Assembly (NCBI GenBank): GCA_024399015.1
Contig: JAKSIC010000003.1
Coordinates: forward strand, 1 to 64,000
Length of the DNA: 64,000 nucleotides
Direction of reading: 5' to 3'
Origin: Fibrobacter sp.
GTDB taxonomy: Bacteria > Fibrobacterota > Fibrobacteria > Fibrobacterales > Fibrobacteraceae
Shown here piece after piece: positions 1 to 64,000 of this stretch (the stretch's first letter is position 1; each line of letters opens with the position of its first letter). Below the pieces are notes generated by a model. That model had not been told where the DNA came from and ran no database searches. It saw nothing but the letters and a program-made list of their open reading frames with translations. The translations under genes and the position numbers were made by a program.

Positions 1-1
1 A

Positions 2-169
2 TCCTATTTTTTTTACCCCCTTAGAGGAATTTGCGAAAGACAATATACGTTATCTTTATCAAATATGCCGTCTGAAAATATTCAAAAAGAAGAAGGTATG
101 TATTTAGAACCGGAGTTCTGTAAATATGATCAGAATAATGAAATAACATTTCCGCAATACGTTGAGTAA
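2..169 (+). CDS. Possible 3' end of a gene cut by the window edge
   Basis: An open frame runs from the first bases of the window to a TAA at 167-169, giving about 55 residues with a hydrophilic, protein-like composition (it ends PQYVE). No start lies in the window, so it would be the C-terminal end of a gene entering from the left and converging on hsdS. I recognise no family. A competing minus-strand frame (69 codons) starts just after the hsdS stop behind a GAGG. The two overlap on opposite strands, so probably at most one is real. Confidence 0.3.
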   Translation, partial: SYFFYPLRGICERQYTLSLSNMPSENIQKEEGMYLEPEFCKYDQNNEITFPQYVE

Positions 170-233
170 AGAAAAGCATTCCATCATGACGGAATCCATC
201 TTTCCAATTATCCAGATCCGCAAAAATCATTTT

Positions 234-1427
234 TTACACCTCGATTTCACCGGACATTAGTTTGGGGAGCAGGCGGTCGCGGGCTTGTTTCAAACGCACA
301 ATTTGCTTATTAAGAATTATCATCTGTTGTATGATTGGCATTACAACTGATTCAAAATCATCTAAAACGGACTCAGAAGGAACCGTTATTTTTATTTCTC
401 CAGTTCTTACGGGGCTTAAATTTTGCTGTGCTGCGCCATTTGCAAGATTGTTCATTTCAACAAACATATCTTTACTTCTAAACAAGCAATACGTGTACGC
501 ATGATAATGAGATTTTAATTTTGCAACACGTTGGTTCAATAAATAATCATCGCCAACAACCAAGCAAACTCTACCAACATTTCCCGTTAGTGATAACAAA
601 ACATCGCCTTCTTCCAACACACAATGGTTTGGCATTTTTGTGGGAATTTCATCTACTGTACTGACATTATCCCCATCAAAAGAGCCATCTTGAACATTTT
701 TGATTGTAACAATTTTATACTTTCCCGAATCAACAAAAGACCCACTTTTAAAGGCATAACCACTTAAAAAATCAACTACGGAATTTACTGATTTTATATT
801 CCAACCTTCAGGTACGCCGTTCTTGATTTTGGTGGTTTCGTGGCCGGGGAAGCGGAGGTCGATGAACCATTCTTTGTAGAGGCGCTGGGCGGCTTCTTCC
901 AAAAGCTTGATTTGCTTTTGATTATTTTCAATTAGGTTGTCGTACGCAGAAAGTACTTCACCGATTTTCTTCTGAATTTTTAAAGGTGGATAGTCAATAA
1001 CAACTTGTCTCAGTTTATCTGCAGGCATATGTTTAATTGTAGAACCAGTAAAATACTGATCCAAGGCATGCCTTTTTCCTGCATAAAGAAACCAATAAAA
1101 GACATATCTATAGTCCATGCAATCTTTTACACGAACTCTATGCAAAGCTTTTTGGAACTTGATACCAGGAAGATTTTCTTTCCAAATAGCACACCTACCC
1201 GGTTCTCCACCTTCACAAACAATTAAATCACCGTATCGCAAACCGAAACGATCCAACTCATCACTTTCAAATTTCATCAAGGGGAGATTTTCAAGGTCAA
1301 AACTACCCCATCGAACATTTACATTCGCTAAATAAGGGTGAAAATCACCTCGATTTTTGTGCTGATCAAGCATTTTACCTAAGTTTGTTTCAGCAACATC
1401 CCCCAATTTCACCTTTGACCAACTCAC
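234..1427 (-). CDS. hsdS: Type I restriction-modification specificity subunit HsdS
   Basis: DNA-recognition subunit of a type I restriction-modification complex; it picks the bipartite target that HsdM methylates. The 397 residues have the usual layout: a first target-recognition domain (about 1-150), a conserved central helix region (KIGEVLSAYDNLIENNQ, about 155-190), a second target-recognition domain beginning PEGWNIKSV, and the conserved C-terminal helix ending LLPKLMSGEIEV. The start overlaps the hsdM stop as ATGA (1424-1427), so the two are translationally coupled. Both halves look intact. No hsdR follows in the window; it may lie to the left or be absent. The recognition sequence cannot be deduced from the protein. 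Confidence 0.93.
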   Translation of the reverse strand: MSWSKVKLGDVAETNLGKMLDQHKNRGDFHPYLANVNVRWGSFDLENLPLMKFESDELDRFGLRYGDLIVCEGGEPGRCAIWKENLPGIKFQKALHRVRVKDCMDYRYVFYWFLYAGKRHALDQYFTGSTIKHMPADKLRQVVIDYPPLKIQKKIGEVLSAYDNLIENNQKQIKLLEEAAQRLYKEWFIDLRFPGHETTKIKNGVPEGWNIKSVNSVVDFLSGYAFKSGSFVDSGKYKIVTIKNVQDGSFDGDNVSTVDEIPTKMPNHCVLEEGDVLLSLTGNVGRVCLVVGDDYLLNQRVAKLKSHYHAYTYCLFRSKDMFVEMNNLANGAAQQNLSPVRTGEIKITVPSESVLDDFESVVMPIIQQMIILNKQIVRLKQARDRLLPKLMSGEIEV

Positions 1428-3262
1428 AGCCCCATCTCCTTCATGTTCTTGGAAATGGTTTTCATCAGGTTATTTGATTCTGCCTGCAATTCGAGAAGTT
1501 CCTGGTGGATTTCGGCCATGCGTTCTTCGAAGTTTACGCCATCATCTTCTACGGGGGCTACGCCGACATAAGCGCCCGGCGTAAGAGAAGCGCCCTTTTC
1601 ATTAAGGACTACTTCCCTATCCTCAATCTTGCAGAGGCCAAGAATATCCTGGTATTCCCCTTCGCCGAACTTTTCGTAAAGCCATACGGCTTCCTTGGCA
1701 ATGGCTAGGGTTTCTTCTAACGTTGCGATTTCTTCGTCAAAGCGGGCCTGCACTGATTTCTTTTCTTTGCGGTCGGCATTTTCGACAGCAATCTTGGCTT
1801 CATCGCGCTTCTGCTTTAGCAGGTTTTCGATATCGGCCTTGCACTTTTCAAAAGTCTGCTTGCAGTTCAGGCCAAGAGCCATTCTGTATTCCTGCAGTAG
1901 TGCCTTGTATTTTTGCTTTTCGCCACGATAGAGCCAAACGATGGCATTCAGGTTCCTGAGCTGCCATTCGGTCCATTCGTTCAAGGTTCTGTCAACTACG
2001 GTGTAGTAGTTTCGGGCGTCAATGAACAGAATCTTGTCCAGCAACTTTTTCTGTTTGCCCTTGTCAAAGAACCAAATGGAGCAAGGCAAACTTCTGGTAT
2101 AGAAGAAGTTGTTACCCACGCTGACCATTACATCTACGTGGCCTGTCTGAATCAGCTTTTCACGGATATCCTTATCCTTGCCCTGGCTATCCGTTGCCGA
2201 GGCAGCCATCACAAAGCCTGCGCGGCCCTTTTCGTTAAGGTAGGAGTAGAAATAAGAAATCCAAAGGTAGTTTCCGTTGCCGATTTCCTTTTCCTTGTTT
2301 ACGCCAGGCAAGCCAAAGGGCAAACGGCCTGCACTTGCGGCAGATTCCGACTTTACCTTATCGACGTTAAAGGGAGGGTTTGCCATGATGTAGTCACAGC
2401 AACCATCAAGGTTGTGGGCGTCGTGATAGAAAGAGTTGGCTTCGTCACCGGATTTCACAACGCCAGCAAGGCCGTGCACAGCCATGTTCATCATACAAAG
2501 CTGGGCGTTGTATTCCACCTTTTCTTGGCCATAGAATGTCATGGCGCTATTGGCCTGCATGCCGGCCGCATTCACAAAATCGCCGGTCTGCACAAACATG
2601 CCGCCACTACCACAGGCAGGGTCCAAAAGAACACCGCTCTTTGGCTCCAGCACATTCACAATCATTTTCACCAAGGGCTTGGGCGTAAAGAAAACACCAT
2701 CGTCAGAGGCGATATTCTTTGCAAACTTGTTCAAGAAATATTCATAGATACGCCCAATAACATCACCACCCACCTTGTCCAGGGCGTCGTTATTGAAAAT
2801 GCGAATGAGTTCACCCAAAAGGTCGTCGGGAAAATCGGTGTAGGTCTTGGGCAAAATTCCCTTGAGCTGTTCGCTCTGCTGCTCCACCAGCTCCATGGCG
2901 TTATTCACCACTTCGCCCAGGCTGTTCATGGCATGACCATTCACGGATTTTAACTTCTGGGAAGAAACATTGGCAGGGAGGTCCACCAGATAAGAATACT
3001 GGGCTTCCTTGGGCAAGAACAGTGCACTTTTGCTGGCGAAGTCGCTTGCCTCAACAGGCATGACGCGGCCACCGCGGGAAGGGCGGTTCTTGAGGAGTTC
3101 TTCTTCGACCTTCTTGAATCGGCTATAGGCATATCGCAAAAAGAGAAGGCCAAGAACAGGCATGCAATACTGATTAGAAGTAAGCTTGGAACCGGAACGC
3201 AGCAAGTCTGCGGATTCCCATAAATCGGCCTCTAACTTCTTGATATTAACAGCAGTCGCCAT
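1424..3262 (-). CDS. hsdM: Type I restriction-modification DNA methyltransferase HsdM
   Basis: Adenine-N6 DNA methyltransferase subunit of a type I system. The 612 residues begin with the HsdM N-terminal helical domain (about 8-160, LWESADLLRSGSKLTSNQY). The Rossmann methylase core follows, with SAM motif I LDPACGSG (213-220) and catalytic motif IV NPPF (295-298). A charged coiled coil sits at about 455-520. It is somewhat longer than EcoKI HsdM, mostly in this C-terminal coil. A GGAG lies about 10 nt upstream of the ATG. It is the first gene of the hsdM-hsdS pair, with a TATATT promoter-like hexamer about 45 nt further upstream. All core motifs are present, so it should be active. Confidence 0.95.
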   Translation of the reverse strand: MATAVNIKKLEADLWESADLLRSGSKLTSNQYCMPVLGLLFLRYAYSRFKKVEEELLKNRPSRGGRVMPVEASDFASKSALFLPKEAQYSYLVDLPANVSSQKLKSVNGHAMNSLGEVVNNAMELVEQQSEQLKGILPKTYTDFPDDLLGELIRIFNNDALDKVGGDVIGRIYEYFLNKFAKNIASDDGVFFTPKPLVKMIVNVLEPKSGVLLDPACGSGGMFVQTGDFVNAAGMQANSAMTFYGQEKVEYNAQLCMMNMAVHGLAGVVKSGDEANSFYHDAHNLDGCCDYIMANPPFNVDKVKSESAASAGRLPFGLPGVNKEKEIGNGNYLWISYFYSYLNEKGRAGFVMAASATDSQGKDKDIREKLIQTGHVDVMVSVGNNFFYTRSLPCSIWFFDKGKQKKLLDKILFIDARNYYTVVDRTLNEWTEWQLRNLNAIVWLYRGEKQKYKALLQEYRMALGLNCKQTFEKCKADIENLLKQKRDEAKIAVENADRKEKKSVQARFDEEIATLEETLAIAKEAVWLYEKFGEGEYQDILGLCKIEDREVVLNEKGASLTPGAYVGVAPVEDDGVNFEERMAEIHQELLELQAESNNLMKTISKNMKEMGL

Positions 3263-3324
3263 GTATAAAAAACTCCATGTAGGGGGTAAGGTATTTTAGG
3301 GAAATATAGATTAAAAGCGACATC

Positions 3325-3364
3325 AAAAAAAAGAACCGTCCAGCACATTTGTGCCAGACGGTCC
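3325..3364 (-). terminator. Rho-independent terminator of the DUF6261-like gene
   Basis: A 14-bp stem (3333-3346 with 3351-3364, with a few wobble pairs) and an ATTT loop are followed on the minus strand by eight T residues (3325-3332). It lies just downstream of the gene ending at 3384 and upstream of the hsdM promoter region, separating the two units. Confidence 0.85.
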
Positions 3365-3383
3365 TTTTAGGGGTTAGGTTAAG

Positions 3384-4208
3384 TTATTCGGCCTTGGTTT
3401 CTTCAGTCGAGGCGGCGGCGTTCACGGACGGCGTTTCGACGGGGGCGCTCGCTTCGGAATCCTCGGAGTCCACAGATTCTTCTTCGTCGCTCTTGACGGT
3501 CTTCTTGGTGCTCTTGGCAGCCTTGGAGGCCTTGACGCTTTCGATGAAGGAGTTCACGTGGTTGATGAAGGTCGGATCGAAGTCCTTGTTTTCGCCATCG
3601 ATTTCGGCAATGGCGTTCACGCGCTTCACCAGGGCCTTGTAGGCGTTCTCGCAGTTGAGCTTGGCGGTCCTGATATCAGTACCGATCTTGGTTGCGCCAG
3701 CCTCCATCCTGTTATGGACGGCTTCTACGAAAGCTTCCTGGGCGGATTCAAGTTCCTGGAACCAGGGCGTAAAACCAGCCTGCTTGTGTACGGACTTGTC
3801 CAGGGCAGAGATATCCTCGATCAAGTTGCCAAGAATACCGGATTCGGTATTGTTGTTTGCCTTGCGGATATCCGGGAACTTGTCGTACACCGCCTTGATG
3901 GTCAATGCGGCCTCGGCAACTTCTTCCGTGGAGCTCTTGACCATGGCATTCAGGTAGGCAAGGCCGTTTGCATAGGCCTCGTCGCGGCGCTTGTCTGCAG
4001 CCTTCACCAGTTCGTCCATGGTAAGGTCGCCTTGGTTGTTCTTCAGAAGAACCTTGAGCTTTTCCGCTGCGGAACGGTATTCCGCAAGAAGCTTGCCGGT
4101 GGTTGCCTCGGGCAACACAGAAGTTTCGCCGAGAATGTGACTGTGGAAACCAAGAGCCTCATTTGCAGAGAACAGATGGGTGCTATACTGAGCGATTTCG
4201 TAACTCAT
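3384..4208 (-). CDS. DUF6261-like helical protein of unknown function
   Basis: A 274-residue cytoplasmic protein without signal peptide, predicted mostly alpha-helical. Length, helical pattern and the segment YKALVKRVNAIAEI followed by FINHVNSFIESVK (about 190-230) resemble DUF6261, which I know mainly from Bacteroidetes; this match is from memory. The last 45 residues are a low-complexity acidic/Ser/Ala tail (SDEEESVDSEDSEASAPVE). The start is well set by AGGAGATAAAT before ATG. It appears to be transcribed alone, with a terminator behind it. The 430-bp upstream region carries seven 42-bp repeats reaching to tldD. Function unknown. Confidence 0.6.
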   Translation of the reverse strand: MSYEIAQYSTHLFSANEALGFHSHILGETSVLPEATTGKLLAEYRSAAEKLKVLLKNNQGDLTMDELVKAADKRRDEAYANGLAYLNAMVKSSTEEVAEAALTIKAVYDKFPDIRKANNNTESGILGNLIEDISALDKSVHKQAGFTPWFQELESAQEAFVEAVHNRMEAGATKIGTDIRTAKLNCENAYKALVKRVNAIAEIDGENKDFDPTFINHVNSFIESVKASKAAKSTKKTVKSDEEESVDSEDSEASAPVETPSVNAAASTEETKAE

Positions 4209-4378
4209 ATTTATCTCCTAACAAGTTTGCCGCTAAACAATTTTCACCCCATGACACCGTAGCAGCAGTCACCTCGTGAGAGGGACATCAAAAGAAATAC
4301 GAATTTCAAGTATGCCAGACCATAAATCTTGTTAAAAATTTCAAAAAAATTGAATCTTTCGTAAACTTATAGATTACG

Positions 4379-4651
4379 AAGTACACTCAAGATGAAATTT
4401 CTACGCTTGTGAGTTTCCGAAGGTTCACTCGAGATGAAATTTCTATGCTTGCGCATTTCCGAAGATTCACTCAAGATGAAAATCCAACACCCGCGAATTG
4501 CGGGAAGTACATTCAAAATGGAATTTTAGCAAACGCAACTCGTCGAAAGTACACTCAAGATGAAATTTTAATTGACGAGACTCGCCAAAAATACACCCAA
4601 GATGTATTTTCTGCGTTCGCAACTTGTCAAATGTTCATCAAATATGTCGGT
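4379..4651. repeat. Seven degenerate tandem 42-bp repeats between tldD and the DUF6261-like gene
   Basis: Units begin at 4379, 4421, 4463, 4505, 4547, 4589 and 4631, an exact 42-bp period without insertion or deletion. Each has a conserved core near TACACTCAAGATGAAATT and a variable second half. Read on the plus strand the array is an open frame of 14-residue units (KYTQDEIS, RFTRDEIS, RFTQDENP and so on), but a TAG lies just before unit 1 and many differences change the amino acid. The last, most diverged unit runs into the tldD stop codon. The rest of the 4209-4378 interval is an AT-rich leader with nothing else recognisable. Confidence 0.85.
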
Positions 4652-6052
4652 TTAACGGCCGCCAACAAGGATCTGGTCCACCTTGATGGAAGGCTGGCCC
4701 ACAGTCACAGGAATGTGTCCGGAATTAGCACCGCAAACACCAGCGGCAAGTTCCCAGTCATTGCCCACCATGCTAATACGAGGCATGATTTCGTGGCCCT
4801 TTCCGATGAGAGCGGCACCGCGGACAGGTTCGCAAATCTTGCCGTCACGGATCACGTAGCCTTCGTCCACGGCAAAGTTGAATTCACCGGTAGCCGGGTT
4901 CACGGAACCGCCTGCCATACGGGCGGCATAGAGGCCGTAATCCACGCTGGAAATCATGTCGTCCAAGGTATCCTTGCCCGGGGCGATAAAGGTATTGCGC
5001 ATGCGGCTTACAGGAGCGTACTTGTAGCTTTCGCGGCGAGCGCTTCCAGTGCGGGCAATACCCACTTCCTGGGCGCCAACACGGTCAGACATGTAAGTCT
5101 TCAGCACGCCGTTTTCAATCAATACGGTACGTTCCGTAGGAGTACCTTCGTCATCCACCTTCAGGCTTCCCCAGACACCGTCCAAGGTGCCGTCGTCAAT
5201 GGCAGTCAGGCAAGGCTGGCCAATGACTTCGCCCAGCTTTCCGCAGAAGGGGCTTGCATTACGGCGCACCGATTCCGTTTCCAACGGATGGCCGCAGGCT
5301 TCGTGGAAAATCACACCGCCAAAGCCGTTACCCATGACCACAGGCATCTGGCCGCCGGTAATGTAACCTGCAGTCAGCATGCGCAAAACGCGTTCGCCAG
5401 CAGAAGTAGCCAACTGTTCAGGGTCATAATTTGCCAGCAGTTCGTAGCCGCCAATGGCACCCGGGCGCTCTGCAGACGTCAAACGTTCCGTTCCATCCGT
5501 AGCCGTCACACTGACGCTCAAGCGCAAGTGGCTGCGATCCATTTCGATGTTCAGGCCTTCGCTATTCAGCAAATGGATATGTGTGCAGTCATCAGCAACA
5601 CTGACTGCCACCTGGGCAACCTTGTCGGACATGGCACGAGCAGTCTTGTCCGCACGGAACAAGAAATCCTGTTTTACCGCCTGTCCCAATACGCGGGGAT
5701 CCTTGAAGGCGGCTGCATTATAATCGCAGACACGCTTTGCAGGCGCAAACTCAAAAGGCTTCGCGGCAGAACCTGCACCGCCGTTCATGGCTGCAATACG
5801 GCCAAAAGCCAAAGTCTTCACCAAGTTCACCAAGGCTTCTTCAGACTCGTCGCTGGTAAAGCCGTAAAGCACCTCGGTACCATAAAGCAAACGAATGCCG
5901 ATACCATAATCCGTGCCCGCCGTAGCAGATTCAATCTGGCTAGACTTCAAACCCAAGGAGGAACTGCGGGTTTCTTCTTCGAAAATTTCTACAAAGTCAG
6001 CACCGGCGTTTTTGCCGGCTTCAAAAATCTTTACCGCAACAGACGGATTCAT
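4652..6052 (-). CDS. tldD: TldD-type zinc metalloprotease
   Basis: TldD/PmbA-family metallopeptidase subunit. In other bacteria TldD works with TldE (PmbA) in proteolysis of small peptides, including maturation of modified peptides and antitoxin turnover. The 466 residues match family length. The zinc-binding HEACGH motif is at 250-255 inside the conserved VMGNGFGGVIFHEACGHPLE block, and the Gly-rich C-terminal domain ends GQPSIKVDQILVGGR. The N-terminal domain is also complete. It begins 3 bp after hisF and is probably co-transcribed with it. No tldE partner is in the window. Confidence 0.93.
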   Translation of the reverse strand: MNPSVAVKIFEAGKNAGADFVEIFEEETRSSSLGLKSSQIESATAGTDYGIGIRLLYGTEVLYGFTSDESEEALVNLVKTLAFGRIAAMNGGAGSAAKPFEFAPAKRVCDYNAAAFKDPRVLGQAVKQDFLFRADKTARAMSDKVAQVAVSVADDCTHIHLLNSEGLNIEMDRSHLRLSVSVTATDGTERLTSAERPGAIGGYELLANYDPEQLATSAGERVLRMLTAGYITGGQMPVVMGNGFGGVIFHEACGHPLETESVRRNASPFCGKLGEVIGQPCLTAIDDGTLDGVWGSLKVDDEGTPTERTVLIENGVLKTYMSDRVGAQEVGIARTGSARRESYKYAPVSRMRNTFIAPGKDTLDDMISSVDYGLYAARMAGGSVNPATGEFNFAVDEGYVIRDGKICEPVRGAALIGKGHEIMPRISMVGNDWELAAGVCGANSGHIPVTVGQPSIKVDQILVGGR

Positions 6053-6055
6053 CGA

Positions 6056-6832
6056 CTAAACCTCGCGAGTAGCCACGCCACCCTTGCGCATGGCATCCTT
6101 GATTTCGGGAATAGTATAGTCACCGAAATGAACCATGGAAGCCACCAGGGCTGCGTCAGCGGAAGTCTTGTTGAACAAGTCCACAATATGGTCCGGAGTA
6201 CCAGCACCACCGCTAGCAATCACAGGAATCTTAACGGCGCGAGCCACCTGGTCCGTAATGTTCAATTCGTAACCGTTCTTGACACCGTCGGTATCAATGG
6301 CGTTCAAGCAAATCTCGCCCACGCCCAGTTCTTCGGCCTTCTTGGCCCATTCCACGGCATCCAGACCCATAGCCTGACGACCACCGCGAATATAAACTTC
6401 ATAACCGCTGGGGAACTTCTCGGAAACGCCAACGAACTTGGCATCCATGCCCAGCACAATGCACTGACGGCCAAAAGCCTTGGCACCTTCTGCAATAATT
6501 TCCGGATGAAGAACCGCCAAGCTGTTCACGCTCACCTTTTCAGCACCGGCAAGCAGAGCCTGATGCATGTCGTCCAGATTGCGGATACCGCCACCCACAG
6601 CAAAGGGAATAAACACACGCTTTGCAATCTGACGGATCATCTCCATGTCGCAGGGGCGATTTTCGGCACTGGCGGTAATATCATAGAACACCAGTTCATC
6701 AACGCCTTCATCGCTATAGCGGGCACCCATCTCCACCGGATCACCGATATCGATATTACCCTTGAACTTAACACCCTTCGTCACCTTACGGTCACGGACA
6801 TCCAAACAGACAATCAAACGTTTTGTGAGCAT
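6056..6832 (-). CDS. hisF: Imidazole glycerol phosphate synthase cyclase subunit HisF
   Basis: A (beta/alpha)8-barrel enzyme. With the glutaminase HisH it converts PRFAR and ammonia to imidazole glycerol phosphate and AICAR in histidine synthesis. The 258 residues are standard length. Catalytic Asp 11 is in VCLDV and the second catalytic Asp in the AIDTDG motif. Phosphate-binding loops FAVGGGIRN and IASGGAG are present. No other his gene is adjacent, so histidine genes are dispersed here. There is no Shine-Dalgarno; TAAATT lies 6 nt before the ATG, suggesting a leaderless message. Followed 3 bp later by tldD. Confidence 0.97.
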   Translation of the reverse strand: MLTKRLIVCLDVRDRKVTKGVKFKGNIDIGDPVEMGARYSDEGVDELVFYDITASAENRPCDMEMIRQIAKRVFIPFAVGGGIRNLDDMHQALLAGAEKVSVNSLAVLHPEIIAEGAKAFGRQCIVLGMDAKFVGVSEKFPSGYEVYIRGGRQAMGLDAVEWAKKAEELGVGEICLNAIDTDGVKNGYELNITDQVARAVKIPVIASGGAGTPDHIVDLFNKTSADAALVASMVHFGDYTIPEIKDAMRKGGVATREV

Positions 6833-6844
6833 GATTCAAATTTA
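6833..6844 (-). promoter_or_regulatory. Putative leaderless -10 element of hisF
   Basis: On the minus strand TAAATT (6839-6844) is followed by six bases (TGAATC) and the hisF ATG. With a start site 6-7 nt after the -10 box, the transcript would begin at or next to the A of ATG. No Shine-Dalgarno is present. No clear -35 was seen. Confidence 0.45.
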
Positions 6845-6888
6845 GTAATTCTTTTTTGGTTCCCACGCGGGGGTAGTTCTCACAGTTC

Positions 6889-6924
6889 AAGAAAAATCAA
6901 AAGGAGGATTCCGAAGAATCCTCC
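6889..6924 (-). terminator. Rho-independent terminator of trxA
   Basis: A perfect 9-bp stem GGAGGATTC (6903-6911) with GAATCCTCC (6916-6924) closes a TTCG tetraloop on the minus strand. It is followed by TTTTGATTTTTC. It lies 26 bp beyond the trxA stop. Confidence 0.92.
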
Positions 6925-6950
6925 AAAAGTCTTTTTCCGTAGACCGGGAA

Positions 6951-7274
6951 TTACAGGTTGCGGTCGATAACGGTCTTCACAGTGTTCTTGGGAACTGCGC
7001 CAACCACATTGCCCACTTCCACACCGTTCTTGAACAGCTTCATGTTGGGAATGTTGGTGATGCCGAAACGAGCGCAAATGTCGCTAACACCCGGATCGTC
7101 CACGTTAATCTTTGCGATGATAGCCTTGCCATCGTATTCAGCAGCAAGTTCTTCCACAACCGGGCCCATCATCATGCAAGGGCGGCACCAAGTAGCCCAG
7201 AAGTCGACGAAAACCAACTGACCAGAGCTAATAACTTCATCAAAATTTTGAGCAGTAAGATTCAAAGCAGCCAT
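6951..7274 (-). CDS. trxA: Thioredoxin with a WCRPC active site
   Basis: Small cytosolic thiol-disulfide oxidoreductase. The 107 residues have the thioredoxin fold signature FVDFWATWCRPC, with redox cysteines 30 and 33, and the cis-proline loop NIPNMKLF. The residue after the first cysteine is Arg instead of the usual Gly, which may shift redox potential; WCRPC/WCKPC variants exist elsewhere. A strong GGAGG stands 6 nt before the ATG. Transcribed with, or just downstream of, the surface-protein operon (37-bp gap), and ended by its own terminator. Confidence 0.95.
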   Translation of the reverse strand: MAALNLTAQNFDEVISSGQLVFVDFWATWCRPCMMMGPVVEELAAEYDGKAIIAKINVDDPGVSDICARFGITNIPNMKLFKNGVEVGNVVGAVPKNTVKTVIDRNL

Positions 7275-7311
7275 TTAAAGCCTCCAATTACAGAATTAAA
7301 GATAACAAAAT

Positions 7312-7974
7312 TTAGAACGCAAAGCCCACTGTATAATTAATATCGATTCCGATTCCCACATTCGTCACATCTTCCACATCTTCCTGGGCATCCTTGCTCA
7401 TGAAAACTTCACTATAGGTAGCCCCGATGTCGATAGAAGAAACAAAATGGCGACCGTAACGGAACTTTCGGCCCAAATAAAGACCCAATTCAATGCCATT
7501 TCCCGATTCCTCCACCTTGTCATACTTGCTGCCGTCATAAGAATGCATCATGGAGACATATTCAAAGGTGAAGTGAGCAGCAGTAAACCAGCCCACATGC
7601 TTACGATCAAAATAATAACGGAACCCCTCGGACAGACCAAAAACATCCACGAAACCCTTCTCATGCTTCTTGGAAATCTTTTCGCCCTTATAGAACGGTC
7701 GGGTAATGATAGAGGCGTTGGAATTGATGTTGCCTTCCACAGTGAACATCACCGTTTCGTTGCTCCAAATCAAGGGATTGAACAGCAATGAAATCGGATG
7801 AAATTCCACAGCAAACATCGGTTCATCGTTTTCCACATGATTGATGTTCACCACCGGAGTTTTAGGAGCCGGGGCACCGGAAGTATACGGTTCCGGATTT
7901 TCCACCAGCTGGGCATGAGAGGCCACCGCAAGGAAGGCCACACAAAGCAAAAATTTCACAAACCAATTCTTCAT
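7312..7974 (-). CDS. Secreted, probably outer-membrane beta-barrel protein
   Basis: 220 residues with a clear signal peptide (MKNWFVKFLLCVAFLAVASHAQ). The rest alternates hydrophobic and polar residues with many aromatics (GFRYYFDRKHVGWFTAAHFTFEYVSM, cut here for length: GFRYYFDRK and FTAAHFTFEY) and ends in a hydrophobic strand with a terminal Phe (INYTVGFAF). This is typical of outer-membrane barrels. I chose ATG at 7974, with AGG 6 nt upstream, over a TTG six bases earlier. It is the last of four genes in an operon with two PCMD lipoproteins and another barrel-like protein. No named family recognised. Confidence 0.65.
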   Translation of the reverse strand: MKNWFVKFLLCVAFLAVASHAQLVENPEPYTSGAPAPKTPVVNINHVENDEPMFAVEFHPISLLFNPLIWSNETVMFTVEGNINSNASIITRPFYKGEKISKKHEKGFVDVFGLSEGFRYYFDRKHVGWFTAAHFTFEYVSMMHSYDGSKYDKVEESGNGIELGLYLGRKFRYGRHFVSSIDIGATYSEVFMSKDAQEDVEDVTNVGIGIDINYTVGFAF

Positions 7975-7991
7975 ACACAACCTAAAAGAAA

Positions 7992-10670
7992 TTAGTAGAT
8001 CAAACGCATTTCATCGACATACAACGTTGCATTTACAGTTCCCTTATAAACATTACCCAGAGAACTAGACGCAAGAGCTACACGAATATGAGTTACAGCA
8101 AATTCTTCCGGAGATTCCGTTGTAACCATATGATTATCAATACCATCAGGCTCAATAATTTTTGGATCCAAGGCCTTTGAATTATAAATAGGAGAGCCCT
8201 GTTTGGGGACACCGTATTCAAGCTTCATTCGAATGGTCGTGTAACCACTGCGACCTGCAGCAGTAATTGAAACAACATCAGGATCTTCATTAGAATCAAC
8301 GGTTGGTGCACGATACCAAGCAGAAGCAACCAATGTATTTACATCCGAAGAAGTCCTATATTGATTTTTTCCCTCATTAGTCTTTAAAGTTCTGTTTTCT
8401 AAAACAACATAGATGTCACAAGAATCTTTCAAGCCATTATACATCACGTCAAATTCAACATACCTTGGACGAGCACCAAAAGGCTTTCCAAAATCGATTA
8501 ATTCATTGCCGTCTGCGTATTTCATCATTTTTGTAGCGCCAATTGACTTGGGATTAAAATACCCAGTAAAAATATTACCACTAGCAAACTGTCCAATGCC
8601 CAAAATTTTTGCATTCAGTGAAGTCAACTTCGCTCCGCTCTTATCCGATGTAGGCGTAGTCATGTTGAAACCAGCCGTATTTCCATTGGTCCAATTGGAG
8701 GCATTATTACCGCTCCACGAATCAAAGCTGCTATTCGGATACTGATACCCAGCGCGGACTTCGTATTCCTGAGTATCGCCTGCGCTATTGGTTACAACGA
8801 CCTTCTTACCATAGGCCAAGTCATAACTGCCGCCATCAACCATTGCATCGATGGTTGCACCTGCACTCAGTTCAATGTCGCTTACAGCAACATTAGACAA
8901 ATCAGCCAAGAAAGGCAAATTGTCACAGTGAACCCAGTAGAACCAATTGCCAGCTTCTTCTACACTATCCACGATAGCAGATTGGCCTGCAATCTTCATA
9001 GACACAATGCGCGGAGCAGTTTTCACCACAGGAGGAGCAGCAACTGTTGCAACAATCATCCATTCCTGAGTGGAACCATCTTCGGCAGTCACCACGACCT
9101 TGGCCTTACCCTCAGACAGATTCACAGAGTTCGTCGTCAAAGTAGCAGCTTCAGAAACAGAAGCCTTAAAGAACACTTCGCTCAAGTCAGTTCCGTAAGC
9201 CACTTCAAAAGAGATGGTTCTCTTTTCAGCATCAATTGCCGGAGTTTCTGTAACAGAAATTCCTTCCAATTCAAACTTCACGATTTCTGCAGCGCTAGAC
9301 TTAGGATAGTCCGCAAAAACAGTCCATTCCACATCGGAGCCGTCTTCAGCAGTAATAGTCAACTTCTGCGGAGTGCGCAAATCCTTAGAAGCCAGTGTAG
9401 CAGAAGCCAAATCAGAGACCTTGATGGTCACAGCCACATCAGCCATAGCATCCTTGGAAGCCATGTGGAGAACAACCGTCTTATTTTCGGCATTCACCGT
9501 TGCTGCAGAAACTTCTCCCGTTGCAGAAATAGAGACAAGTTCCTTTTCGCTAGAGGCCACATAGTCTGCCGCAGCAATGCTAAGCAGCAACACCCATGTC
9601 CTTTCCGTACCATCTTCGGCAGTAACCTTAAAATTCTGTGACTCAGCCCAGGATTCCACTTCACTGGGATTGGGAGCAATCTTTGCACCGCTGGAAAGAA
9701 TGCAAGTATCGATCTTTGCAGTTTCCAAGGTTTCATCACTCTTCAGTTTGATGGAAATGGTATCAGCAGCGTCACCGTTCTTGGTGCTGGTACTAATCTG
9801 GTTCTTGAACTTCAGAGTCAAATTGGTAGCGGAGTTCTTGACAGCATCAACAACAACAACCCATGTTTTCACAGAATCATTTTCTGCAGTCACCTTGAAT
9901 GTTTGTGCAGAAGACCAATCCTTTACAGACTTAGGATCAACATCGATCTTAGCCAAGCGATTGATGAAAGCAACTGTAGAATCAACCACAACCTTAGCCA
10001 ATTCAGTTCCCTGAGCAAAGGTCACAAAGATTGTATCATTACTAGTCTTATTTTCCAATTCATCAACAAACTTAATCGTAAAGTTGTTATCGCCGCTCTT
10101 CTGAACTTCAACGCTAGAAGAAGACTGATCGGCAGCCACACTGCTGCTAGATTTCACATCAGATTCTTCGCTAGAAGATGTTCCTTCGGAAGCAGAAGAA
10201 GTCACTTCCTTTTCCACGCCAGGAATTTCAATTTCCAATTTCCAGATGGCAGGATCACCATTTTCAGCAACGAGCATCAGATAAATCACCTGTCTCTTGG
10301 GTACGCGAATCTTGTCTCCTGCACGAAGGTTCTTCTTTACATAAGAAACTTCCTGTGCTAAAGAATCCAAGGCAGCGGAATCGCTAGGGAATTCCTTGAT
10401 GTTGCCATCCACCAGGTGGAGGGTTGCCAGGTTGCTGGCGCTAATATAATCAATGGTCAAAGAATCCCAAGTTTCCAGGGATTCGGGCGGAGCCACCGTT
10501 GTAATTTTGATGACATGTTCATCCGCCGAAACAGACGCATCCCCATCTTGTTCTACAAAACCAATATCCTTAAAGACCTTATAGGAAGAGGCGCTAAAGG
10601 TATCATAGTCCGCGGTACATCCCACAAAGAAAAGCACCGCTAAAGCAAAAATGGAAAGCAACTGTCTCAT
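7992..10670 (-). CDS. Large surface lipoprotein with repeated beta-domains and a C-terminal PCMD domain
   Basis: 892 residues. A lipoprotein signal peptide ends at VGC (about residue 18). A short Ser-rich linker (about 165-190) is followed by a string of homologous beta-sandwich-like units, each ending in a version of VTAEDGSTQEWMI or ITAEDGSDVEWTV; at least five copies are visible between 190 and 590. The last 260 residues (FDSWSGNNASNW onwards, ending YVDEMRLIY) match the PCMD (putative carbohydrate metabolism) domain known from Bacteroidetes surface lipoproteins. AAGGGG precedes the ATG. Part of the four-gene operon; the next gene upstream is its shorter paralogue. Role inferred as glycan binding or surface display; not proven. 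Confidence 0.75.
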   Translation of the reverse strand: MRQLLSIFALAVLFFVGCTADYDTFSASSYKVFKDIGFVEQDGDASVSADEHVIKITTVAPPESLETWDSLTIDYISASNLATLHLVDGNIKEFPSDSAALDSLAQEVSYVKKNLRAGDKIRVPKRQVIYLMLVAENGDPAIWKLEIEIPGVEKEVTSSASEGTSSSEESDVKSSSSVAADQSSSSVEVQKSGDNNFTIKFVDELENKTSNDTIFVTFAQGTELAKVVVDSTVAFINRLAKIDVDPKSVKDWSSAQTFKVTAENDSVKTWVVVVDAVKNSATNLTLKFKNQISTSTKNGDAADTISIKLKSDETLETAKIDTCILSSGAKIAPNPSEVESWAESQNFKVTAEDGTERTWVLLLSIAAADYVASSEKELVSISATGEVSAATVNAENKTVVLHMASKDAMADVAVTIKVSDLASATLASKDLRTPQKLTITAEDGSDVEWTVFADYPKSSAAEIVKFELEGISVTETPAIDAEKRTISFEVAYGTDLSEVFFKASVSEAATLTTNSVNLSEGKAKVVVTAEDGSTQEWMIVATVAAPPVVKTAPRIVSMKIAGQSAIVDSVEEAGNWFYWVHCDNLPFLADLSNVAVSDIELSAGATIDAMVDGGSYDLAYGKKVVVTNSAGDTQEYEVRAGYQYPNSSFDSWSGNNASNWTNGNTAGFNMTTPTSDKSGAKLTSLNAKILGIGQFASGNIFTGYFNPKSIGATKMMKYADGNELIDFGKPFGARPRYVEFDVMYNGLKDSCDIYVVLENRTLKTNEGKNQYRTSSDVNTLVASAWYRAPTVDSNEDPDVVSITAAGRSGYTTIRMKLEYGVPKQGSPIYNSKALDPKIIEPDGIDNHMVTTESPEEFAVTHIRVALASSSLGNVYKGTVNATLYVDEMRLIY

Positions 10671-10679
10671 ACTAACCCC

Positions 10680-12269
10680 TTAGTAGTTCAGTTTAAATTC
10701 ATCGATTGTGAGCTGGGAACCTTTACCACCACGCCAATTGGAAGATCCATTGGCTGCCACGTGGGCATGAGCAGAAGAAGCAAACATTACATGAATTGTT
10801 GCTACTTCTTCAGTTCCATCACCCAAAGTCAAGCCACTCTGAACAGCGAAGGTTCCATCAATTAGGTTTTTAGGGGCATAACCATACTGAAGCTCAACTC
10901 GTTTTGTAGTAAGAGCCACGCTTTCCGTATCCGTGATCATGCCTGATGCAATGACCTTGTTATCAGCACTTACCAACATCACATAGATTAAGTCCATCTG
11001 AGGATGAGACTTGTCTTTTCCTGCAACGTGATCATAGGCGTAAGTTACATCAAATGATTTAGGACGAGCTGTAAAGGGACGACCGAAATTCATTTTTTTT
11101 GTCAAATTGGAACTTTCCAAGCCCGGATATCCACCATCAGCATTGTAAATGTCATCACACGTTGTTCCGGTATACTCACCTGTAAAATAGAATCCACCAG
11201 CAAGTTTCTGTCCCACAGCAGAACCGTAAACGACCTGGCTTGTCAACGTAATGGAAGATCCATTTTCTTTGAGGTTTGCGCCAGAATACAAATGAATTGC
11301 AGCATTCCACTCATCCTTAGCCATAGCATCACTTGTACTACCCCAGAAAGACCTGTCCCAGCTATCAAAGTGGGTACCAGGCAACTGCGGGCCTTCTACA
11401 ACAACTTCTTCTGTGCTGCTGGAACTTTCTACCACAGGCATTTCAGAAGAACTGGAGACCACGGGTTCTTCTGAAGAACTGGAAACAACAGGTTCCGAAG
11501 AGCTAGATTCGACCACAGGTTCTTCACTGGAAGAACTTACCACGACTTCCTCAGAGCTGCTGGATTCTACAACTTCTTCGCTGGAGGAACTTTCTACGAT
11601 TTCTTCAGAGCTGCTAGACTCTACAGTTTCTTCGCTAGAGCTTGAGGGAATAATTTCACTAGAAGAGCTTTCTTCAACCGGTTCTACAGAACTAGAAGAT
11701 TCGTCAACTGTTTCGGAAGAACTGGATTCAATAATTTCTTCACTGGAAGAACTTTCTACGACTTCTTCTGAGCTGCTAGACTCTACAGCCTCTTCACTAG
11801 AACTGGAGACTTCGTCATCTTCCTTGCTGGAACTGGAATCTTCTTTAGCCGAGCTGGAAGATTTTTCATCCACCGGATAGGAAATGGTCCAAACAGCAAT
11901 GGTACGGTTTTCATCATCCAGCACCACAATACGAACTGAATTGGTATCCGCGAACTTGATTACGGAACCAGGAACCAGTTCTTCGTCCCAATCAAAGGAC
12001 GGATCCACAGGATCGTCATCGGTCGCCACAAAGTACTTTGCACCACCCAGAACATCCAGGGAACCAACAACCAAGGAATCCACAGCACCAGGCAGGGACA
12101 CTTCGTGGTTCTTTACATCCACAGAGAATTCTGCAGATTCGAACAATTCAACGGATTCAGAATCAATAGGTTTTGCGGTAGTACCTTCATCGCCACAACC
12201 GGCAACAAAACCCAAAGATGCCAACAAGGCTCCACCAACCATCAACTTCTTAAAAGATTTACGTTGCAT
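10680..12269 (-). CDS. Lipoprotein with poly-Ser/Glu linker and C-terminal PCMD domain
   Basis: 529 residues. The signal peptide ends with the lipobox VAGC (Cys 25). A small beta domain (about 35-135) resembles the start of the neighbouring 892-residue protein. A linker of about 150 residues consists of repeating SSSSEEVVE-type units (about 140-290). The C-terminal PCMD-like domain begins FDSWDRSFW and ends LTIDEFKLNY. Such Ser-rich linkers are common in secreted Fibrobacter proteins. AAGGAG lies 7 nt before the ATG. It sits 9 bp upstream of its longer paralogue and 11 bp downstream of a barrel-like gene, so an operon is likely. The linker DNA is repetitive and could vary in copy number. Confidence 0.75.
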   Translation of the reverse strand: MQRKSFKKLMVGGALLASLGFVAGCGDEGTTAKPIDSESVELFESAEFSVDVKNHEVSLPGAVDSLVVGSLDVLGGAKYFVATDDDPVDPSFDWDEELVPGSVIKFADTNSVRIVVLDDENRTIAVWTISYPVDEKSSSSAKEDSSSSKEDDEVSSSSEEAVESSSSEEVVESSSSEEIIESSSSETVDESSSSVEPVEESSSSEIIPSSSSEETVESSSSEEIVESSSSEEVVESSSSEEVVVSSSSEEPVVESSSSEPVVSSSSEEPVVSSSSEMPVVESSSSTEEVVVEGPQLPGTHFDSWDRSFWGSTSDAMAKDEWNAAIHLYSGANLKENGSSITLTSQVVYGSAVGQKLAGGFYFTGEYTGTTCDDIYNADGGYPGLESSNLTKKMNFGRPFTARPKSFDVTYAYDHVAGKDKSHPQMDLIYVMLVSADNKVIASGMITDTESVALTTKRVELQYGYAPKNLIDGTFAVQSGLTLGDGTEEVATIHVMFASSAHAHVAANGSSNWRGGKGSQLTIDEFKLNY

Positions 12270-12280
12270 CTGGAGACTCC

Positions 12281-13222
12281 TTAAAAGAATGCGACCAATG
12301 AGAAATTCAAGGCCAAAAGGTTAATGGTAAAGTTCACGATGTTCGCAACAACGCGGCTACTGGTTTCACCGTTTTCTTCAATATCCATAACGCTGGTGCT
12401 CAAGCCCAACAATCCGACGGAGGTTTCAAAGGCAAAGCGGTCCAGCACCATGATACAAATACCAGGATTAATACCAACATCAATAGACCAGGAAGTATTC
12501 CTGGACTTATCCATTTCCTCACCATTATCGCTTTGGGAAATACCGTAAGAGTATCCCACAGAAATGGAAGTCTCATTAAAGAAATACAGGTTTCTGGAAT
12601 CAAAGACCTTGAAGTAGTTCTTCAGCATAGGCTGGATAAAGAAGCCATTGCTCACATACTTGCGATGCTGCTTCATGTCCAAAAGGTCTTCCAGCAAGGC
12701 AAAGTCAATATCGTACCAAGTACGGGAATAACCAGCCCTCAAACCAACAGCCATAGCATCTTTAATGAAATAGCCACCGAAGGCTTCCAAGGTAAAGGTG
12801 TAACCATAAGCTTCGTACACATCGCCAATCATGATGTTCAAGGCGTCGTCTTCAGAATTTGCCTGAATCAAGGAGAGGGACAAACCGGAATAGATATGGC
12901 CCTTGGCAATGGCTTCATCCTTTTCTACAGGGAACAAGGACGCGAGCAAACCACCCTTCTTTGCGGATTTAACAGCATCTAAAGCAGCGGGCTTTGCGGT
13001 ATCAGCTGCAACCGTCGCAAGAGACGTCTCAGAAGTCGATGTCCCGGATTCAACAACGGGAGCTACAGATTCAGTTGCTGGTTCAGAAACCGGCTGCGAA
13101 ACTTGTTCTGTAGAAGTCTCAGAAACAACGGTAGAATCAGGATTCTGAACATCCTGCGCAAAAGACGAAACCGCCCCAAACAGCATCGTCAAAACAACAA
13201 AAAAGCTAAATGTTTTCCTCAT
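12281..13222 (-). CDS. Outer-membrane beta-barrel-like protein, first gene of the surface operon
   Basis: 313 residues. Signal peptide MRKTFSFFVVLTMLFGAVSSFAQ is followed by a Ser/Thr/Glu/Ala/Val-rich region (about 24-95), probably disordered. The next 210 residues have alternating strands with aromatic girdles and end in Phe (NFSLVAFF), as in small outer-membrane barrels. The ATG at 13222 is preferred over an in-frame GTG 21 bases upstream because the putative -10 box lies between them. First in the four-gene PCMD lipoprotein operon. It may anchor or export the lipoproteins, but this is inference only. Confidence 0.65.
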   Translation of the reverse strand: MRKTFSFFVVLTMLFGAVSSFAQDVQNPDSTVVSETSTEQVSQPVSEPATESVAPVVESGTSTSETSLATVAADTAKPAALDAVKSAKKGGLLASLFPVEKDEAIAKGHIYSGLSLSLIQANSEDDALNIMIGDVYEAYGYTFTLEAFGGYFIKDAMAVGLRAGYSRTWYDIDFALLEDLLDMKQHRKYVSNGFFIQPMLKNYFKVFDSRNLYFFNETSISVGYSYGISQSDNGEEMDKSRNTSWSIDVGINPGICIMVLDRFAFETSVGLLGLSTSVMDIEENGETSSRVVANIVNFTINLLALNFSLVAFF

Positions 13223-13256
13223 ACCCCAAATATAAAAAATCACTTACAAATGTAAA
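13223..13256 (-). promoter_or_regulatory. Putative leaderless promoter of the surface operon
   Basis: On the minus strand TTTACA (13251-13256), a 16-bp spacer and TATATT (13229-13234) form a sigma70-like promoter, with TGGGGT and then the ATG directly after. The -35 lies within the inverted repeat TTACA-AA-TGTAA (13244-13255), a possible operator. A start site 6-7 nt from the -10 box would give a leaderless message. The remaining 13257-13351 shows nothing definite. Confidence 0.5.
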
Positions 13257-13351
13257 AGCCCAAAAGTCCAACTCTCAGGCCTTAAACGGGGTAAAAAACG
13301 ATGATTTTAACAAATAAATTAATATATAGTTTTTAATCCATGTCTATTCGT

Positions 13352-14935
13352 TTAGAAGGCAAGAATAAAGCCCGCAGTCAGCAAGCCAATACCAAGTACA
13401 CCGAGGCTGGCTCCGGCAATAAACTTTTTGTCGCCACTATCGTTCAAACGATGATTATCCTTGACCATTTTCTGGGTGTCCTCACTATCAAAGGCCGCCA
13501 GTTTTTCGTAGGCATGTTTCTTAGCGGCAGCCTTGCTCCAATCGCGTTCGGCAAGGAACCACAAGACACCACCAGCAACAACCGGGGCAATGGAACCCCA
13601 AAGCATAATGCGACCGACACGATGCTTGCTACGCCTGCTGTTGAATTCGTTCTGAGCCTGAATGAAATCCAAATCGTCAAGCACGGGCGTCAACTCAACA
13701 TTAAGCAGGTTGGGCATGTAGGGCTTAATTTCCATGGTTACGGATGTATCACGATAACCGACTTTGCGCAGATAAATCTTCGCATCAACCTGGGGCTTCA
13801 CATCCTCAACCACCATGTCGGTAATATAATGAGGCATCACGTATTCCGTAGGTTCCTCGTTCACGAAAACTTCCACAGCTTCCGGGTCCGTATTCAAAGT
13901 CAAACGGGTTGACGGACGAAGAACAGGGATCGTCACCTTGTTCAAGCTATCCTTGTTGATGCGGACCACAGCAGAGCCCCACCATTCAACATCCCTAAGC
14001 ACCTGCATCACAGAGATGGTGTACTTGCCCGGCTTGATATTCTTGATTGTATCCGGAGCAACTTGTTTCAGAGGAATACCGTTCACAAAGAGAGAGCAGG
14101 CTGCGGGCTCAGAGACAACCAGCAGGTTTGCAGATCCCGGCGGATACAGTTCAATTTTTTCTTCTTCCTCAACAATTTCAAGGACCACATAATCCGAAAG
14201 GGAAAGGTCAATCATAACCTCATCTTCCAGGTTATAGAGACGCTTCAAGTCTAGGCGATAAATCTTGATAAAGGGATTTGCTGCATCAGCTTCAATACTA
14301 TCCTGAATTTCGCGCTGGCGAATTTCTTCTTCAACCTTGGCGATTTCTTCCATTTTCTTTCGGTCATCTTCCTTGGCCAAGGCGGTTTCAAGGTCGTCTT
14401 CTGCACCATCATCTTCCGCAACAGCTTCTGTTGTTGTTTCGGACTGGGCAGCCACAGATTCCTTGACAGCATCCGTCATAATAACGGAAGTATCTTTTTG
14501 AATAACAACTTCTTCGTCTTCTTCCTCTTCAACTTCTTCCACTTGCTGTCCATTGGATCTCTGAAGTTCTGCATCGGCAGCATTGGCAAGACGTTCAAAA
14601 CGCTTCAACTGTTTTTCAGTAGGCTTTTTGAGATAAACCGTATCCTTTTCGATCTTTACGAAAATCGCTTCCTGTTCAACAGAATCACCGTTAACCCAAT
14701 AACGGGCGGCAACTTCTCTAGTTTTCGGAGCTTCGGGAACCGGTGCTGCGGCCGGCTTTGTTGTATCAACAGCAACCTTGGCGGCAGAGTCCACCACTGC
14801 CGGAGCAGCCTCAGCAGCGGCTTCGGTAAATTCAGCTTCCTGGGAGGAAGGTTCCGCTTGAGTCCATTCATCAGCCTCTTGTGCAAAAGCTACGGCACTC
14901 AAGAAAACAAAGGAAACAAAAATCTTCTTCAACAT
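13352..14935 (-). CDS. Secreted PEGA-domain protein with C-terminal membrane segments
   Basis: 527 residues. Signal peptide MLKKIFVSFVFLSAVAFAQ; a long acidic, Ala/Glu-rich, coiled-coil-prone region (about 20-250); then two PEGA-like repeats (about 270-345, ending in GKYTISV; and about 350-425, with VEVFVNEEP). A charged segment and two hydrophobic helices at about 445-465 and 505-525 follow. PEGA domains are small beta modules in surface-layer and envelope proteins. Function unknown. No Shine-Dalgarno is visible; TATCTT stands 7 nt before the ATG. It appears to be its own unit, downstream of a terminator. Confidence 0.65.
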   Translation of the reverse strand: MLKKIFVSFVFLSAVAFAQEADEWTQAEPSSQEAEFTEAAAEAAPAVVDSAAKVAVDTTKPAAAPVPEAPKTREVAARYWVNGDSVEQEAIFVKIEKDTVYLKKPTEKQLKRFERLANAADAELQRSNGQQVEEVEEEEDEEVVIQKDTSVIMTDAVKESVAAQSETTTEAVAEDDGAEDDLETALAKEDDRKKMEEIAKVEEEIRQREIQDSIEADAANPFIKIYRLDLKRLYNLEDEVMIDLSLSDYVVLEIVEEEEKIELYPPGSANLLVVSEPAACSLFVNGIPLKQVAPDTIKNIKPGKYTISVMQVLRDVEWWGSAVVRINKDSLNKVTIPVLRPSTRLTLNTDPEAVEVFVNEEPTEYVMPHYITDMVVEDVKPQVDAKIYLRKVGYRDTSVTMEIKPYMPNLLNVELTPVLDDLDFIQAQNEFNSRRSKHRVGRIMLWGSIAPVVAGGVLWFLAERDWSKAAAKKHAYEKLAAFDSEDTQKMVKDNHRLNDSGDKKFIAGASLGVLGIGLLTAGFILAF

Positions 14936-14950
14936 GTAAAGAAAGATAAA

Positions 14951-14974
14951 TAAAAAAAGGGGCTAAAGCCCCTT
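14951..14974 (-). terminator. Rho-independent terminator of the RNA methyltransferase gene
   Basis: On the minus strand AAGGGGC (14974-14968) and GCCCCTT (14963-14957) pair around a TTTA loop and run into a T stretch down to 14951. It ends the gene whose stop is at 14980. Confidence 0.85.
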
Positions 14975-14979
14975 AATTT

Positions 14980-15738
14980 CTAGGTTTTTATCAATTTTGC
15001 GCAATAAATCGGTCCACGTCCCTCTGAGCGGTCAGGCAAGATGTGAACACCGAATTCAGTACGATCAGCACCGGGCAAAAGTTCAGGAATTTCCACGAAT
15101 TGCATGGAAGGCCTTTTCTTCAGGATTTTTTTGACAACATCGTCGTTTTCCATAGGAGAAAGGGCGCAAGTTCCGTAAACCAGCATACCACCCGGGCGCA
15201 AAGCGTCCACAGCAGAAGCCAACAAGGCTCCCTGTTCTACAGAAAGACGCTTTACGCGTTTGCTGGACCATTCCGCCAAGTGGGTGGGAGACGCAAGGAC
15301 ATGCCTATCAGAAGAACAAGGTGCGTCCAACAGAATGCGGTCATAAGATTCCTTCTTGTGAAGACCGAACTTCATTCCATCATAACCGGTCACATTGATA
15401 ATACTGCGCCAGGATTCAGGCAAGGAGTCATCAATAACGCGCTTTAGTCGCATTCTTCGGTCCGGCGAGCGATCGTTGCTCTGCAACGACCCCTCCCCCT
15501 TCAATTTAGAGGCGATTACGAGTGTTTTTCCTCCAGGGGCGGCACACATGTCCAAGACATCCATTCCCGGCTCCACGCCAAGAGCTTCCGCAGCAAAAAC
15601 CGAGGCCTCGTCCAAAAAATAAGGTTCCAGGTCATCGCCAAACTGCAGTTTCGTCGCCCTGCCCTCGCCCTTTAGAGCTTCAAGCAGCGCAGGCCAACGT
15701 TCCCCGAACAACTTCTCGTAATAGTCAAAAAATTCCAT
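14980..15738 (-). CDS. RsmB/NOP-family RNA (cytosine-5) methyltransferase
   Basis: SAM-dependent m5C methyltransferase of rRNA or tRNA. The 252 residues contain motif I MCAAPGGKT, motif IV DAPCSS with the release cysteine, and motif VI GTCALSPMEND with the nucleophilic cysteine. All catalytic residues are present. It is shorter than RsmB because it lacks the N-terminal NusB-like domain and a PUA domain, so the exact RNA target is open. ATG at 15738 is chosen over a TTG nine bases upstream. TATGTT 8 nt before the ATG may be a -10 box. Ends in a terminator. Confidence 0.85.
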   Translation of the reverse strand: MEFFDYYEKLFGERWPALLEALKGEGRATKLQFGDDLEPYFLDEASVFAAEALGVEPGMDVLDMCAAPGGKTLVIASKLKGEGSLQSNDRSPDRRMRLKRVIDDSLPESWRSIINVTGYDGMKFGLHKKESYDRILLDAPCSSDRHVLASPTHLAEWSSKRVKRLSVEQGALLASAVDALRPGGMLVYGTCALSPMENDDVVKKILKKRPSMQFVEIPELLPGADRTEFGVHILPDRSEGRGPIYCAKLIKT

Positions 15739-15780
15739 CAGTCGCAAACATAGAAATTACAAGGTCCAACAAATCTCCGC

Positions 15781-15812
15781 CAAAAACGAAAAAACCTCTC
15801 GTTTCCGAGAGG
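15781..15812 (-). terminator. Terminator of the tRNA-Gln gene
   Basis: A perfect 7-bp stem CCTCTCG (15812-15806 on the minus strand) with CGAGAGG closes a GAAA tetraloop. It is followed by TTTTTTCGTTTTT. It begins 9 bases beyond the tRNA 3' end. Confidence 0.93.
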
Positions 15813-15820
15813 CTTTTTCA

Positions 15821-15891
15821 TTGAGTTACCAGGATTCGAACCTAGACAAACAGAGTCAGAATCTGTTGTGCTACCGTTACACCATAACTCA
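15821..15891 (-). tRNA. tRNA-Gln (anticodon CTG)
   Basis: The minus strand folds as a tRNA: 7-bp acceptor stem TGAGTTA/TAACTCA, D-arm with AACGGTAG loop, anticodon stem ACAGA/TCTGT around loop TTCTGAC (anticodon CTG, reading CAG), and T-arm with loop TTCGAAT. The discriminator base is A at 15821, and the following bases are TGA, so CCA is not encoded and must be added after transcription. A strong terminator follows at once. The cognate glnS lies 15 kb away. Confidence 0.95.
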
Positions 15892-15915
15892 TCGTGTGAG
15901 CCAAAGTTAGTTAAA

Positions 15916-17322
15916 CTATTCTTCCTTGGCAAGGGGGGTATTGAAAATATTTTGACTTGGGGGCTCATAAGTCATGCCCTGGAGCTGCTGAATAGCATTT
16001 TCAGGCAAGGAAACCTTGGTCAAAGTCACGTAAACCCACCTTGGGGCGTCGGAATTGAGCATTTTGGACATCACCTTGGGGTCGCCAGAATAAAGCACAA
16101 TTTCCTGAGCACCAGCAGGCAAGTCCCTCAAAACCAATGTTTCGCAGGTCACATCGCGAACAAAATGGGAAGTACCCTTAATGCCAACGACAACGCTGTT
16201 CACCATGCAATTGTCAGTTCTAGCAGAGTCCCCGGAAGCAATCACGGACACGCGGCTAACCAAGCCAGCGGCCTTAGCCAAGGTGTCGTTACCCAAGTTC
16301 AAGGTATCCTTCAGTTCTTCAACTTCGCTCTTTTGAACATAACGGGAAACACCAGTCATGGCCACCACGTCATCCTGCACCTTACGGTATTCTACACGGA
16401 AGGAATCTTCCGGCACTTCCTTAGGCACATTGAGCCACCAACGGCCAAGGCTATCAGTCTTTGTCATAGCGCTGAACTTCAAGGAATCCCCATCAACGAA
16501 GTCGAATCCAAACAGATCCGTAATCAAGGAGACTTCCACTCCATCGCAAGGCTTGCCATTCTTGCAAACCACTGTTCCAGACAAACGAGCAACATCCTTT
16601 GCTGCAGCTTCGGATTCCTTAATCAAGGAATCAATTTCAGTAGTGGTGCTCCAAATGAAGGGACCAACATCCAAGGTATCACCGCCCTTAATAGAACCAT
16701 CCATGTTCCAACGGCGGTAAATCAAGGAATCGGCCACACCAGAATTCTGCAACTTAGCGACAATCTGCGGGTCACCCGGGAAGAATTCCATCCACCAATC
16801 ACCTTCCGGAATCAGCACAGAGAAGGAGTCCCCAGCAAATACGCTTTCATGGAACGGAGTTCCTGCCACGTAGACCACAAAGTGAGAGCCCACCTGGACT
16901 GCAGGTTCGGCCACGTCTTCATAAGTCAAAGAACTCTTGAACACAGCGGCCTTGGCCAGCTTGATGTTATCCAAGTCCTTGGATTTGGAAGTAGTACGAG
17001 GCAGATAGAAAATTTCAGCAACAGATGCGTCAATGACTGCAAGCTGGAAAGTATCAGCCAAAACAGAATCAAAGGAGTACTTACCCTTAGAGTCAGTCAT
17101 TACTTCAAGCTGTTCCGGCATACCCACACCGTCGGCAATCTTCATGCGAGCCATACGGACAATAGCATTGGAAGCAACACTACCATCTTCGTGGAAAACA
17201 GCGCCAGCAATAGTATTACCAGTGTCAGTCACGGTACCGGCAACTTTATCGGTACAACCCACCAGACAGAATGCCATGGCCAAAACCATCAGCAGGGATG
17301 ATTTCAAAACAATCTTACTCAT
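15916..17322 (-). CDS. Lipoprotein with carboxypeptidase-regulatory-like domains
   Basis: 468 residues. The signal peptide ends with lipobox LVGC (Cys 23). Two carboxypeptidase-regulatory-like beta domains are visible: one from VAGTVTDTGNTIAGAVFHEDG (about 28-100, with a SKGKYSFDSV turn) and one from LSGTVVCKNGKPCDGVEV (about 245-310, with SLGRWWLNVP). The segments FFPGDPQIVAKLQNS and YSGDPKVMSKMLNS show that the protein contains an internal duplication. The start overlaps the stop of the TIGR02147 regulator gene as ATGA, so they are translationally coupled. Such regulator-lipoprotein pairs recur in Fibrobacter as far as I recall. Function unknown. Confidence 0.75.
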   Translation of the reverse strand: MSKIVLKSSLLMVLAMAFCLVGCTDKVAGTVTDTGNTIAGAVFHEDGSVASNAIVRMARMKIADGVGMPEQLEVMTDSKGKYSFDSVLADTFQLAVIDASVAEIFYLPRTTSKSKDLDNIKLAKAAVFKSSLTYEDVAEPAVQVGSHFVVYVAGTPFHESVFAGDSFSVLIPEGDWWMEFFPGDPQIVAKLQNSGVADSLIYRRWNMDGSIKGGDTLDVGPFIWSTTTEIDSLIKESEAAAKDVARLSGTVVCKNGKPCDGVEVSLITDLFGFDFVDGDSLKFSAMTKTDSLGRWWLNVPKEVPEDSFRVEYRKVQDDVVAMTGVSRYVQKSEVEELKDTLNLGNDTLAKAAGLVSRVSVIASGDSARTDNCMVNSVVVGIKGTSHFVRDVTCETLVLRDLPAGAQEIVLYSGDPKVMSKMLNSDAPRWVYVTLTKVSLPENAIQQLQGMTYEPPSQNIFNTPLAKEE

Positions 17323-18179
17323 TTTTCATCCTCTTCTGTTTCAGGTGGAAGTTCCATTTTTTCCTTGCTCAGCGGGAAGAACTGGATGTTCATCTGGCAA
17401 ACCATTGCTTCGCCCTCATCGGAACGAATAATATCCACCACTTCCTTGCGGAACAAGTCAATCTTACTGATAATACGTTCCAAGCCTTCGGCAGAAACGC
17501 TCATCGTCATACAAGATACATTTCTACGTTCCGTACTGTAGTGATCCAGGGCGTTTTTACCCAAATCAATCATCTGTTTCTGGAATTCGTGAACAAACAG
17601 CGGAGCAATTTCGCTACCACTGAAAATAGCCTTATTCACAGAGCGGAAATAGCCATCTTCAGCAATTTCAATAAGGCCCAAGGTCTTAAGCAGCTGGATG
17701 GCCTGCTTTGCCTGAGGCAAGGAAATCTTCGGGTTCAAGAACAAAGCCAGTTCCTGAATATTCTTTTCATTAATATTCAGAACAGACAAAGCTTCTCGTG
17801 CAGCAACATAATACCACTTGCTATAGTATTCCTGCTGGCTCTTGGTCAGGGACTTGATTGCGCTAGGCAACAGGGCGGACATCTGGTCGAAGATAGCCTG
17901 CTTGGAAGCTGCCGTTGTAGCGTGGGTAAAGTCCACCATCAAGGTAAAGTAACGGCCTTCCTTCTCATTCAGGCCAAGAGCTGCAATAAACTTCGGCAGC
18001 ATCTGCGGAGTGAGGGACTTACGGCCTCGGATCAGGTCCAAATAGAATCCAGACGAGGAATACCCCGCCTTTTTGGCGAAAGACCTGTACGAAAAATACC
18101 TTTGGACGGACTTACGGTAGTCGTAGTAGTCCTGAAGATACTTTCGATAGTTATAATATGCGTATACGTTCATCGGCAT
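17319..18179 (-). CDS. TIGR02147-family putative transcriptional regulator
   Basis: 286 residues, cytoplasmic. It begins with the family signature YRKYLQDYYDYRK, and the next segment YRSFAKKAGYSSSGFYLDLIRGRKS (positions about 35-60; key residues F-A-K-K-A-G and L-I-G-R-K-S) resembles a helix-turn-helix. The remainder is helical, as in TIGR02147/DUF4423 proteins, a paralogous family expanded in Fibrobacter. ATG at 18179 is preferred over an upstream TTG; another ATG lies two codons inside. It overlaps the lipoprotein gene by 4 bp and presumably controls or senses for it. Five GAACAC boxes in the upstream DNA are candidate operators. Confidence 0.8.
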   Translation of the reverse strand: MPMNVYAYYNYRKYLQDYYDYRKSVQRYFSYRSFAKKAGYSSSGFYLDLIRGRKSLTPQMLPKFIAALGLNEKEGRYFTLMVDFTHATTAASKQAIFDQMSALLPSAIKSLTKSQQEYYSKWYYVAAREALSVLNINEKNIQELALFLNPKISLPQAKQAIQLLKTLGLIEIAEDGYFRSVNKAIFSGSEIAPLFVHEFQKQMIDLGKNALDHYSTERRNVSCMTMSVSAEGLERIISKIDLFRKEVVDIIRSDEGEAMVCQMNIQFFPLSKEKMELPPETEEDEK

Positions 18180-18207
18180 AAAAGATAATTTTTTTGCCAA
18201 TTTTTGG

Positions 18208-18363
18208 GAACACCTTATTTTGTAAAAACACGTAATTTCAGGTCATAATTCATTCCGATCCGCACTATTGCTGAATTAAGGAACACTTAGAGAACACTTT
18301 CGTGAACACCAGTCATTTTTTCTATACCCACCTAAAAAAAATTAGCCTATATTTAGGGAACAC
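18208..18363. promoter_or_regulatory. Array of GAACAC boxes upstream of the TIGR02147 regulator
   Basis: GAACAC occurs at 18208-18213, 18281-18286, 18292-18297, 18304-18309 and 18358-18363, all on the plus strand. An AAACAC variant lies near 18225. The three central copies are spaced 11 and 12 bp, about one helical turn. One chance copy would be expected in roughly 4 kb, so five in 160 bp is strongly non-random. The array lies between the regulator start (18179) and the divergent hydrolase gene (18479). Confidence 0.6.
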
Positions 18364-18378
18364 CCAATCCCATCCCTC

Positions 18379-18416
18379 GGACTTTCGCTTCACTCCAAGC
18401 GAAAGTCCTTTTTTTT
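18379..18416 (+). terminator. Strong terminator-like hairpin upstream of the hydrolase-like gene
   Basis: A perfect 12-bp stem (18379-18390 with 18397-18408, GGACTTTCGCTT) with a CACTCC loop is followed by eight T on the plus strand. No recognised gene ends here. A TATATT box at 18348-18353 could start a transcript at about 18360, making this either an attenuator in the leader of the gene at 18479 or the end of a roughly 55-nt RNA. The T tail merges with TATAAT, itself a possible -10 box for the downstream gene. Confidence 0.75.
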
Positions 18417-18478
18417 ATAATAAAAAAGGAACATTTTTCCACCCATTCAAGCATTCTGCTTTTACTAAATTTCACCCC

Positions 18479-19303
18479 ATGGACCAAAAGAAATCCCAAT
18501 TCGCCCCGAAAATCAAGGAATTTTGTCTGAGAGCCCTGCGCTTGGTAGGTGTTTTCGTCCTTATTTACGTCTGCATGGTGTTTTATCTGGCCCTCACAGA
18601 GCGTCAAAAGGCTTTTCCTAGGGCAATTACCCATAAAGAAGCCAACGAAGCTATTCAGGGAAAGGCCAAAAAGCTCACCTGCACCCTGGAAGACGGCATC
18701 ATTCTTGGCGGATGGAGCATCGGCAAAGAGAACGCCCCCGTTCTATTGTATTACCCCGACGCAGAGGAAGACGCAGCACAGTTTTTAGCCGAAATTGAGG
18801 AAATTCCCGGAATCCAACTTGTATCATTCAATTACAGAGGAAGTGGAGAAAACAAGGGAAAACCTTCGGAAGAAAACTTCGAGAACGACGGCAAACAAAT
18901 TTTTGAATGCGCAGCCCAAGTGAACGGAGCCACCCCCTCCTACGTCATGGGACACGGCACAGGATCCATCCTCGCCGCACAGCAAGTGTCCAACAAGAAA
19001 TACGCACAAACTATTCAATTAATCTTTAGCGATCCCATCTTCAGCATCGCCGATGCTGTATCACAAAAATATCGCAAACTGTATCCTAAGTTCCTTGTCA
19101 GAACAGATGTCAGCGTACAACAAAATGTTTTAGATAACGTCAAAAAAACGCCAATCGTTATACTTGACCGTAAGCAATTTGAACATAGAACACTTAACAA
19201 TATTCGTATCATAAAAAATAAGACTATTGTCAATCGCAATGGCGAGACTTTAAGTTCCACCCTTCAAAAATCCTTAGAATTTAGCGCCATTAAGGAAGAT
19301 TAA
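18479..19303 (+). CDS. Membrane-anchored alpha/beta-hydrolase-like protein without nucleophile serine
   Basis: 274 residues. A hydrophobic helix (about 19-39) anchors the N-terminus. The remainder follows the alpha/beta-hydrolase fold: strand plus oxyanion region FNYRGSGENKG (117-127) and nucleophile elbow VMGHGTGS (156-163). The elbow normally reads GxSxG; here position 160 is Gly (codon GGC, one base from AGC Ser), so ordinary esterase chemistry is not expected. The ATG at 18479 is chosen because the frame upstream crosses the terminator hairpin. It probably stands alone, divergent from the TIGR02147 regulator. Confidence 0.7.
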   Translation: MDQKKSQFAPKIKEFCLRALRLVGVFVLIYVCMVFYLALTERQKAFPRAITHKEANEAIQGKAKKLTCTLEDGIILGGWSIGKENAPVLLYYPDAEEDAAQFLAEIEEIPGIQLVSFNYRGSGENKGKPSEENFENDGKQIFECAAQVNGATPSYVMGHGTGSILAAQQVSNKKYAQTIQLIFSDPIFSIADAVSQKYRKLYPKFLVRTDVSVQQNVLDNVKKTPIVILDRKQFEHRTLNNIRIIKNKTIVNRNGETLSSTLQKSLEFSAIKED

Positions 19304-19383
19304 GTAAATACAAACTAAAAAGTTTTGTATACAGACAATTTGTTACAAAAAGTTGTTTTTTCAAAAACTATTGTTCTTTTTTT

Positions 19384-19417
19384 CTTATAATAGTTGCCTA
19401 AGGACAACTTTTTTTAT
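19384..19417 (+). promoter_or_regulatory. TATAAT box followed by a hairpin with T tract
   Basis: The interval 19304-19467 has no gene. It holds a consensus -10 TATAAT (19386-19391) directly followed by AGTTG-CCTAAGGA-CAACT (19392-19409) and a run of seven or more T. The hairpin may terminate transcription from the hydrolase-like gene, or act in the leader of the gene at 19468. Both readings are open. Confidence 0.4.
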
Positions 19418-19467
19418 TAATTTGCATAAAAATTTTAGCACAAACACATTAGTGAGGATGTAACAAT

Positions 19468-20214
19468 ATGGAAAGTGTTCTTGTCAAAATGGATATTCGC
19501 GGTTTTCTCCGTTTCCCTGCAGAAGCAATCAAGTCCATGAAGTTGGATAAGATGGCCAAGCCGGAAACCGACAAAAAGGGCAACACAGTCGACGCAGGTC
19601 CTTATGCGGATATCGAAGTTGACCCCGTCGGCAAGCGCATCGCAATCACCCCGACCAAGGATGCCAAGGCAACTTCTTTCCGTTTCATCCTGGGTGTGAA
19701 CGGCTCCAAGTCCAAGTTCCTTTACTTCAAGGGCGCCTTGAATGCCATCGGAGAATCTATTGCTACCGGCGCATACACTCTTGAAAAAGACGGCAATAGA
19801 TACGTCTTCACCAGCAAGAACGCACCCAAGAAGAAGGGCGAATGGCAGTTGATCGCCTGCCGTAACGCAGTTGCCAACAAGACTATGCTCTCCATCGACT
19901 CTCGTGGAACCATTATTTTCGACAAAAATTCCAAAAACGCCGTGAATACCGTCGTAAATAATACTATGATTGCAGAGTACGACGCTGCAAAGAAGAATTT
20001 CAAGCTGACTTTCAGCAAGAAGGGCTTCATCAACGTCCGCACTATCGCTAGCCATGCTAACGCATCCTTCATGGGTACTCTTTCTTCCCAAGGCATCGCC
20101 CTCCCCAAGAAGAGCTTCCGTACCGAATGCAAGATTGACGGCAAGGTGCTCACCTTTAACATCGCTGCTTTGGTTGCCGAACAGAAGGCCGCAGCTAAGG
20201 CTAGCAAGAAGTAG
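19468..20214 (+). CDS. Unknown cytoplasmic protein
   Basis: 248 residues, no signal peptide or membrane segment, strongly basic C-terminus (AEQKAAAKASKK). A GAGGA lies 8-9 nt before the ATG. The first segment (VKMDIRGFLRFPAEAIKSMKL then ADIEVDPVGKRIAITP; key residues D-R-G and P near 9-17) and a second (MLSIDSRGTIIF, about 140) look like the beta-hairpin/Gly-x-hydrophobic pattern of AbrB- or MraZ-like swapped barrels, which hints at DNA binding. This is a weak resemblance. Lysine codons are mainly AAG and codon use suits high expression. Followed 24 bp later by a small membrane protein gene. Confidence 0.6.
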   Translation: MESVLVKMDIRGFLRFPAEAIKSMKLDKMAKPETDKKGNTVDAGPYADIEVDPVGKRIAITPTKDAKATSFRFILGVNGSKSKFLYFKGALNAIGESIATGAYTLEKDGNRYVFTSKNAPKKKGEWQLIACRNAVANKTMLSIDSRGTIIFDKNSKNAVNTVVNNTMIAEYDAAKKNFKLTFSKKGFINVRTIASHANASFMGTLSSQGIALPKKSFRTECKIDGKVLTFNIAALVAEQKAAAKASKK

Positions 20215-20238
20215 TCAAACGTAGCCACGAGGTTCAAT

Positions 20239-20676
20239 ATGATTGACGTCCTTAAAGTCTTCTACCAGACCCATTACAACTTTGCTGCACTCAGCATTTT
20301 GTTGTTGCTTCTGTTCATCTTTCTTTTGACCAAGAAGAATTTCCGTGTAGGCATCATTATCTTCGCAGCATTGATCGCCCTCAACGTGTTCATCTTCAAA
20401 AAAACCGATGGCAAGGCTTGGACCATTTATATTGAACAGCCGGCAGTGACCGATTCTTACGGCTACACCTCAAATCCGGAACCCATCACCATGACCTTCT
20501 CCGCTAAGAAGAACTGGACCATCAAGGATGAGCAGGGAAATGTTCACCACTGGTGCTGGGTTGACGCTGCTTGGGATAGCTTCGCAAGTATGGACCTTGT
20601 GGCAAAGATTTGGGGCGAAAACTCCGCCAAGAAGATGACGAAGTCCACCGAATCCAGAGTCAACGACGCCGAATAA
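20239..20676 (+). CDS. Small membrane protein of unknown function
   Basis: 145 residues with two transmembrane helices (about 14-31 and 36-53) and a soluble C-terminal domain with several Trp (NWTIKDEQGNVHHWCWVDAAW). GAGG lies 9 nt before the ATG. It is probably in an operon with the preceding unknown gene and converges on lpxH, whose stop is 2 bp away. No family recognised. Confidence 0.6.
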   Translation: MIDVLKVFYQTHYNFAALSILLLLLFIFLLTKKNFRVGIIIFAALIALNVFIFKKTDGKAWTIYIEQPAVTDSYGYTSNPEPITMTFSAKKNWTIKDEQGNVHHWCWVDAAWDSFASMDLVAKIWGENSAKKMTKSTESRVNDAE

Positions 20677-20677
20677 T

Positions 20678-21400
20678 TTAAGCGTCCTGAAAATTTAAAA
20701 CGGAAATTTCACCTGCTTCCATCTGGAGGTAGGTGAGTTTTTTTATCCAGTCACCAGGGGACGCCACCAAACCGCTTTCCACGTTCCACTTACCAAAAAC
20801 ATGGTGATGGCCAAGGATGCACACGTCGCAGCCTTTCTTTTGCATGGTTCGATTTGCCCAGTCAAGATATTCTTCCATCTTGATAACGCGGGATTCCCCG
20901 TACTTACGGCTATTGCGGCCAACGAATCTAGCTAGAGACATACCCCAATCAGGGTGCAATTGCTTAAAGAGCCAACGATTTAACGGCAGGTCAAGAATTC
21001 TTCGAAATAGGCGATATCCAAAGTCAGATTTGGCGACACCATCGCCATGTCGGCAAAGGACCTTCTTTCCCTGAATATCAAGAACAACATCCTTATGTAC
21101 CTGCACTCCCAAAGTCTTTGGGAAAAAGTCGCCATAGGCAAAGTCATGATTGCCCTGAAGCAAATGCACTTCGGCACCAGACTCCACCAAGTCAGATATT
21201 GCAGCAAAAAGCTTAAAATGGTCGCGACTCACGTAGTACGAATACTCGTACCAGAATTCAAACAAATCGCCTACAATCACCACGTGGGAAGCCTTTCCCG
21301 TAATGGACCGGAGGAACTCAACAAGTCGAGTTTCTCGATTAGGAACACAACCTGGCGGGTCTATACCAAGATGGGCGTCACTGATGAAATAAGCGTTCAT
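20678..21400 (-). CDS. lpxH: LpxH-type UDP-2,3-diacylglucosamine diphosphatase
   Basis: Calcineurin-like metallophosphoesterase that cleaves UDP-2,3-diacylglucosamine to lipid X in lipid A synthesis, peripheral to the inner membrane. The 240 residues show all metal motifs: SDAHLG (7-12), GDLFEFW (about 44-50), LLQGNHD (about 79-85), HGDG (about 113) and GHHHVFG (about 197). The length matches LpxH. Some LpxH-like proteins have other lipid substrates, so the exact substrate is inferred. No Shine-Dalgarno; TAAATT lies 6 nt before the ATG, 8 bp from the mirror -10 box of the divergent lipoprotein gene. Confidence 0.88.
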   Translation of the reverse strand: MNAYFISDAHLGIDPPGCVPNRETRLVEFLRSITGKASHVVIVGDLFEFWYEYSYYVSRDHFKLFAAISDLVESGAEVHLLQGNHDFAYGDFFPKTLGVQVHKDVVLDIQGKKVLCRHGDGVAKSDFGYRLFRRILDLPLNRWLFKQLHPDWGMSLARFVGRNSRKYGESRVIKMEEYLDWANRTMQKKGCDVCILGHHHVFGKWNVESGLVASPGDWIKKLTYLQMEAGEISVLNFQDA

Positions 21401-21432
21401 GCAATTAATTTAGATAATACTATCTTTAAAGC
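21401..21432. promoter_or_regulatory. Compact divergent leaderless promoters of lpxH and the lipoprotein-rsmI-lnt operon
   Basis: Only 32 bp separate the two start codons. TAAATT (21407-21412, minus) lies 6 nt before the lpxH ATG and TATCTT (21421-21426, plus) lies 6 nt before the opposite ATG. The two boxes are 8 bp apart, so the promoters must overlap into each other's genes and cannot easily be used at the same instant. Confidence 0.5.
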
Positions 21433-22011
21433 ATGAAACTTGCGCCTTTTTTTACAAGGATTTTGCCTTTAGGACTGATTTTTCTAATGGCTGGATGTTC
21501 CGTAAATCTGACTCGTGGCAATCTCGAGGGCGTTCCCTTGACCACAGAAAAATACAGCTTCTTCGGAAACATCCCCATGGTTCTTGGCGGAGACACTTTG
21601 CAGCTTAGCCAGAATTTGCTGAGAGCTTACACCGCAGCCGCAAAGCCAGAGAACTATTCTCGCGAACATTGTCGTGGAACAGCAACTATCAATGCAAACG
21701 TCAAGCAGAACTCCAACGGATCAGCTCTTGCGCTCGGGGCAGCAATCATACCTCTGTGGCCATTGATGCCAATTAACGAAACCTGGACATACCAGCTGAC
21801 CGCACGAGTTTACTGTGACGGAACATTGGTTAAACACATCGAATTCACTGAAGAAGACCAAGTCCGAGCCCTTCTTTACGGCAAGTTCCGAAGCGACCTT
21901 CTTAACAAGGCTTCTGAAGAAATGCACCGCAAACTGGTACAGAGACTTTCCTACGAACTGGGTATGGACCGACCTGTAGACCAGAATTCCGCCAGCGATT
22001 TTAAAATCTGA
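21433..22011 (+). CDS. Lipoprotein of unknown function
   Basis: 192 residues. The signal peptide ends with lipobox MAGC (Cys 22). The mature part has a short hydrophobic stretch SALALGAAIIPLWPLMP (about 96-112), which could insert in a membrane, and a helical C-terminal region (SDLLNKASEEMHRKLVQRL). It is the first gene of an operon with rsmI (19-bp gap) and lnt (11-bp gap); as a lipoprotein it is itself a substrate for Lnt. No family recognised. Confidence 0.65.
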   Translation: MKLAPFFTRILPLGLIFLMAGCSVNLTRGNLEGVPLTTEKYSFFGNIPMVLGGDTLQLSQNLLRAYTAAAKPENYSREHCRGTATINANVKQNSNGSALALGAAIIPLWPLMPINETWTYQLTARVYCDGTLVKHIEFTEEDQVRALLYGKFRSDLLNKASEEMHRKLVQRLSYELGMDRPVDQNSASDFKI

Positions 22012-22030
22012 ATTTTATAGTTTTAGAAAT

Positions 22031-22717
22031 ATGTCTCATACATTATACATCGTAGCTACACCTATCGGAAACATGGAAGATATCACTTACCGTGCAGTCC
22101 GAATCCTCAAAGAAGTCCCGCTGGTTCTCGCCGAAGACACACGCCACTCTCGCGTACTCTTCGACGCATACAACATCGGAACCCCGATGGAAGCTTACCA
22201 CGACTTCAACAAGGAGAAGGTTACCCCGAAGTATGTTGAATTTTTAAAAAACGAAGGCGACATTGCCTTGATTAGCGATGCAGGTACACCTGGCGTCGCA
22301 GACCCTGCATTCAATCTCGTTAGAGAATGTGTTCGTGAAGGCATCGACGTACGCGCCGTCCCCGGCCCCTGCGCCATGATTACCGCCCTCGTTAGCAGCG
22401 GCATGCCCACCGACCATTTTACCTTCCAGTATTTCTCCCCCAAGAAAAGTGCACAGCGCATTCATCTGCTGGAAAAGCTCAAGGACGAGGAAGCCACCCA
22501 GATTTTCTACGCAAGCCCGCACAACATCGACAAGTTTGTCGAAGAAATCAAGCAAGTATTCGGGGACATCAAAATCGCCTTAATGCGTGAACTGACCAAG
22601 AAATTTGAAGAGCACCTCATCGGCACCCCTACAGAAATTTCCGCACACTTCAAGTCTCATCCGCCTAAGGGTGAATTCGTATTGATTTTCAATCCCCAGG
22701 ACAAGAGCGGTCTTTAA
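22031..22717 (+). CDS. rsmI: 16S rRNA 2'-O-ribose C1402 methyltransferase RsmI
   Basis: SAM-dependent tetrapyrrole-methylase-fold enzyme that methylates the 2'-OH of C1402 in the decoding centre of 16S rRNA. The 228 residues carry the family motifs VATPIGNMEDITYRA (near 8-22), LAEDTRHSR, LISDAGTPGVADP and VPGPCAMITALVSSG. The C-terminal accessory region found in E. coli RsmI (286 residues) is missing; short forms are usual in several phyla. Second gene of its operon. Confidence 0.95.
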   Translation: MSHTLYIVATPIGNMEDITYRAVRILKEVPLVLAEDTRHSRVLFDAYNIGTPMEAYHDFNKEKVTPKYVEFLKNEGDIALISDAGTPGVADPAFNLVRECVREGIDVRAVPGPCAMITALVSSGMPTDHFTFQYFSPKKSAQRIHLLEKLKDEEATQIFYASPHNIDKFVEEIKQVFGDIKIALMRELTKKFEEHLIGTPTEISAHFKSHPPKGEFVLIFNPQDKSGL

Positions 22718-22728
22718 CAGGATTTAGC

Positions 22729-24702
22729 ATGAAGAAACTTTTAGAAAGGTTCAAATCTTATCCAAAAATTTTCTGGATCTATCTCTCTATAGTCCTTATA
22801 GCAGAAATTGTAGTGTTCAGCCAGCGTCCCGACGTTCCTGGACTCTATACTCAGAACCTTCAGTTTCTTCCCTTTGCCCTTACCCTACCCTTCTTGATTG
22901 CAAAGAAAATTCGAGGTAATTTCACTCGTTGGATTTACGCCTACAGCATCCTCGCTTTCACATTCCTTGCCATTGACTACAATACCGCAGACTACAATGG
23001 CGCAGGACACGCAGGGCTCATTCAAATTGCACTGACATTCCTTCCCGTCGGACTTTTCTGGATTGGTCTTTTCATCCGCTGGAACATCCGTAGATTCAAG
23101 GAAGCCGACTCCCGCACCGCATTAATCTTTTCAGCATTCGCCTGGGGACTTTACGCTTTTGCCTTCCCGCCTATGCCGCTAGGCATTGCAGCCTTGCTGC
23201 TTCTTGTTCCTTGGTTCATGGTTCTGAACAAATACGGCCGTCAACAGGCACTGTTCGCCACATTCTGGTCCGGCATCCTCTACAATTGCATCAACTACTA
23301 TTGGATCTACAACGTCATGCACGTTGATGCAGCACCTTCCGGTCTCATTCTTTTCGGGCTGTTCCTGCTCATTGCATACTTCAGCGTCTATAATGTTCTT
23401 GCCGCATACGTCTATACTTTAGCAAAGAACATCAGTATCAAGGGCCGTAAAGTTCTGTTATGGGTCTTCCCCATTTTCTACGCAGGTTTGGAAATGACCC
23501 GTACCCGTGGTGATTTCAGCTTTCCCTGGAGTCATTTGGGTTACGCATTCGGCAACAACATTGAACTTCTGCAGATGCTACCTTGGATTGGCATTTTTGG
23601 TTACACCATTCTCGTTGTTGCCTCCAATCAAATTGTTGCAAGCGGATTTGAGAAAAATGCGTTCAAGCAAGAACAATCCAATCTTCGCAAATTGAAGACA
23701 ATCATTCCAAACTTGAGCGTTCCTGTAGTCATTTTCGTCGTTCTTTTAATTCAGGGCTCCATTGTCCTTTCCGCCCCGGAAGCAGCGCCGTTCTACAACG
23801 CAGACAACGAAGAAAACCCCAAATTAACCTTGGTCCAGCCCAGCATTACACAAGGTATGAAATGGAGCAAGGATCGTTTTGATTCAATCGTCAATAAAAC
23901 TTTGGGAATGGCCATAGACAGCGCAGAAGAAGACGCGAATATCATCGTTCTCGCCGAAACCGCCATTCCGGAATACCTCCGTCGTCAACCAGATATCCAA
24001 AGGCGCTTGCAGATTCTTGCAAACCACAAGAACGCATATGTTCTCACTGGAGCTCTCGACTACAAGAGAAATCCATCCGGTTCTATCCGCAAGTACGACA
24101 TCTACAACGCAGCATTTCTATTCACCCCAAATTCAGTAGGATTCCAACGCTACGTAAAAAAGCATCTTGTTCCGTTCAGCGAAAGAATTCCCTTTGACGA
24201 CATATTCCCCATCTTAAACTATGTGGATCTCGGTGAAGGAGACTTTGTTCCGGGAACAGAAACTCCAGTCTACGGTCCTTATAAGTGGACGCCCTACATT
24301 TGCTACGACGCTATTTTTGGAGATCTCGTGCGAGAAGCCGTCCGAGAAGGTTCTCGTCTTATGGTGAACATTACTAATGACGGTTGGTTCGGCAGAAGTA
24401 CAGCACCCTACCAGCACATGAACCTGGTTAGATACCGAGCCATCGAAAACGGCATGCCCGTAGCACGCCTTGCAAATTCCGGTGTTTCCCTATTCATCGA
24501 CCAATACGGTCATTACGACCTGAACACGGAAATTTTTACTGACGCCGTTATACAAAGAAAAGTGCCTCTCAAGACGAGAGACACTTTATACTCCAAAATC
24601 GGGGATGCTGTTGAGACAGCCTTGCTTTGGTTCTTCTTGTTCTACTTTGTAATCTGCCTTTCAGCCAATATTGCAAAGAACAGAATCAAAGCAAGAGCAT
24701 AG
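22729..24702 (+). CDS. lnt: Apolipoprotein N-acyltransferase
   Basis: Inner-membrane enzyme adding the third acyl chain to lipoproteins. The 657 residues contain N-terminal membrane helices and a nitrilase-like periplasmic domain with catalytic Glu 410 (LAETAIP), Lys 477 (VKKHLVPF) and Cys 525 (YICYDAIFG), then NITNDGWFG and a last helix near 635-652. It is about 145 residues longer than E. coli Lnt; the extra part is an N-terminal block with four or so hydrophobic segments (about 15-125) before the usual FAFPPMPLG start. AGGA lies before the ATG. Its presence fits the many lipoproteins in the window. It overlaps the convergent BioH-like gene by 17 bp. Confidence 0.93.
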   Translation: MKKLLERFKSYPKIFWIYLSIVLIAEIVVFSQRPDVPGLYTQNLQFLPFALTLPFLIAKKIRGNFTRWIYAYSILAFTFLAIDYNTADYNGAGHAGLIQIALTFLPVGLFWIGLFIRWNIRRFKEADSRTALIFSAFAWGLYAFAFPPMPLGIAALLLLVPWFMVLNKYGRQQALFATFWSGILYNCINYYWIYNVMHVDAAPSGLILFGLFLLIAYFSVYNVLAAYVYTLAKNISIKGRKVLLWVFPIFYAGLEMTRTRGDFSFPWSHLGYAFGNNIELLQMLPWIGIFGYTILVVASNQIVASGFEKNAFKQEQSNLRKLKTIIPNLSVPVVIFVVLLIQGSIVLSAPEAAPFYNADNEENPKLTLVQPSITQGMKWSKDRFDSIVNKTLGMAIDSAEEDANIIVLAETAIPEYLRRQPDIQRRLQILANHKNAYVLTGALDYKRNPSGSIRKYDIYNAAFLFTPNSVGFQRYVKKHLVPFSERIPFDDIFPILNYVDLGEGDFVPGTETPVYGPYKWTPYICYDAIFGDLVREAVREGSRLMVNITNDGWFGRSTAPYQHMNLVRYRAIENGMPVARLANSGVSLFIDQYGHYDLNTEIFTDAVIQRKVPLKTRDTLYSKIGDAVETALLWFFLFYFVICLSANIAKNRIKARA

Positions 24703-25324
24703 GCGGCCAATGTCCAGCCTTAGGGCGTTCCTTGAACTCAGCTCCAGGCATAAACTCCTTTAGGGACAAAGTCATTTCCGGTTTAATAGCTTCATCAAGC
24801 CTACCATACAGAACCTTTGTCTCTGCATCCACGGGAATGCTTTGTTCAATACGATTCTTGGCTAGATAACTCAGACCATCGCAAAGAGCTTGAGGATTCA
24901 TTTTCTCAGCCTTCTTTCGCCAATCATCTTGCCATTCACCAAATTCATTTTCATACAATTCCATAAACGCATTCAGAGACGGCTGAATTGTAGACAATGT
25001 CTGGTGAGCCATAAACTGCAAATTCTGTTCTGTCCAGTTTCCATCTTCTGAACAGAAATCCGCAAAGGGCGAAAGCAAGATCCATTTTTGGTTCTTAGGA
25101 CGCTGAGCCACATTGTTTAGCAACACCAAGGCGCCAAGCCCCCACCCAACAACAGTGGACGCATCCTTCATCCCGGACAGATCATAAACATGATCCAAGC
25201 ATCCGGCCATTTTTTCATAGGGTACAAAGGTATGATCTGCAGACGAATCGACAGCAATCAGGTCATCTTCCCAAAGCTCTAAGTCTGCAGCCCAATCTGG
25301 TAGCCAACACCATTTTTCACTCAT
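24686..25324 (-). CDS. BioH-like alpha/beta-hydrolase homologue lacking the nucleophile serine
   Basis: 212 residues, cytoplasmic. The pattern follows BioH-type carboxylesterases (pimeloyl-ACP methyl ester cleavage in biotin synthesis): WCWLPDWAADLELWE near the start, elbow VVGWGLGA (58-65), Asp 177 in YGRLDEAI and His 205 in KAGHWP. The nucleophile position of the elbow, normally GWSLG, is Gly 62 (codon GGG). Asp and His are kept, so loss of only the Ser is notable. Either the protein is a non-catalytic relative or it uses another residue. AGAGG precedes the ATG. Single gene, convergent with lnt. Confidence 0.65.
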   Translation of the reverse strand: MSEKWCWLPDWAADLELWEDDLIAVDSSADHTFVPYEKMAGCLDHVYDLSGMKDASTVVGWGLGALVLLNNVAQRPKNQKWILLSPFADFCSEDGNWTEQNLQFMAHQTLSTIQPSLNAFMELYENEFGEWQDDWRKKAEKMNPQALCDGLSYLAKNRIEQSIPVDAETKVLYGRLDEAIKPEMTLSLKEFMPGAEFKERPKAGHWPPMLLL

Positions 25325-25454
25325 AAAGCACCTCTACCTAAGCACTAGAGAATTCATACTCTTTTTTAAATATATTGCGATTCCAAGACAAAATGATTTT
25401 CACATTGATAAAAATCATTTTTACTTGACCACGCCATAATGATTAAATAACTTT

Positions 25455-26288
25455 ATGTACGTGATTTCTACAAAGTTTTTTTTATCGGCAGTTACAATTG
25501 TGACGCAAATCGCAAAATTTGGTTTGCATATTCCAAGTTGTAATACGATCAAAAAGATTCTTGTTTTCGGTTTACTCTTAGTTTGTACAACTTTTGCCGA
25601 AAAAAGCATCCCAACAAAGCCGAGCAACAGTTTCGTCTACGACGAGAATCATTTGATGTCGGCCCAGGAAATCCATCTTTTTAACACCCTAGCAGAAGAG
25701 CTTCACAACAAAACCGGTATAGACATAGCATGCGTTCTTATGAACGATATCGGCAAGGATGGTTTTCAACAATTCGCAGCACAAACCACGAAAGAATGGA
25801 ACTTAGGTGGCGAAAACCAAGAAAGCATTCTCATTTTAGTTAGTCAAAAGCAACGTAAACGAAGCATTGAGACTGGTTCTGGAGTCAAGGAATATTTAAA
25901 CGACGCCACCATCTACAAGACACAGCAAAAAACATTAGCCCCCGCATTCCGTCAACAGAAATATGGCGAAGGAATTTTGGCTTTCGCTTGGAACCTCGCC
26001 CAAATTTCAGCCCAAGAAAAGGGAGCAACAATAGATCTTGATGGATCACAATTCATCACAGAAGAAAAATCCGTTCCTGCAAGAACAATCCTTTTCATAA
26101 TGCTCGTTGCATTCCTTCTCCTAATGTCAAAGTTCAGCGGAGGCCGTGGAAATGGGTGCCTATGGTTCCTTTTCGGCAACGTCCTAGAGTCAAAGAAAGA
26201 AAGTTCCCGTAGCGGCTTTGGAGGCGGTTTCGGCAGAGGAAAAGGTGGTTTCGGAGGCGGTTTCGGTAGAGGAAATCCTGATCTATGA
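25455..26288 (+). CDS. TPM-domain membrane protein with Gly-rich tail
   Basis: 277 residues. An N-terminal hydrophobic region is followed by a TPM (YgcG-type) domain (about 55-190, SFVYDENHLMSAQEIHLFN, GIDIACVL, RKRSIETGSGVKEYL). A transmembrane helix lies at about 215-232, and the tail repeats GFGGGFGRGKGG / GFGGGFGRGN. TPM proteins are thought to act in envelope or photosystem maintenance; the role here is unknown. The first 35 residues may be untranslated if a later start gives the better signal peptide (KKILVFGLLLVCTTFA). Stop overlaps the next start as ATGA. Confidence 0.75.
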   Translation: MYVISTKFFLSAVTIVTQIAKFGLHIPSCNTIKKILVFGLLLVCTTFAEKSIPTKPSNSFVYDENHLMSAQEIHLFNTLAEELHNKTGIDIACVLMNDIGKDGFQQFAAQTTKEWNLGGENQESILILVSQKQRKRSIETGSGVKEYLNDATIYKTQQKTLAPAFRQQKYGEGILAFAWNLAQISAQEKGATIDLDGSQFITEEKSVPARTILFIMLVAFLLLMSKFSGGRGNGCLWFLFGNVLESKKESSRSGFGGGFGRGKGGFGGGFGRGNPDL

Positions 26289-26971
26289 AAAAGAACTTAA
26301 GCATACTTGAATTGCAAAATTCAAATTGGTCCAACTTGCTAAAAGAAGCTCTTGGTGAGAATTTAATTTCAGCATTCGTCCATGGGGACTGCCTCATGGA
26401 AGGCTTTGATGCAATGAAAACTCCCTGGACCATCAGTTTTATTCTACGGGACAATTCAACCACACAGCTTGAACCGCTTCAGAAATTATTGTCTAAGGCC
26501 AAAAAAGACAATTTGGAATTTCGCTATTTCTTTACTATCAAAGAAATCCAAACTTCCGAAGACGTCTATCCGCTGGAATTTTTGCATATTACAAACCGAA
26601 ATCAGGTTATCGTGGGGACGCAGCCCATCCCAAACTACAAGCCAAACTTGGAATGTCTTCGTTTAGAATGCGAGCGTGAACTTAGAGGCTTGCTAATTCA
26701 TCTTCGACGCGCCTACGTTTACCTCAAGGAAGACCGCAATCCCCTGGGATTCTTTGTCCGCGCCAACGACACAATGCTTCCCATCATGTACGGTGTTTAC
26801 TACTTAAGCCACGGCATTTATCCGGAAAATCATCAACAAATCTTTGATGATTATCCCGCATTAAAAGCACCCATCAGTAGCCGTGATGAAAAGTTATTCC
26901 TAGAAAGTGTTAACAGCTATATAAACACAGTTACTGATATTGTTGCATTCGTCGACTCCATGAGAGTCTAG
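26285..26971 (+). CDS. Unknown protein, nucleotidyltransferase-like
   Basis: 228 residues, soluble. The early segment SAFVHGDCLMEGFDAMKTPW followed by a hydrophobic strand (about 29-55) has the shape of the GS...D strand-helix of minimal nucleotidyltransferases, and the second half is helical (ELRGLLIHLRRAYVYLKED). The Asp pair expected for catalysis is not evident, so I call only a resemblance. Translationally coupled (ATGA) to the TPM-domain gene and ended by a strong terminator. Confidence 0.5.
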   Translation: MKKNLSILELQNSNWSNLLKEALGENLISAFVHGDCLMEGFDAMKTPWTISFILRDNSTTQLEPLQKLLSKAKKDNLEFRYFFTIKEIQTSEDVYPLEFLHITNRNQVIVGTQPIPNYKPNLECLRLECERELRGLLIHLRRAYVYLKEDRNPLGFFVRANDTMLPIMYGVYYLSHGIYPENHQQIFDDYPALKAPISSRDEKLFLESVNSYINTVTDIVAFVDSMRV

Positions 26972-26981
26972 GACAACTGCT

Positions 26982-27025
26982 AAAAAAAATAAAGGGTCTC
27001 CCCATAACGGGGGGACCCTCTTTGT
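26982..27025. terminator. Bidirectional terminator
   Basis: An 11-bp stem (26993-27003 with 27009-27019, one G-T pair) and loop ATAAC. T-rich tails stand on both strands: CTTTGTTCTCC on plus, TTTATTTTTTTT on minus. It serves the TPM operon from the left and the small gene at 27044 from the right. Confidence 0.9.
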
Positions 27026-27043
27026 TCTCCTTCCCAAAGAAGC

Positions 27044-27286
27044 TTATCGAGACTTTTTCTTTTCAGGAATCTTTTCTACAGCCTTAACAGCATAGATATA
27101 GAACTCGTTTTCAGCAATGATATCTCCGTCGCACAAGGCACAATCCACGCGAATATCCAATTCGACACCGTCTCTAGCCATCTTCATAAATATTTTGTTT
27201 TCCAATTCAGAAAATTCAAACAAAACATCGATGACCTTCTTGTAAGTTCCGTGGTGGACTGTTCCTAAGACTTCTGTACAAAGCAT
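27044..27286 (-). CDS. Small protein of unknown function
   Basis: 80 residues, soluble, with a beta-rich pattern (MLCTEVLGTVHHG, VELDIRVDCALCDGD, EFYIYAVKAVEKI) and a basic end (PEKKKSR). No signal peptide. It is 23 bp downstream of the DUF3300 gene on the same strand and ends at the shared terminator. TATAGA lies 5 nt before the ATG, and AAGG is 13 nt away, too far for a good ribosome-binding site. No family recognised. Confidence 0.55.
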   Translation of the reverse strand: MLCTEVLGTVHHGTYKKVIDVLFEFSELENKIFMKMARDGVELDIRVDCALCDGDIIAENEFYIYAVKAVEKIPEKKKSR

Positions 27287-27309
27287 TGAATTCTATACCT
27301 TTGAGTTAA

Positions 27310-28566
27310 TTAGCGTCTAGAATGAGAGCCGTGACTATTGCTACGGGCATTTACCGCAGAGGAGGAGCCCGAAGAACGGCGAGAATTAGATCCACTGTTA
27401 TCGTCCCAACGGCTATCAGAACGACGTTCAGAAGAAGATTTTACCGATTCACGACGAGAAGGTTCACTACGGCGAGTTTCTTCACGAGACGGGCGAGATT
27501 CTACTCGACGAACTTCATCGCGAGTCGGAGCCGGACGTTCTGCCTTAGGCTTAGAATCCCTTGCCGGGGCCGATTCCACACGACGAGCCGGTTCCCTATC
27601 CTTGACTACAGACAAACTGTTTTTCTTTGCGGAAACAGCCTGTGTATGGGGATTATTTCGGCTTTCCTCTCGACGAGCCGGACGAAGGTCTTCGCGATGC
27701 ACACGATGGTCATCTCTAGACGGACGATCATAGCGATCGTTGTGAGTCTTGCGAAGCGGTTCAGCACGACGCTGCGGAGGAGGCGGAGCCGGGCGATAAT
27801 GATGCGGCTTGCGCGGAGGCGGGTTATAACGGCGCGGATGATGCGGAATCGGACGATGCGGATACCAACGGTAATCACGGACATAGATGAAATGGGAATG
27901 CCAATCAAACCAGCAGGAACCCCATCCCCACTCACCGTACCAAGTACCAAGCCATGCATGATGATGATAACGAACTGCCGGATGGTAACGGTCTGCATAC
28001 ACATAGTAGACTACGTGGGGGTTATAGACCGGAACGTAAACGTACTCTGTACGGGTCGGTTCAATAATGATTTTTTCTTCCTTGGTAACCACAACCTGAT
28101 CATCTGATTTCAAGTGACCATAATTGTAGGCAGTTTGACGCATGCGCTGGATGGCGTCAAGAACCTGGTCCTTCTGGAAGGAGACCGCGTCACCAAGTTG
28201 GTCGGACCAAGTGCGATACTTAGCCATTGTTTCCAAAATGGTGGGGAAAGGGATCAAAGCCTGAACGCTAGGATCAAACTTGAGATTTGCATTTTCCATT
28301 GCTGTTGCAAGAGCTTCGCCATTCAAGTTCTTGTGAGACTGAGCCCAAGCATTAGCCTCGGGAATCTGGTTACCGTAGGTTGCTGCGGTAAGCACATGAA
28401 CCAGGAGCGGATCCGGATACAATGCAATAGTCGCTACCAAGGTATCCAATTCATTATTAGTAAAACCTTCAGCTGCCTTAGCAGAGTTAGGAAGGCAAAG
28501 GAAAGCAGCCAGTAAAACCCATAGCCACTTCGACATTGCTGTCTTAAAAGTTTTTGTGTTAATCAT
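27310..28566 (-). CDS. DUF3300 secreted protein with long basic tail
   Basis: 418 residues. Signal peptide (about 13-31) followed by the DUF3300 domain (about 35-195), with the family signature ATIALYPDPLLVHVLTAATY and VYVPVYNPHVVYY. A region rich in His, Trp, Tyr and Pro follows (about 200-270). The last 150 residues are almost wholly Arg, Ser, Glu and Asp and surely disordered. DUF3300 proteins are envelope proteins of unknown function. GGAGG lies 4 nt before the ATG. Divergent from the CotH gene across a 188-bp region. Confidence 0.85.
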   Translation of the reverse strand: MINTKTFKTAMSKWLWVLLAAFLCLPNSAKAAEGFTNNELDTLVATIALYPDPLLVHVLTAATYGNQIPEANAWAQSHKNLNGEALATAMENANLKFDPSVQALIPFPTILETMAKYRTWSDQLGDAVSFQKDQVLDAIQRMRQTAYNYGHLKSDDQVVVTKEEKIIIEPTRTEYVYVPVYNPHVVYYVYADRYHPAVRYHHHAWLGTWYGEWGWGSCWFDWHSHFIYVRDYRWYPHRPIPHHPRRYNPPPRKPHHYRPAPPPPQRRAEPLRKTHNDRYDRPSRDDHRVHREDLRPARREESRNNPHTQAVSAKKNSLSVVKDREPARRVESAPARDSKPKAERPAPTRDEVRRVESRPSREETRRSEPSRRESVKSSSERRSDSRWDDNSGSNSRRSSGSSSAVNARSNSHGSHSRR

Positions 28567-28665
28567 ACAACCTCCGTTCTTAAATTACAACATATTTGGT
28601 GCACAGAGAAATCAATTGGTTGCAAGCGACCCCATTTTTTATAAAAAAAATTTACGTTGCACACT

Positions 28666-28689
28666 TTTACACGCTTTTTAACGTGTAAA
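28666..28689. promoter_or_regulatory. Inverted repeat in the DUF3300/CotH divergent region
   Basis: TTTACACG (28666-28673), 8-bp spacer CTTTTTAA, CGTGTAAA (28682-28689): a perfect 8-bp inverted repeat whose half-site centres are about 16 bp apart, roughly 1.5 helical turns. Such a repeat suits a dimeric repressor. TATATA (28721-28726) is the likely -10 box of the CotH gene, 32 bp downstream. A direct repeat TTTGGACT lies between them. Confidence 0.45.
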
Positions 28690-28754
28690 CAATCCTTTCT
28701 TTGGACTCTTTGGACTTCCTATATAAATTAAAGGCGTGTTTTGGAGGATTACAA

Positions 28755-30578
28755 ATGGGAACTTGTTACAAGACCATTGCAGCATTAGCTCTCGCTGCGC
28801 AAACATTTACATCAGCACAAACCATCGACCTGCCTGCCATTTTTGTGGACACAAAGCAAAAATGCCTAGACAAGAACGTTAGCGAGAAAATCCCCGCCAC
28901 GATGAGGGTGCTTGATGCAGCAAAAAACAACATTGCAGATAGCTCCAAGGGAACGCTTTACGACATTGGAATCAAGGTGCGAGGTCAATCTTCCGCCTTA
29001 TTCCCGAAGCCAGGCTATAGCGTTGAAGTTAGGGACTCTGCAGGCGAAGGTATTGACGTTGCAATGCTAGGCCTACCCCCTGCTGACGACTGGGTTTTCC
29101 ACGGTCCTTACGTGGACAAGTCCATGATGAGAAATTCTCTCGCTCATTGGCTCTTTAGACAAGCGGGCCGATACAGCCCCCGCACCATGCACTTTGACTT
29201 GTACATCAACGGAGTGTATCGCGGAGTGTATGTTCTTATCGAGAAAATCAAACGCGGCAAATATCGCGTGGACGTTTCCAAACTTAAAGAAGAAGATATC
29301 AGCGGTGATGATGTTACCGGCGGTTACATCTGGGCATTTGACAAAACCGGCACCAACACCGGCGGCGCAGGCTCCGGCAGTGTTAACGCAGAAGGTTTCG
29401 GCACCTCCGACGGCCTCAACGTTATTCTTCACTACCCCAAAAAAGAAAATATCAAAAAGGAACAGGAAGACTACCTAAAGAAATATCTGAATGATCTTGA
29501 AGGATTGTTCAAGAACGGAAAGAATGGTGCCGGCTACGAAAATTACGTAGACGTGGGCTCTGCTGTGGATTACGTACTTCACCAGGAAGTTACCAACAAT
29601 GCAGACTCCTACTGGTGCAGTTTCTTCCTGCATAAACCTAAGGACAGCAAGGGCGGAAAGGTGACCCTCGGTCCTCCCTGGGATTTCAACTTGGCCATGA
29701 GCAACGGTTCCACACCCGAAGGCCAGAACAACAACAATGGTGGCTGGGGCGGTGGCTTCGGCGGTATGGGCGGAGCTGGCGGATTCGGTAGTTCCGGAAC
29801 CACAGGCTGGCAAATTGAAAACAGCAGTAAGCAAATCGCCGATGGAAACGGCGGTGGTGGCATGTGGGGTGGCTTTGGCGGAAGCTCCCTAAAAGCACCC
29901 CGTTGGCTCACCAGCATGTGGAAGAATCAAAACTACCAAAGCGAATTGAAAAAACGCTGGGCAGAACTTCGTAGTGGTGTTTGGCACACCAAGACTATGG
30001 ATGCCTATCTTGACTCCATGAAGGTTTATTTGAAGAACGCGGCCACGAGAAACTTTGAACGTTGGCCCAATTTAGGCAAAGCCAGCGGTCAGAATGACGC
30101 TGATCCGCAGCCCATGAAGTATTGCAACCAGTCTGGTGGCGGCGGATTCGGTATGGCTATGGGTGGCTATAACGCAACCACTTGGGACGGCGAAGTAGAA
30201 CACCTTCGCAAGAAGATGAAGGAACGAATGGCATGGATGGACGAGCAACTTGGTTTCAAGGAACCAGCCTCCCCCATCGTTACAGAACCTGTAATCCACA
30301 TTCCGACCATTGAAGACAAGAAGAAAGACACGGTTGTAACGCCTCCAGTTATGAAGGTTGATTACAGTAGGCTCTCCCCCACCAATTACTTTACCGTAAA
30401 CGGTTCCAATCTGGAAATTCAGACCGATATTGGTGGAACATTTGCACTTATTGACCTGCAGGGAAAAACACTATTCAAGACTAAGATTAAGGTCGGAACA
30501 ACTTCTATGCAAATTCCCGATAAGGCAACAAACACCCATTGGATTGCCACCTTAAATGGAAAAATGTTGTCTAAATAA
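28755..30578 (+). CDS. Secreted CotH-kinase-family protein with Gly-rich loops
   Basis: 607 residues. Signal peptide (1-21, ending TSAQ), then a CotH-type protein-kinase-like domain: VRGQSSALFPKPGYSVEV, DDWVFHGPYVDKSMMRN (about 110) and LYINGVYRGVYVLIEKIK. The conserved GPPWDFNLAM, with the putative catalytic DFN, lies near 310. Three glycine/Trp/Phe-rich inserts are present (about 330-352, 375-395 and 460-475). The last 80 residues (YFTVNGSNLEIQTDIGG to the end) resemble a C-terminal sorting or beta-sandwich domain. Spore CotH phosphorylates coat proteins; a secreted form here may act on surface proteins. GGAGG precedes the ATG at 28755; an earlier ATG at 28701 lacks a site. Confidence 0.85.
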   Translation: MGTCYKTIAALALAAQTFTSAQTIDLPAIFVDTKQKCLDKNVSEKIPATMRVLDAAKNNIADSSKGTLYDIGIKVRGQSSALFPKPGYSVEVRDSAGEGIDVAMLGLPPADDWVFHGPYVDKSMMRNSLAHWLFRQAGRYSPRTMHFDLYINGVYRGVYVLIEKIKRGKYRVDVSKLKEEDISGDDVTGGYIWAFDKTGTNTGGAGSGSVNAEGFGTSDGLNVILHYPKKENIKKEQEDYLKKYLNDLEGLFKNGKNGAGYENYVDVGSAVDYVLHQEVTNNADSYWCSFFLHKPKDSKGGKVTLGPPWDFNLAMSNGSTPEGQNNNNGGWGGGFGGMGGAGGFGSSGTTGWQIENSSKQIADGNGGGGMWGGFGGSSLKAPRWLTSMWKNQNYQSELKKRWAELRSGVWHTKTMDAYLDSMKVYLKNAATRNFERWPNLGKASGQNDADPQPMKYCNQSGGGGFGMAMGGYNATTWDGEVEHLRKKMKERMAWMDEQLGFKEPASPIVTEPVIHIPTIEDKKKDTVVTPPVMKVDYSRLSPTNYFTVNGSNLEIQTDIGGTFALIDLQGKTLFKTKIKVGTTSMQIPDKATNTHWIATLNGKMLSK

Positions 30579-30600
30579 ATTCTACACATAATCCCAAAAA

Positions 30601-30640
30601 CAAAAAAAAGTTCCCTGGAGAAATCCAGGGGACCTTTTTT
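30601..30640. terminator. Terminator of the CotH gene
   Basis: A 10-bp stem (30610-30619 with 30624-30633) closes a GAAA loop and is followed by six T. Eight A before the stem give a T tract on the minus strand too, so it may also end glnS transcription. Confidence 0.9.
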
Positions 30641-30668
30641 AATTTCAAGCGCGTTCGCTAATTACTCG

Positions 30669-30723
30669 TGGCGCAAGCGCCAAGACCATCGCCTCACCTA
30701 TGCAGGAGTGCAAACACTCCTGC
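30669..30723. repeat. Two palindromes downstream of glnS
   Basis: TGGCGC-AA-GCGCCA (30669-30682) and the perfect 9-bp hairpin GCAGGAGTG-CAAA-CACTCCTGC (30702-30723) lie 3' of glnS, near the shared terminator. No T tract follows either, so they are not classic terminators; they resemble REP-like extragenic palindromes or mRNA 3' stabilisers. Confidence 0.6.
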
Positions 30724-30738
30724 GCAGGCTTCGGCTCG

Positions 30739-32400
30739 TTACTTGTTGAAGGAGTCCTTCAAACCGACGGTGCGGTTGAACACCAAGTGACCCGGCTTGG
30801 AATCGTCGGAGTCCAGGCAGAAGTAACCAAGGCGCAGGAACTGGAAACGGTCTTCCATCTTGGCTTCAGCAAGGGCAGGTTCAACCTTAGCCTGCTTGAT
30901 GACCATGGATTCCGGATTCAGGTAGCTGTGCCAATCTTCGCCTTCGGGAACATTGGACGGATCTTCCAGAGTGAAGAGGTTGTCGATGAGACGAACTTCT
31001 GCATCCACAGCGTGAGCGGCACTTACCCAGTGGATGGTGCCCTTCACCTTACGACCATCAGGAGATTCACCACCCTTAGAAAGCGGATCGTATTCGCAGT
31101 GGATTACGGTCACCTTGCCGTCGGCATCCTTTTCAACACTCTTGCAGGTAACGAAGTAGGCTCCCTTCAGACGGACTTCGCCTTCCGGCTTCAGGCGGAA
31201 GTACTTCTTGGGAGGTTCTTCCATGAAGTCTTCGGCTTCGATGTACAGTTCCTTGGAGAACGGTACCATGCGGGTGCCAGCGTTAGGATCGTTGGGGTTG
31301 TTTTCAACTTCAACCATTTCCACCTTGCCGTCTTCCCAGTTGTCGATGACAACCTTCACCGGGTCGATCACAGCCATGACGCGCTTGGCGCTCTGGTTCA
31401 ATTCTTCACGGATGCAGAAGTAGAGCAGGTTTACGTCCACCATGGATTCCGCCTTGGACACGCCGATACGGCTGCAGAATTCGCGGATGGAGCTGGGAGT
31501 AAAGCCACGACGACGGAAGCCGCATACCGTGGGCATACGGGGGTCGTTCCAGCCAAGAACAGCCTTGGTTTCCACCAGTTCCAAGAGCTTACGCTTACTC
31601 ATCATGGTGTAGGTCAAGTTCAGGCGGGAGAATTCAATCTGCTGGGGGCGGTTTTCCAGGCCCAGTTCGATAAGGAACCAATCGTACAGCGGACGATGAG
31701 CTTCGAATTCCAAAGTACAGATGGAGTGGGTAATGCCTTCGATCCAGTCGCTGATGGGGTGAGCGAAGTCGTACATGGGGTAGATGCACCACTTGTCACC
31801 AGTGCGGTGGTGAGTGCAGTGCTTGGTACGGTAGATCACCGGGTCGCGCATGTTCATGTTGGGGCTAGAAAGGTCCACCTTTGCGCGGAGGCATTTTTCG
31901 CCATCGGCGTACTTGCCGTCACGCATTTCGCGGAACAGCTTCATATTTTCTTCAACGCTACGATCGCGGTACGGAGACGGCTTGGAGGGCTTACCGGCGT
32001 CGTTGCCGCGGTATTCCTGCATTTCGTCGCGGGTCAGGTCTTCAACGTAGGCCTTGCCCATCTCGATCATCTTTTCTGCGAAGGCATAAATCTGATCGTA
32101 GTAGTCAGAAGCAAAGAATTCTTCCTTCCACTGGAAGCCCAGCCACTTCACGTCTTCACGGATAGAATCAACGTATTCAACGTCTTCCTTGGTGGGGTTG
32201 GTGTCGTCGAAGCGGAGGTTGGTGAAACCGCCAAACTTCTGGGCGGTACCGAAGTTCAGGCAAATGGACTTGGCATGGCCGATGTGGATGTAGCCGTTAG
32301 GTTCCGGAGGGAAACGGGTCAGCACCTTGTTGCGCTTGCCGGTCTGCAAGTCGTTGACGATAATGTCTTGAATAAAATTGGAAGATTCAGGAATGTCCAT
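30739..32400 (-). CDS. glnS: Glutaminyl-tRNA synthetase
   Basis: Class I aminoacyl-tRNA synthetase charging tRNA-Gln. The 553 residues have family length. The HIGH motif (HIGHAKS, about 38-44) follows [11 protein letters not shown]; the KMSKS-equivalent MMSKRKL lies near 270; the C-terminal beta-barrel anticodon-binding domains follow. AAAGG stands 7 nt before the ATG. The presence of GlnRS means the cell can charge Gln directly; the matching tRNA-Gln is at 15821. Confidence 0.98.
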
Positions 32401-32447
32401 AGTTTAACCTTTTAGGTTTTTGCCATAATATTTACATAAAAAATGTA

Positions 32448-32488
32448 GCAATAAGAAAAAATGTCGTCGGCCTTAGCCCACGACATTT
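32448..32488 (-). terminator. Terminator of cysK
   Basis: On the minus strand AAATGTCGT (32488-32480) pairs with ACGACATTT (32467-32459), with an inner GGC/GCC pair, and is followed by TTTTTCTTATT. It lies 27 bp beyond the cysK stop. Confidence 0.85.
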
Positions 32489-32514
32489 CATTATTCATCG
32501 TTCATTTTTCACTG

Positions 32515-33435
32515 TTACTCGTTCCACAACCAGGTGCTGAGGTAACGTTCGCCAGTGTCGGGAAGGAGGGCTACAATGCGTTTGCCCTTGAATTCGGGGC
32601 GCTTTGCCACGGTTAGTGCACATTCCAATGCAGCACCGGAAGAAATGCCCACAAAAATACCTTCTTCTGCAGCAGCGGCACGAGCGGCAGTTCCAGCCTT
32701 TTCGGTACTGGTCAGGTAGACTTCGTCAATGACCTTAGGATCATAAATCTTCGGGACAAAGTTTGCACCAATACCCTGAATTTTATGGGGGCCAGAAACA
32801 CCCTTGGAAATCATGGGGGAATCATCCGGTTCAATGGCGATTACATACAAATTAGGATTCTTTTCCTTCAAGTATTTTGCAGTTCCGCTAACGGTTCCGC
32901 CTGTGCCTGCAGTAGCAATGAAAACATCCACCTTACCATCGGTATCACGCCAGATTTCGGGGCCAGTGGTCTTGTAGTGAGCGACCGGATTTGCCGGATT
33001 TTCAAACTGTTGGGGAATGAAGCTGCCCGGATTTGCAGCGGCGATTTCATTGGCCTTTTCAATGCAGCCGGCCATGCCCTTGGCACCTTCGGTAAGCACA
33101 ACTTCTGCGCCCAAGGATTTCAAAAGCATACGGCGTTCCACACTCATGGAATCCGGCATGGTAAGCACAACCTTGTAACCCTTGACAGCACCAACATAGG
33201 CAAGACCAACGCCAGTGTTTCCGCTGGTGGGTTCAATAATCAATGCGCCGGGCTTCAGCTTGCCTTCCTTCTCGGCGGTTTCAATCATCTCGAGGGCTAC
33301 GCGATCCTTGGCGCTACCCAGCGGATTGAACATTTCCAATTTGACATAAACTTCAGCATCACTCTTGTTCATCTTATTGATGCGAACAAGAGGGGTATTT
33401 CCAATAGTTTCAAGAATGTTATTATAAATCGGCAT
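32515..33435 (-). CDS. cysK: Cysteine synthase (O-acetylserine sulfhydrylase)
   Basis: PLP enzyme forming cysteine from O-acetylserine and sulfide. The 306 residues include the PLP lysine in NPLGSAKDRVA (Lys 43), the substrate loop TSGNTG, the phosphate cup GTGGT (near 177) and the C-terminal PDTGERYLST. Length and motifs suit CysK. AAAGGA precedes the ATG. Single gene with its own terminator. Confidence 0.95.
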   Translation of the reverse strand: MPIYNNILETIGNTPLVRINKMNKSDAEVYVKLEMFNPLGSAKDRVALEMIETAEKEGKLKPGALIIEPTSGNTGVGLAYVGAVKGYKVVLTMPDSMSVERRMLLKSLGAEVVLTEGAKGMAGCIEKANEIAAANPGSFIPQQFENPANPVAHYKTTGPEIWRDTDGKVDVFIATAGTGGTVSGTAKYLKEKNPNLYVIAIEPDDSPMISKGVSGPHKIQGIGANFVPKIYDPKVIDEVYLTSTEKAGTAARAAAAEEGIFVGISSGAALECALTVAKRPEFKGKRIVALLPDTGERYLSTWLWNE

Positions 33436-33513
33436 AAAAAGTCCTTTGATAGAGGAAATAATAACAATAAATAAGCTACATTACATGGATATAAGCTAGG
33501 AAGGGATTATTCC

Positions 33514-35250
33514 ATGGAAAGTGCAAGAAAAACAATTAACCAGTTTCTAAAGAATAGCTACACAGAAAAGGAATTGAAATCCGAACTTTTCAAGGCCGGT
33601 GTTGCAGCTATGGAAGAAGGCTGGACCTTCATGGACGCAAGTTTCCAACTTGGAGGCAAAGCTAAAGACGAAGGTATGGATCCAGACGAAGTCGAACAGA
33701 CACTTCGTCGTGCTTTCGCTGCAGAAAAACGTTCCGAAAGACCCGAACCAGCACCTTCCGCAGCGCCCGCACAGCAACCTGCAGCCCAGCAGCAGGCAGA
33801 CGCCCCGACTATTGCCATGCCGGTCATTTCCCCGCTTTCTGCCGGAATGATTTCCATGGAACAAATGCTGGCCCTGGGTTTGGACACCCAGTCCCTGGAA
33901 TTGTTGCAAAACTTCAAGATTGACCCGGAAGCACTTTCCATTCCTTGGCCTGCAGCTGACTGGCGTAAGGACTTGGCAAAGCTCCTGGAAGCCACCTTTG
34001 AACCCGATGAAACCATCGAATTCAAGGTATCAAACACCCCCACTAGCACAGAAGAACTTGTTTCCAACATCGTCGGACAGGATGACTCTATCAAGAAGAT
34101 CATGAAGAGTCTGGACAGTCCCGAAGGCGCCCTTCTCTGCATCAACGCAACCAAGGGTGGCGAAGAAGCGACCGACGAAAGCTGGCATTACCGTTACGTC
34201 GTTATCGACAATCCCAAGATGTCCTTGGCCAAGCAGTTGGCTTACTACAAGGCTTTGAACCTTCCCTGCGCAGCCTTGGTGAACACCGGTGCAAACTCCG
34301 TGCAGGCTTGGGTCAAGATTCTCGCCAGCGACGAAGAAGAATATAACGAACGCGTAGACTTCCTTTTCAAGACTTTGGACTCTCAGGGCTTTAAGGTAGA
34401 CTCCTCCAACCGCAATCCGCACATGATGGTCCGTATGCCGGGTGTGCTCCGTGGCGGTAAGCAGCAGTACCTCATTGGCCTTGAACAGGGTGCAAAGAAC
34501 TTCAAGGAATGGCAGGAATGGGTTGAATACTCCCTGGATGGCAAGCCGTTGATCGAATTGGCTAGCGATACAGAAGAAGCCCCGAAGAAGGACCAGTCCA
34601 TCGTGGAAAACATGCTGCGTACAGGCGAATTCTTCCTGCTCACAGCACCCCCGAAGAGCGGTAAGTCCTTAGCACTCATGGACTTGGGTCTTTCCATCTG
34701 CTATGGTGAAGACTGGTTCGGCAACGCAACCACATCCAACGACGTTCTGTTCATCAACTTCGAACTTACAAAGTCCGTGTTCTTGAACCGTCTCTACATG
34801 TTGGGCGCAAAGAGAGATCTTAACGCAAGTACTCCGAAGTTCGGTTTCTTGAACCTTCGCGGTACCGCACTCTCCCCCATCGAAACAGCCCAGCTCATCG
34901 CAAAGAGAATTCAGGGTGCCAAGCGCTTGGAAAATCATGACTACCGCGTGGTGGTCATCGACCCGATTTCCGCAGTGCTCCACAACCCCAAGTCTACCCG
35001 ACTGAACGGCGCTCCTCACCAGATTTTGATGCAGATGATCGACACGATTATTGCACTTACCGGTTGTGCCGTGGTTTCTACCTGCAACCTGGACGAATAC
35101 CCGTATCTTGAAGCCCGCGCCGACAGCGTTATGAAGTTGACGCCGGTTGAAGGCAGCTTGAACCAGTACCAGATCAACGGTTCCTTCCGCGAATTCCCGA
35201 AGATGCTGGCCCGTGAATGTTCCTGGATCTATCCGAGATTCCTGGTCTAA
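33514..35250 (+). CDS. RepA-like AAA ATPase with a primase-like central domain
   Basis: 578 residues. N-terminal helical domain (1-70), Pro/Ala/Gln linker (75-105), a central part (about 200-325) resembling archaeo-eukaryotic primase/PrimPol domains (HYRYVVIDNP, LVNTGANSVQAWV, RNPHMMVRMPGVLRGGKQQYL), then a RecA-fold AAA_25/RepA-like ATPase with Walker A APPKSGKS (378-385), FINFEL and Walker B VVVIDP (Asp 483). The ATPase motifs are intact. In the primase-like part the paired acidic residues and the motif-II His expected of active enzymes are not visible. AGGAAGGG precedes the ATG. It heads a seven-gene run ending in a two-component system. A chromosomal replication, repair or sensing role is possible; not a plasmid setting. 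Confidence 0.7.
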   Translation: MESARKTINQFLKNSYTEKELKSELFKAGVAAMEEGWTFMDASFQLGGKAKDEGMDPDEVEQTLRRAFAAEKRSERPEPAPSAAPAQQPAAQQQADAPTIAMPVISPLSAGMISMEQMLALGLDTQSLELLQNFKIDPEALSIPWPAADWRKDLAKLLEATFEPDETIEFKVSNTPTSTEELVSNIVGQDDSIKKIMKSLDSPEGALLCINATKGGEEATDESWHYRYVVIDNPKMSLAKQLAYYKALNLPCAALVNTGANSVQAWVKILASDEEEYNERVDFLFKTLDSQGFKVDSSNRNPHMMVRMPGVLRGGKQQYLIGLEQGAKNFKEWQEWVEYSLDGKPLIELASDTEEAPKKDQSIVENMLRTGEFFLLTAPPKSGKSLALMDLGLSICYGEDWFGNATTSNDVLFINFELTKSVFLNRLYMLGAKRDLNASTPKFGFLNLRGTALSPIETAQLIAKRIQGAKRLENHDYRVVVIDPISAVLHNPKSTRLNGAPHQILMQMIDTIIALTGCAVVSTCNLDEYPYLEARADSVMKLTPVEGSLNQYQINGSFREFPKMLARECSWIYPRFLV

Positions 35251-35279
35251 TCCCCTAGGCAAACAATTCAGTAGTTTAT

Positions 35280-36650
35280 ATGTACAAACAGCCTAAAAAG
35301 AATTTTTCTAGTCGCCCCGTCAAGTACGACCGACTGAACAGCAGCCGCGGCTCTCTCGGCCGTAATCTCAACCGCATCAACGAAGGCAAAGTCGTTGACA
35401 ATCAACGAGATAAAGAGGTTCAACCTAAGCCTACAGTCCGTGCTAAGTTGACATTTGAAGATCTCAAGCAGCAGCTTACCGCTTGGGCTTCCACCGAAAA
35501 AATCCCTGGAAAAATTCAGGCTTGGTACACCGCCGACACACAGGCAGAAAACGCAGACTGGCGCATTCTCAAGACCATCCAAGGCGAACACGAAAAGCTT
35601 TCCATTGAAGCTCCTAGCCACGAAATGGAAGCTCCGGAAATCGTCACCAAGATTTTTGAACAGCTGAAGAAAGACCACTTGCGCATTTTCAGCAAGGCCC
35701 TTCGTCAAATTTGGTTCCGTGCCGCAGGAAACGGAAGTTTCGCTCTCCTCGTTCAGGTAAATCTGAAGGGACGCAATTCAGCTCACGGCTACAAGACTTT
35801 CGTAGACTTCTTGGAACGTAATTGCCCCGAAGTCTGCAGCTGTCACCACATTCAGTGTTTGCCGGACTATCTATTCGACCCGGCAAGCACCCAGGCCATG
35901 AAGGTTGAAGCCAAGGCCGCATTCGGTAACGATTTCATCTCCATTGGCGACACCGGATCCTACATGCACGTTTTGGACTGGGCTCCACGAATTCGCGATG
36001 CCTGGTATGGACTCCCCCTCCGCATTGAAAACGCAATCCACCCCAATCCGGAAGACTGCTTCTTTGAATTCTATTCCGGCAGTGGTTTTGTAAGTTCCAT
36101 GCTGGCAAATCAATTCAAGCGCGTTGACGCAATGGATTGCCGCGAATTCGCAATGCTTTCCTCCAGAAAGAATGCACGCGGACTCATCAGCGAAAATATG
36201 CATTTCCATCGTGGCCACGTCGAAGCAGAATTCTTCCCGAAATTCTTTAACAAGAAGGAAAACGAAGGTCGTTGGACTTTCTATTTCAATCTGCCCAATG
36301 ACGAAACTCTCGCCCCCAGCGTAGAACAGGCTGCGGCTCAGGCCCGTCCGGAAAGAATCCTTCTCCAGACATCAAATCTGGAAGTTGCCGCCAAGGAAAT
36401 CAAGAGATTCCGTCGTGAAAGCTATATGCTTCGTAAGAGCATACCTCTCTATTTGGAACCGGGAAGCAACAAGTTCGATATGTTGTTCATCTTCGTACCC
36501 GACAGAGCCGGTATTTTGGGTCAAAATCCCGCTATGATGGCAAAATCCCGCAATGTTCAGCGCCCGCAGGAACGCGTATACCGTTCAAATCGCCAAGAAC
36601 AGCCCCATTTTGCTACAGAAGTGCCCACATTTAAGCAAAGAAAAGGTTAA
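35280..36650 (+). CDS. TrmA/RlmD-like methyltransferase homologue lacking the catalytic cysteine
   Basis: 456 residues. Basic, disordered N-terminus (1-50), then a body that follows the RNA m5U methyltransferase family: SAM motif EFYSGSGF (263-270), VDAMDCREFAMLSSRKNA (acidic loop and NAR, 282-300). The catalytic pair is altered: DPPR reads FNLPND (336-341), and the SCNP nucleophile segment reads QTSNLEVA with Ser 365 at the Cys position. Methyl transfer to uracil C5 by the usual covalent mechanism is therefore unlikely. SAM binding looks possible. Starts 29 bp after the RepA-like gene; next gene 31 bp on. Confidence 0.7.
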   Translation: MYKQPKKNFSSRPVKYDRLNSSRGSLGRNLNRINEGKVVDNQRDKEVQPKPTVRAKLTFEDLKQQLTAWASTEKIPGKIQAWYTADTQAENADWRILKTIQGEHEKLSIEAPSHEMEAPEIVTKIFEQLKKDHLRIFSKALRQIWFRAAGNGSFALLVQVNLKGRNSAHGYKTFVDFLERNCPEVCSCHHIQCLPDYLFDPASTQAMKVEAKAAFGNDFISIGDTGSYMHVLDWAPRIRDAWYGLPLRIENAIHPNPEDCFFEFYSGSGFVSSMLANQFKRVDAMDCREFAMLSSRKNARGLISENMHFHRGHVEAEFFPKFFNKKENEGRWTFYFNLPNDETLAPSVEQAAAQARPERILLQTSNLEVAAKEIKRFRRESYMLRKSIPLYLEPGSNKFDMLFIFVPDRAGILGQNPAMMAKSRNVQRPQERVYRSNRQEQPHFATEVPTFKQRKG

Positions 36651-36681
36651 ATTTTTTACGAATTAGCCTGTAAGGATTATT

Positions 36682-37851
36682 ATGCGTTTTTTCAAAAGTG
36701 CTTCCATCTGTCTCGGTTTGACAGCCTTGTTGGCTTCAGCCTATGTCGTTAAGCAGGGTGACACCCTTTGGGACTTGAGTGATGAATTCCTCAAGGATCC
36801 GTTTGCATGGCCAGACCTTTGGGAAAATAACCGCCATATTAAGGACCCGCACTGGATCTATCCGGGTGACTCCATCTATCTTGGCGATAGCATTAAGCAC
36901 GAAGCAGTTTTGCAGGTCGATCCATCCCGCAAGAAATATCCTTGCGACGCTGCTGTAGCAGATTCCAACCTTCCGAAGGGAATTACCGCAGCCGGTTGCG
37001 ATGACGATGGTCGTGACGACGAATTTGAATCTATGCTTGGTGGTTTGCGCAGCATGGATAAGAAGGACAAGAGGAAAAAGCGCGAAGACGACAAGTACAC
37101 TTACTCCCAGCGTCCTGCTCCGAAGATGTTCAATGGCTACTACCAGATTCTCGCTCCGATGATCTATACCATTGACTCCTTGAGAAACGACTCTAGCTTT
37201 ATTTCTATCCGCACTGGCGAAAAGAAACCGCCTATTATTCATATGCCTGAACACGAAGTTGTTGTCGGTCTCGGCAAAAAGACCCACACTAACCTCAAGA
37301 AGGGCGATTTGATTGAAATTTTTGACGCTCGAGCTATCGACGTTCCTGCAAACGGCAACAGAAGTGTAGATAACTACGCATTGCTCCGTCTTGCTGGTAT
37401 TGCCAAGATTACCGCCATCGGCGACACTCTTTCTCGAGCACAGATTGTCCAGAGCTTCCGTGAAATCAAGATTGCTCAGTCCAAGGCTCGCGTGAAGATG
37501 CCGCTGAACACCATGAACGTTTCTAGCTACACCCAGGAAAAGGCTGTCATGATGGATTCCCTTGCTATGATTCGCTACGCAATGGATCCTATGCTCATCA
37601 TCGGCTCTTATTCCTACGTCTTGATTGACAAGGGCGCTCAGCAGGGTTACAACACTGGCGACGCTATCGCTGTCTGGGAAGAAGACAAGTCCGATGCAAC
37701 CATTCCCCCGCACTTGCTGGGTCGTGGAATCATCACAAGAGCTACAGACAACGAAGCAGCAGTTCTTATTAGAGAAATCTATTCCAACAACCGTCGCATC
37801 GAAACTGGTCATCGAGTTTCTGTAACCCATCGTGCAACGATAGTCCAGTGA
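36682..37851 (+). CDS. Secreted LysM-domain protein
   Basis: 389 residues. Signal peptide (1-20, ending ASA) followed at once by a LysM domain (YVVKQGDTLWDLSDEFL to YPGDSIYL, about 21-70) that binds peptidoglycan. An acidic/basic linker (about 110-140) leads to a C-terminal region of about 240 residues with two beta-rich halves (HEVVVGLGKKTHTNLKKGD, and YVLIDKGAQQGYNTGDAIAVW), similar to domains trailing LysM in other envelope proteins. Part of the 33.5-43.3 kb run; the stop overlaps a tiny membrane gene. Confidence 0.85.
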   Translation: MRFFKSASICLGLTALLASAYVVKQGDTLWDLSDEFLKDPFAWPDLWENNRHIKDPHWIYPGDSIYLGDSIKHEAVLQVDPSRKKYPCDAAVADSNLPKGITAAGCDDDGRDDEFESMLGGLRSMDKKDKRKKREDDKYTYSQRPAPKMFNGYYQILAPMIYTIDSLRNDSSFISIRTGEKKPPIIHMPEHEVVVGLGKKTHTNLKKGDLIEIFDARAIDVPANGNRSVDNYALLRLAGIAKITAIGDTLSRAQIVQSFREIKIAQSKARVKMPLNTMNVSSYTQEKAVMMDSLAMIRYAMDPMLIIGSYSYVLIDKGAQQGYNTGDAIAVWEEDKSDATIPPHLLGRGIITRATDNEAAVLIREIYSNNRRIETGHRVSVTHRATIVQ

Positions 37852-37964
37852 TTAGACCTCTAGCGATAATTGCAGTTATGGCATTAGCTCTCTTGATGCT
37901 TTTAATGGCAGGAAATCTTGTCATTCTGCAGTTTCCACAGTTGTCCATACACATTCCGCTATAA
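37848..37964 (+). CDS. 38-residue single-span membrane peptide
   Basis: A GTG start overlaps the LysM gene stop (GTGA, 37848-37851) and the frame runs to TAA at 37962-37964, 10 bp before the histidine kinase ATG. The peptide is MIRPLAIIAVMALALL... with one hydrophobic helix (about 5-28) and a short tail ending IHIPL, so positive-inside topology puts the N-terminus in the cytoplasm. The 4-bp overlap and perfect fit of the gap support a real coupled gene. It could modulate the adjacent kinase; no homologue recognised. Confidence 0.55.
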   Translation: MIRPLAIIAVMALALLMLLMAGNLVILQFPQLSIHIPL

Positions 37965-37974
37965 AGGATAAGCC

Positions 37975-40032
37975 ATGCAGGTTTCACGCAACAATCTGCT
38001 GTTTATTCTTTTATTTGCGGGGGGCATTATTTTGCCTACCGCAATTTTGGCGTATTTGAGCTTTAGAAACATTCAAAACGAAGTCTATCTCGCACAAAAG
38101 AACTTTGACGAGAATAGAGCGTCATTCCAGTCTGAACTCGAAGACGCTGTTTCCAAGGAACAGAAAAAAATTTATCAGGAAACAAAAGGTGCATCCCTGT
38201 TTCTATACGAACAACCCCGCGGCCTGCTTGACTTCGGCAACGCCACCGAATTCAAATCCGTAGACGGTATCGAGGCAATATTCCTTTTCAATAACGGCAG
38301 TCTTGTCTACCCTGACATTTCCTCACGTAAATTTTCCAGCACCCAAGATTTTTCAACGACAATTCCTTCTGCTAGAGAAAAAGCGCTTTATCAAGAAGAG
38401 CTCGCCAACCCAAGCAACCGCGAAAAGATTTACCAAAGCCGAGTCGCAAGAACGGTTCACCCGTCCAGCATTTTCTTTGATTCCAAGGAAGACCAAGTTC
38501 AAAATCTTCTCGGAATGATTCGCTTCAATTATCAGAATAAAAAATATGACGCAGCTCTTGAATTGCTTGAAATCCTAGAAAAGCAACCTCATCAGCAAGG
38601 ATACCTTCACACAGATCTAACACGTTCTGCAAATCTTCTTCATTTTGAAATCCTGGTCGCCCAAAAAAAGCATCAGGAAGCTCAGGACTACTGCCTTCAA
38701 ATTCTGAATGAATTCTTGGAAGACAAAAGCATCAAGGATTTATCTTCTTCAAGATTTTTCTTTGAGTCTGCATTTACCCAGATCCTCTCTTTTGAAAAAT
38801 TACCACAGGATAGGCGCGAAGCTTTCTGGAATCTTCGCGAGAACTTCAACCGTCAGCTTGGATATATGGACATCCTGTTCAAGCACAAGGATCTATTTGT
38901 CGAAGCTCTAGAAGATGAAAATTCATCCAAAGATGGTATTCTTTATAAGCAAGAAGATGACATAACCATTCTCAAGATGTCCTACCCCTATTTGTCTGGT
39001 GACCAGATGGTGATTGCCAAGATTGACAACAAAGCCTATAGGGATCGACTTGTCAGTAAAATGAAAATGGTCGCTCAAAGTTGGAAGAACATTCCGTTCT
39101 CCGTGGTCGACCAAAATGACAACATTATTCTCGGAAGCATACCCGATAGTTCAATCATTGTAAGTCAGGGAATTTTGTCCGATGCCATGAATTGGGAATT
39201 CTCCTTGTACGAAAAGGACATGCAGGATATCAAAAAGGAATCCCGCCATCGTATGTTCCTGATGTACGGGTTGATGCTTTTTGCCCTTTTTGCAGTTATC
39301 TTCGGATCAGTTTTCATGCTTCGTTTCATTGCCCAGGAACGCAGACTTTTGTCTATGAAGACAAACTTCCTCTCTAGCGTTTCTCACGAGCTCAAAACAC
39401 CATTGACTTCAATCAAGATGTTCGCCGAAATGATGGCCCGAGGACGAGTACAAAAGGTTGAAAAAGTTCAGGAATATTCCGGACTAATCGGAAAAGAAGC
39501 TACTCGATTGGAAAATCTAATTGGTGCCATTTTGAACTACACCCGAATGGAAAACGGAACTAGTGCGTTCAAATGGGAGAAACTGGATTTCTCCGCTTGT
39601 GCACAAAAGGTTTTTGATGCAGTTGAAAATATCGGTATTGAAAAAGGACTTGAATTTAGAGCTCACTTTGAATCTTGTTCTTTTGTAATGGGTGATTACA
39701 CAGCCCTTTACAGTCTATGTCAGAACCTTATCGAAAATGCAATTAAATACACAAATGCACCTGGTGAAATCACAATTGATGTTCACATCGAGGACAATCA
39801 CGTTGTATTTTCCGTTATGGACACAGGTGTCGGCATTCCGCCTGCAGAACAAAAAAATATATTTAATGATTTCTATAGAGTCGGCGATGAAATGACCCGA
39901 AGCACCAAGGGATCTGGCCTTGGTCTGGCTATCGTGAAAAGAGTCGCCAAAACTCATAGAGCAACAATATCTTTGGTAAGTAGACCTGGCAAGGGTTCCA
40001 CCTTCACAGTGAAATTCAAAAAGGCAGAATAA
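37975..40032 (+). CDS. Membrane sensor histidine kinase
   Basis: 685 residues. First helix at about 8-29, a large extracytoplasmic region of some 395 residues with helical repeats (about 160-300, TPR-like), second helix at about 425-448, then HisKA with phospho-acceptor His 471 (SVSHELKTP) and HATPase_c with N-box NLIENAIKYT, G1 DTGVGIP and G2 GSGLGLAIV. No HAMP or PAS domain is evident. AAAGGA lies 7 nt before the ATG. Partner of the response regulator 2 bp downstream. The large sensor region suggests an envelope or protein ligand; neighbours LysM and PQQ-propeller fit an envelope-sensing role. Confidence 0.93.
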   Translation: MQVSRNNLLFILLFAGGIILPTAILAYLSFRNIQNEVYLAQKNFDENRASFQSELEDAVSKEQKKIYQETKGASLFLYEQPRGLLDFGNATEFKSVDGIEAIFLFNNGSLVYPDISSRKFSSTQDFSTTIPSAREKALYQEELANPSNREKIYQSRVARTVHPSSIFFDSKEDQVQNLLGMIRFNYQNKKYDAALELLEILEKQPHQQGYLHTDLTRSANLLHFEILVAQKKHQEAQDYCLQILNEFLEDKSIKDLSSSRFFFESAFTQILSFEKLPQDRREAFWNLRENFNRQLGYMDILFKHKDLFVEALEDENSSKDGILYKQEDDITILKMSYPYLSGDQMVIAKIDNKAYRDRLVSKMKMVAQSWKNIPFSVVDQNDNIILGSIPDSSIIVSQGILSDAMNWEFSLYEKDMQDIKKESRHRMFLMYGLMLFALFAVIFGSVFMLRFIAQERRLLSMKTNFLSSVSHELKTPLTSIKMFAEMMARGRVQKVEKVQEYSGLIGKEATRLENLIGAILNYTRMENGTSAFKWEKLDFSACAQKVFDAVENIGIEKGLEFRAHFESCSFVMGDYTALYSLCQNLIENAIKYTNAPGEITIDVHIEDNHVVFSVMDTGVGIPPAEQKNIFNDFYRVGDEMTRSTKGSGLGLAIVKRVAKTHRATISLVSRPGKGSTFTVKFKKAE

Positions 40033-40034
40033 GT

Positions 40035-40763
40035 ATGGCAGAAAGATACAAGATACTGATTGTCGAAGATGAAGAAATCATCCGCTTCGGGTTGCAGGAC
40101 AACTTCGAAATGGAAAACTACATCGTCGAAACAGCGGTTGATGGAGAAGAAGCCATTGAAAAGGCAGATACCTTTTTGCCTCATTTGATCCTGTTGGATT
40201 TGATGATTCCGAAAAAGAGCGGTTTTGAAGTATGCCGTTACGTCAGAAAAAAGCATCCGGAATGTTTGATTATCATGCTCACTGCAAAAACCGAAGAAAC
40301 CAGCAAGGTTGCAGGTCTTGAAATGGGTGCTGATGATTACGTCACCAAACCGTTCTCCATTTTGGAACTTTTGGCCCGAGTCAAGGCGTTCCTCCGTAGA
40401 TTCTCGGCACAGCAAGCTGCCACAGAAGCTGCTATAGCTGAAGCAGCTCAGATACCGGAATGCCTTGATTTCTTTGACATCCACATTGACATCAAGAGAT
40501 TTGAAGCTACGAAAAACGGAGTCCCACTGGATTTGACAAACAGAGAATTTCAGGTTCTCAAGTACTTCTGGAACCATAAGGGTGATGTTATCACTCGTGA
40601 AGAACTCCTCAAGGAAATCTGGGGATTCACAGATGAGAACATGCCGTCCACCAGAACAATTGACAACCACATAGTTACCCTTCGAAAGAAAATCGAAGAC
40701 GATCAAACAAACCCCAAAATCATAATTTCTGTACGAGGAGCCGGTTACAAGCTTGATGTGTAA
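40035..40763 (+). CDS. OmpR/PhoB-family response regulator
   Basis: 242 residues. Receiver domain with acidic pocket EDEE (11-14), phospho-acceptor Asp 55 (LLDLMIP) and Lys in VTKPF (about 107), an Ala/Glu-rich linker (about 125-145), then a winged-helix DNA-binding domain (LTNREFQVLKYFWNH, VRGAGYKL). All phosphotransfer residues are present. Cognate partner of the kinase just upstream. Its gene stop overlaps the next start by 8 bp, so the PQQ-propeller protein is co-produced. Confidence 0.95.
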   Translation: MAERYKILIVEDEEIIRFGLQDNFEMENYIVETAVDGEEAIEKADTFLPHLILLDLMIPKKSGFEVCRYVRKKHPECLIIMLTAKTEETSKVAGLEMGADDYVTKPFSILELLARVKAFLRRFSAQQAATEAAIAEAAQIPECLDFFDIHIDIKRFEATKNGVPLDLTNREFQVLKYFWNHKGDVITREELLKEIWGFTDENMPSTRTIDNHIVTLRKKIEDDQTNPKIIISVRGAGYKLDV

Positions 40764-43281
40764 TTCCAAGAACATAAACTGGATTACCAAAGCCATCGGT
40801 CTAATGGCGGTTTTCTGCTTATGCCTCGCAGCGAACGTTTCTGCTGGTTCCCAAGAATCAGCTATTCAGGAAGCGATTTACCTGTTTGAAATGAAAGGCG
40901 AAAACTCCGAAGCCATTCGAATTCTTGAAAAGGTTGCAAACAACGGCGACAAAGAAGACCGAGAACAAGCGTACTTCTATCTTGGGAAAATTCAGGAACT
41001 GGCAGGCAATAAAAACTCGTCTAATTTTTACTACCAACAAAGCCTTTCCAGAACCACGGAAACAGCAAAAGCATACTGGCTTTCTGAACGAGAAGCTGCA
41101 ACAAATCAGCAGCCCGAAAGCCTCCAGAAAAAGCATATTTCCCTAAAGGGACATATCCTTGCCGTGTATGGATCCAACCCGGCCTTCATTCATTTCAAGG
41201 ACGGCAGTATTCGTAAAATCGAAGATGACAAGTTAACGAACATACCATTCGTTCTGCCTGCCAATGCAACCATTCTGAGCATCACGACTAAAGGAATTTG
41301 GTATCAATCCGAGTTCAAGGATTCACTGTATTTCCAGTCTATGTTTACTGGAAAAATCATCCGTAACTACGAGATTACAGAAATTTTAAGTTTTGCGGAA
41401 AACGGGGAAGAAGCCGTTGCTGTTACAGAAAAATCCCTGTTTATTTTCAACAAGAAAAACACCACCGTACAAATTCCTGAAAAATACAATCATTGTCGTG
41501 CCGCAGGATATTTCCGCGCAACCAACGAATACATTCTTGACTGCCCGGACAATGCCCTTCATTTTATTTCTTCCGAAGATGGAACCGAGCACAGGGTGAT
41601 TGCTCAATTTGACATCATCCAGAAGCTTTTGCTAGACAAGCAGTATCTTTACCTAACATCGGCAAACAATCTGTACTGCTACATGCCCAAGCACAGCACC
41701 TCCCCCATTTGGAAAGTTTCCGTAAATAACGTGGAGAACATTCTTTCCTTTGGTAGCAGCATAGCTCTTCTTGAAGCCTCCGGCAAGGTTTTACTCATTG
41801 ACAAGACAACCGGGTTCACTAAGGCATCCATACGTAGCGACGCATCAACAATACATCCGCTAGCCCAAGGAACATTGGGACTTTTCTCTAGCGAAGGTTC
41901 CATCACAACTGTGGATACCTTGTTACGCCCCCTATGGAACTTCAATTTTGCAAAGCCCATTGTATTTCCGCCCATACACACAAACGGAAACATTTATCTG
42001 TACTTTGGCGATAACAAGCTCCGTGCAATTGCCCCCCAATACTACGGGAAAAAACAACTTCTCTCCGAGGTTCTGGTAAAGGATATTGCACAACTTGTTG
42101 AAGATGAACAATGGGAAGATATTCCTCAGCAACTCGATTCCTTATTTGCTATAGAACCTGGTAATGCAGAAGCCTGGTTCTTTAAAGCTCTGTATCTTGA
42201 AAAGACGAAAGGTTCCGAAAAGGAAAAACAAAAAGCTTGGTCAGAAGCCGTTCGTTTGTCTGCAAGCAACCCTCAAATCACCCAATATATTCTTAATCGT
42301 TATGGGAAAGCCATCGGAGCAAAATTCGTCAGTTTGCTTCCAATTTCTCCCAAAACAAAATATCCGCAGTTCTTCAGCAACAAGCGAAACCTTTTCACTC
42401 TTGATCCTGCAGCCAACAGACTTCTCTGCATAAACACTGACAACGGAGACCTCCGTTGGGCAAGAAATGTGGGAAAGCTAGATGAAAGTCCTTCCATTGC
42501 AAACAACGACAACATTCTCGTTATCGCATCGGGCTATGCGCTATCCATTTTCGATCTAACACGAGATGGAGCCCCCACAACCGTTCAATTACCAGGCAAG
42601 GCCTTCGAAGCCCAAGTCTCCGACAACGCAATCTATGTCTCTACCTGGAACGGTTTTTTGCTTAAAATTGCAGGCAGCGAAAACAAGCTTGTTTGGTCTA
42701 GAAAGATTTTTTCTGTTCCTTTCCTAATGGCTAAAAACGGAAGCCGGTTGCACCTCAGTAATTTGGAAGGCGAAATCGTAGAAATTGACGATAGTGAAGG
42801 ACAAGTAAAGGAAGGTTCCTCAAGAAAGATTGCAGGAGCAGTCACCCACATTGCCAGCGTCGATTCTATTCTCATTACCGCCACAAATTCAAACAAATTA
42901 AATCTTCTGAATCTCAATTATGCAGACAGAAGCCCCTCACAAATTCTTCTCGAGTCTGCAGTCACGTCATTATCCCTGATAAATGATAAGAATGAGCAAA
43001 AGTTCCTTGTCGGCCTTGCTGACCAGTCTATTTTGCTTTACACAATCTCTGGAGCCCCTATCTGGAAATTCCAGGGCAAGAATTCCATTTTCACCAAGCC
43101 TTATATCAAGGATGGAGAAGCATGGATTGACCAGGGAAATGAAGTTGTCGCCATATCATTAAAAGATGGCACCATCAGCCGTAAATTCAGCACTCCAGGT
43201 GGAGCTGGATCCCCATTCGTAACGGGTCACACCCTCTTCAGCGCCTCCCCAAAAAGGCTTCTTTACGGATTTTCTCTGTAA
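40756..43281 (+). CDS. Secreted TPR / PQQ-like beta-propeller protein
   Basis: 841 residues. Signal peptide (about 10-30, ending NVSAG), TPR-like helices (about 35-110), a first beta-propeller-like region (about 125-440), a second TPR-like insert (VEDEQWEDIPQQLDSLFAIEPGNAEAWFFKALYLEK, here about 455-500), and a second propeller with PQQ-type blades (GDLRWARNVGK, NKLVWSRKIF, GAPIWKFQGK). The ATG at 40756 lies inside the end of the response regulator gene. It closes the 33.5-43.3 kb run. Possible periplasmic scaffold or ligand-sensing partner of the kinase; not assigned. Confidence 0.7.
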   Translation: MCNSKNINWITKAIGLMAVFCLCLAANVSAGSQESAIQEAIYLFEMKGENSEAIRILEKVANNGDKEDREQAYFYLGKIQELAGNKNSSNFYYQQSLSRTTETAKAYWLSEREAATNQQPESLQKKHISLKGHILAVYGSNPAFIHFKDGSIRKIEDDKLTNIPFVLPANATILSITTKGIWYQSEFKDSLYFQSMFTGKIIRNYEITEILSFAENGEEAVAVTEKSLFIFNKKNTTVQIPEKYNHCRAAGYFRATNEYILDCPDNALHFISSEDGTEHRVIAQFDIIQKLLLDKQYLYLTSANNLYCYMPKHSTSPIWKVSVNNVENILSFGSSIALLEASGKVLLIDKTTGFTKASIRSDASTIHPLAQGTLGLFSSEGSITTVDTLLRPLWNFNFAKPIVFPPIHTNGNIYLYFGDNKLRAIAPQYYGKKQLLSEVLVKDIAQLVEDEQWEDIPQQLDSLFAIEPGNAEAWFFKALYLEKTKGSEKEKQKAWSEAVRLSASNPQITQYILNRYGKAIGAKFVSLLPISPKTKYPQFFSNKRNLFTLDPAANRLLCINTDNGDLRWARNVGKLDESPSIANNDNILVIASGYALSIFDLTRDGAPTTVQLPGKAFEAQVSDNAIYVSTWNGFLLKIAGSENKLVWSRKIFSVPFLMAKNGSRLHLSNLEGEIVEIDDSEGQVKEGSSRKIAGAVTHIASVDSILITATNSNKLNLLNLNYADRSPSQILLESAVTSLSLINDKNEQKFLVGLADQSILLYTISGAPIWKFQGKNSIFTKPYIKDGEAWIDQGNEVVAISLKDGTISRKFSTPGGAGSPFVTGHTLFSASPKRLLYGFSL

Positions 43282-43391
43282 TATCGTAAAAACAGGCCTT
43301 TTTCCTATACATTTTTTGTAGTGTAAAAAAAAATTGGTGGTTTTTTCTATTAAAACACACTAAATTTCTTTACAAATACACACACGGATAA

Positions 43392-45161
43392 ATGATGAGC
43401 TTTTACAATTTTTTAAACAAGTTTTTCGTAGGGACAATCGCATTGAGCGCCCTTTTCCTCGTTGCCTGCAATGAGGAGAAAAAGGAAGTTGCCGAAAGCG
43501 AAGATTCTGAATATCCCCGTAACGAAACCCTGTATGTTGGTGGCTTTGACTGGGCACCGCCGTCCTCCTTTAATCCCCTTGACTACGACCCGAATTTCCC
43601 GACCGACGGTAACTGCCGTTTGAGTTACGAAGCACTGTTAGCATATAACCAGCTCTCTGGTGAATTGGAACCTATGCTCGCAGACAGCTATACGGTCAAG
43701 GACACACATATTTCCGTCCATCTTGACCCGAGGGCAAAGTGGAGCAACGGCCAACCGGTTACCGTGGACGACGTTGTCTACACCTTCCACATCGACTCTT
43801 TGCTTCCCACGTCCCGTCATGGAAACTGGAAATTCCTTAGCAAGATTACTGCCGACAACGACAATAATATCGAGTTCCACTTTAGCCAAATCAAGAACCC
43901 GCTCATCATCTTGAACGCTATTGCTGAGACCTCTATTTTGCCGAAGTCCGTATTCGAGCCGTTAATCCAGAGTGCCAAGTCCGGCAAGGGTTACGACATG
44001 AACAAGATTACCGAATTCAAGAACGACTCCGTTCCGGTAATTTCTGGCCCGTACAATCTGAAGACCTTCTCTCCTGAACAGATTGTTCTGGAACGTAACG
44101 ACAACTACTGGGGCAACGCCAAGTACAATGGTCAGAAGCCGACTCCTAAGTACATCATTCATTCTTTGTACAACGGCAACAACCATTTCAACAGCGCAAT
44201 GACCAAGGGCCACCTGGACATTTCCGCAGTCTTCCTGCCCCGCATCTGGGACAAGGCCAAGGACAGCATTCGCGCTTGGAGCCGTAACGAGCCCTACCAT
44301 CAGCCGGGTTCTATTACCACGCTCTTTATCGAACATCAGCGTGAGCCGTTCAATGACGTCGCCATCCGTCGCGCCATGATGCACGCCATCAACTTCGAAA
44401 AGATCAAGTCCCGTGCAGTTTCCAACTACACCCCCGCAATCCAGTCCGGATTCATCCTGCCCTTCGGCAACGAAGCAAAGTACTTCGTCAAGGAAGACGC
44501 AGAAAAGTACGGTTACAGCTACGATGCAGAAAAGGCTAAGGCTATCCTTACCGAAGCTGGCTATAGTTGGAATGCAGAAGGCAAGCTCCTCGACAAGAAG
44601 GGCAACCCCGTCCGCAAGTTCACCATTGAATGTCCGCAAGGCTGGACCGACTGGGAAGACGCAATCAAGGTTATCGTGGAATCCTTCAAGGAAATCGGTC
44701 TTTCTGCAGAAGAAAAGTTTGTGGACTACGCCGTTTGGGACAAAGACCTCCGTCTCGGAACCTTCGACCTCGCCATGAAGACTCAGACCGCAGAACTTTC
44801 CGCAGCAACTCCGTGGAACCGTTTCGAACAAGTTATGGGAAGCAGTTCCTACAAGCCCATGGGCGAAGAAGCCTTCTCCAACCAAGGCCGCTACCAGAAC
44901 GTTGAAGCAGACAAGCTGATTCTTAAGATTCCTGGTATGACCAACGAAAAGGAACTGGCCGAAGCCTATCGCGAACTGAACAAGATCTTTATGGAAACCA
45001 TTCCGGTGCTGCCGGTAATGTACCGCCCCACACAGTACTACCAGTTCTCCACTAAGTATTGGACCAACTTCCCCACAGAAGAAAACCCCTACGCTCCGCC
45101 GCAGATTTTGATTGTCGCAGCCGGCGTCAAGGCTCTCTGGGGCATCAAGCCCGCCAAGTAG
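43392..45161 (+). CDS. Family 5 peptide-binding lipoprotein of an ABC transporter
   Basis: 589 residues. The signal peptide ends with lipobox LVAC (Cys 26), then SBP_bac_5 (oligopeptide/nickel-type) domains with PNFPTDGNCRLSYEALLAYN, WSNGQPVTVDDVVYTFH and AIRRAMMHAINFEKI. The function is solute capture for import. No permease or ATPase gene is adjacent, so it is an orphan that must pair with a distant transporter. Two ATGs stand in tandem at the start. A 110-bp AT-rich upstream interval holds the promoter; I could not place it firmly. A terminator follows. Confidence 0.9.
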   Translation: MMSFYNFLNKFFVGTIALSALFLVACNEEKKEVAESEDSEYPRNETLYVGGFDWAPPSSFNPLDYDPNFPTDGNCRLSYEALLAYNQLSGELEPMLADSYTVKDTHISVHLDPRAKWSNGQPVTVDDVVYTFHIDSLLPTSRHGNWKFLSKITADNDNNIEFHFSQIKNPLIILNAIAETSILPKSVFEPLIQSAKSGKGYDMNKITEFKNDSVPVISGPYNLKTFSPEQIVLERNDNYWGNAKYNGQKPTPKYIIHSLYNGNNHFNSAMTKGHLDISAVFLPRIWDKAKDSIRAWSRNEPYHQPGSITTLFIEHQREPFNDVAIRRAMMHAINFEKIKSRAVSNYTPAIQSGFILPFGNEAKYFVKEDAEKYGYSYDAEKAKAILTEAGYSWNAEGKLLDKKGNPVRKFTIECPQGWTDWEDAIKVIVESFKEIGLSAEEKFVDYAVWDKDLRLGTFDLAMKTQTAELSAATPWNRFEQVMGSSSYKPMGEEAFSNQGRYQNVEADKLILKIPGMTNEKELAEAYRELNKIFMETIPVLPVMYRPTQYYQFSTKYWTNFPTEENPYAPPQILIVAAGVKALWGIKPAK

Positions 45162-45184
45162 TCCAAACATTAACTTTTCTTTTC

Positions 45185-45215
45185 AAAAAACGCTCTTATG
45201 GGGCGTTTTTTTTGC
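45185..45215 (+). terminator. Terminator of the peptide-binding lipoprotein gene
   Basis: AAAAAACGCTC (45185-45195) pairs with GGGCGTTTTTT (45201-45211) around TTATG, ending in a run of eight T. Confidence 0.88.
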
Positions 45216-45248
45216 TTTTTCGCCCTAAAATATCTATTTTTCGCACAG

Positions 45249-45262
45249 CACTATTTATAGTG
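45249..45262. promoter_or_regulatory. Inverted repeat covering the pssA ribosome-binding region
   Basis: CACTAT-TT-ATAGTG (45249-45262) directly abuts the GGAGG of pssA. It contains a TATAGT-like box. It could be an operator, or, in RNA, a weak hairpin next to the ribosome-binding site. Confidence 0.3.
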
Positions 45263-45272
45263 GAGGATTTGA

Positions 45273-46079
45273 ATGGGTAAGACACGTTTTATTTTGCCGA
45301 ATGCATTTACCAGCATGAATTTTTTGTTGGGTGTCTTTGCAATTTGCTGGGTGACCGGAGCTTTCAGTTCTTTCACAAGTTCTGACCCGATCCGTATGGG
45401 CGCTTACTTCATTATTCTTTGCGCACTTCTTGACAAGCTGGACGGCTTCGCTGCTCGTCTGGTTCATGCAAGCTCTGAATTTGGCGCTCAGTTCGACAGC
45501 CTCGCCGACTTGATTGCCTTCGGCGTAGCCCCCGCATTCACCGTTTTCTTTACTTATAAGACCGTTGCTCCGGAATCCTGGTTCCAGACCAACGCAGTTC
45601 TTTTGATTGTCGTATTCGCTATCTACGTGCTCTGTGCAGCAATGCGTTTGGCAAAGTATAATGCATGCGACTCCGACACCTACCACCACCATTTCTCCGG
45701 TCTTCCGTCCACCTTCGCTGGTGCAATCAACGCCGTGCTGGTGGTCTACCTCAAGTCCAAGGGTGTCTTCACTGCAGACAGCGCTTTGATCTACGTTCCG
45801 CTTTTCGTAATGCTGATCACCGGTCTCCTTATGGTGAGCCCGCTGTTCTTGCCCAAACTCCAGCCCCGCAAGAATGCAGCCTTCAATACTTTCCAGGCTG
45901 TTATGATCGTCATTACCTACATCTGCGGTTTCACATTCGTTTCCGAAGGCATTCCCTTCGTTACCGAATACATCTTGCTCCTGATGGCCAGCTACATCGT
46001 CATTGGTTTTGGCGTAGGCATCGCAAAGCGCAAGGAAATCATTGCAGAAGCAGAAGCTGAAGCAGCTCAGAAGAAATAA
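45273..46079 (+). CDS. pssA: CDP-diacylglycerol-serine O-phosphatidyltransferase
   Basis: Inner-membrane CDP-alcohol phosphatidyltransferase making phosphatidylserine, the precursor of phosphatidylethanolamine. The 268 residues hold the full motif D-x2-D-G-x2-A-R-x8-G-x3-D-x3-D (DKLDGFAARL...EFGAQFDSLAD, about 54-79) and six to eight membrane helices. The length and motif placement near the N-terminus suit PssA rather than PgsA. GGAGG precedes the ATG. Monocistronic between two terminators. A psd gene is not in view. Confidence 0.9.
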   Translation: MGKTRFILPNAFTSMNFLLGVFAICWVTGAFSSFTSSDPIRMGAYFIILCALLDKLDGFAARLVHASSEFGAQFDSLADLIAFGVAPAFTVFFTYKTVAPESWFQTNAVLLIVVFAIYVLCAAMRLAKYNACDSDTYHHHFSGLPSTFAGAINAVLVVYLKSKGVFTADSALIYVPLFVMLITGLLMVSPLFLPKLQPRKNAAFNTFQAVMIVITYICGFTFVSEGIPFVTEYILLLMASYIVIGFGVGIAKRKEIIAEAEAEAAQKK

Positions 46080-46110
46080 GTCTCAAGAACGTCTTCAAAA
46101 TTTTAAAAGA

Positions 46111-46143
46111 GCTCCTGGTAAAACCAGGGGCCTTTTCTTTTTT
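46111..46143 (+). terminator. Terminator of pssA
   Basis: GCTCCTGG (46111-46118) pairs with CCAGGGGC (46124-46131) around TAAAA and is followed by CTTTTCTTTTTT. It lies 31 bp after the pssA stop. Confidence 0.9.
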
Positions 46144-46179
46144 ATTCAAAGACTTTAGATAATGGTGAGTGAGGAATGA

Positions 46180-46881
46180 TTACAAGGTCTGCAGAAATTT
46201 CACAAAGGATTCACCAAAGCGATCAAACAGAGCCTCTAGGGACATTCTAGGCAATTCGAGAGTAACGCATTCCAAGGGCTTTCCAGAGGCTGTACGTTCC
46301 TTGCACCAAGTGCCAAGGCTTCCTGGTGTAGGATAGCCTATATCGGCCTGCCAAGGCAGACTGAAGCATTCACACAGGCTATCAACCAAAGCCGTCTTTT
46401 CAGGGGCGTCTACGCAGGCTATGGGGGCATGCATGGAAACGATGGATTTGGGCTGAAGCGTTTGAATTAATTCGACGATGGCACGGGTTTCCGGCTCACT
46501 ACCGGTTGCGGAACCTGTCGACAAAAGCGTATCCCTAGGGGCTTCCAAAACAGAACGGGAGGAAACTGCATTTGGCGACCAATTTGATGTCGGAAAATTG
46601 CGGTTGAGATCCACCCCATTGGCATTACCACGGGTCCCTAAGGTCATTCCATCGGGATTTGCACAAAGCACGAAGGCTACGTTTTCAAAAGGCTTACTGA
46701 AGGCACGGAGGGCGCGGCTCAAAAGGAACGTTGTTTCCGGCTCCTCGCCATGAATACCCGCAACCACAAGGATGCGGCACTCGCCCAAGCAAGGAATATA
46801 ATGTATTGGAGCGCCAAGAACGGAACGACCATATTCCTTTAGAGGCAAACGCAAACGTCCACGATTTTCAGGTTCAAACAT
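46180..46881 (-). CDS. MpaA-like M14-family zinc amidase of murein peptides
   Basis: 233 residues, no signal peptide, so cytoplasmic. Metallocarboxypeptidase fold with zinc ligands His 44 and Glu 47 (AGIHGEEPE), a later His in SMHAP (about 149) and catalytic Glu in VTLELP. VDLNRNFP is the substrate-binding block. MpaA cleaves the gamma-D-Glu-diaminopimelate bond of murein tripeptide during cell-wall recycling; the size and HGEEPE motif fit. Third gene of an operon after ruvC and an M15 peptidase (10-bp gap), which supports a cell-wall peptide role. Confidence 0.82.
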   Translation of the reverse strand: MFEPENRGRLRLPLKEYGRSVLGAPIHYIPCLGECRILVVAGIHGEEPETTFLLSRALRAFSKPFENVAFVLCANPDGMTLGTRGNANGVDLNRNFPTSNWSPNAVSSRSVLEAPRDTLLSTGSATGSEPETRAIVELIQTLQPKSIVSMHAPIACVDAPEKTALVDSLCECFSLPWQADIGYPTPGSLGTWCKERTASGKPLECVTLELPRMSLEALFDRFGESFVKFLQTL

Positions 46882-46891
46882 CTTTCAAAGC

Positions 46892-47575
46892 CTAGATGAA
46901 ATACGGATAGATGTAATCTTCTGCAAGACGATCCAAATTATCCAGCAAAGCGGATTTGCATGCGATATCTGTACGCTCGTAGATGCGACGAAGTTCTGTC
47001 AAGGAGAAATTCTCCAGGCGTTTTCTGGATGTTGGCAAATGAGCGATATGCCACTGTTCTGGCTGAATTTTTCCACGGCCCGGAACAAAGACTCGGCTAA
47101 AGCCAAAAGCGTCCCCAGAGTCCATTAACTGCGTCAGTTTCTGATGGAAGGGAGCGAACATACCATTACATTCCGCAGGAGTCAACTGAACTTCATAACC
47201 TTCCGGGCAAGCGTTACCATCCACCACATCCAAGTCGGAACCAAGATGATGACGGCTAGCTCCCGGAAGAGCAGACCACGTAAGAATAACATACATCAAT
47301 TTTTCTTCGTCAGCCGGGCGCTCCATAGGAACACCATTTGCATCTAGCAACTTCAATTCACCAGAAGCCTTACGATTCCAAATACTCAACTGACGTTCAA
47401 AAGGCCTATAACCCGATTCCAGGCGAAGAGCGAAGCCATCTTCGGCCAAGCGTTCTTTTAATTTGTTATAAAAAGGAAGGACTTCTTTGTCAACAAAGCA
47501 ACCATCTACATTGACAAAATCAGAAGATTCTACACTTCGAAATCCGAAGCAATCCATCATTGCATTATCGGTCAT
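46892..47575 (-). CDS. VanY-like M15 D-Ala-D-Ala carboxypeptidase
   Basis: 227 residues. M15-family zinc peptidase: S-x-H-x2-G-x3-D motif in ASRHHLGSDLDVVD and C-terminal E-x-W-H in PEQWHIAH, giving the zinc ligands and catalytic Glu. LESGYRPFERQ is the family's substrate-binding Arg region. No signal peptide is visible, so the enzyme appears cytoplasmic and may act on recycled muropeptides instead of the wall, in keeping with the MpaA-like neighbour. Its start overlaps the ruvC stop as ATGA. Confidence 0.82.
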   Translation of the reverse strand: MTDNAMMDCFGFRSVESSDFVNVDGCFVDKEVLPFYNKLKERLAEDGFALRLESGYRPFERQLSIWNRKASGELKLLDANGVPMERPADEEKLMYVILTWSALPGASRHHLGSDLDVVDGNACPEGYEVQLTPAECNGMFAPFHQKLTQLMDSGDAFGFSRVFVPGRGKIQPEQWHIAHLPTSRKRLENFSLTELRRIYERTDIACKSALLDNLDRLAEDYIYPYFI

Positions 47576-48159
47576 TGTATAGTCCCTCCCATTTTTTCAA
47601 TCAAGTCCATCCACTGCTTTGTCGTAGCCTTTTTCTTACGGGAAGCCACGCTAGACTTCTTCTTTGTTGAACCCGCCAATGCCGCCGCCATGGGGGCTGG
47701 ATTTGCATGAGTCCACGCAATGGCCAAAGCATCAGAGGCATCAAGAGGCAAGTCTCCCCTTTCAATTCCAAGACGGGCAAAAATCATATTGGCCACCAGT
47801 TCCTTAGGGGCGTTACCCGTGCCCGTTACAGCCTGTTTCACAACTGTGGGAGGATACTCATTGTAGGTCATCCCTCGGCGCCTACAAGCCACCAGCACCG
47901 CACCGCGGATATGTCCCAACACCAAGGCACTTTTAGGATTCTTGTAGAAGAATACACCTTCCATGCTGAGCGCCTCGGGGCGATACTTATCCAGCAGCTT
48001 TTCCAGTTCCGTAATGATATGCAGCAAGCGGTCTTCCAACGGCTTAGATTCTGAAGCATGAAAAACACCATACTCCAGAACTTTCGGGCAATTTTCGCCC
48101 GTATCTAAAAAAGCATACCCCGTTGTGATGGAACCAGGGTCAATTCCGAGGATAATCAT
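47572..48159 (-). CDS. ruvC: Holliday junction resolvase RuvC
   Basis: Dimeric endonuclease resolving Holliday junctions with RuvAB. The 195 residues carry the acidic catalytic residues Asp 7 (LGIDPGS), Glu 67 (SMEGVFF) and the Asp pair in LDASDALAIA. A C-terminal tail of about 40 residues, rich in Lys and Ser (STKKKSSVASRKKKATTK), is longer than usual. RuvA and RuvB are not adjacent; instead two peptidase genes follow, the first coupled by ATGA. No Shine-Dalgarno; TATTTT lies 6 nt before the ATG. Confidence 0.95.
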   Translation of the reverse strand: MIILGIDPGSITTGYAFLDTGENCPKVLEYGVFHASESKPLEDRLLHIITELEKLLDKYRPEALSMEGVFFYKNPKSALVLGHIRGAVLVACRRRGMTYNEYPPTVVKQAVTGTGNAPKELVANMIFARLGIERGDLPLDASDALAIAWTHANPAPMAAALAGSTKKKSSVASRKKKATTKQWMDLIEKMGGTIQ

Positions 48160-48171
48160 GCTTGAAAAATA
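48160..48171 (-). promoter_or_regulatory. Putative leaderless -10 element of ruvC
   Basis: On the minus strand TATTTT (48166-48171) is followed by TCAAGC and the ruvC ATG. The geometry is the same as at hisF, lpxH and the other genes with TANNTT six bases before ATG. Confidence 0.4.
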
Positions 48172-48212
48172 AAAAATAAACTAGATTTCAAAGAGTAAGA
48201 AAGGAATCCGTT

Positions 48213-50099
48213 ATGCTTATAGATCAAGAACATGCCGGTATTATCATGCGTGCAAAGACCCACCCGCGCCAGTTGGGAATTCCTCTGAGCCGTTGGGGTC
48301 GTAACCTTATCGCTTGCTGCCCGTTCCACTCTCCTGAAGAAACGTCTCTGTTCTTCTACGATGCTTTAGGCTATTGGCGTTACCGCTGCTTGCAGTGCGG
48401 CAGCGAAGGCGACTTGGTTGAATTTGTGATGCGTAGCCGTTTCAACGGAATGGAAGAACCGGCAGCTCGCGCAGAAGCATTGGATTTCCTCGGAACTTTG
48501 GAACAGGAACACGAACCGAAACAGGATGAACATCCTTGGATCAAGGAAATCGGCGGCGAGAAATCCAAGGTCCTTGAAAACTTTGTCCGTTACTGCCATT
48601 GGGCCGCTTGCAAGAGCCCCTCTTCCGCAGAATTCCTGCAGTCCCGTGGATGGAGCATTGGTCAGGCCCAGCTCTACGGTATTGGCTACTACAGCGGCGA
48701 TCCGGAGCCGTTCGTCAGCTACTGTATGCTTTCCGGCATCGAACGCCACCAGATTAGTTTCTATCTGGACAACCTTGAAGCCTACCGTGAACCGCGTATT
48801 ACCATCCCGGCTCGTAACTCTAAGGGTTTGATTCATTCCGTATATGGTCGCGTTCTTGACGACAGCGATAGCAACCACACCTACGTTTCTTATGCCTCCG
48901 GTCCCAGCGACATTCCGTTCAATATCCAGGCTGAAAATGCAAAGCCCATTATTGTTGAAGGCTTCTTTGACGCATTGACCGCAGACCTCGCCGGCATTCC
49001 AGGCGTGGTTTCCACCATGTATCAGGAACTTTCCCTCAGCCACTTGTACAAGCTGAAGGCATGCGGTGCAGATTCCGTTACCGTGATCCTCCGTCGTGAA
49101 CAGGATCGTCGTGAACAGGAATACCGCATTCAGAAGTACCTGAAGATGGCAGAAGAATTGGATTTGAAGTTCAAATCCATCGTTCTCCCCAAGGAAGAAA
49201 CTGTTGACCTGGTGGTTCGCAAGAATGGTGCAGACCAGTTGCTGAACCTTATTCAGCAGACCGAAGAAGACACGGTTCATACCCACCGTCGTTCTATGCT
49301 TTTGCAGGACATCAAGGAAAACTTCGATATCGCCATGGGTTGCCCCCCGGACGTTCGTGTTGGTTATTCCTTGAACACTTTCCCCAAATTGACTAAGACC
49401 ATTGACGGTATCCAGTCTGGTTGTTTCTACGTGTCTTCCAAGCCCTTCGGCCTTAAGACCACATTGATGTCCAGCATGGCCTTGGATTTGCTTCAGAGCA
49501 ATCCCAAACTGAAGCTGATTTACATCGCCTTGGAAACTCCCCGCCGTCAGATTTTTGACCGCCTTGTAGCAATGCTCATTGGTGAATCCGTCCTTACCGT
49601 TCGCAAGCAGAGCGAAGACGAAGCCATGAACCAGAAGATTCTGGAAGCTACCCGCGAATTGATGGGTTTTGTCCGTAGCAACCGCCTCGAAATTTGGGAC
49701 GATCAGCCTGAATTCGACAACATGGAATTTATCGCCACCCTCAAGGAAGAAGCCAAGGAACATCCGAACCTGGTTGTATTCATTGACGGTATCGATCACC
49801 TGAAGATTACCGACTACTTCGACTTGACCGACATTCACGAACGTCGTTCTTCCGTGATTCTTGACCTGTACAAGGCTTTGGACATTCCTCTGTTCATTGG
49901 TGGCGAGCTGGTAGATTCTGAACACGGTCTCGTAGGCCCCCGCGCCTACCTCCGCGATTCTGACGCCATCTACTGGTTGGAATCCAAGGGCGGCAATTTG
50001 TTCTTGACCGTCAATTCCAAGCGACTGGGAAGCAGCCAAGTGTACCAAGGCAACTTGGCCATTGACCCGCTTTCCAACAAAATGCAGGAAGAAGCCTAA
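48213..50099 (+). CDS. DnaG-DnaB-like primase-helicase fusion with lost catalytic residues
   Basis: 628 residues. Order of parts: CHC2 zinc finger (Cys 36, His 39, Cys 59, Cys 62), DnaG-like core (RITIPARNSKG, 195-205), TOPRIM strand with Glu 249 (IIVEGFFDAL), then a RecA-fold DnaB-like domain (about 370-625) with catalytic-type Glu 441 (YIALET) and Walker B FIDG (Asp 525). The TOPRIM DxD of DnaG (YDGDRAG) reads LRREQDR (293-299), and the P-loop reads SKPFGLKTT (409-417), missing two glycines. The architecture recalls phage T7 gp4/Twinkle, but primase activity is unlikely. AAAGGA precedes the ATG. Followed by GT4 and Dabb genes; no phage genes near. Confidence 0.75.
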   Translation: MLIDQEHAGIIMRAKTHPRQLGIPLSRWGRNLIACCPFHSPEETSLFFYDALGYWRYRCLQCGSEGDLVEFVMRSRFNGMEEPAARAEALDFLGTLEQEHEPKQDEHPWIKEIGGEKSKVLENFVRYCHWAACKSPSSAEFLQSRGWSIGQAQLYGIGYYSGDPEPFVSYCMLSGIERHQISFYLDNLEAYREPRITIPARNSKGLIHSVYGRVLDDSDSNHTYVSYASGPSDIPFNIQAENAKPIIVEGFFDALTADLAGIPGVVSTMYQELSLSHLYKLKACGADSVTVILRREQDRREQEYRIQKYLKMAEELDLKFKSIVLPKEETVDLVVRKNGADQLLNLIQQTEEDTVHTHRRSMLLQDIKENFDIAMGCPPDVRVGYSLNTFPKLTKTIDGIQSGCFYVSSKPFGLKTTLMSSMALDLLQSNPKLKLIYIALETPRRQIFDRLVAMLIGESVLTVRKQSEDEAMNQKILEATRELMGFVRSNRLEIWDDQPEFDNMEFIATLKEEAKEHPNLVVFIDGIDHLKITDYFDLTDIHERRSSVILDLYKALDIPLFIGGELVDSEHGLVGPRAYLRDSDAIYWLESKGGNLFLTVNSKRLGSSQVYQGNLAIDPLSNKMQEEA

Positions 50100-50122
50100 A
50101 GGCTTCAAGGCCGCTTACAGCC

Positions 50123-51310
50123 ATGTTCACCATCGTTGATTTCAATAATTTCTGGAGCCCGTCAGGAGGCGGTGTTCGCCGTTACCATCTGCAAAAAATG
50201 GCTTTCTACGAACAGCAAAGCGAAGTCCTTTCCGTTTTCGTTATGCCAGACTCCAAGACTTTTACAGAAAAGAAAAGCGATGGTCTGATCATTGAACATG
50301 TGGACGCCTATCGTTTTCCCGGCAACTGGGAATACCGTTTTATTTGGAAGCAATCCCAAATCCGCCCTATTTTAAAAAAATACATGCCGGACGTGATTGA
50401 AGTGGGATCACCCTACATTCTACCGTCTGTTGTCCGTTGCGCGGCAAAGAAAATTTGTCCCAACGCAGCGCTCCTAAGTTTTTGGCACGCAGACTTCCCC
50501 ATTACCTATGTGGAGCGCCCTGTCACAAACAAACTAGGATCAACCCTCGGCGCCCTTTGCAGAAAAATTGCATTCTGGTACGCTCGCCAAGAATTCAGGA
50601 ACTACGATGGAGTTCAGGTTTCCTGCAAGGAAGTTTTGGACCGTTGCGATGCAAATGGTTTACCTAAATCCCATTGGATTCCGCTAGGCTGTGACATCCA
50701 GATGTTTTCTCCGGATAAGCGGGATGAAGAACTAGTAAAAAAATTGAAGGATGGCGACCCAGAACGTTTGACCATTTTCTTTCCCCATCGCTTCTGCGAA
50801 GAAAAGGGTATCGAGCTTCTGCTTGGTGCATACGACATTCTTTCCGCCAAGTTGAACAGCGAACCCGCCCTCGTTTTGGCTGGCACAGGTCCGTACCTTC
50901 CCCAAGTTCAAGACGCCGTAAAAAAACATCCGCGCATACAGTACGCAGGATTTATCAAGTCCATTGATGAAATGGCAAGGCATTACGCAAGTGTCGATTT
51001 GGGTCTCGCCCTTTCTGGTTGGGAAACCTTCGGCCTTTCCATCTTGGAAAGTATGGCTTGCGGGAACGCGCAAATCGGAGCATACACAGGCGCAGCCGCA
51101 GAACACGTCAAAGAATCCAATGCAGGCGTAACTCTTGAAACGCGTTCCCCAGAAGCCTTGGCCAACGCAATTGTAGAACTTTATCACTCTGACTTAACGC
51201 AAAAGAAAAAGAACGCACGTCTCTATGCTGAAAAATTTAGCTGGAACGATTGCTTTAAGCGTCAGTTGGAACTTTACAAAAACATCTCCAATCAAAAGAG
51301 GAAATCATGA
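50123..51310 (+). CDS. GT4-family glycosyltransferase
   Basis: 395 residues, GT-B fold. Gly-rich N-terminal loop SPSGGGVRRY (12-21), nucleotide-sugar binding half with FFPHRFCEEKG and VLAGTGPY, and the E-x7-E motif in ETFGLSILESMACG (about 300-313). Retaining transferase of unknown sugar, likely in cell-surface or lipid glycan synthesis. It follows the primase-helicase-like gene by 23 bp and overlaps the Dabb gene by ATGA, so the three are probably one operon although their functions look unrelated. Confidence 0.88.
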   Translation: MFTIVDFNNFWSPSGGGVRRYHLQKMAFYEQQSEVLSVFVMPDSKTFTEKKSDGLIIEHVDAYRFPGNWEYRFIWKQSQIRPILKKYMPDVIEVGSPYILPSVVRCAAKKICPNAALLSFWHADFPITYVERPVTNKLGSTLGALCRKIAFWYARQEFRNYDGVQVSCKEVLDRCDANGLPKSHWIPLGCDIQMFSPDKRDEELVKKLKDGDPERLTIFFPHRFCEEKGIELLLGAYDILSAKLNSEPALVLAGTGPYLPQVQDAVKKHPRIQYAGFIKSIDEMARHYASVDLGLALSGWETFGLSILESMACGNAQIGAYTGAAAEHVKESNAGVTLETRSPEALANAIVELYHSDLTQKKKNARLYAEKFSWNDCFKRQLELYKNISNQKRKS

Positions 51311-51624
51311 TCAGACACATTGTTTGGTGGAAATTAAAGGCTGAAGCAGAAGGTGCTACCGCCAAGGAAAACGGTGAAAAGTTGGTTGCTGCATTCCATG
51401 CATTGGAAGGCAAGATTCCTGGCCTGGTCAGCATCGAATCCGGTTTAAACTTCAACAAGTCCGAACTGGGCAACGGTGATATCGAATACGATATCGCCCT
51501 GGACACCACCTTCCGCACCAAGGAAGCATTGGACTTTTACCAGGGTCATCCGGATCACCAGGCTATCGTAGGCTTCGTGAAGAAGGTTGTGGTGGAACGT
51601 CGCGCCGTAGATTTCGAATACTAA
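51307..51624 (+). CDS. Dabb (stress-response A/B barrel) domain protein
   Basis: 105 residues forming one alpha/beta-barrel domain: MIRHIVWWKLK at the start, IPGLVSIESGLNF, then DIEYDIALDTTFRTKEALDFYQGHPDHQAIVGFVK (about 58-92; key residues F-Y-H-P-H). Dabb domains occur in stress-induced proteins and some small lyases and form dimers. Substrate unknown. Last gene of its operon, before a terminator. Confidence 0.88.
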   Translation: MIRHIVWWKLKAEAEGATAKENGEKLVAAFHALEGKIPGLVSIESGLNFNKSELGNGDIEYDIALDTTFRTKEALDFYQGHPDHQAIVGFVKKVVVERRAVDFEY

Positions 51625-51669
51625 TCGATTGTTCCGCAAACGACAACCCCAAGCCTTAATCGCTAGGCA

Positions 51670-51702
51670 AAAAAAGGACTCCCCTAACGGGAGTCTTTTT
51701 TA
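51670..51702. terminator. Bidirectional terminator
   Basis: GACTCCC (51677-51683) pairs with GGGAGTC (51689-51695) around CTAAC. Runs of T follow on plus and, through the seven A upstream, on minus. It serves the Dabb gene and the convergent MMPL gene. Confidence 0.92.
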
Positions 51703-51735
51703 TTTTGAAACTTCACGAGAAAACTTCTGGCTTCA

Positions 51736-54318
51736 TTACTTTTTCTTCAACCATGTACTGCAAAGGAACATGGAGAAGATAACGCTCGCCACCAAGAACA
51801 CAGAAATACCGATACAAGCCAAGTCACCGATTCCCTTCAAGCCTCGATGACTGGTAAAAAGGAAGCCAACAAAGCCAGCCACAGTGGTCAAGGAACTAGC
51901 AATCACATTTCGTCCGGTTGTATCCATCAACTGGCGCAAAGTCAAATTGTTGTTGGTAGACCAGGAAGTAATGAAATGAATGGTGGCATCAATGCCGATA
52001 CCAAGCGTCATGGGAATGACAATCACGTTATAGATACTGATTTTACCGAATTCAAAGAAATGAGTCAGGAATCCCAATAGGCCAAGAGTCAGTAAGGTTC
52101 CCATGCCAAAGGCAATGCAACCACTAATGAACAGCTTGGGCCTACGGAAGGAAATTGCCAATGTTGCAAAAATCACGAGGATAATCGCCAACGCCAACCT
52201 AAAGCTATCCTGCTTTACAGATTCAATCACGTCGGAAAGAATAAACTGAGAAGAGAATGTGCGGAGTTTTTCGCCATCGAAATTCCAGTGGCCATAACGT
52301 TCCTGGAAGTCGTGTAGAGCATTGGCATCCCAGCTGGGGAAGTTACCATAAATAAAGCCAATCTTACCGTAGGATCCATCCTTTTCACGGAGAATATCCA
52401 ATGTCCAACTGGGAATATCTTCAGCGGTAAAAGGTTCTTCTACGGCGGCCATTTGACGAAGGTTCGCAATGTTTGCTGAATCATCGCCTTCAGCGCGATC
52501 AAAGACTCTTGCCTCCACCAAGTCTCGAATTTCTTCAATGACTTCAAGACGGATTTTCTGGGAATCCATAGGAGGAACAAAACTTCTCAACGTAAGGAAA
52601 CTGCCTAATGCGGGATCCTTTTCATCTCGCAGACGGACCATCAAGGTATCATACAGCTTGTCCATCTGTTCCGGCTTTGAGCCCATTACTGCAGCGGGAT
52701 TGGAAGACTTTGCCTTGTTGCCATCTCTCGTGACGCCAGTAGCAATTTTGTTCTTCTGAGTTTTTACAACAGTAGAGACTCGACGAAGATTTTTCAAGTT
52801 ATGTTCAAAGTCAACGTTCGGTGCATAATAAACAGCAGCAAGACCAAGCACCAAGCCAACAAGTGCAGTAACCTTAAAGAATTTTCCGATTTTTTCTTCG
52901 CTCCAGGACTTCGGGAAAAGACTATTCTGAGGAGCCGCAGGTATACCGCCCATACACTTGATCAATACCGGCAAGAACAGCACGGACGTCATCATGCTGA
53001 ACAACACACCCACGGAAGCCACTACACCAAATTCATAGAAGCCCTTGAAATGAGCAGCCAGTAAAGTGAGGAAAGCGGCAATAGTAGTAAAGCTAGCCAA
53101 GATAAACGGCTTAAGCATTTTCTTCTGAGCTTCTTCCAGGACTTCTTCCAGGGAAGAGAACTTGTTCAACATCTTTTGTGCGGTACCCAAAATATGAATG
53201 GAATAGTCGATACCGATACCCAGAATAATGGACGCCACAAAGACTGTGAAGGGGCTCAACTTACCGTAGAAAATCGCAGTAAAGGCAAAGGTGGGAACGC
53301 AAGCGTAAAGAACAGAGCATGTTACAAGAATGGGACCCTTCACACTGCGGAAGAAGAAAGTCGTCAAAAGGAAAATCAATACAAGACTGATGCCGAAAGA
53401 GAATATACTGTCGTTCGCAACTTCATCCACTTCCTTCAAACCTTCATAGGTTCCTTCTACGCTAAAACGAGTCTTTGCAGGATAGGTGCGTTCACCAAAA
53501 TGTTTCAACAGTACATCTGTCTGTGCCAAAATTCTAGAAACAAATTCATAGTCGGTAGACGGCTTAATGAGCTTAGCATTAACAACCCCGTTAAACCAAA
53601 CCTTGCCAGTGCTATCAGGACGCGGGCAACCAATCAAACGTGTTCTCAAATGAGAAGGAACAGGAGCCTTCGGGTCCCATTCATCGGCAGCCTTATCTGT
53701 CTTAACCGTGTCCTTGGTCTTTTTCAAGAAGGACGTAAAGGCGCCAACAGCTTCATCGGGCAAGCCCAATTCCTGAGGAAGATTGGAGTCAAACCAAACC
53801 CTTTCCTTCTTTTCTTCAGCAGCAGATTCATCACCCAAAAGGTCAACAACCAGGGGACCATTCTTTCGGCCAATTTCCAACTGGAGATCTTCAAGGTTGT
53901 CACGGATACGTTCCAGATGAGTTACCGGAAGATAAAGCAGTGCATTATCCTTGAAGAACTGGTTGTTGTTATCAATCTGGAGGGAAACAAAATCATCCTT
54001 CCAGTTTTGACGAATGTACTCGCTAATAGAGTCCTGCATTGCTGCAACAATTTCAGGATCTTCACTTTGTATTGCGATGGTAAAGCGGTCTGCACTACCA
54101 AAACGAGTGTAGGATTCCTGAAGCGCAATCACACTAGGCGTGTCTTCCGGAAGCAAATGGGACAAGTCCGCATCAAGTTTCAAACCCGGTTTCACCAAAA
54201 TCGGATAAGCGCAAAGCAAGGCAAGAATCAAATAGAAAGCCAAAGCTTTAAACGGGTGCTTACAAATCAGTGGAATATACCACTTAGAAAATCTTTCTTG
54301 AAGAGATGGCTTAGACAT
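51736..54318 (-). CDS. MMPL/RND-superfamily exporter
   Basis: 860 residues. Twelve membrane helices in two symmetric halves, each with a large periplasmic loop and an MMPL motif: ILGIGIDYSIHILG in the first half and MTLGIGIDATIHFITSW in the second, with the conserved Asp that couples proton flow. It resembles HpnN-like lipid/hopanoid transporters, so lipid or glycolipid export is a fair guess beside the glycan cluster. The ATG at 54318 is preferred to a start 138 bp upstream, because the latter would read through the promoter. TATATT lies 6 nt before it. Confidence 0.88.
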   Translation of the reverse strand: MSKPSLQERFSKWYIPLICKHPFKALAFYLILALLCAYPILVKPGLKLDADLSHLLPEDTPSVIALQESYTRFGSADRFTIAIQSEDPEIVAAMQDSISEYIRQNWKDDFVSLQIDNNNQFFKDNALLYLPVTHLERIRDNLEDLQLEIGRKNGPLVVDLLGDESAAEEKKERVWFDSNLPQELGLPDEAVGAFTSFLKKTKDTVKTDKAADEWDPKAPVPSHLRTRLIGCPRPDSTGKVWFNGVVNAKLIKPSTDYEFVSRILAQTDVLLKHFGERTYPAKTRFSVEGTYEGLKEVDEVANDSIFSFGISLVLIFLLTTFFFRSVKGPILVTCSVLYACVPTFAFTAIFYGKLSPFTVFVASIILGIGIDYSIHILGTAQKMLNKFSSLEEVLEEAQKKMLKPFILASFTTIAAFLTLLAAHFKGFYEFGVVASVGVLFSMMTSVLFLPVLIKCMGGIPAAPQNSLFPKSWSEEKIGKFFKVTALVGLVLGLAAVYYAPNVDFEHNLKNLRRVSTVVKTQKNKIATGVTRDGNKAKSSNPAAVMGSKPEQMDKLYDTLMVRLRDEKDPALGSFLTLRSFVPPMDSQKIRLEVIEEIRDLVEARVFDRAEGDDSANIANLRQMAAVEEPFTAEDIPSWTLDILREKDGSYGKIGFIYGNFPSWDANALHDFQERYGHWNFDGEKLRTFSSQFILSDVIESVKQDSFRLALAIILVIFATLAISFRRPKLFISGCIAFGMGTLLTLGLLGFLTHFFEFGKISIYNVIVIPMTLGIGIDATIHFITSWSTNNNLTLRQLMDTTGRNVIASSLTTVAGFVGFLFTSHRGLKGIGDLACIGISVFLVASVIFSMFLCSTWLKKK

Positions 54319-54330
54319 GCCCCAAATATA
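54319..54330 (-). promoter_or_regulatory. Putative leaderless -10 element of the MMPL gene
   Basis: TATATT (54325-54330, minus) plus TGGGGC, then ATG. The 12 bases are almost identical to those before the surface operon at 13222 (TATATT-TGGGGT). The rest of the divergent region to 54412 holds ACTATA-TTTATTG-TATAGT (54371-54389), an inverted repeat containing the likely -10 box of the GT8 gene. Confidence 0.5.
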
Positions 54331-54412
54331 CAAATTGTTAAATTTGAGAAATATTCCAATTCTGGAAAAAACTATATTTATTGTATAGTTAGCATACATA
54401 CAGAAGGTACAA

Positions 54413-55342
54413 ATGGAACCGACAAAAATCCCAGTAGCACTTGCTAGTGACGGCAACCAGATTCACGCCATGGCCACGGTGATTACATCCGCAATCATCA
54501 ATGCACACGACGGCACCTTCTACGATTTTTACTGCCTTATTTCCAGCGACGTTTCTGAAGATCAGCGCGCCAGGCTGAAGGCTTGCGAAGCAATTCGACA
54601 CAACTGCGTCATCAATCTCGTCGAGATGGATGAATACTTCAAGAACATCGAGTACAGCCACAATAACTTTACTCATTCTATCACAACGGCAACCTTGTTC
54701 CGTTTGAAGATTCCTTCTGTTCTCACCCAGATTGACAAGCTTTTGTACATCGACACCGACATCATTGTCCGCGACGATCTTTCTGACTTGTACAACTTCG
54801 ACATGGGTGACTCCTACTTGGCCGGCGTTCCCGCCGTATGGGCACACGCCAACCGTAAGGATCGCGAAAAATGGCTGAACAGAACAGGCATTCCTGAAAT
54901 GGATTACTACGTCAATGCCGGCGTATTGATCATGAACCTCAAGGAAATGCGCGCTAACGATATTGAAAAGAAGTGCTTTGACCTTATCGGCTACGAAAAG
55001 TTCAAGGGGCTCGATGGCGACCAGCTGATTCTCAACTACACCTGCTACGGCCGCATTACATTCCTGCCCTGCAAATACAATGTTACCGCAAGCAACATGA
55101 AGCATTTTGAAAGCATGCGCGTTGTGTTCTCCGGCAAGGAAATCAGCGAAGCCATCAACAATCCCACCATTTTGCATTGGACTGGTGCAGGAAAGCCCTG
55201 GAAGTACTACGATGTCCTTCTGGCTCACGAATGGTGGCGCTACTACAAGGCCTCCCCTTACAAGGACGTTCCTCTGCACAGAGAATCCAACCACGACAAT
55301 TTCAAGAAGTTCCGCAGCATCGTGAAGAAGTTCTTCCACTAA
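54413..55342 (+). CDS. GT8-family glycosyltransferase
   Basis: 309 residues, GT-A fold, retaining. DxD metal site in YIDTDIIV (about 116-123), DQLILN (about 204-209) and the C-terminal HWTGAGKPW (about 262-270), all typical of LgtC/GspA-type galactosyl- or glucosyltransferases acting on LPS or surface glycans. AAGG precedes the ATG. First gene of a GT8-Stealth-flippase operon. Confidence 0.9.
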   Translation: MEPTKIPVALASDGNQIHAMATVITSAIINAHDGTFYDFYCLISSDVSEDQRARLKACEAIRHNCVINLVEMDEYFKNIEYSHNNFTHSITTATLFRLKIPSVLTQIDKLLYIDTDIIVRDDLSDLYNFDMGDSYLAGVPAVWAHANRKDREKWLNRTGIPEMDYYVNAGVLIMNLKEMRANDIEKKCFDLIGYEKFKGLDGDQLILNYTCYGRITFLPCKYNVTASNMKHFESMRVVFSGKEISEAINNPTILHWTGAGKPWKYYDVLLAHEWWRYYKASPYKDVPLHRESNHDNFKKFRSIVKKFFH

Positions 55343-55349
55343 GGAAATT

Positions 55350-56342
55350 ATGGCTGGCGAAATTGACTTTGTAATCCTTTGGGTCGATGGATCCGACAAG
55401 AAATGGCAAGAAGAAAAGAGCCATTTCATCCCTGGCTATGACGCAGATGGTTCTGCCATGCGTTACAGAAGCTGGGATAATTTGCACTATTGGTTCCGCG
55501 GTGTAGAAAAATTCGCTCCTTGGGTTCGCAAGATTCATCTTGTCACGCCGGGTCATTATCCGTCCTGGCTGAACAAGGAACATCCGAAACTGAATTGCGT
55601 GGACCAGAATTCCTTTTTGGATCCGAAGAACATTCCCGTATTCAACTCCAACGCCGTTGAAATAAACTTGCATCGTCTTGAAGGTCTTTCTGAAAAGTTC
55701 GTTCTTTTCTGCGACGACATGTTTATCATCAACAACGTCAAGGAAACTGATTTCTTTAAGGACGGTCTCCCCTGCGATCAAGCTGTCATGAACAGCTTTA
55801 TTCCTCTGGGACTTTTCAGTTACATTGATTTCAACAACATGGTTGCCATCAATCGAAATTTCAAATCCAAGAAAGTGGTCAAGGAAAATTTCGGTAAGTG
55901 GTTCAACCCCAAGTATGGCGCACAGAATTTCAACAACTTGATTTTCTACTGGTGGAATGGATTCTCCCGTTTCATTTACCCCCATCTTCCCGTATCCTAT
56001 CTCAAGAGCTCCTTCAAGGAAGTGTGGGAAAAGGAAACCGAACTCTTAAGCCATACCAGTGCCGCAAGGTTCCGATCCAAGGAAGACAACAGTCATTTGT
56101 TGTTCCGTTACTGGCAATTCATGAAGGGCGAGTTCTGCCCTGCCCCGGTTCTTGGAAAGAAGTACGATTTGTACAGCAACCCCAGATCAAACGACAAAAT
56201 CTACGATGCCATTCGTAACCAGAAGCACTCCATGATTTGCATTAACGAATTCGATAGAGACATCGATTTCGATCTGGAAAAAGAACGTACACTTAAAGCA
56301 TTCGACAAGATTCTACCTGAAAAATCCAGTTTTGAACTATGA
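55350..56342 (+). CDS. Stealth-family hexose-1-phosphate transferase
   Basis: 330 residues. Stealth conserved region 1 (IDFVILWVDGSDKKW, 5-19), region 2 (RYRSWDNLHYWFRGVEKFAPWV, near 38-60, with IHLVTPGH), the catalytic-type CDDMFI (about 128-133) and later conserved regions are all visible. Stealth enzymes build phosphodiester-linked capsule or LPS polymers and share ancestry with the human GlcNAc-1-phosphotransferase. Predicts a phosphoglycan on this cell's surface. It starts 7 bp after the GT8 gene and overlaps the flippase gene by ATGA. Confidence 0.9.
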   Translation: MAGEIDFVILWVDGSDKKWQEEKSHFIPGYDADGSAMRYRSWDNLHYWFRGVEKFAPWVRKIHLVTPGHYPSWLNKEHPKLNCVDQNSFLDPKNIPVFNSNAVEINLHRLEGLSEKFVLFCDDMFIINNVKETDFFKDGLPCDQAVMNSFIPLGLFSYIDFNNMVAINRNFKSKKVVKENFGKWFNPKYGAQNFNNLIFYWWNGFSRFIYPHLPVSYLKSSFKEVWEKETELLSHTSAARFRSKEDNSHLLFRYWQFMKGEFCPAPVLGKKYDLYSNPRSNDKIYDAIRNQKHSMICINEFDRDIDFDLEKERTLKAFDKILPEKSSFEL

Positions 56343-57757
56343 GCAACAACTTAGATAACGACTATAAATTTCTAAGGAAAAGCACATTTTTAAGCATTCT
56401 CGGGACCATTTTAAAAGTTTGCGGTCCGTTGCTTACCATTGTGATGGCTCGTGTCTTTGGCGCGGCAGAATTCGGTATTTTCGTATCCTCCCAGCAGTTG
56501 CTTCTGACCATTTCCCACTCTGCAACGTTGGGTCTTGATAAAGGCTTGCACTGGTACCTTCCCCAAAATCAGTTGAAGGGTCGCCCCGCCTATAAAGGCA
56601 TTATGGAATCCTTCTGGCTTTCGGCTGCAGTGGCATTTATCTGCACCGTCGTTATTTTCATAGGATCCTTTACGCCCCATATTTCCAAGGAACTACCTTG
56701 GTATGCGTTGTCCCTCGTATTCTATTCCACCACATTCGTCCTGAGTAATTCTTCAGAAGGAAACCGTCGTCCGCAAAACGCCATCTTCATCAACTCCTTC
56801 CTGGTGGCAGTTCTTTCTCCGGCGGCATCCATCATTTTGCATTACCTTGGCATTCCCCATGCGCTTCCGCTTGGCCTCCTGATTGGGCAAATGGGCGGTC
56901 TGGCTTGCCACTCCTACTTTGTCCGCAAGCAATTCAGCGATATGCCGATTTGGCCCAAGGATAGACTTACAAAGGATCTTGTCATCTATTCCCTCCCCCT
57001 TGGCTTCAACGAGTTCACCACATCATTCTTGATTCGTTCCAGCTTGTGGATGGTCCTTTTGTTCCTGGGTCCTGAAAAGGCCGGCGCCTACGCCATCATG
57101 GTGACGATTTCCAACGCACTGCAAACGATTCGCCAAGGTTACACTCCGATTCTAACTCCTGTTATTGCAGGCATGGACAAGGAGCGTCTTCACACCGACT
57201 TGAAGCCTGTTGTTTCCTACTGCATTTTCATGATCACCTTGATCCAGCTGATTATCGGCTTCTTCCTTGTGTTGTTCCCGGATGTCATTCTGAACATCGC
57301 CGGAAGCAAGTACAATGTTCAGCCGGAAGCACTGGGCATCCTTCTGTTTGTCCATTTGCTCACTGGTTTCTGGGGTATGGCCTTCGTTATCATGAACGGT
57401 ATGGGAAAAAGCCTGTACACCTTGAAAATGAACATTCTTTCTTTGGGTGTTTCCCTGGCCTGCGGTTACTTCCTGATCCCTAAATTCGGCCTTGTGGGAG
57501 CAGCTTTGACTACCCTCGCCTACAACCTGGTTCAGATGGTTTGGAATAACATCTATTTGGCCAAACTAAAATTATGGCCCTACGCAGCAAAGCTGTGGGG
57601 CCAACAATTGTGGATGCTGATTCTCCTGGGAACATACATCGTCATCAATATGAAGATTTTCATTCCCACCTTAACGGAGAAAATCATTATCTACGCGATT
57701 TCCTTAGCCGCTCTGGGCGTCTACTGGAAATTGAACAAGAAATACTTCTCTAGATAA
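56339..57757 (+). CDS. Polysaccharide flippase (Wzx/MOP superfamily)
   Basis: 472 residues with about 12-14 membrane helices. The N-terminal STFLSILGTILKVCGPLLTIVMARVFGAAEFGIF block (about 15-45; key residues G-P and G-E-F-G) is typical of oligosaccharide flippases that move lipid-linked glycan units across the inner membrane. Coupled to the Stealth gene by ATGA; together with the GT8 gene they form a small glycan assembly operon. No polymerase gene is seen. Its end overlaps the convergent GT gene by 8 bp. Confidence 0.9.
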   Translation: MSNNLDNDYKFLRKSTFLSILGTILKVCGPLLTIVMARVFGAAEFGIFVSSQQLLLTISHSATLGLDKGLHWYLPQNQLKGRPAYKGIMESFWLSAAVAFICTVVIFIGSFTPHISKELPWYALSLVFYSTTFVLSNSSEGNRRPQNAIFINSFLVAVLSPAASIILHYLGIPHALPLGLLIGQMGGLACHSYFVRKQFSDMPIWPKDRLTKDLVIYSLPLGFNEFTTSFLIRSSLWMVLLFLGPEKAGAYAIMVTISNALQTIRQGYTPILTPVIAGMDKERLHTDLKPVVSYCIFMITLIQLIIGFFLVLFPDVILNIAGSKYNVQPEALGILLFVHLLTGFWGMAFVIMNGMGKSLYTLKMNILSLGVSLACGYFLIPKFGLVGAALTTLAYNLVQMVWNNIYLAKLKLWPYAAKLWGQQLWMLILLGTYIVINMKIFIPTLTEKIIIYAISLAALGVYWKLNKKYFSR

Positions 57758-58760
57758 TCTTTCCGATAAGTTCCAAAAGTTTAATCAGGATAGGCATTTT
57801 CTTATAGCCGAATCCCAAAACTTTTGCGAAGGCATAGGAGCGAATGATGTCGGCGCCGAAAACGCCGGCATGTTTTGTTTGATACAGGAAAGCTTCCTTG
57901 GCGTGGGCGATAACGTCGTCGTAATATTCATTAATATGAATAGACTTGTCTGCATTCACCGTCACAGGAATTTCCTTCAAGTCGGTATAGAAATTCTTGC
58001 GTAAAATCTTGGGCAGGAACACATCCATACTTGCAGGGACCTTGCGACCGCAGGTATTGATAATGCGAGAACCGAAGAAATGGAGGACCTTTCCCTTGGG
58101 CAGGAATTCCTTGCCGTAGGCCAGCTGGCAGTTCCATTCACCAGGCATTTTCTTGGTGATGTAGCCGAATGTATAGTTGGTTTCTGCCAAAGAAGCCATA
58201 TCATAAGGGAAGTTCTTGGAAACACAATACAACCAGAGTTCGTGCCACTTTTCGAAGAATTTGCGGGCCTCCGGAGTATCAGGGGCATACATCACGCCAC
58301 CATTGAAAATTTCATCATTCAAGATGGGAGAAAAGCCCATCATCTTGGCGTTATTTAAAACCTTCTTGCGATTGATGGCCTTGGAAAGATTGGTATGGAA
58401 ATCCAGTACAGCGTAAATTCCACCCTTCCATTCTTCAGGGATGGAAAGATCGCCAACAATGGCAATGTCAGAATCCATGTAAAGGAAGTCACCATCCACC
58501 ACGTTACGCATCACCGTCTTAAGATAACGGGAGCGAAGCATGGGTGTGAGCTTTTCATCTAATTCCAAAACCTTCAGTTCATCAACAGCATCCTTCAAAG
58601 CAGCACGATTACCGGTTAAAGTAGCTGCAGTTTTGTCGTCAGTAAGGACTGTTACAAAGGCACCCGGATTATGCACTCGCAAAGAAGCGATTGCAACCAA
58701 AGTTTGTTCGCAAAAGAAATCCTTAGGAGAACTGGTCAGAACAAAAAGATATTTAGTCAT
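57750..58760 (-). CDS. GT8-like glycosyltransferase
   Basis: 336 residues. GT-A fold with N-terminal YLFVLTSSPKDFFCEQTLVAIASLR, DxD site YMDSDIAI (about 94-101), NDEIFNGGVMY (about 148-158, acceptor/metal region) and HFFGSR (about 222). It is more distant from LgtC than the first GT8 of the cluster. It faces the flippase gene and shares its 3' end. AGG stands about 10 nt before the ATG. Sugar and acceptor unknown. Confidence 0.75.
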   Translation of the reverse strand: MTKYLFVLTSSPKDFFCEQTLVAIASLRVHNPGAFVTVLTDDKTAATLTGNRAALKDAVDELKVLELDEKLTPMLRSRYLKTVMRNVVDGDFLYMDSDIAIVGDLSIPEEWKGGIYAVLDFHTNLSKAINRKKVLNNAKMMGFSPILNDEIFNGGVMYAPDTPEARKFFEKWHELWLYCVSKNFPYDMASLAETNYTFGYITKKMPGEWNCQLAYGKEFLPKGKVLHFFGSRIINTCGRKVPASMDVFLPKILRKNFYTDLKEIPVTVNADKSIHINEYYDDVIAHAKEAFLYQTKHAGVFGADIIRSYAFAKVLGFGYKKMPILIKLLELIGKII

Positions 58761-58898
58761 AGAATTTTACCTACCATCTAACAAATTTCAGGCAAGAACA
58801 TAACATTCTTTTACAGATGTTTACACTCACAAAAATAGACAAATAAATGATGATTCACATCACTTTCAACATTATATTTTTACTAGATTATAAGCAAT

Positions 58899-59393
58899 AT
58901 GGTACAATTGAGTCAAACATCGTGGCAAGAATATTCCCTTCTAAATGTGATGGAAACCTTGCAGTATGCCCCGATGAATATACAGATTGGAAAGAGCCCC
59001 ATTTTGCACTACACATTCCCTAAGGAATTGGTAGCAGGTTCCAGCGTGAACTACTACATCCAGTGCGGGTTCAAGTCCATCAAGTGGACTGGCATCATCA
59101 GTTCGGTGAACGAGAATAAGGTCACCGTACGCCTTGGTGAAGGCCCGTTCCGCGGCTTTACCGCAAGCCATCAATTTGTATCCGAAGATTCCATGACAGC
59201 AATCTACGACGAGTTCTCTTTCCAGGGCTTTACCACAATCCCCGAAGAAACATTCGCTGCCATCATTAACAAGACCGGTGTCGTGCACGCAATCAACGCC
59301 CGTAAGGACGCACGCAACGTAATCTTGGCTATGGAAAGCCAGAAGAAGACTCAAGCCTTCGAAGCTTTGGACCAGAGCGCTACCGCAGGTTAA
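58899..59393 (+). CDS. Unknown protein, possibly SRPBCC-fold
   Basis: 164 residues, soluble. The pattern of strands SSVNYYIQCGFKSIKWTGIISS, NKVTVRLGEGPFRGFTASHQF and MTAIYDEFSFQGF, ending in a long helix (PEETFAAIINKTG onwards), is what START/SRPBCC ligand-binding proteins look like, but no signature proves it. A 138-bp AT-rich region lies upstream. First gene in a probable operon with the UbiD-family decarboxylase (24-bp gap), so a role near that pathway is possible. Confidence 0.5.
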   Translation: MVQLSQTSWQEYSLLNVMETLQYAPMNIQIGKSPILHYTFPKELVAGSSVNYYIQCGFKSIKWTGIISSVNENKVTVRLGEGPFRGFTASHQFVSEDSMTAIYDEFSFQGFTTIPEETFAAIINKTGVVHAINARKDARNVILAMESQKKTQAFEALDQSATAG

Positions 59394-59417
59394 TTTACTC
59401 CAGGGGCGCTGGACTCT

Positions 59418-61286
59418 ATGTACAAAAACCTTGAACAGGCTCTGCTAGACTTGGAAAAAGCAGGCATGCTTAAGCGTGTCCAGCAAGAAGTTGATCCTCA
59501 CCTGGAAATGGCAGAAATTGCACGCCAGACCTTCGAAGCCGGAGGTCCCGCTTTGCTTTTCGAAAAAGTCAAGGGAAGCAAATTTCGCGCAGCATGTAAC
59601 ATCTTCGGTACGGAAGGAAGATTGCAGTTCCTTTTCCGCAAGAGTCTTTCTGCAACACAGACTGCCGTTCAGTTCAAATCCAATCCTGTGGAATTCTTCA
59701 AAAAAATTCAGCCTTTGCAGTGGCTTAAAGCCGCAAGTGCTGGCGTTTGTGCATTGCCCCGCAAAGGTGGAAGCATCAAGGATTTCGAGGAATGTTCCCT
59801 GCAGGATTTACCCCAGTTGGTCAGCTGGCCCAATGATGGCGGAGCCTTCATCACATTGCCACAGGTCGCCACAAGACCCGGTGAAAAAGCAAGTATCATG
59901 ACCACCAACGTGGGTATGTACCGCGTGCAGATTTCCGGCAACGAATACCTGCAAAACGAAGAATGCGGTTTGCATTACCAGATCAAGCGAGACATTGCAA
60001 GGCACCACCAGAAGGCTATAGAAGAAGGCAGACCTCTCAAGGTAAGCGTCTTTATCGGCGGACCTCCCGCACATACAGTCGCCGCAGTTATGCCCATGCC
60101 GGAGAATCTTTCGGAATTAGTTTTCGCAGGCATGTTAGGTGGAAAGCGCTTCCGTTACTTTGTTCACGATGGCTACCTTGTGTCCAGCGATGCAGACTTC
60201 TGCATCCTTGGAGAAATGCAACCGGATTTGAAACCAGAAGGTCCCTTCGGAGATCACATCGGTTACTACTCCGACAAACACAACTTTCCCTGCCTTAAGG
60301 TAAAGAAAGTTCTCTGCAAAAAGAACGCCATTTATCCGTTTACCGTCGTAGGGCGTCCACCTCAAGAAGACACTCTGTTCGGAAGTTTCATCCATCAGGT
60401 CACAAAACCGATGGTTCCTGCATCCGTTCCAGGCCTCCATGCGATTCACGCCGTAGACGCCGCAGGCGTTCATCCCCTTTGCTTGGCTCTTGCCAGCGAA
60501 CGCTTCTTGCCTTACGCCAAGCCTGAAGATCGCGAACCCCTTGAGCTCCTCAAGACCGCTAGCGCCCTTCTAGGTTTTAATCAGGCAAGCCTCAGCAAGT
60601 ATCTTTTGATTGCCGCCAAGGAAGACGAAAAAGAAAAAGGTGCATCCATCGATGTGAACGACGTACCCGCATTCTTTGGGCATATTTTGGAACGAATCAA
60701 CTTCAAGCGTGATTTGCATTTCCAGACGTCTACTTCCATTGATACTCTGGACTATACCGGTTCCAGCCTCAATCATGGTTCCAAGTTGATTATGGCCGCA
60801 GCGGGCATCAAGCGTCGCGACCTTCGTAACGACAAAAGCGATCTTGATAGTCTCGTCCTTCCCGAAGGCTTCCGCAAAGACACCATTCAAATTCCTATGC
60901 CAGGGGTTCTTGTAATCCAAGCACCTGCATTCTCGTGCGATGGTCCCAGTACAGCCGCAGAAATCGTAAAGCAATTTGAAAAAAATCTTGAAAAATGGTC
61001 CTTTAGAGATAATTATCCGTGGATCAGTTTTGTAGATTACAGCGCGGAACTCGACTGCTCTAAACTTGCAGATTTCCTTTGGTTAACCTTCACCCGTTCT
61101 GATCCCGCACAGGATCTTTACGGATACCATTCAGAAATCATCAACAAACATTGGGGTTGCGAGGCACCTATCTTCATTGATGCAAGAATCAAGCCGCACC
61201 ATCAAAAGGCGCTTGAAGTGTCTGCAGAAATCAAGAAAAAAGCACGAGGCATTTTGTTGAAAGAGAATGTTCTGAACGAGAAGTAA
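59418..61286 (+). CDS. UbiD-family (menaquinone-type) decarboxylase
   Basis: 622 residues. Prenylated-FMN-dependent decarboxylase: TTNVGMYRVQISG (near 160), GGPPAHTVAA, and LKPEGPFGDHIGYYS (about 275) with the catalytic Glu region, then FFGHILERINF. The length (about 620) matches the menaquinone-biosynthesis clade (MqnL-like) more than E. coli UbiD (497). The partner flavin prenyltransferase UbiX is not in the window. Menaquinone synthesis by the futalosine route is a reasonable inference. Next gene starts 2 bp later. Confidence 0.88.
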   Translation: MYKNLEQALLDLEKAGMLKRVQQEVDPHLEMAEIARQTFEAGGPALLFEKVKGSKFRAACNIFGTEGRLQFLFRKSLSATQTAVQFKSNPVEFFKKIQPLQWLKAASAGVCALPRKGGSIKDFEECSLQDLPQLVSWPNDGGAFITLPQVATRPGEKASIMTTNVGMYRVQISGNEYLQNEECGLHYQIKRDIARHHQKAIEEGRPLKVSVFIGGPPAHTVAAVMPMPENLSELVFAGMLGGKRFRYFVHDGYLVSSDADFCILGEMQPDLKPEGPFGDHIGYYSDKHNFPCLKVKKVLCKKNAIYPFTVVGRPPQEDTLFGSFIHQVTKPMVPASVPGLHAIHAVDAAGVHPLCLALASERFLPYAKPEDREPLELLKTASALLGFNQASLSKYLLIAAKEDEKEKGASIDVNDVPAFFGHILERINFKRDLHFQTSTSIDTLDYTGSSLNHGSKLIMAAAGIKRRDLRNDKSDLDSLVLPEGFRKDTIQIPMPGVLVIQAPAFSCDGPSTAAEIVKQFEKNLEKWSFRDNYPWISFVDYSAELDCSKLADFLWLTFTRSDPAQDLYGYHSEIINKHWGCEAPIFIDARIKPHHQKALEVSAEIKKKARGILLKENVLNEK

Positions 61287-61288
61287 CC

Positions 61289-62956
61289 ATGGCACGAATA
61301 GCATTAGTCATATGTCTCTTGCTTGTTTGCGTAGGAAATGGCTTTGCACGTGCCAGCCATTGTGGCACCTCCATGCTTATCCAGCATAGCAAGGAACTTC
61401 GCGCAAATCCCTCTCTTGGAACATCCGCAAAAGTTTCAGACGCAGGGACCGTTTGCCAAGCCGAAGATTATTATGACTCCGTTTACAGTAAGAAAACAGA
61501 ACATTTCCAAATTTTCTATACAACAAGCGGTCCTCACAAGACAACTCAAGAATTTATAGACACCCTTGCAACTGCAGCTGAATACGCCTGGAAATTCCAC
61601 ACAAAGTCCATGGGTATGCAAGAGCCTCTTGGCGTTAGCAAGACTCACCATTACCAAAAGTCTGTAGAATCAGGACTCTACCCCATCGAAGTTATTGATA
61701 TAGACAATCTCCGTGACTCTAGATACGTCATTGGAGGAGTCTGTCACGGATGTTTCGGCGTAGCCGTTCCCGAAAGGAGTAATACGGGAGCAAGCGAACT
61801 CTATATTGATAACGATTTCCGCTACACGCCAACCTTGGGCATAAAAAGAGATACAGTAAACTTCTCCGGAAAGAATTGTGCCTATACTAGAGCCACAGAA
61901 GAGCTAATAAACGACCGCCATGGATTCTCCTATGTCGAGAAATGGAACATGGCAATACGCGTCACAGCAATACATGAGCTATATCATTCTGTCCAACTTA
62001 GATATCTCAACCTTTATGAACAATCAACATTTTGGTTCGAAGCTTCAGCTTCTGGCATTGAAGAAATAGCCGCTTCAGATATTGACGACTACTACTCTTA
62101 TTTACCCAATATGTTCAGCATAATGGGCACCCCCTTAGATGGAATGACTGAAGACTACGGTGCAGGCATATTCTTTATGTACATGTATAACTACGTGGAC
62201 AAAGGTTTTGACAAATTTGTTTGGGAGAGTTTCAACAAAGAACCTGGGCAAAATTTCCAATATCATTTAAACAAACTTGGAAAGAAAAAGAAAATTTCCA
62301 TTGATTCCGTATTCCATGATTTTTCAAAAAAATTGGCATTTGCAGGAACAAGATCAAAATTCCTTGATTCAACAAAATGGGTTGTAAGCGATCAGTACTT
62401 TTGGCCAGACTTCAACTACATTGTTCACAAAGAAAACGAAATTTCTTTCGAGCCATGGGCAAATGAGCTTGCTTACGAATATCACATTGGTGGAATGCCC
62501 GAACTTGAAAATTATAAGGGAAAAGCCAGCATCGTCTTATTCAAAAATAAGAACGCTGAAGTTTTAGACATTGCCTCCTTGGATTATCTCCAAAAAACCT
62601 ACGCAGAAGAATCAATCAATCCCCATGTTGATTCCATCGGCTGGATTTTCAGCAGATTTACCAGCGAGGAATTCATTCCCTTGGTTGACGAAAACAGCAA
62701 GGACGATAAAGCCACAAAGCTCCACGCCTACCCCACTCCTTGGCGTTCCGGGAATCTCTGTTTCTCACCCCTTCCGGAAGATGGAAATTTTATTGAAATC
62801 AGAAATCGTCGTGGTGATTTAATAACCCGTAAAACGTACAACAACCGTACTTTTTGCATAGACGAAACCACCGTAAAAAGCCTGATGGCACCCGGCATCT
62901 ATAAGTTCCGCGCCGGATCTTCAGGAAAGCTAAAAGATTTCCTGATTATCTATTAA
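61289..62956 (+). CDS. Secreted putative metalloprotease (MXAN_6640-like)
   Basis: 555 residues. Signal peptide (1-20, ending GFARA). Zinc site HELYHSVQLRY (HExxH at about 231-235), with a downstream conserved EASASGIEEIA that supplies the third ligand region, as in MXAN_6640-type proteins of myxobacteria. Six Cys in the first 210 residues suggest disulfides. The last 80 residues (KLHAYPTPWRSGNLCF to FLIIY) look like a C-terminal secretion or sorting beta domain (FnIII/Por-like). No Shine-Dalgarno of its own beyond the upstream coding end. Substrate unknown. Confidence 0.7.
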   Translation: MARIALVICLLLVCVGNGFARASHCGTSMLIQHSKELRANPSLGTSAKVSDAGTVCQAEDYYDSVYSKKTEHFQIFYTTSGPHKTTQEFIDTLATAAEYAWKFHTKSMGMQEPLGVSKTHHYQKSVESGLYPIEVIDIDNLRDSRYVIGGVCHGCFGVAVPERSNTGASELYIDNDFRYTPTLGIKRDTVNFSGKNCAYTRATEELINDRHGFSYVEKWNMAIRVTAIHELYHSVQLRYLNLYEQSTFWFEASASGIEEIAASDIDDYYSYLPNMFSIMGTPLDGMTEDYGAGIFFMYMYNYVDKGFDKFVWESFNKEPGQNFQYHLNKLGKKKKISIDSVFHDFSKKLAFAGTRSKFLDSTKWVVSDQYFWPDFNYIVHKENEISFEPWANELAYEYHIGGMPELENYKGKASIVLFKNKNAEVLDIASLDYLQKTYAEESINPHVDSIGWIFSRFTSEEFIPLVDENSKDDKATKLHAYPTPWRSGNLCFSPLPEDGNFIEIRNRRGDLITRKTYNNRTFCIDETTVKSLMAPGIYKFRAGSSGKLKDFLIIY

Positions 62957-63015
62957 TCACTTCGTGATTTTTGATAAGCACCTCGGTCATAAAAATAAGC
63001 AAGCTTATTTTTGCG
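62955..63015. terminator. Two hairpins after the metalloprotease gene
   Basis: AATCAC-TTC-GTGATT (62955-62969) overlaps the stop codon and runs into TTTTTG. AAAAATAAG-CAAG-CTTATTTTT (62991-63012) is a perfect 9-bp stem with T on both sides. Together they can end transcription from both directions. Confidence 0.75.
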
Positions 63016-63049
63016 ACTCTCGGTTTAGTTATCATTTAATTTTCAAAAA

Positions 63050-64000
63050 TTAAAGCCAACTAAAAATATTGTTGGTCTGTTCCAACTTCGGCAGCACAGA
63101 AGATGCAACCGGTTTGTCGGAATTTCTAAGAACAGCCTTGCATGCTTCAGCAAAAAGCATGTGGCCGTTGTTATAATGATCATCCAAACGACGGCGTGCA
63201 TAGCCATCTGCAGAATGATTGTGAATCATAAAAGCCCAGTCAGAAGACTGGAACAACATCAATTCACGTTCCATCTGCTTTATGTAACGAGCAATAAGTT
63301 TTGCGGCCTTGGATGTTTTTGAATCCATTCTTTCAACAATCGTTTTAAGATGTTGAATCATGGCACGCAAACGATAGGACTGGGGATAATACTTATCAGT
63401 TTCGCCGTTAATCCAAACAGAGCCAAAACCACCTTCACCCCAACTGGAGAACGGCGGTTCGTGAGTTTCAGGATCTGCAGATTCTGTCATCACCTGATCC
63501 GCGCCGGCAAATTCAATAACAGAGGAAGAAGCCGCATATTCGAGCATGGATTCAAGGAATAGAGGGCCTTCAAACCACCAGTGTCCAAACAATTCCGCAT
63601 CATAGGGGCAAAGCAAGGCGGCCTTGTTGCCGTCCATATTTACCAGCAATTCGGAGATTGTGGTTTCGCGGTTTACCACAAACAAGCGGGCATGATCGCC
63701 AGCCAATCGCATAGCATTCCAGGGACGATAAATTTCCTTCTGTTCAGAACCAGTAATGCGATTGTACTTAAAGCCTGTATCAATTGGATTTTCGCCAGAG
63801 AAGAAGTAATCACCAAGATAATCGCGAGGACGTTCGGAAGCGATGTCCTTAAAGAATTCACGGTACTCTGGATGGCCCGGGTAACCTGTACGACGGCTCC
63901 AAACTTCCATAGAGCTTTTCTGTTCACGGCCCATAAAGAACAGACCGTTCTGTGTGCGCAGAGGCGTAAACACACCGTACTTAGGCGGAGGTGAAGCCAG
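63050..64000 (-). CDS. GH57-family 1,4-alpha-glucan branching enzyme, C-terminal part
   Basis: The frame is open to the window edge; upstream codons read LASPPPKYGVF, so the start lies beyond 64000 and the GTG at 63973 is internal. About 316 residues are visible. CPYDAELFGHWWFEGP holds the catalytic Asp of GH57 branching enzymes, and the helical C-terminal DUF1957-type domain includes LFQSSDWAFMIHN. It makes alpha-1,6 branches in glycogen, a storage polymer known from Fibrobacter. The nucleophile Glu region is outside the window. Confidence 0.88.
   Translation of the reverse strand: MASPPPKYGVFTPLRTQNGLFFMGREQKSSMEVWSRRTGYPGHPEYREFFKDIASERPRDYLGDYFFSGENPIDTGFKYNRITGSEQKEIYRPWNAMRLAGDHARLFVVNRETTISELLVNMDGNKAALLCPYDAELFGHWWFEGPLFLESMLEYAASSSVIEFAGADQVMTESADPETHEPPFSSWGEGGFGSVWINGETDKYYPQSYRLRAMIQHLKTIVERMDSKTSKAAKLIARYIKQMERELMLFQSSDWAFMIHNHSADGYARRRLDDHYNNGHMLFAEACKAVLRNSDKPVASSVLPKLEQTNNIFSWL

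Follow-up and report, generated by a model that had tools for sequence, protein, structure and literature searches.

T7 gp4 carries a zinc ribbon, a polymerase/TOPRIM part, a linker and a RecA-like part in that order, with working TOPRIM acidic residues and a working P-loop. Metazoan Twinkle has the same layout and has kept its primase domain, the activity of which was lost by substitution; it is an active helicase and the replicative motor of mitochondria, and the N-terminal domain of the human protein, no longer a primase, still binds DNA and stabilizes the oligomer (PMC9860392). TOPRIM proteins can also be used for RNA binding and not only for priming, as in archaeal DnaG, an RNA-binding cap subunit of the exosome in which other domains flank the TOPRIM (PMC4227792). 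The Fibrobacteraceae family described here shares the layout of the first two, and the literature searched held no description or function of it; we refer to its members as pseudo-primase-helicases.

The gene lies at positions 48213..50099 (+) of the window, the 64,000-nucleotide stretch of Fibrobacter sp. DNA that was analysed, and has orthologues in relatives. As an earlier note on this DNA had stated, the 628-residue frame is intact and has, by sequence, a good ribosome-binding site (AAGGA, ~8 nt 5′ of the ATG). That note also proposed a DnaG-DnaB-like fusion, which homology searches and the predicted fold support. The NCBIfam dnaG model TIGR01391 matches residues 23-357 at 89.7 bits (E 1.8e-25), far under its equivalog cut-off of 283.6 bits; with Pfam, the CHC2 zinc ribbon scores above cut-off, DnaB_C (PF03796) reaches 23.9 bits, slightly under its cut-off of 27, and the DnaB N-terminal domain has no match, its place being occupied by the primase-like domain. 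A profile of the Fibrobacteraceae family, by sequence alone, finds the A. aeolicus primase 2au3 (1e-11) and several DnaB structures (4e-6), and S. aureus DnaG as well. A monomeric AlphaFold2 model, with 47 family sequences as input, has a mean pLDDT of 75.5 and a pTM of 0.52, the RecA part being mostly at pLDDT 85-95 and the zinc ribbon at low confidence (mostly <60). Foldseek against the PDB returns T7 gp4 (5ikn, 1q57) and human Twinkle (7t8b) as the top full-length matches of this model (525-630 columns, E about 1e-13 to 1e-14), and the viral primase-helicases match its fold across the entire length, although sequence identity to gp4 is ~15%. The model overlays the primase-helicase fold, and thus shows the TOPRIM and RecA similarity whose absence the earlier note had named as grounds for abandoning its reading. 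Given the TIGR01391, CHC2, DnaB_C, profile and fold matches, the homology to DnaG and DnaB is not chance, and because Pfam, NCBIfam, the family profile and Foldseek agree, we take the layout to be that of gp4 and Twinkle.

Within the single chain, a CHC2 zinc ribbon (residues 18-75; 48264..48437, +), found by Pfam, is followed by the N-terminal part of a DnaG-type RNA polymerase domain (residues 116-244; 48558..48944, +), aligned with the genome's own DnaG, and by a degenerate TOPRIM domain (residues 245-350; 48945..49262, +) found by Pfam, profile and the same DnaG alignment. A helical linker (residues 351-384; 49263..49364, +; helix 355-376 in the AlphaFold2 model) joins these primase-like parts to a DnaB-type RecA domain (residues 385-626; 49365..50090, +), placed by Pfam, profile, AlphaFold2 and Foldseek. 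The zinc ligands Cys36, His39, Cys59 and Cys62 are the Cys-His-Cys-Cys set of bacterial DnaG and are kept in 87 of 87 distinct family sequences, in which Pro199, Arg201, Asn202, Lys204 and Gly205 of the polymerase domain are also invariant.

Three alignments were used for the TOPRIM sites (to the genome's own DnaG by hhalign, to 2au3 by HMMER, and the family alignment), and they place the catalytic Glu at 249 (48957..48959, +) and the DxD at 294-296, which reads RRE within LRREQDR (293-299; 49089..49109, +), just as had been aligned from the window alone. No DxD occurs at this site in any of the 87 distinct sequences, which span 33-100% identity; the former metal site instead holds a conserved basic motif, with Arg294 in 82/87, Arg or Lys295 in 87/87, Glu or Asp296 in 79/87 and Arg299 in 85/87. 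The second acidic motif, which aligns with LPKEETVDLVVRKNG (325-339; 49185..49229, +) against the genome's own DnaG, had been described as altered too; this is so for the first Asp of the pair at 330-332 (TVD), now Thr330, but the second is kept as Asp or Glu332 in all 87. Glu249 had been counted among the readable residues together with the zinc ligands, position 441 and Asp525, and while the latter are kept in 87, 86 and 87 of 87 sequences, respectively, Glu249 differs in 15 (Gln in 11, Ser in 2 and Pro in 2). When the protein is aligned with the genome's own DnaG, the lysines of the DnaG segments AKYxNSPE and HKxD are seen not to be retained, and part of the groove usual in DnaG has accordingly changed; by net charge, no domain of the protein is basic. 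Unlike DnaG, the protein also has no helicase-binding C-terminal domain.

Alignment with the genome's own DnaB places Walker A at SKPFGLKTT (409-417; 49437..49463, +), the catalytic Glu at 441 (49533..49535, +) and the Walker B Asp at 525 (49785..49787, +). The RecA core, including Asp525, Glu441 and the LRDSDA segment, resembles that of the DnaB C-terminal domain, but the Walker A glycine preceding Lys415 is replaced, by Leu in this protein and by Leu, Phe, Asp, Tyr or His across the 87 sequences; Gly at 414 is found in none of them, nor is GxxxxGK[ST] anywhere in their length. Lys415 and Thr/Ser416 are each retained in 86/87, position 441 is Glu in 78, Asp in 8 and Lys in 1, Asp525 is present in 87/87, and Lys603/Arg604 in about 90%. 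With its lysine so widely kept, this is a P-loop without its glycine rather than one without its lysine, and the retained K415, T/S416, D525 and E441 may allow ATP binding, even slow hydrolysis. The earlier description of these residues as lost thus holds for the DxD and the Walker A glycine, replaced in 87/87, but not for the Lys, Thr/Ser, Walker B Asp and Glu of the RecA site, and as judged from the alignments the catalytic sites have been remodelled and not erased. Only the first linker is less conserved than the RecA part, which has an entropy of 1.01, versus 0.37 for the zinc ribbon. In one relative (L038 in genome G145; L038:4036-5910:-), both Lys415 and Glu441 are gone (QPMSLSSIF, INLKKPRR) from an intact protein, by its sequence a further erosion of the ATP site.

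The protein thus has the single-chain layout of gp4 and Twinkle without a functional Walker A GxxxxGK[ST], the CHC2 ligands of DnaG without its TOPRIM Glu and DxD or a score above the TIGR01391 cut-off, and, of DnaB, neither a PF03796 match above cut-off, nor an active P-loop, nor the N-terminal domain. Going by these sequence features, it is a lineage-specific double pseudoenzyme, lacking the catalytic features that define gp4, DnaG and DnaB. It differs from gp4 in having both sites replaced and in being encoded by a chromosomal core gene, and from Twinkle in that its P-loop is altered as well and a normal DnaB coexists with it.

Full-length orthologues (33-100% identity) occur in 97 of the 111 Fibrobacteraceae genomes and in 9 of the 11 genera of the family, including 80/80 genomes of the genus, even those 62-70% complete; named matches are to Fibrobacter and relatives, including F. 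intestinalis. Among the 111 genomes, the gene is absent from genera g2 and g4 and from one 71%-complete genome. Our searches, which covered other families of the phylum, found no full-length homologue outside Fibrobacteraceae, and inheritance is apparently vertical. A reading as a phage gene was rejected, as IMG/VR viral contigs contain no relative and phage records give no full-length match, only ordinary primases at 20-28% identity over <=60% of the length, in agreement with the non-phage setting noted before.

Pairwise dN/dS values of 0.03-0.07 show that purifying selection is strong, and the zinc ribbon is the most constrained part (dN/dS <=0.012 in within-genus pairs); one F. intestinalis-group pair has a higher dN in the zinc ribbon, with dS saturated. 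Recent decay, which intact DxD or GxxxxGK motifs in close relatives would have indicated, is rejected on the grounds of a very low dN/dS and of a loss common to every relative among the 87 sequences; the family alignment shows the loss of the DxD and the Walker A glycine to be old, ancestral and family-wide. The combination of low dN/dS and sites replaced in 87/87 also supports the earlier suggestion of selection for a non-enzymatic role. Codon use had been called normal, but it is more than that: the codon adaptation index (CAI; reference, ribosomal genes at 0.735) is 0.664, compared with 0.640 for dnaB, 0.512 for dnaG, 0.443 for the downstream GT4 glycosyltransferase gene and 0.373 for ruvC in the same genome. 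Across loci it exceeds that of ruvC in 86/86 and that of GT4 in 83/90, with weights that are only approximate outside the species; a value well above that of the genome's own dnaG suggests, from codon use, an abundant protein.

Normal dnaG and dnaB genes, for which the earlier note advised a search, are both present and intact elsewhere in the genome (DnaG motifs EGYFD, VFDGDAAG and DPDNF; DnaB Walker A ARPGVGKTS), and so is the loader DciA, which is found in 106/111 family genomes, with and without the pseudo-primase-helicase. Priming, unwinding and helicase loading thus do not require the latter gene; a replacement of DciA was rejected, and the loader role put forward earlier is unnecessary. 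A role in anti-phage defence, also put forward, is unlikely for a single-copy core gene that is universal in the genus and has no defence context; it was rejected in view of a distribution that is neither patchy nor mobile and of PADLOC matches (RT_UG29 and RTasDnaG-like only) that are weak and reach no known family beyond the zinc ribbon.

Directly downstream lies a GT4 glycosyltransferase gene (50123..51310, +; NCBIfam), which starts <=80 bp 3′ of the pseudo-primase-helicase in 91/91 loci checked, even where all other neighbours differ; the closest NCBIfam model for it, N-acetylglucosaminyl phosphatidylglycerol synthase, scores 184 bits against a cut-off of 480. A Dabb-domain gene (51307..51624, +; Pfam) overlaps the GT4 stop and is found in only some loci, so of the operon described earlier the GT4 member is constant and the Dabb member is not. 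Divergent ruvC (47572..48159, -) is the upstream neighbour in most loci, although not in the two most diverged. The GT4 pairing is constant where the pseudo-primase-helicase exists and not obligatory for GT4: the gene preceding GT4 in genera g4 and g2 encodes RNase HI, and the GT4 orthologue of G153, a genome from another family, has other neighbours, so the pairing is weakened as proof of function. A nucleic-acid protein precedes GT4 in both the g4/g2 and the pseudo-primase-helicase arrangement. Replacement of RNase HI by the pseudo-primase-helicase was rejected because the tested carriers have RNase HI elsewhere, making the gene upstream of GT4 interchangeable. We note that the RNase HI before GT4 in g4 and g2 (L144, L145, L147 and L149) carries an N-terminal viroplasmin-like part. 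A pssA-like CDP-alcohol phosphatidyltransferase gene (window 45273-46079) is still close to GT4 in L032 and L033, the loci that have diverged most, which suggests a phospholipid/glycolipid gene cluster; pssA is also nearby in G044 and G146. No Rfam family matches the locus, and no candidate sigma-70-like promoter or terminator exceeded what chance would give. Thus, the fusion, the non-enzymatic selection, the intact dnaG and dnaB and the non-phage setting proposed in the earlier note are supported, whereas its loader and defence roles are not.

With both catalytic centres replaced, the protein now probably holds or senses nucleic acid. We put at roughly one half the probability that it is an exapted gp4/Twinkle-like pseudo-primase-helicase serving as a non-catalytic nucleic-acid-binding scaffold. 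A gp4/Twinkle-type primase-helicase would have been acquired or assembled beside a lipid-type GT4 gene in the Fibrobacteraceae ancestor, would have been stripped of both chemistries before the divergence of the living genera, and would have persisted in the core genome in a new, non-catalytic function. Its zinc ribbon and polymerase domain would still bind nucleic acid, most likely single-stranded DNA, a basic LRRExxRR motif would replace the TOPRIM metal site, and the RecA part may be a scaffold for oligomerization or nucleotide binding that does not hydrolyse ATP productively, such that the protein would hold single-stranded DNA at forks or repair intermediates, neither priming nor unwinding. 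The invariant zinc ligands and Arg201/Asn202/Lys204 are consistent with this scaffold, as, by analogy, is the dead primase domain of Twinkle (PMC9860392); against it, the invariable GT4 neighbour may point to a different context, the protein has no net basic domain and has not kept the DnaG groove lysines, the model of the zinc ribbon is of low confidence, and the retained K415, T/S416, D525 and E441 could support ATP binding or even slow hydrolysis. More tentatively, the double pseudoenzyme may be an abundant and essential nucleic-acid-organizing or replication-regulating protein specific to Fibrobacteraceae, with LRRExxRR in place of the TOPRIM metal site, which, if true, would add a new functional class to the gp4/Twinkle fold.

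The near-universal Lys415, Thr/Ser416, Asp525 and Glu/Asp441, the frequent Lys603/Arg604 and the confidently modelled RecA part would also suit a RecA domain that binds nucleotide, in a protein acting on the replisome or nucleoid as a regulator or NTP-gated switch, perhaps through an association with DnaB or DnaG; we consider this unlikely, as the glycine before the P-loop Lys is replaced in 87/87, normally incompatible with phosphate binding, the RecA part is comparatively poorly conserved, and L038 has neither Lys415 nor Glu441. Rather less probable is a protein that became RNA-binding by analogy with DnaG of the archaeal exosome: the non-catalytic TOPRIM and predicted high expression fit, but the conserved neighbourhood has no RNA-processing gene. 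The N-terminal domain of archaeal DnaG is of another kind, and the protein has neither a CHC2 ribbon nor a RecA part, a textbook difference in architecture (PMC4227792) that also speaks against the analogy. The invariable GT4 and the nearby pssA, including in G044 and G146, could instead mean that the protein works in envelope glycolipid synthesis, for instance by regulating GT4 or serving as its scaffold, an idea to which we give little credence since GT4 orthologues occur without it in g4, g2 and G153, codon adaptation differs strongly (0.664 versus 0.443), and the gene upstream of GT4 is interchangeable, carriers having RNase HI elsewhere. Finally, Glu/Asp296, Asp/Glu332, Lys415 and Asp525 put acidic or basic residues at expected places, as in a still active enzyme with substituted catalytic residues, but with Arg at the first DxD position, a variable Glu249 and no P-loop glycine in any member, such activity is hardly credible. 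The family shows that selection can maintain a primase-helicase architecture for a purpose beyond its chemistry, probably binding or scaffolding. It is a clear-cut natural example of a replication enzyme fold kept under strong constraint after both catalytic sites were lost, with normal enzymes coexisting, and it can serve as a test bed for what dead primase domains do, a question posed by metazoan Twinkle. The gene is part of the lineage-specific core genome of bacteria that are major cellulose degraders in the rumen.

As to origin, BLAST scores of 57-90 bits for Fibrobacterota DnaGs and 56-71 bits for phage primases slightly favour a bacterial DnaG source and are not decisive. On the GT4 tree, the presence and absence of the pseudo-primase-helicase needs two changes, and fits, not firmly, a gain at the base of the family followed by loss in g4 and g2. 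Beyond the Dabb gene, the window encodes a 906-residue RND transporter (51736-54456) resembling the hopanoid transporter HpnN, under the equivalog cut-off. Although the pseudo-primase-helicase gene is a single-copy core gene, one 81%-complete genome of the genus (G075) holds two full-length copies on separate contigs (L011 on G075:C11, and G075:C15:2543-4417), with 88% and 78% identity to that of the window, and is probably a mixed assembly.
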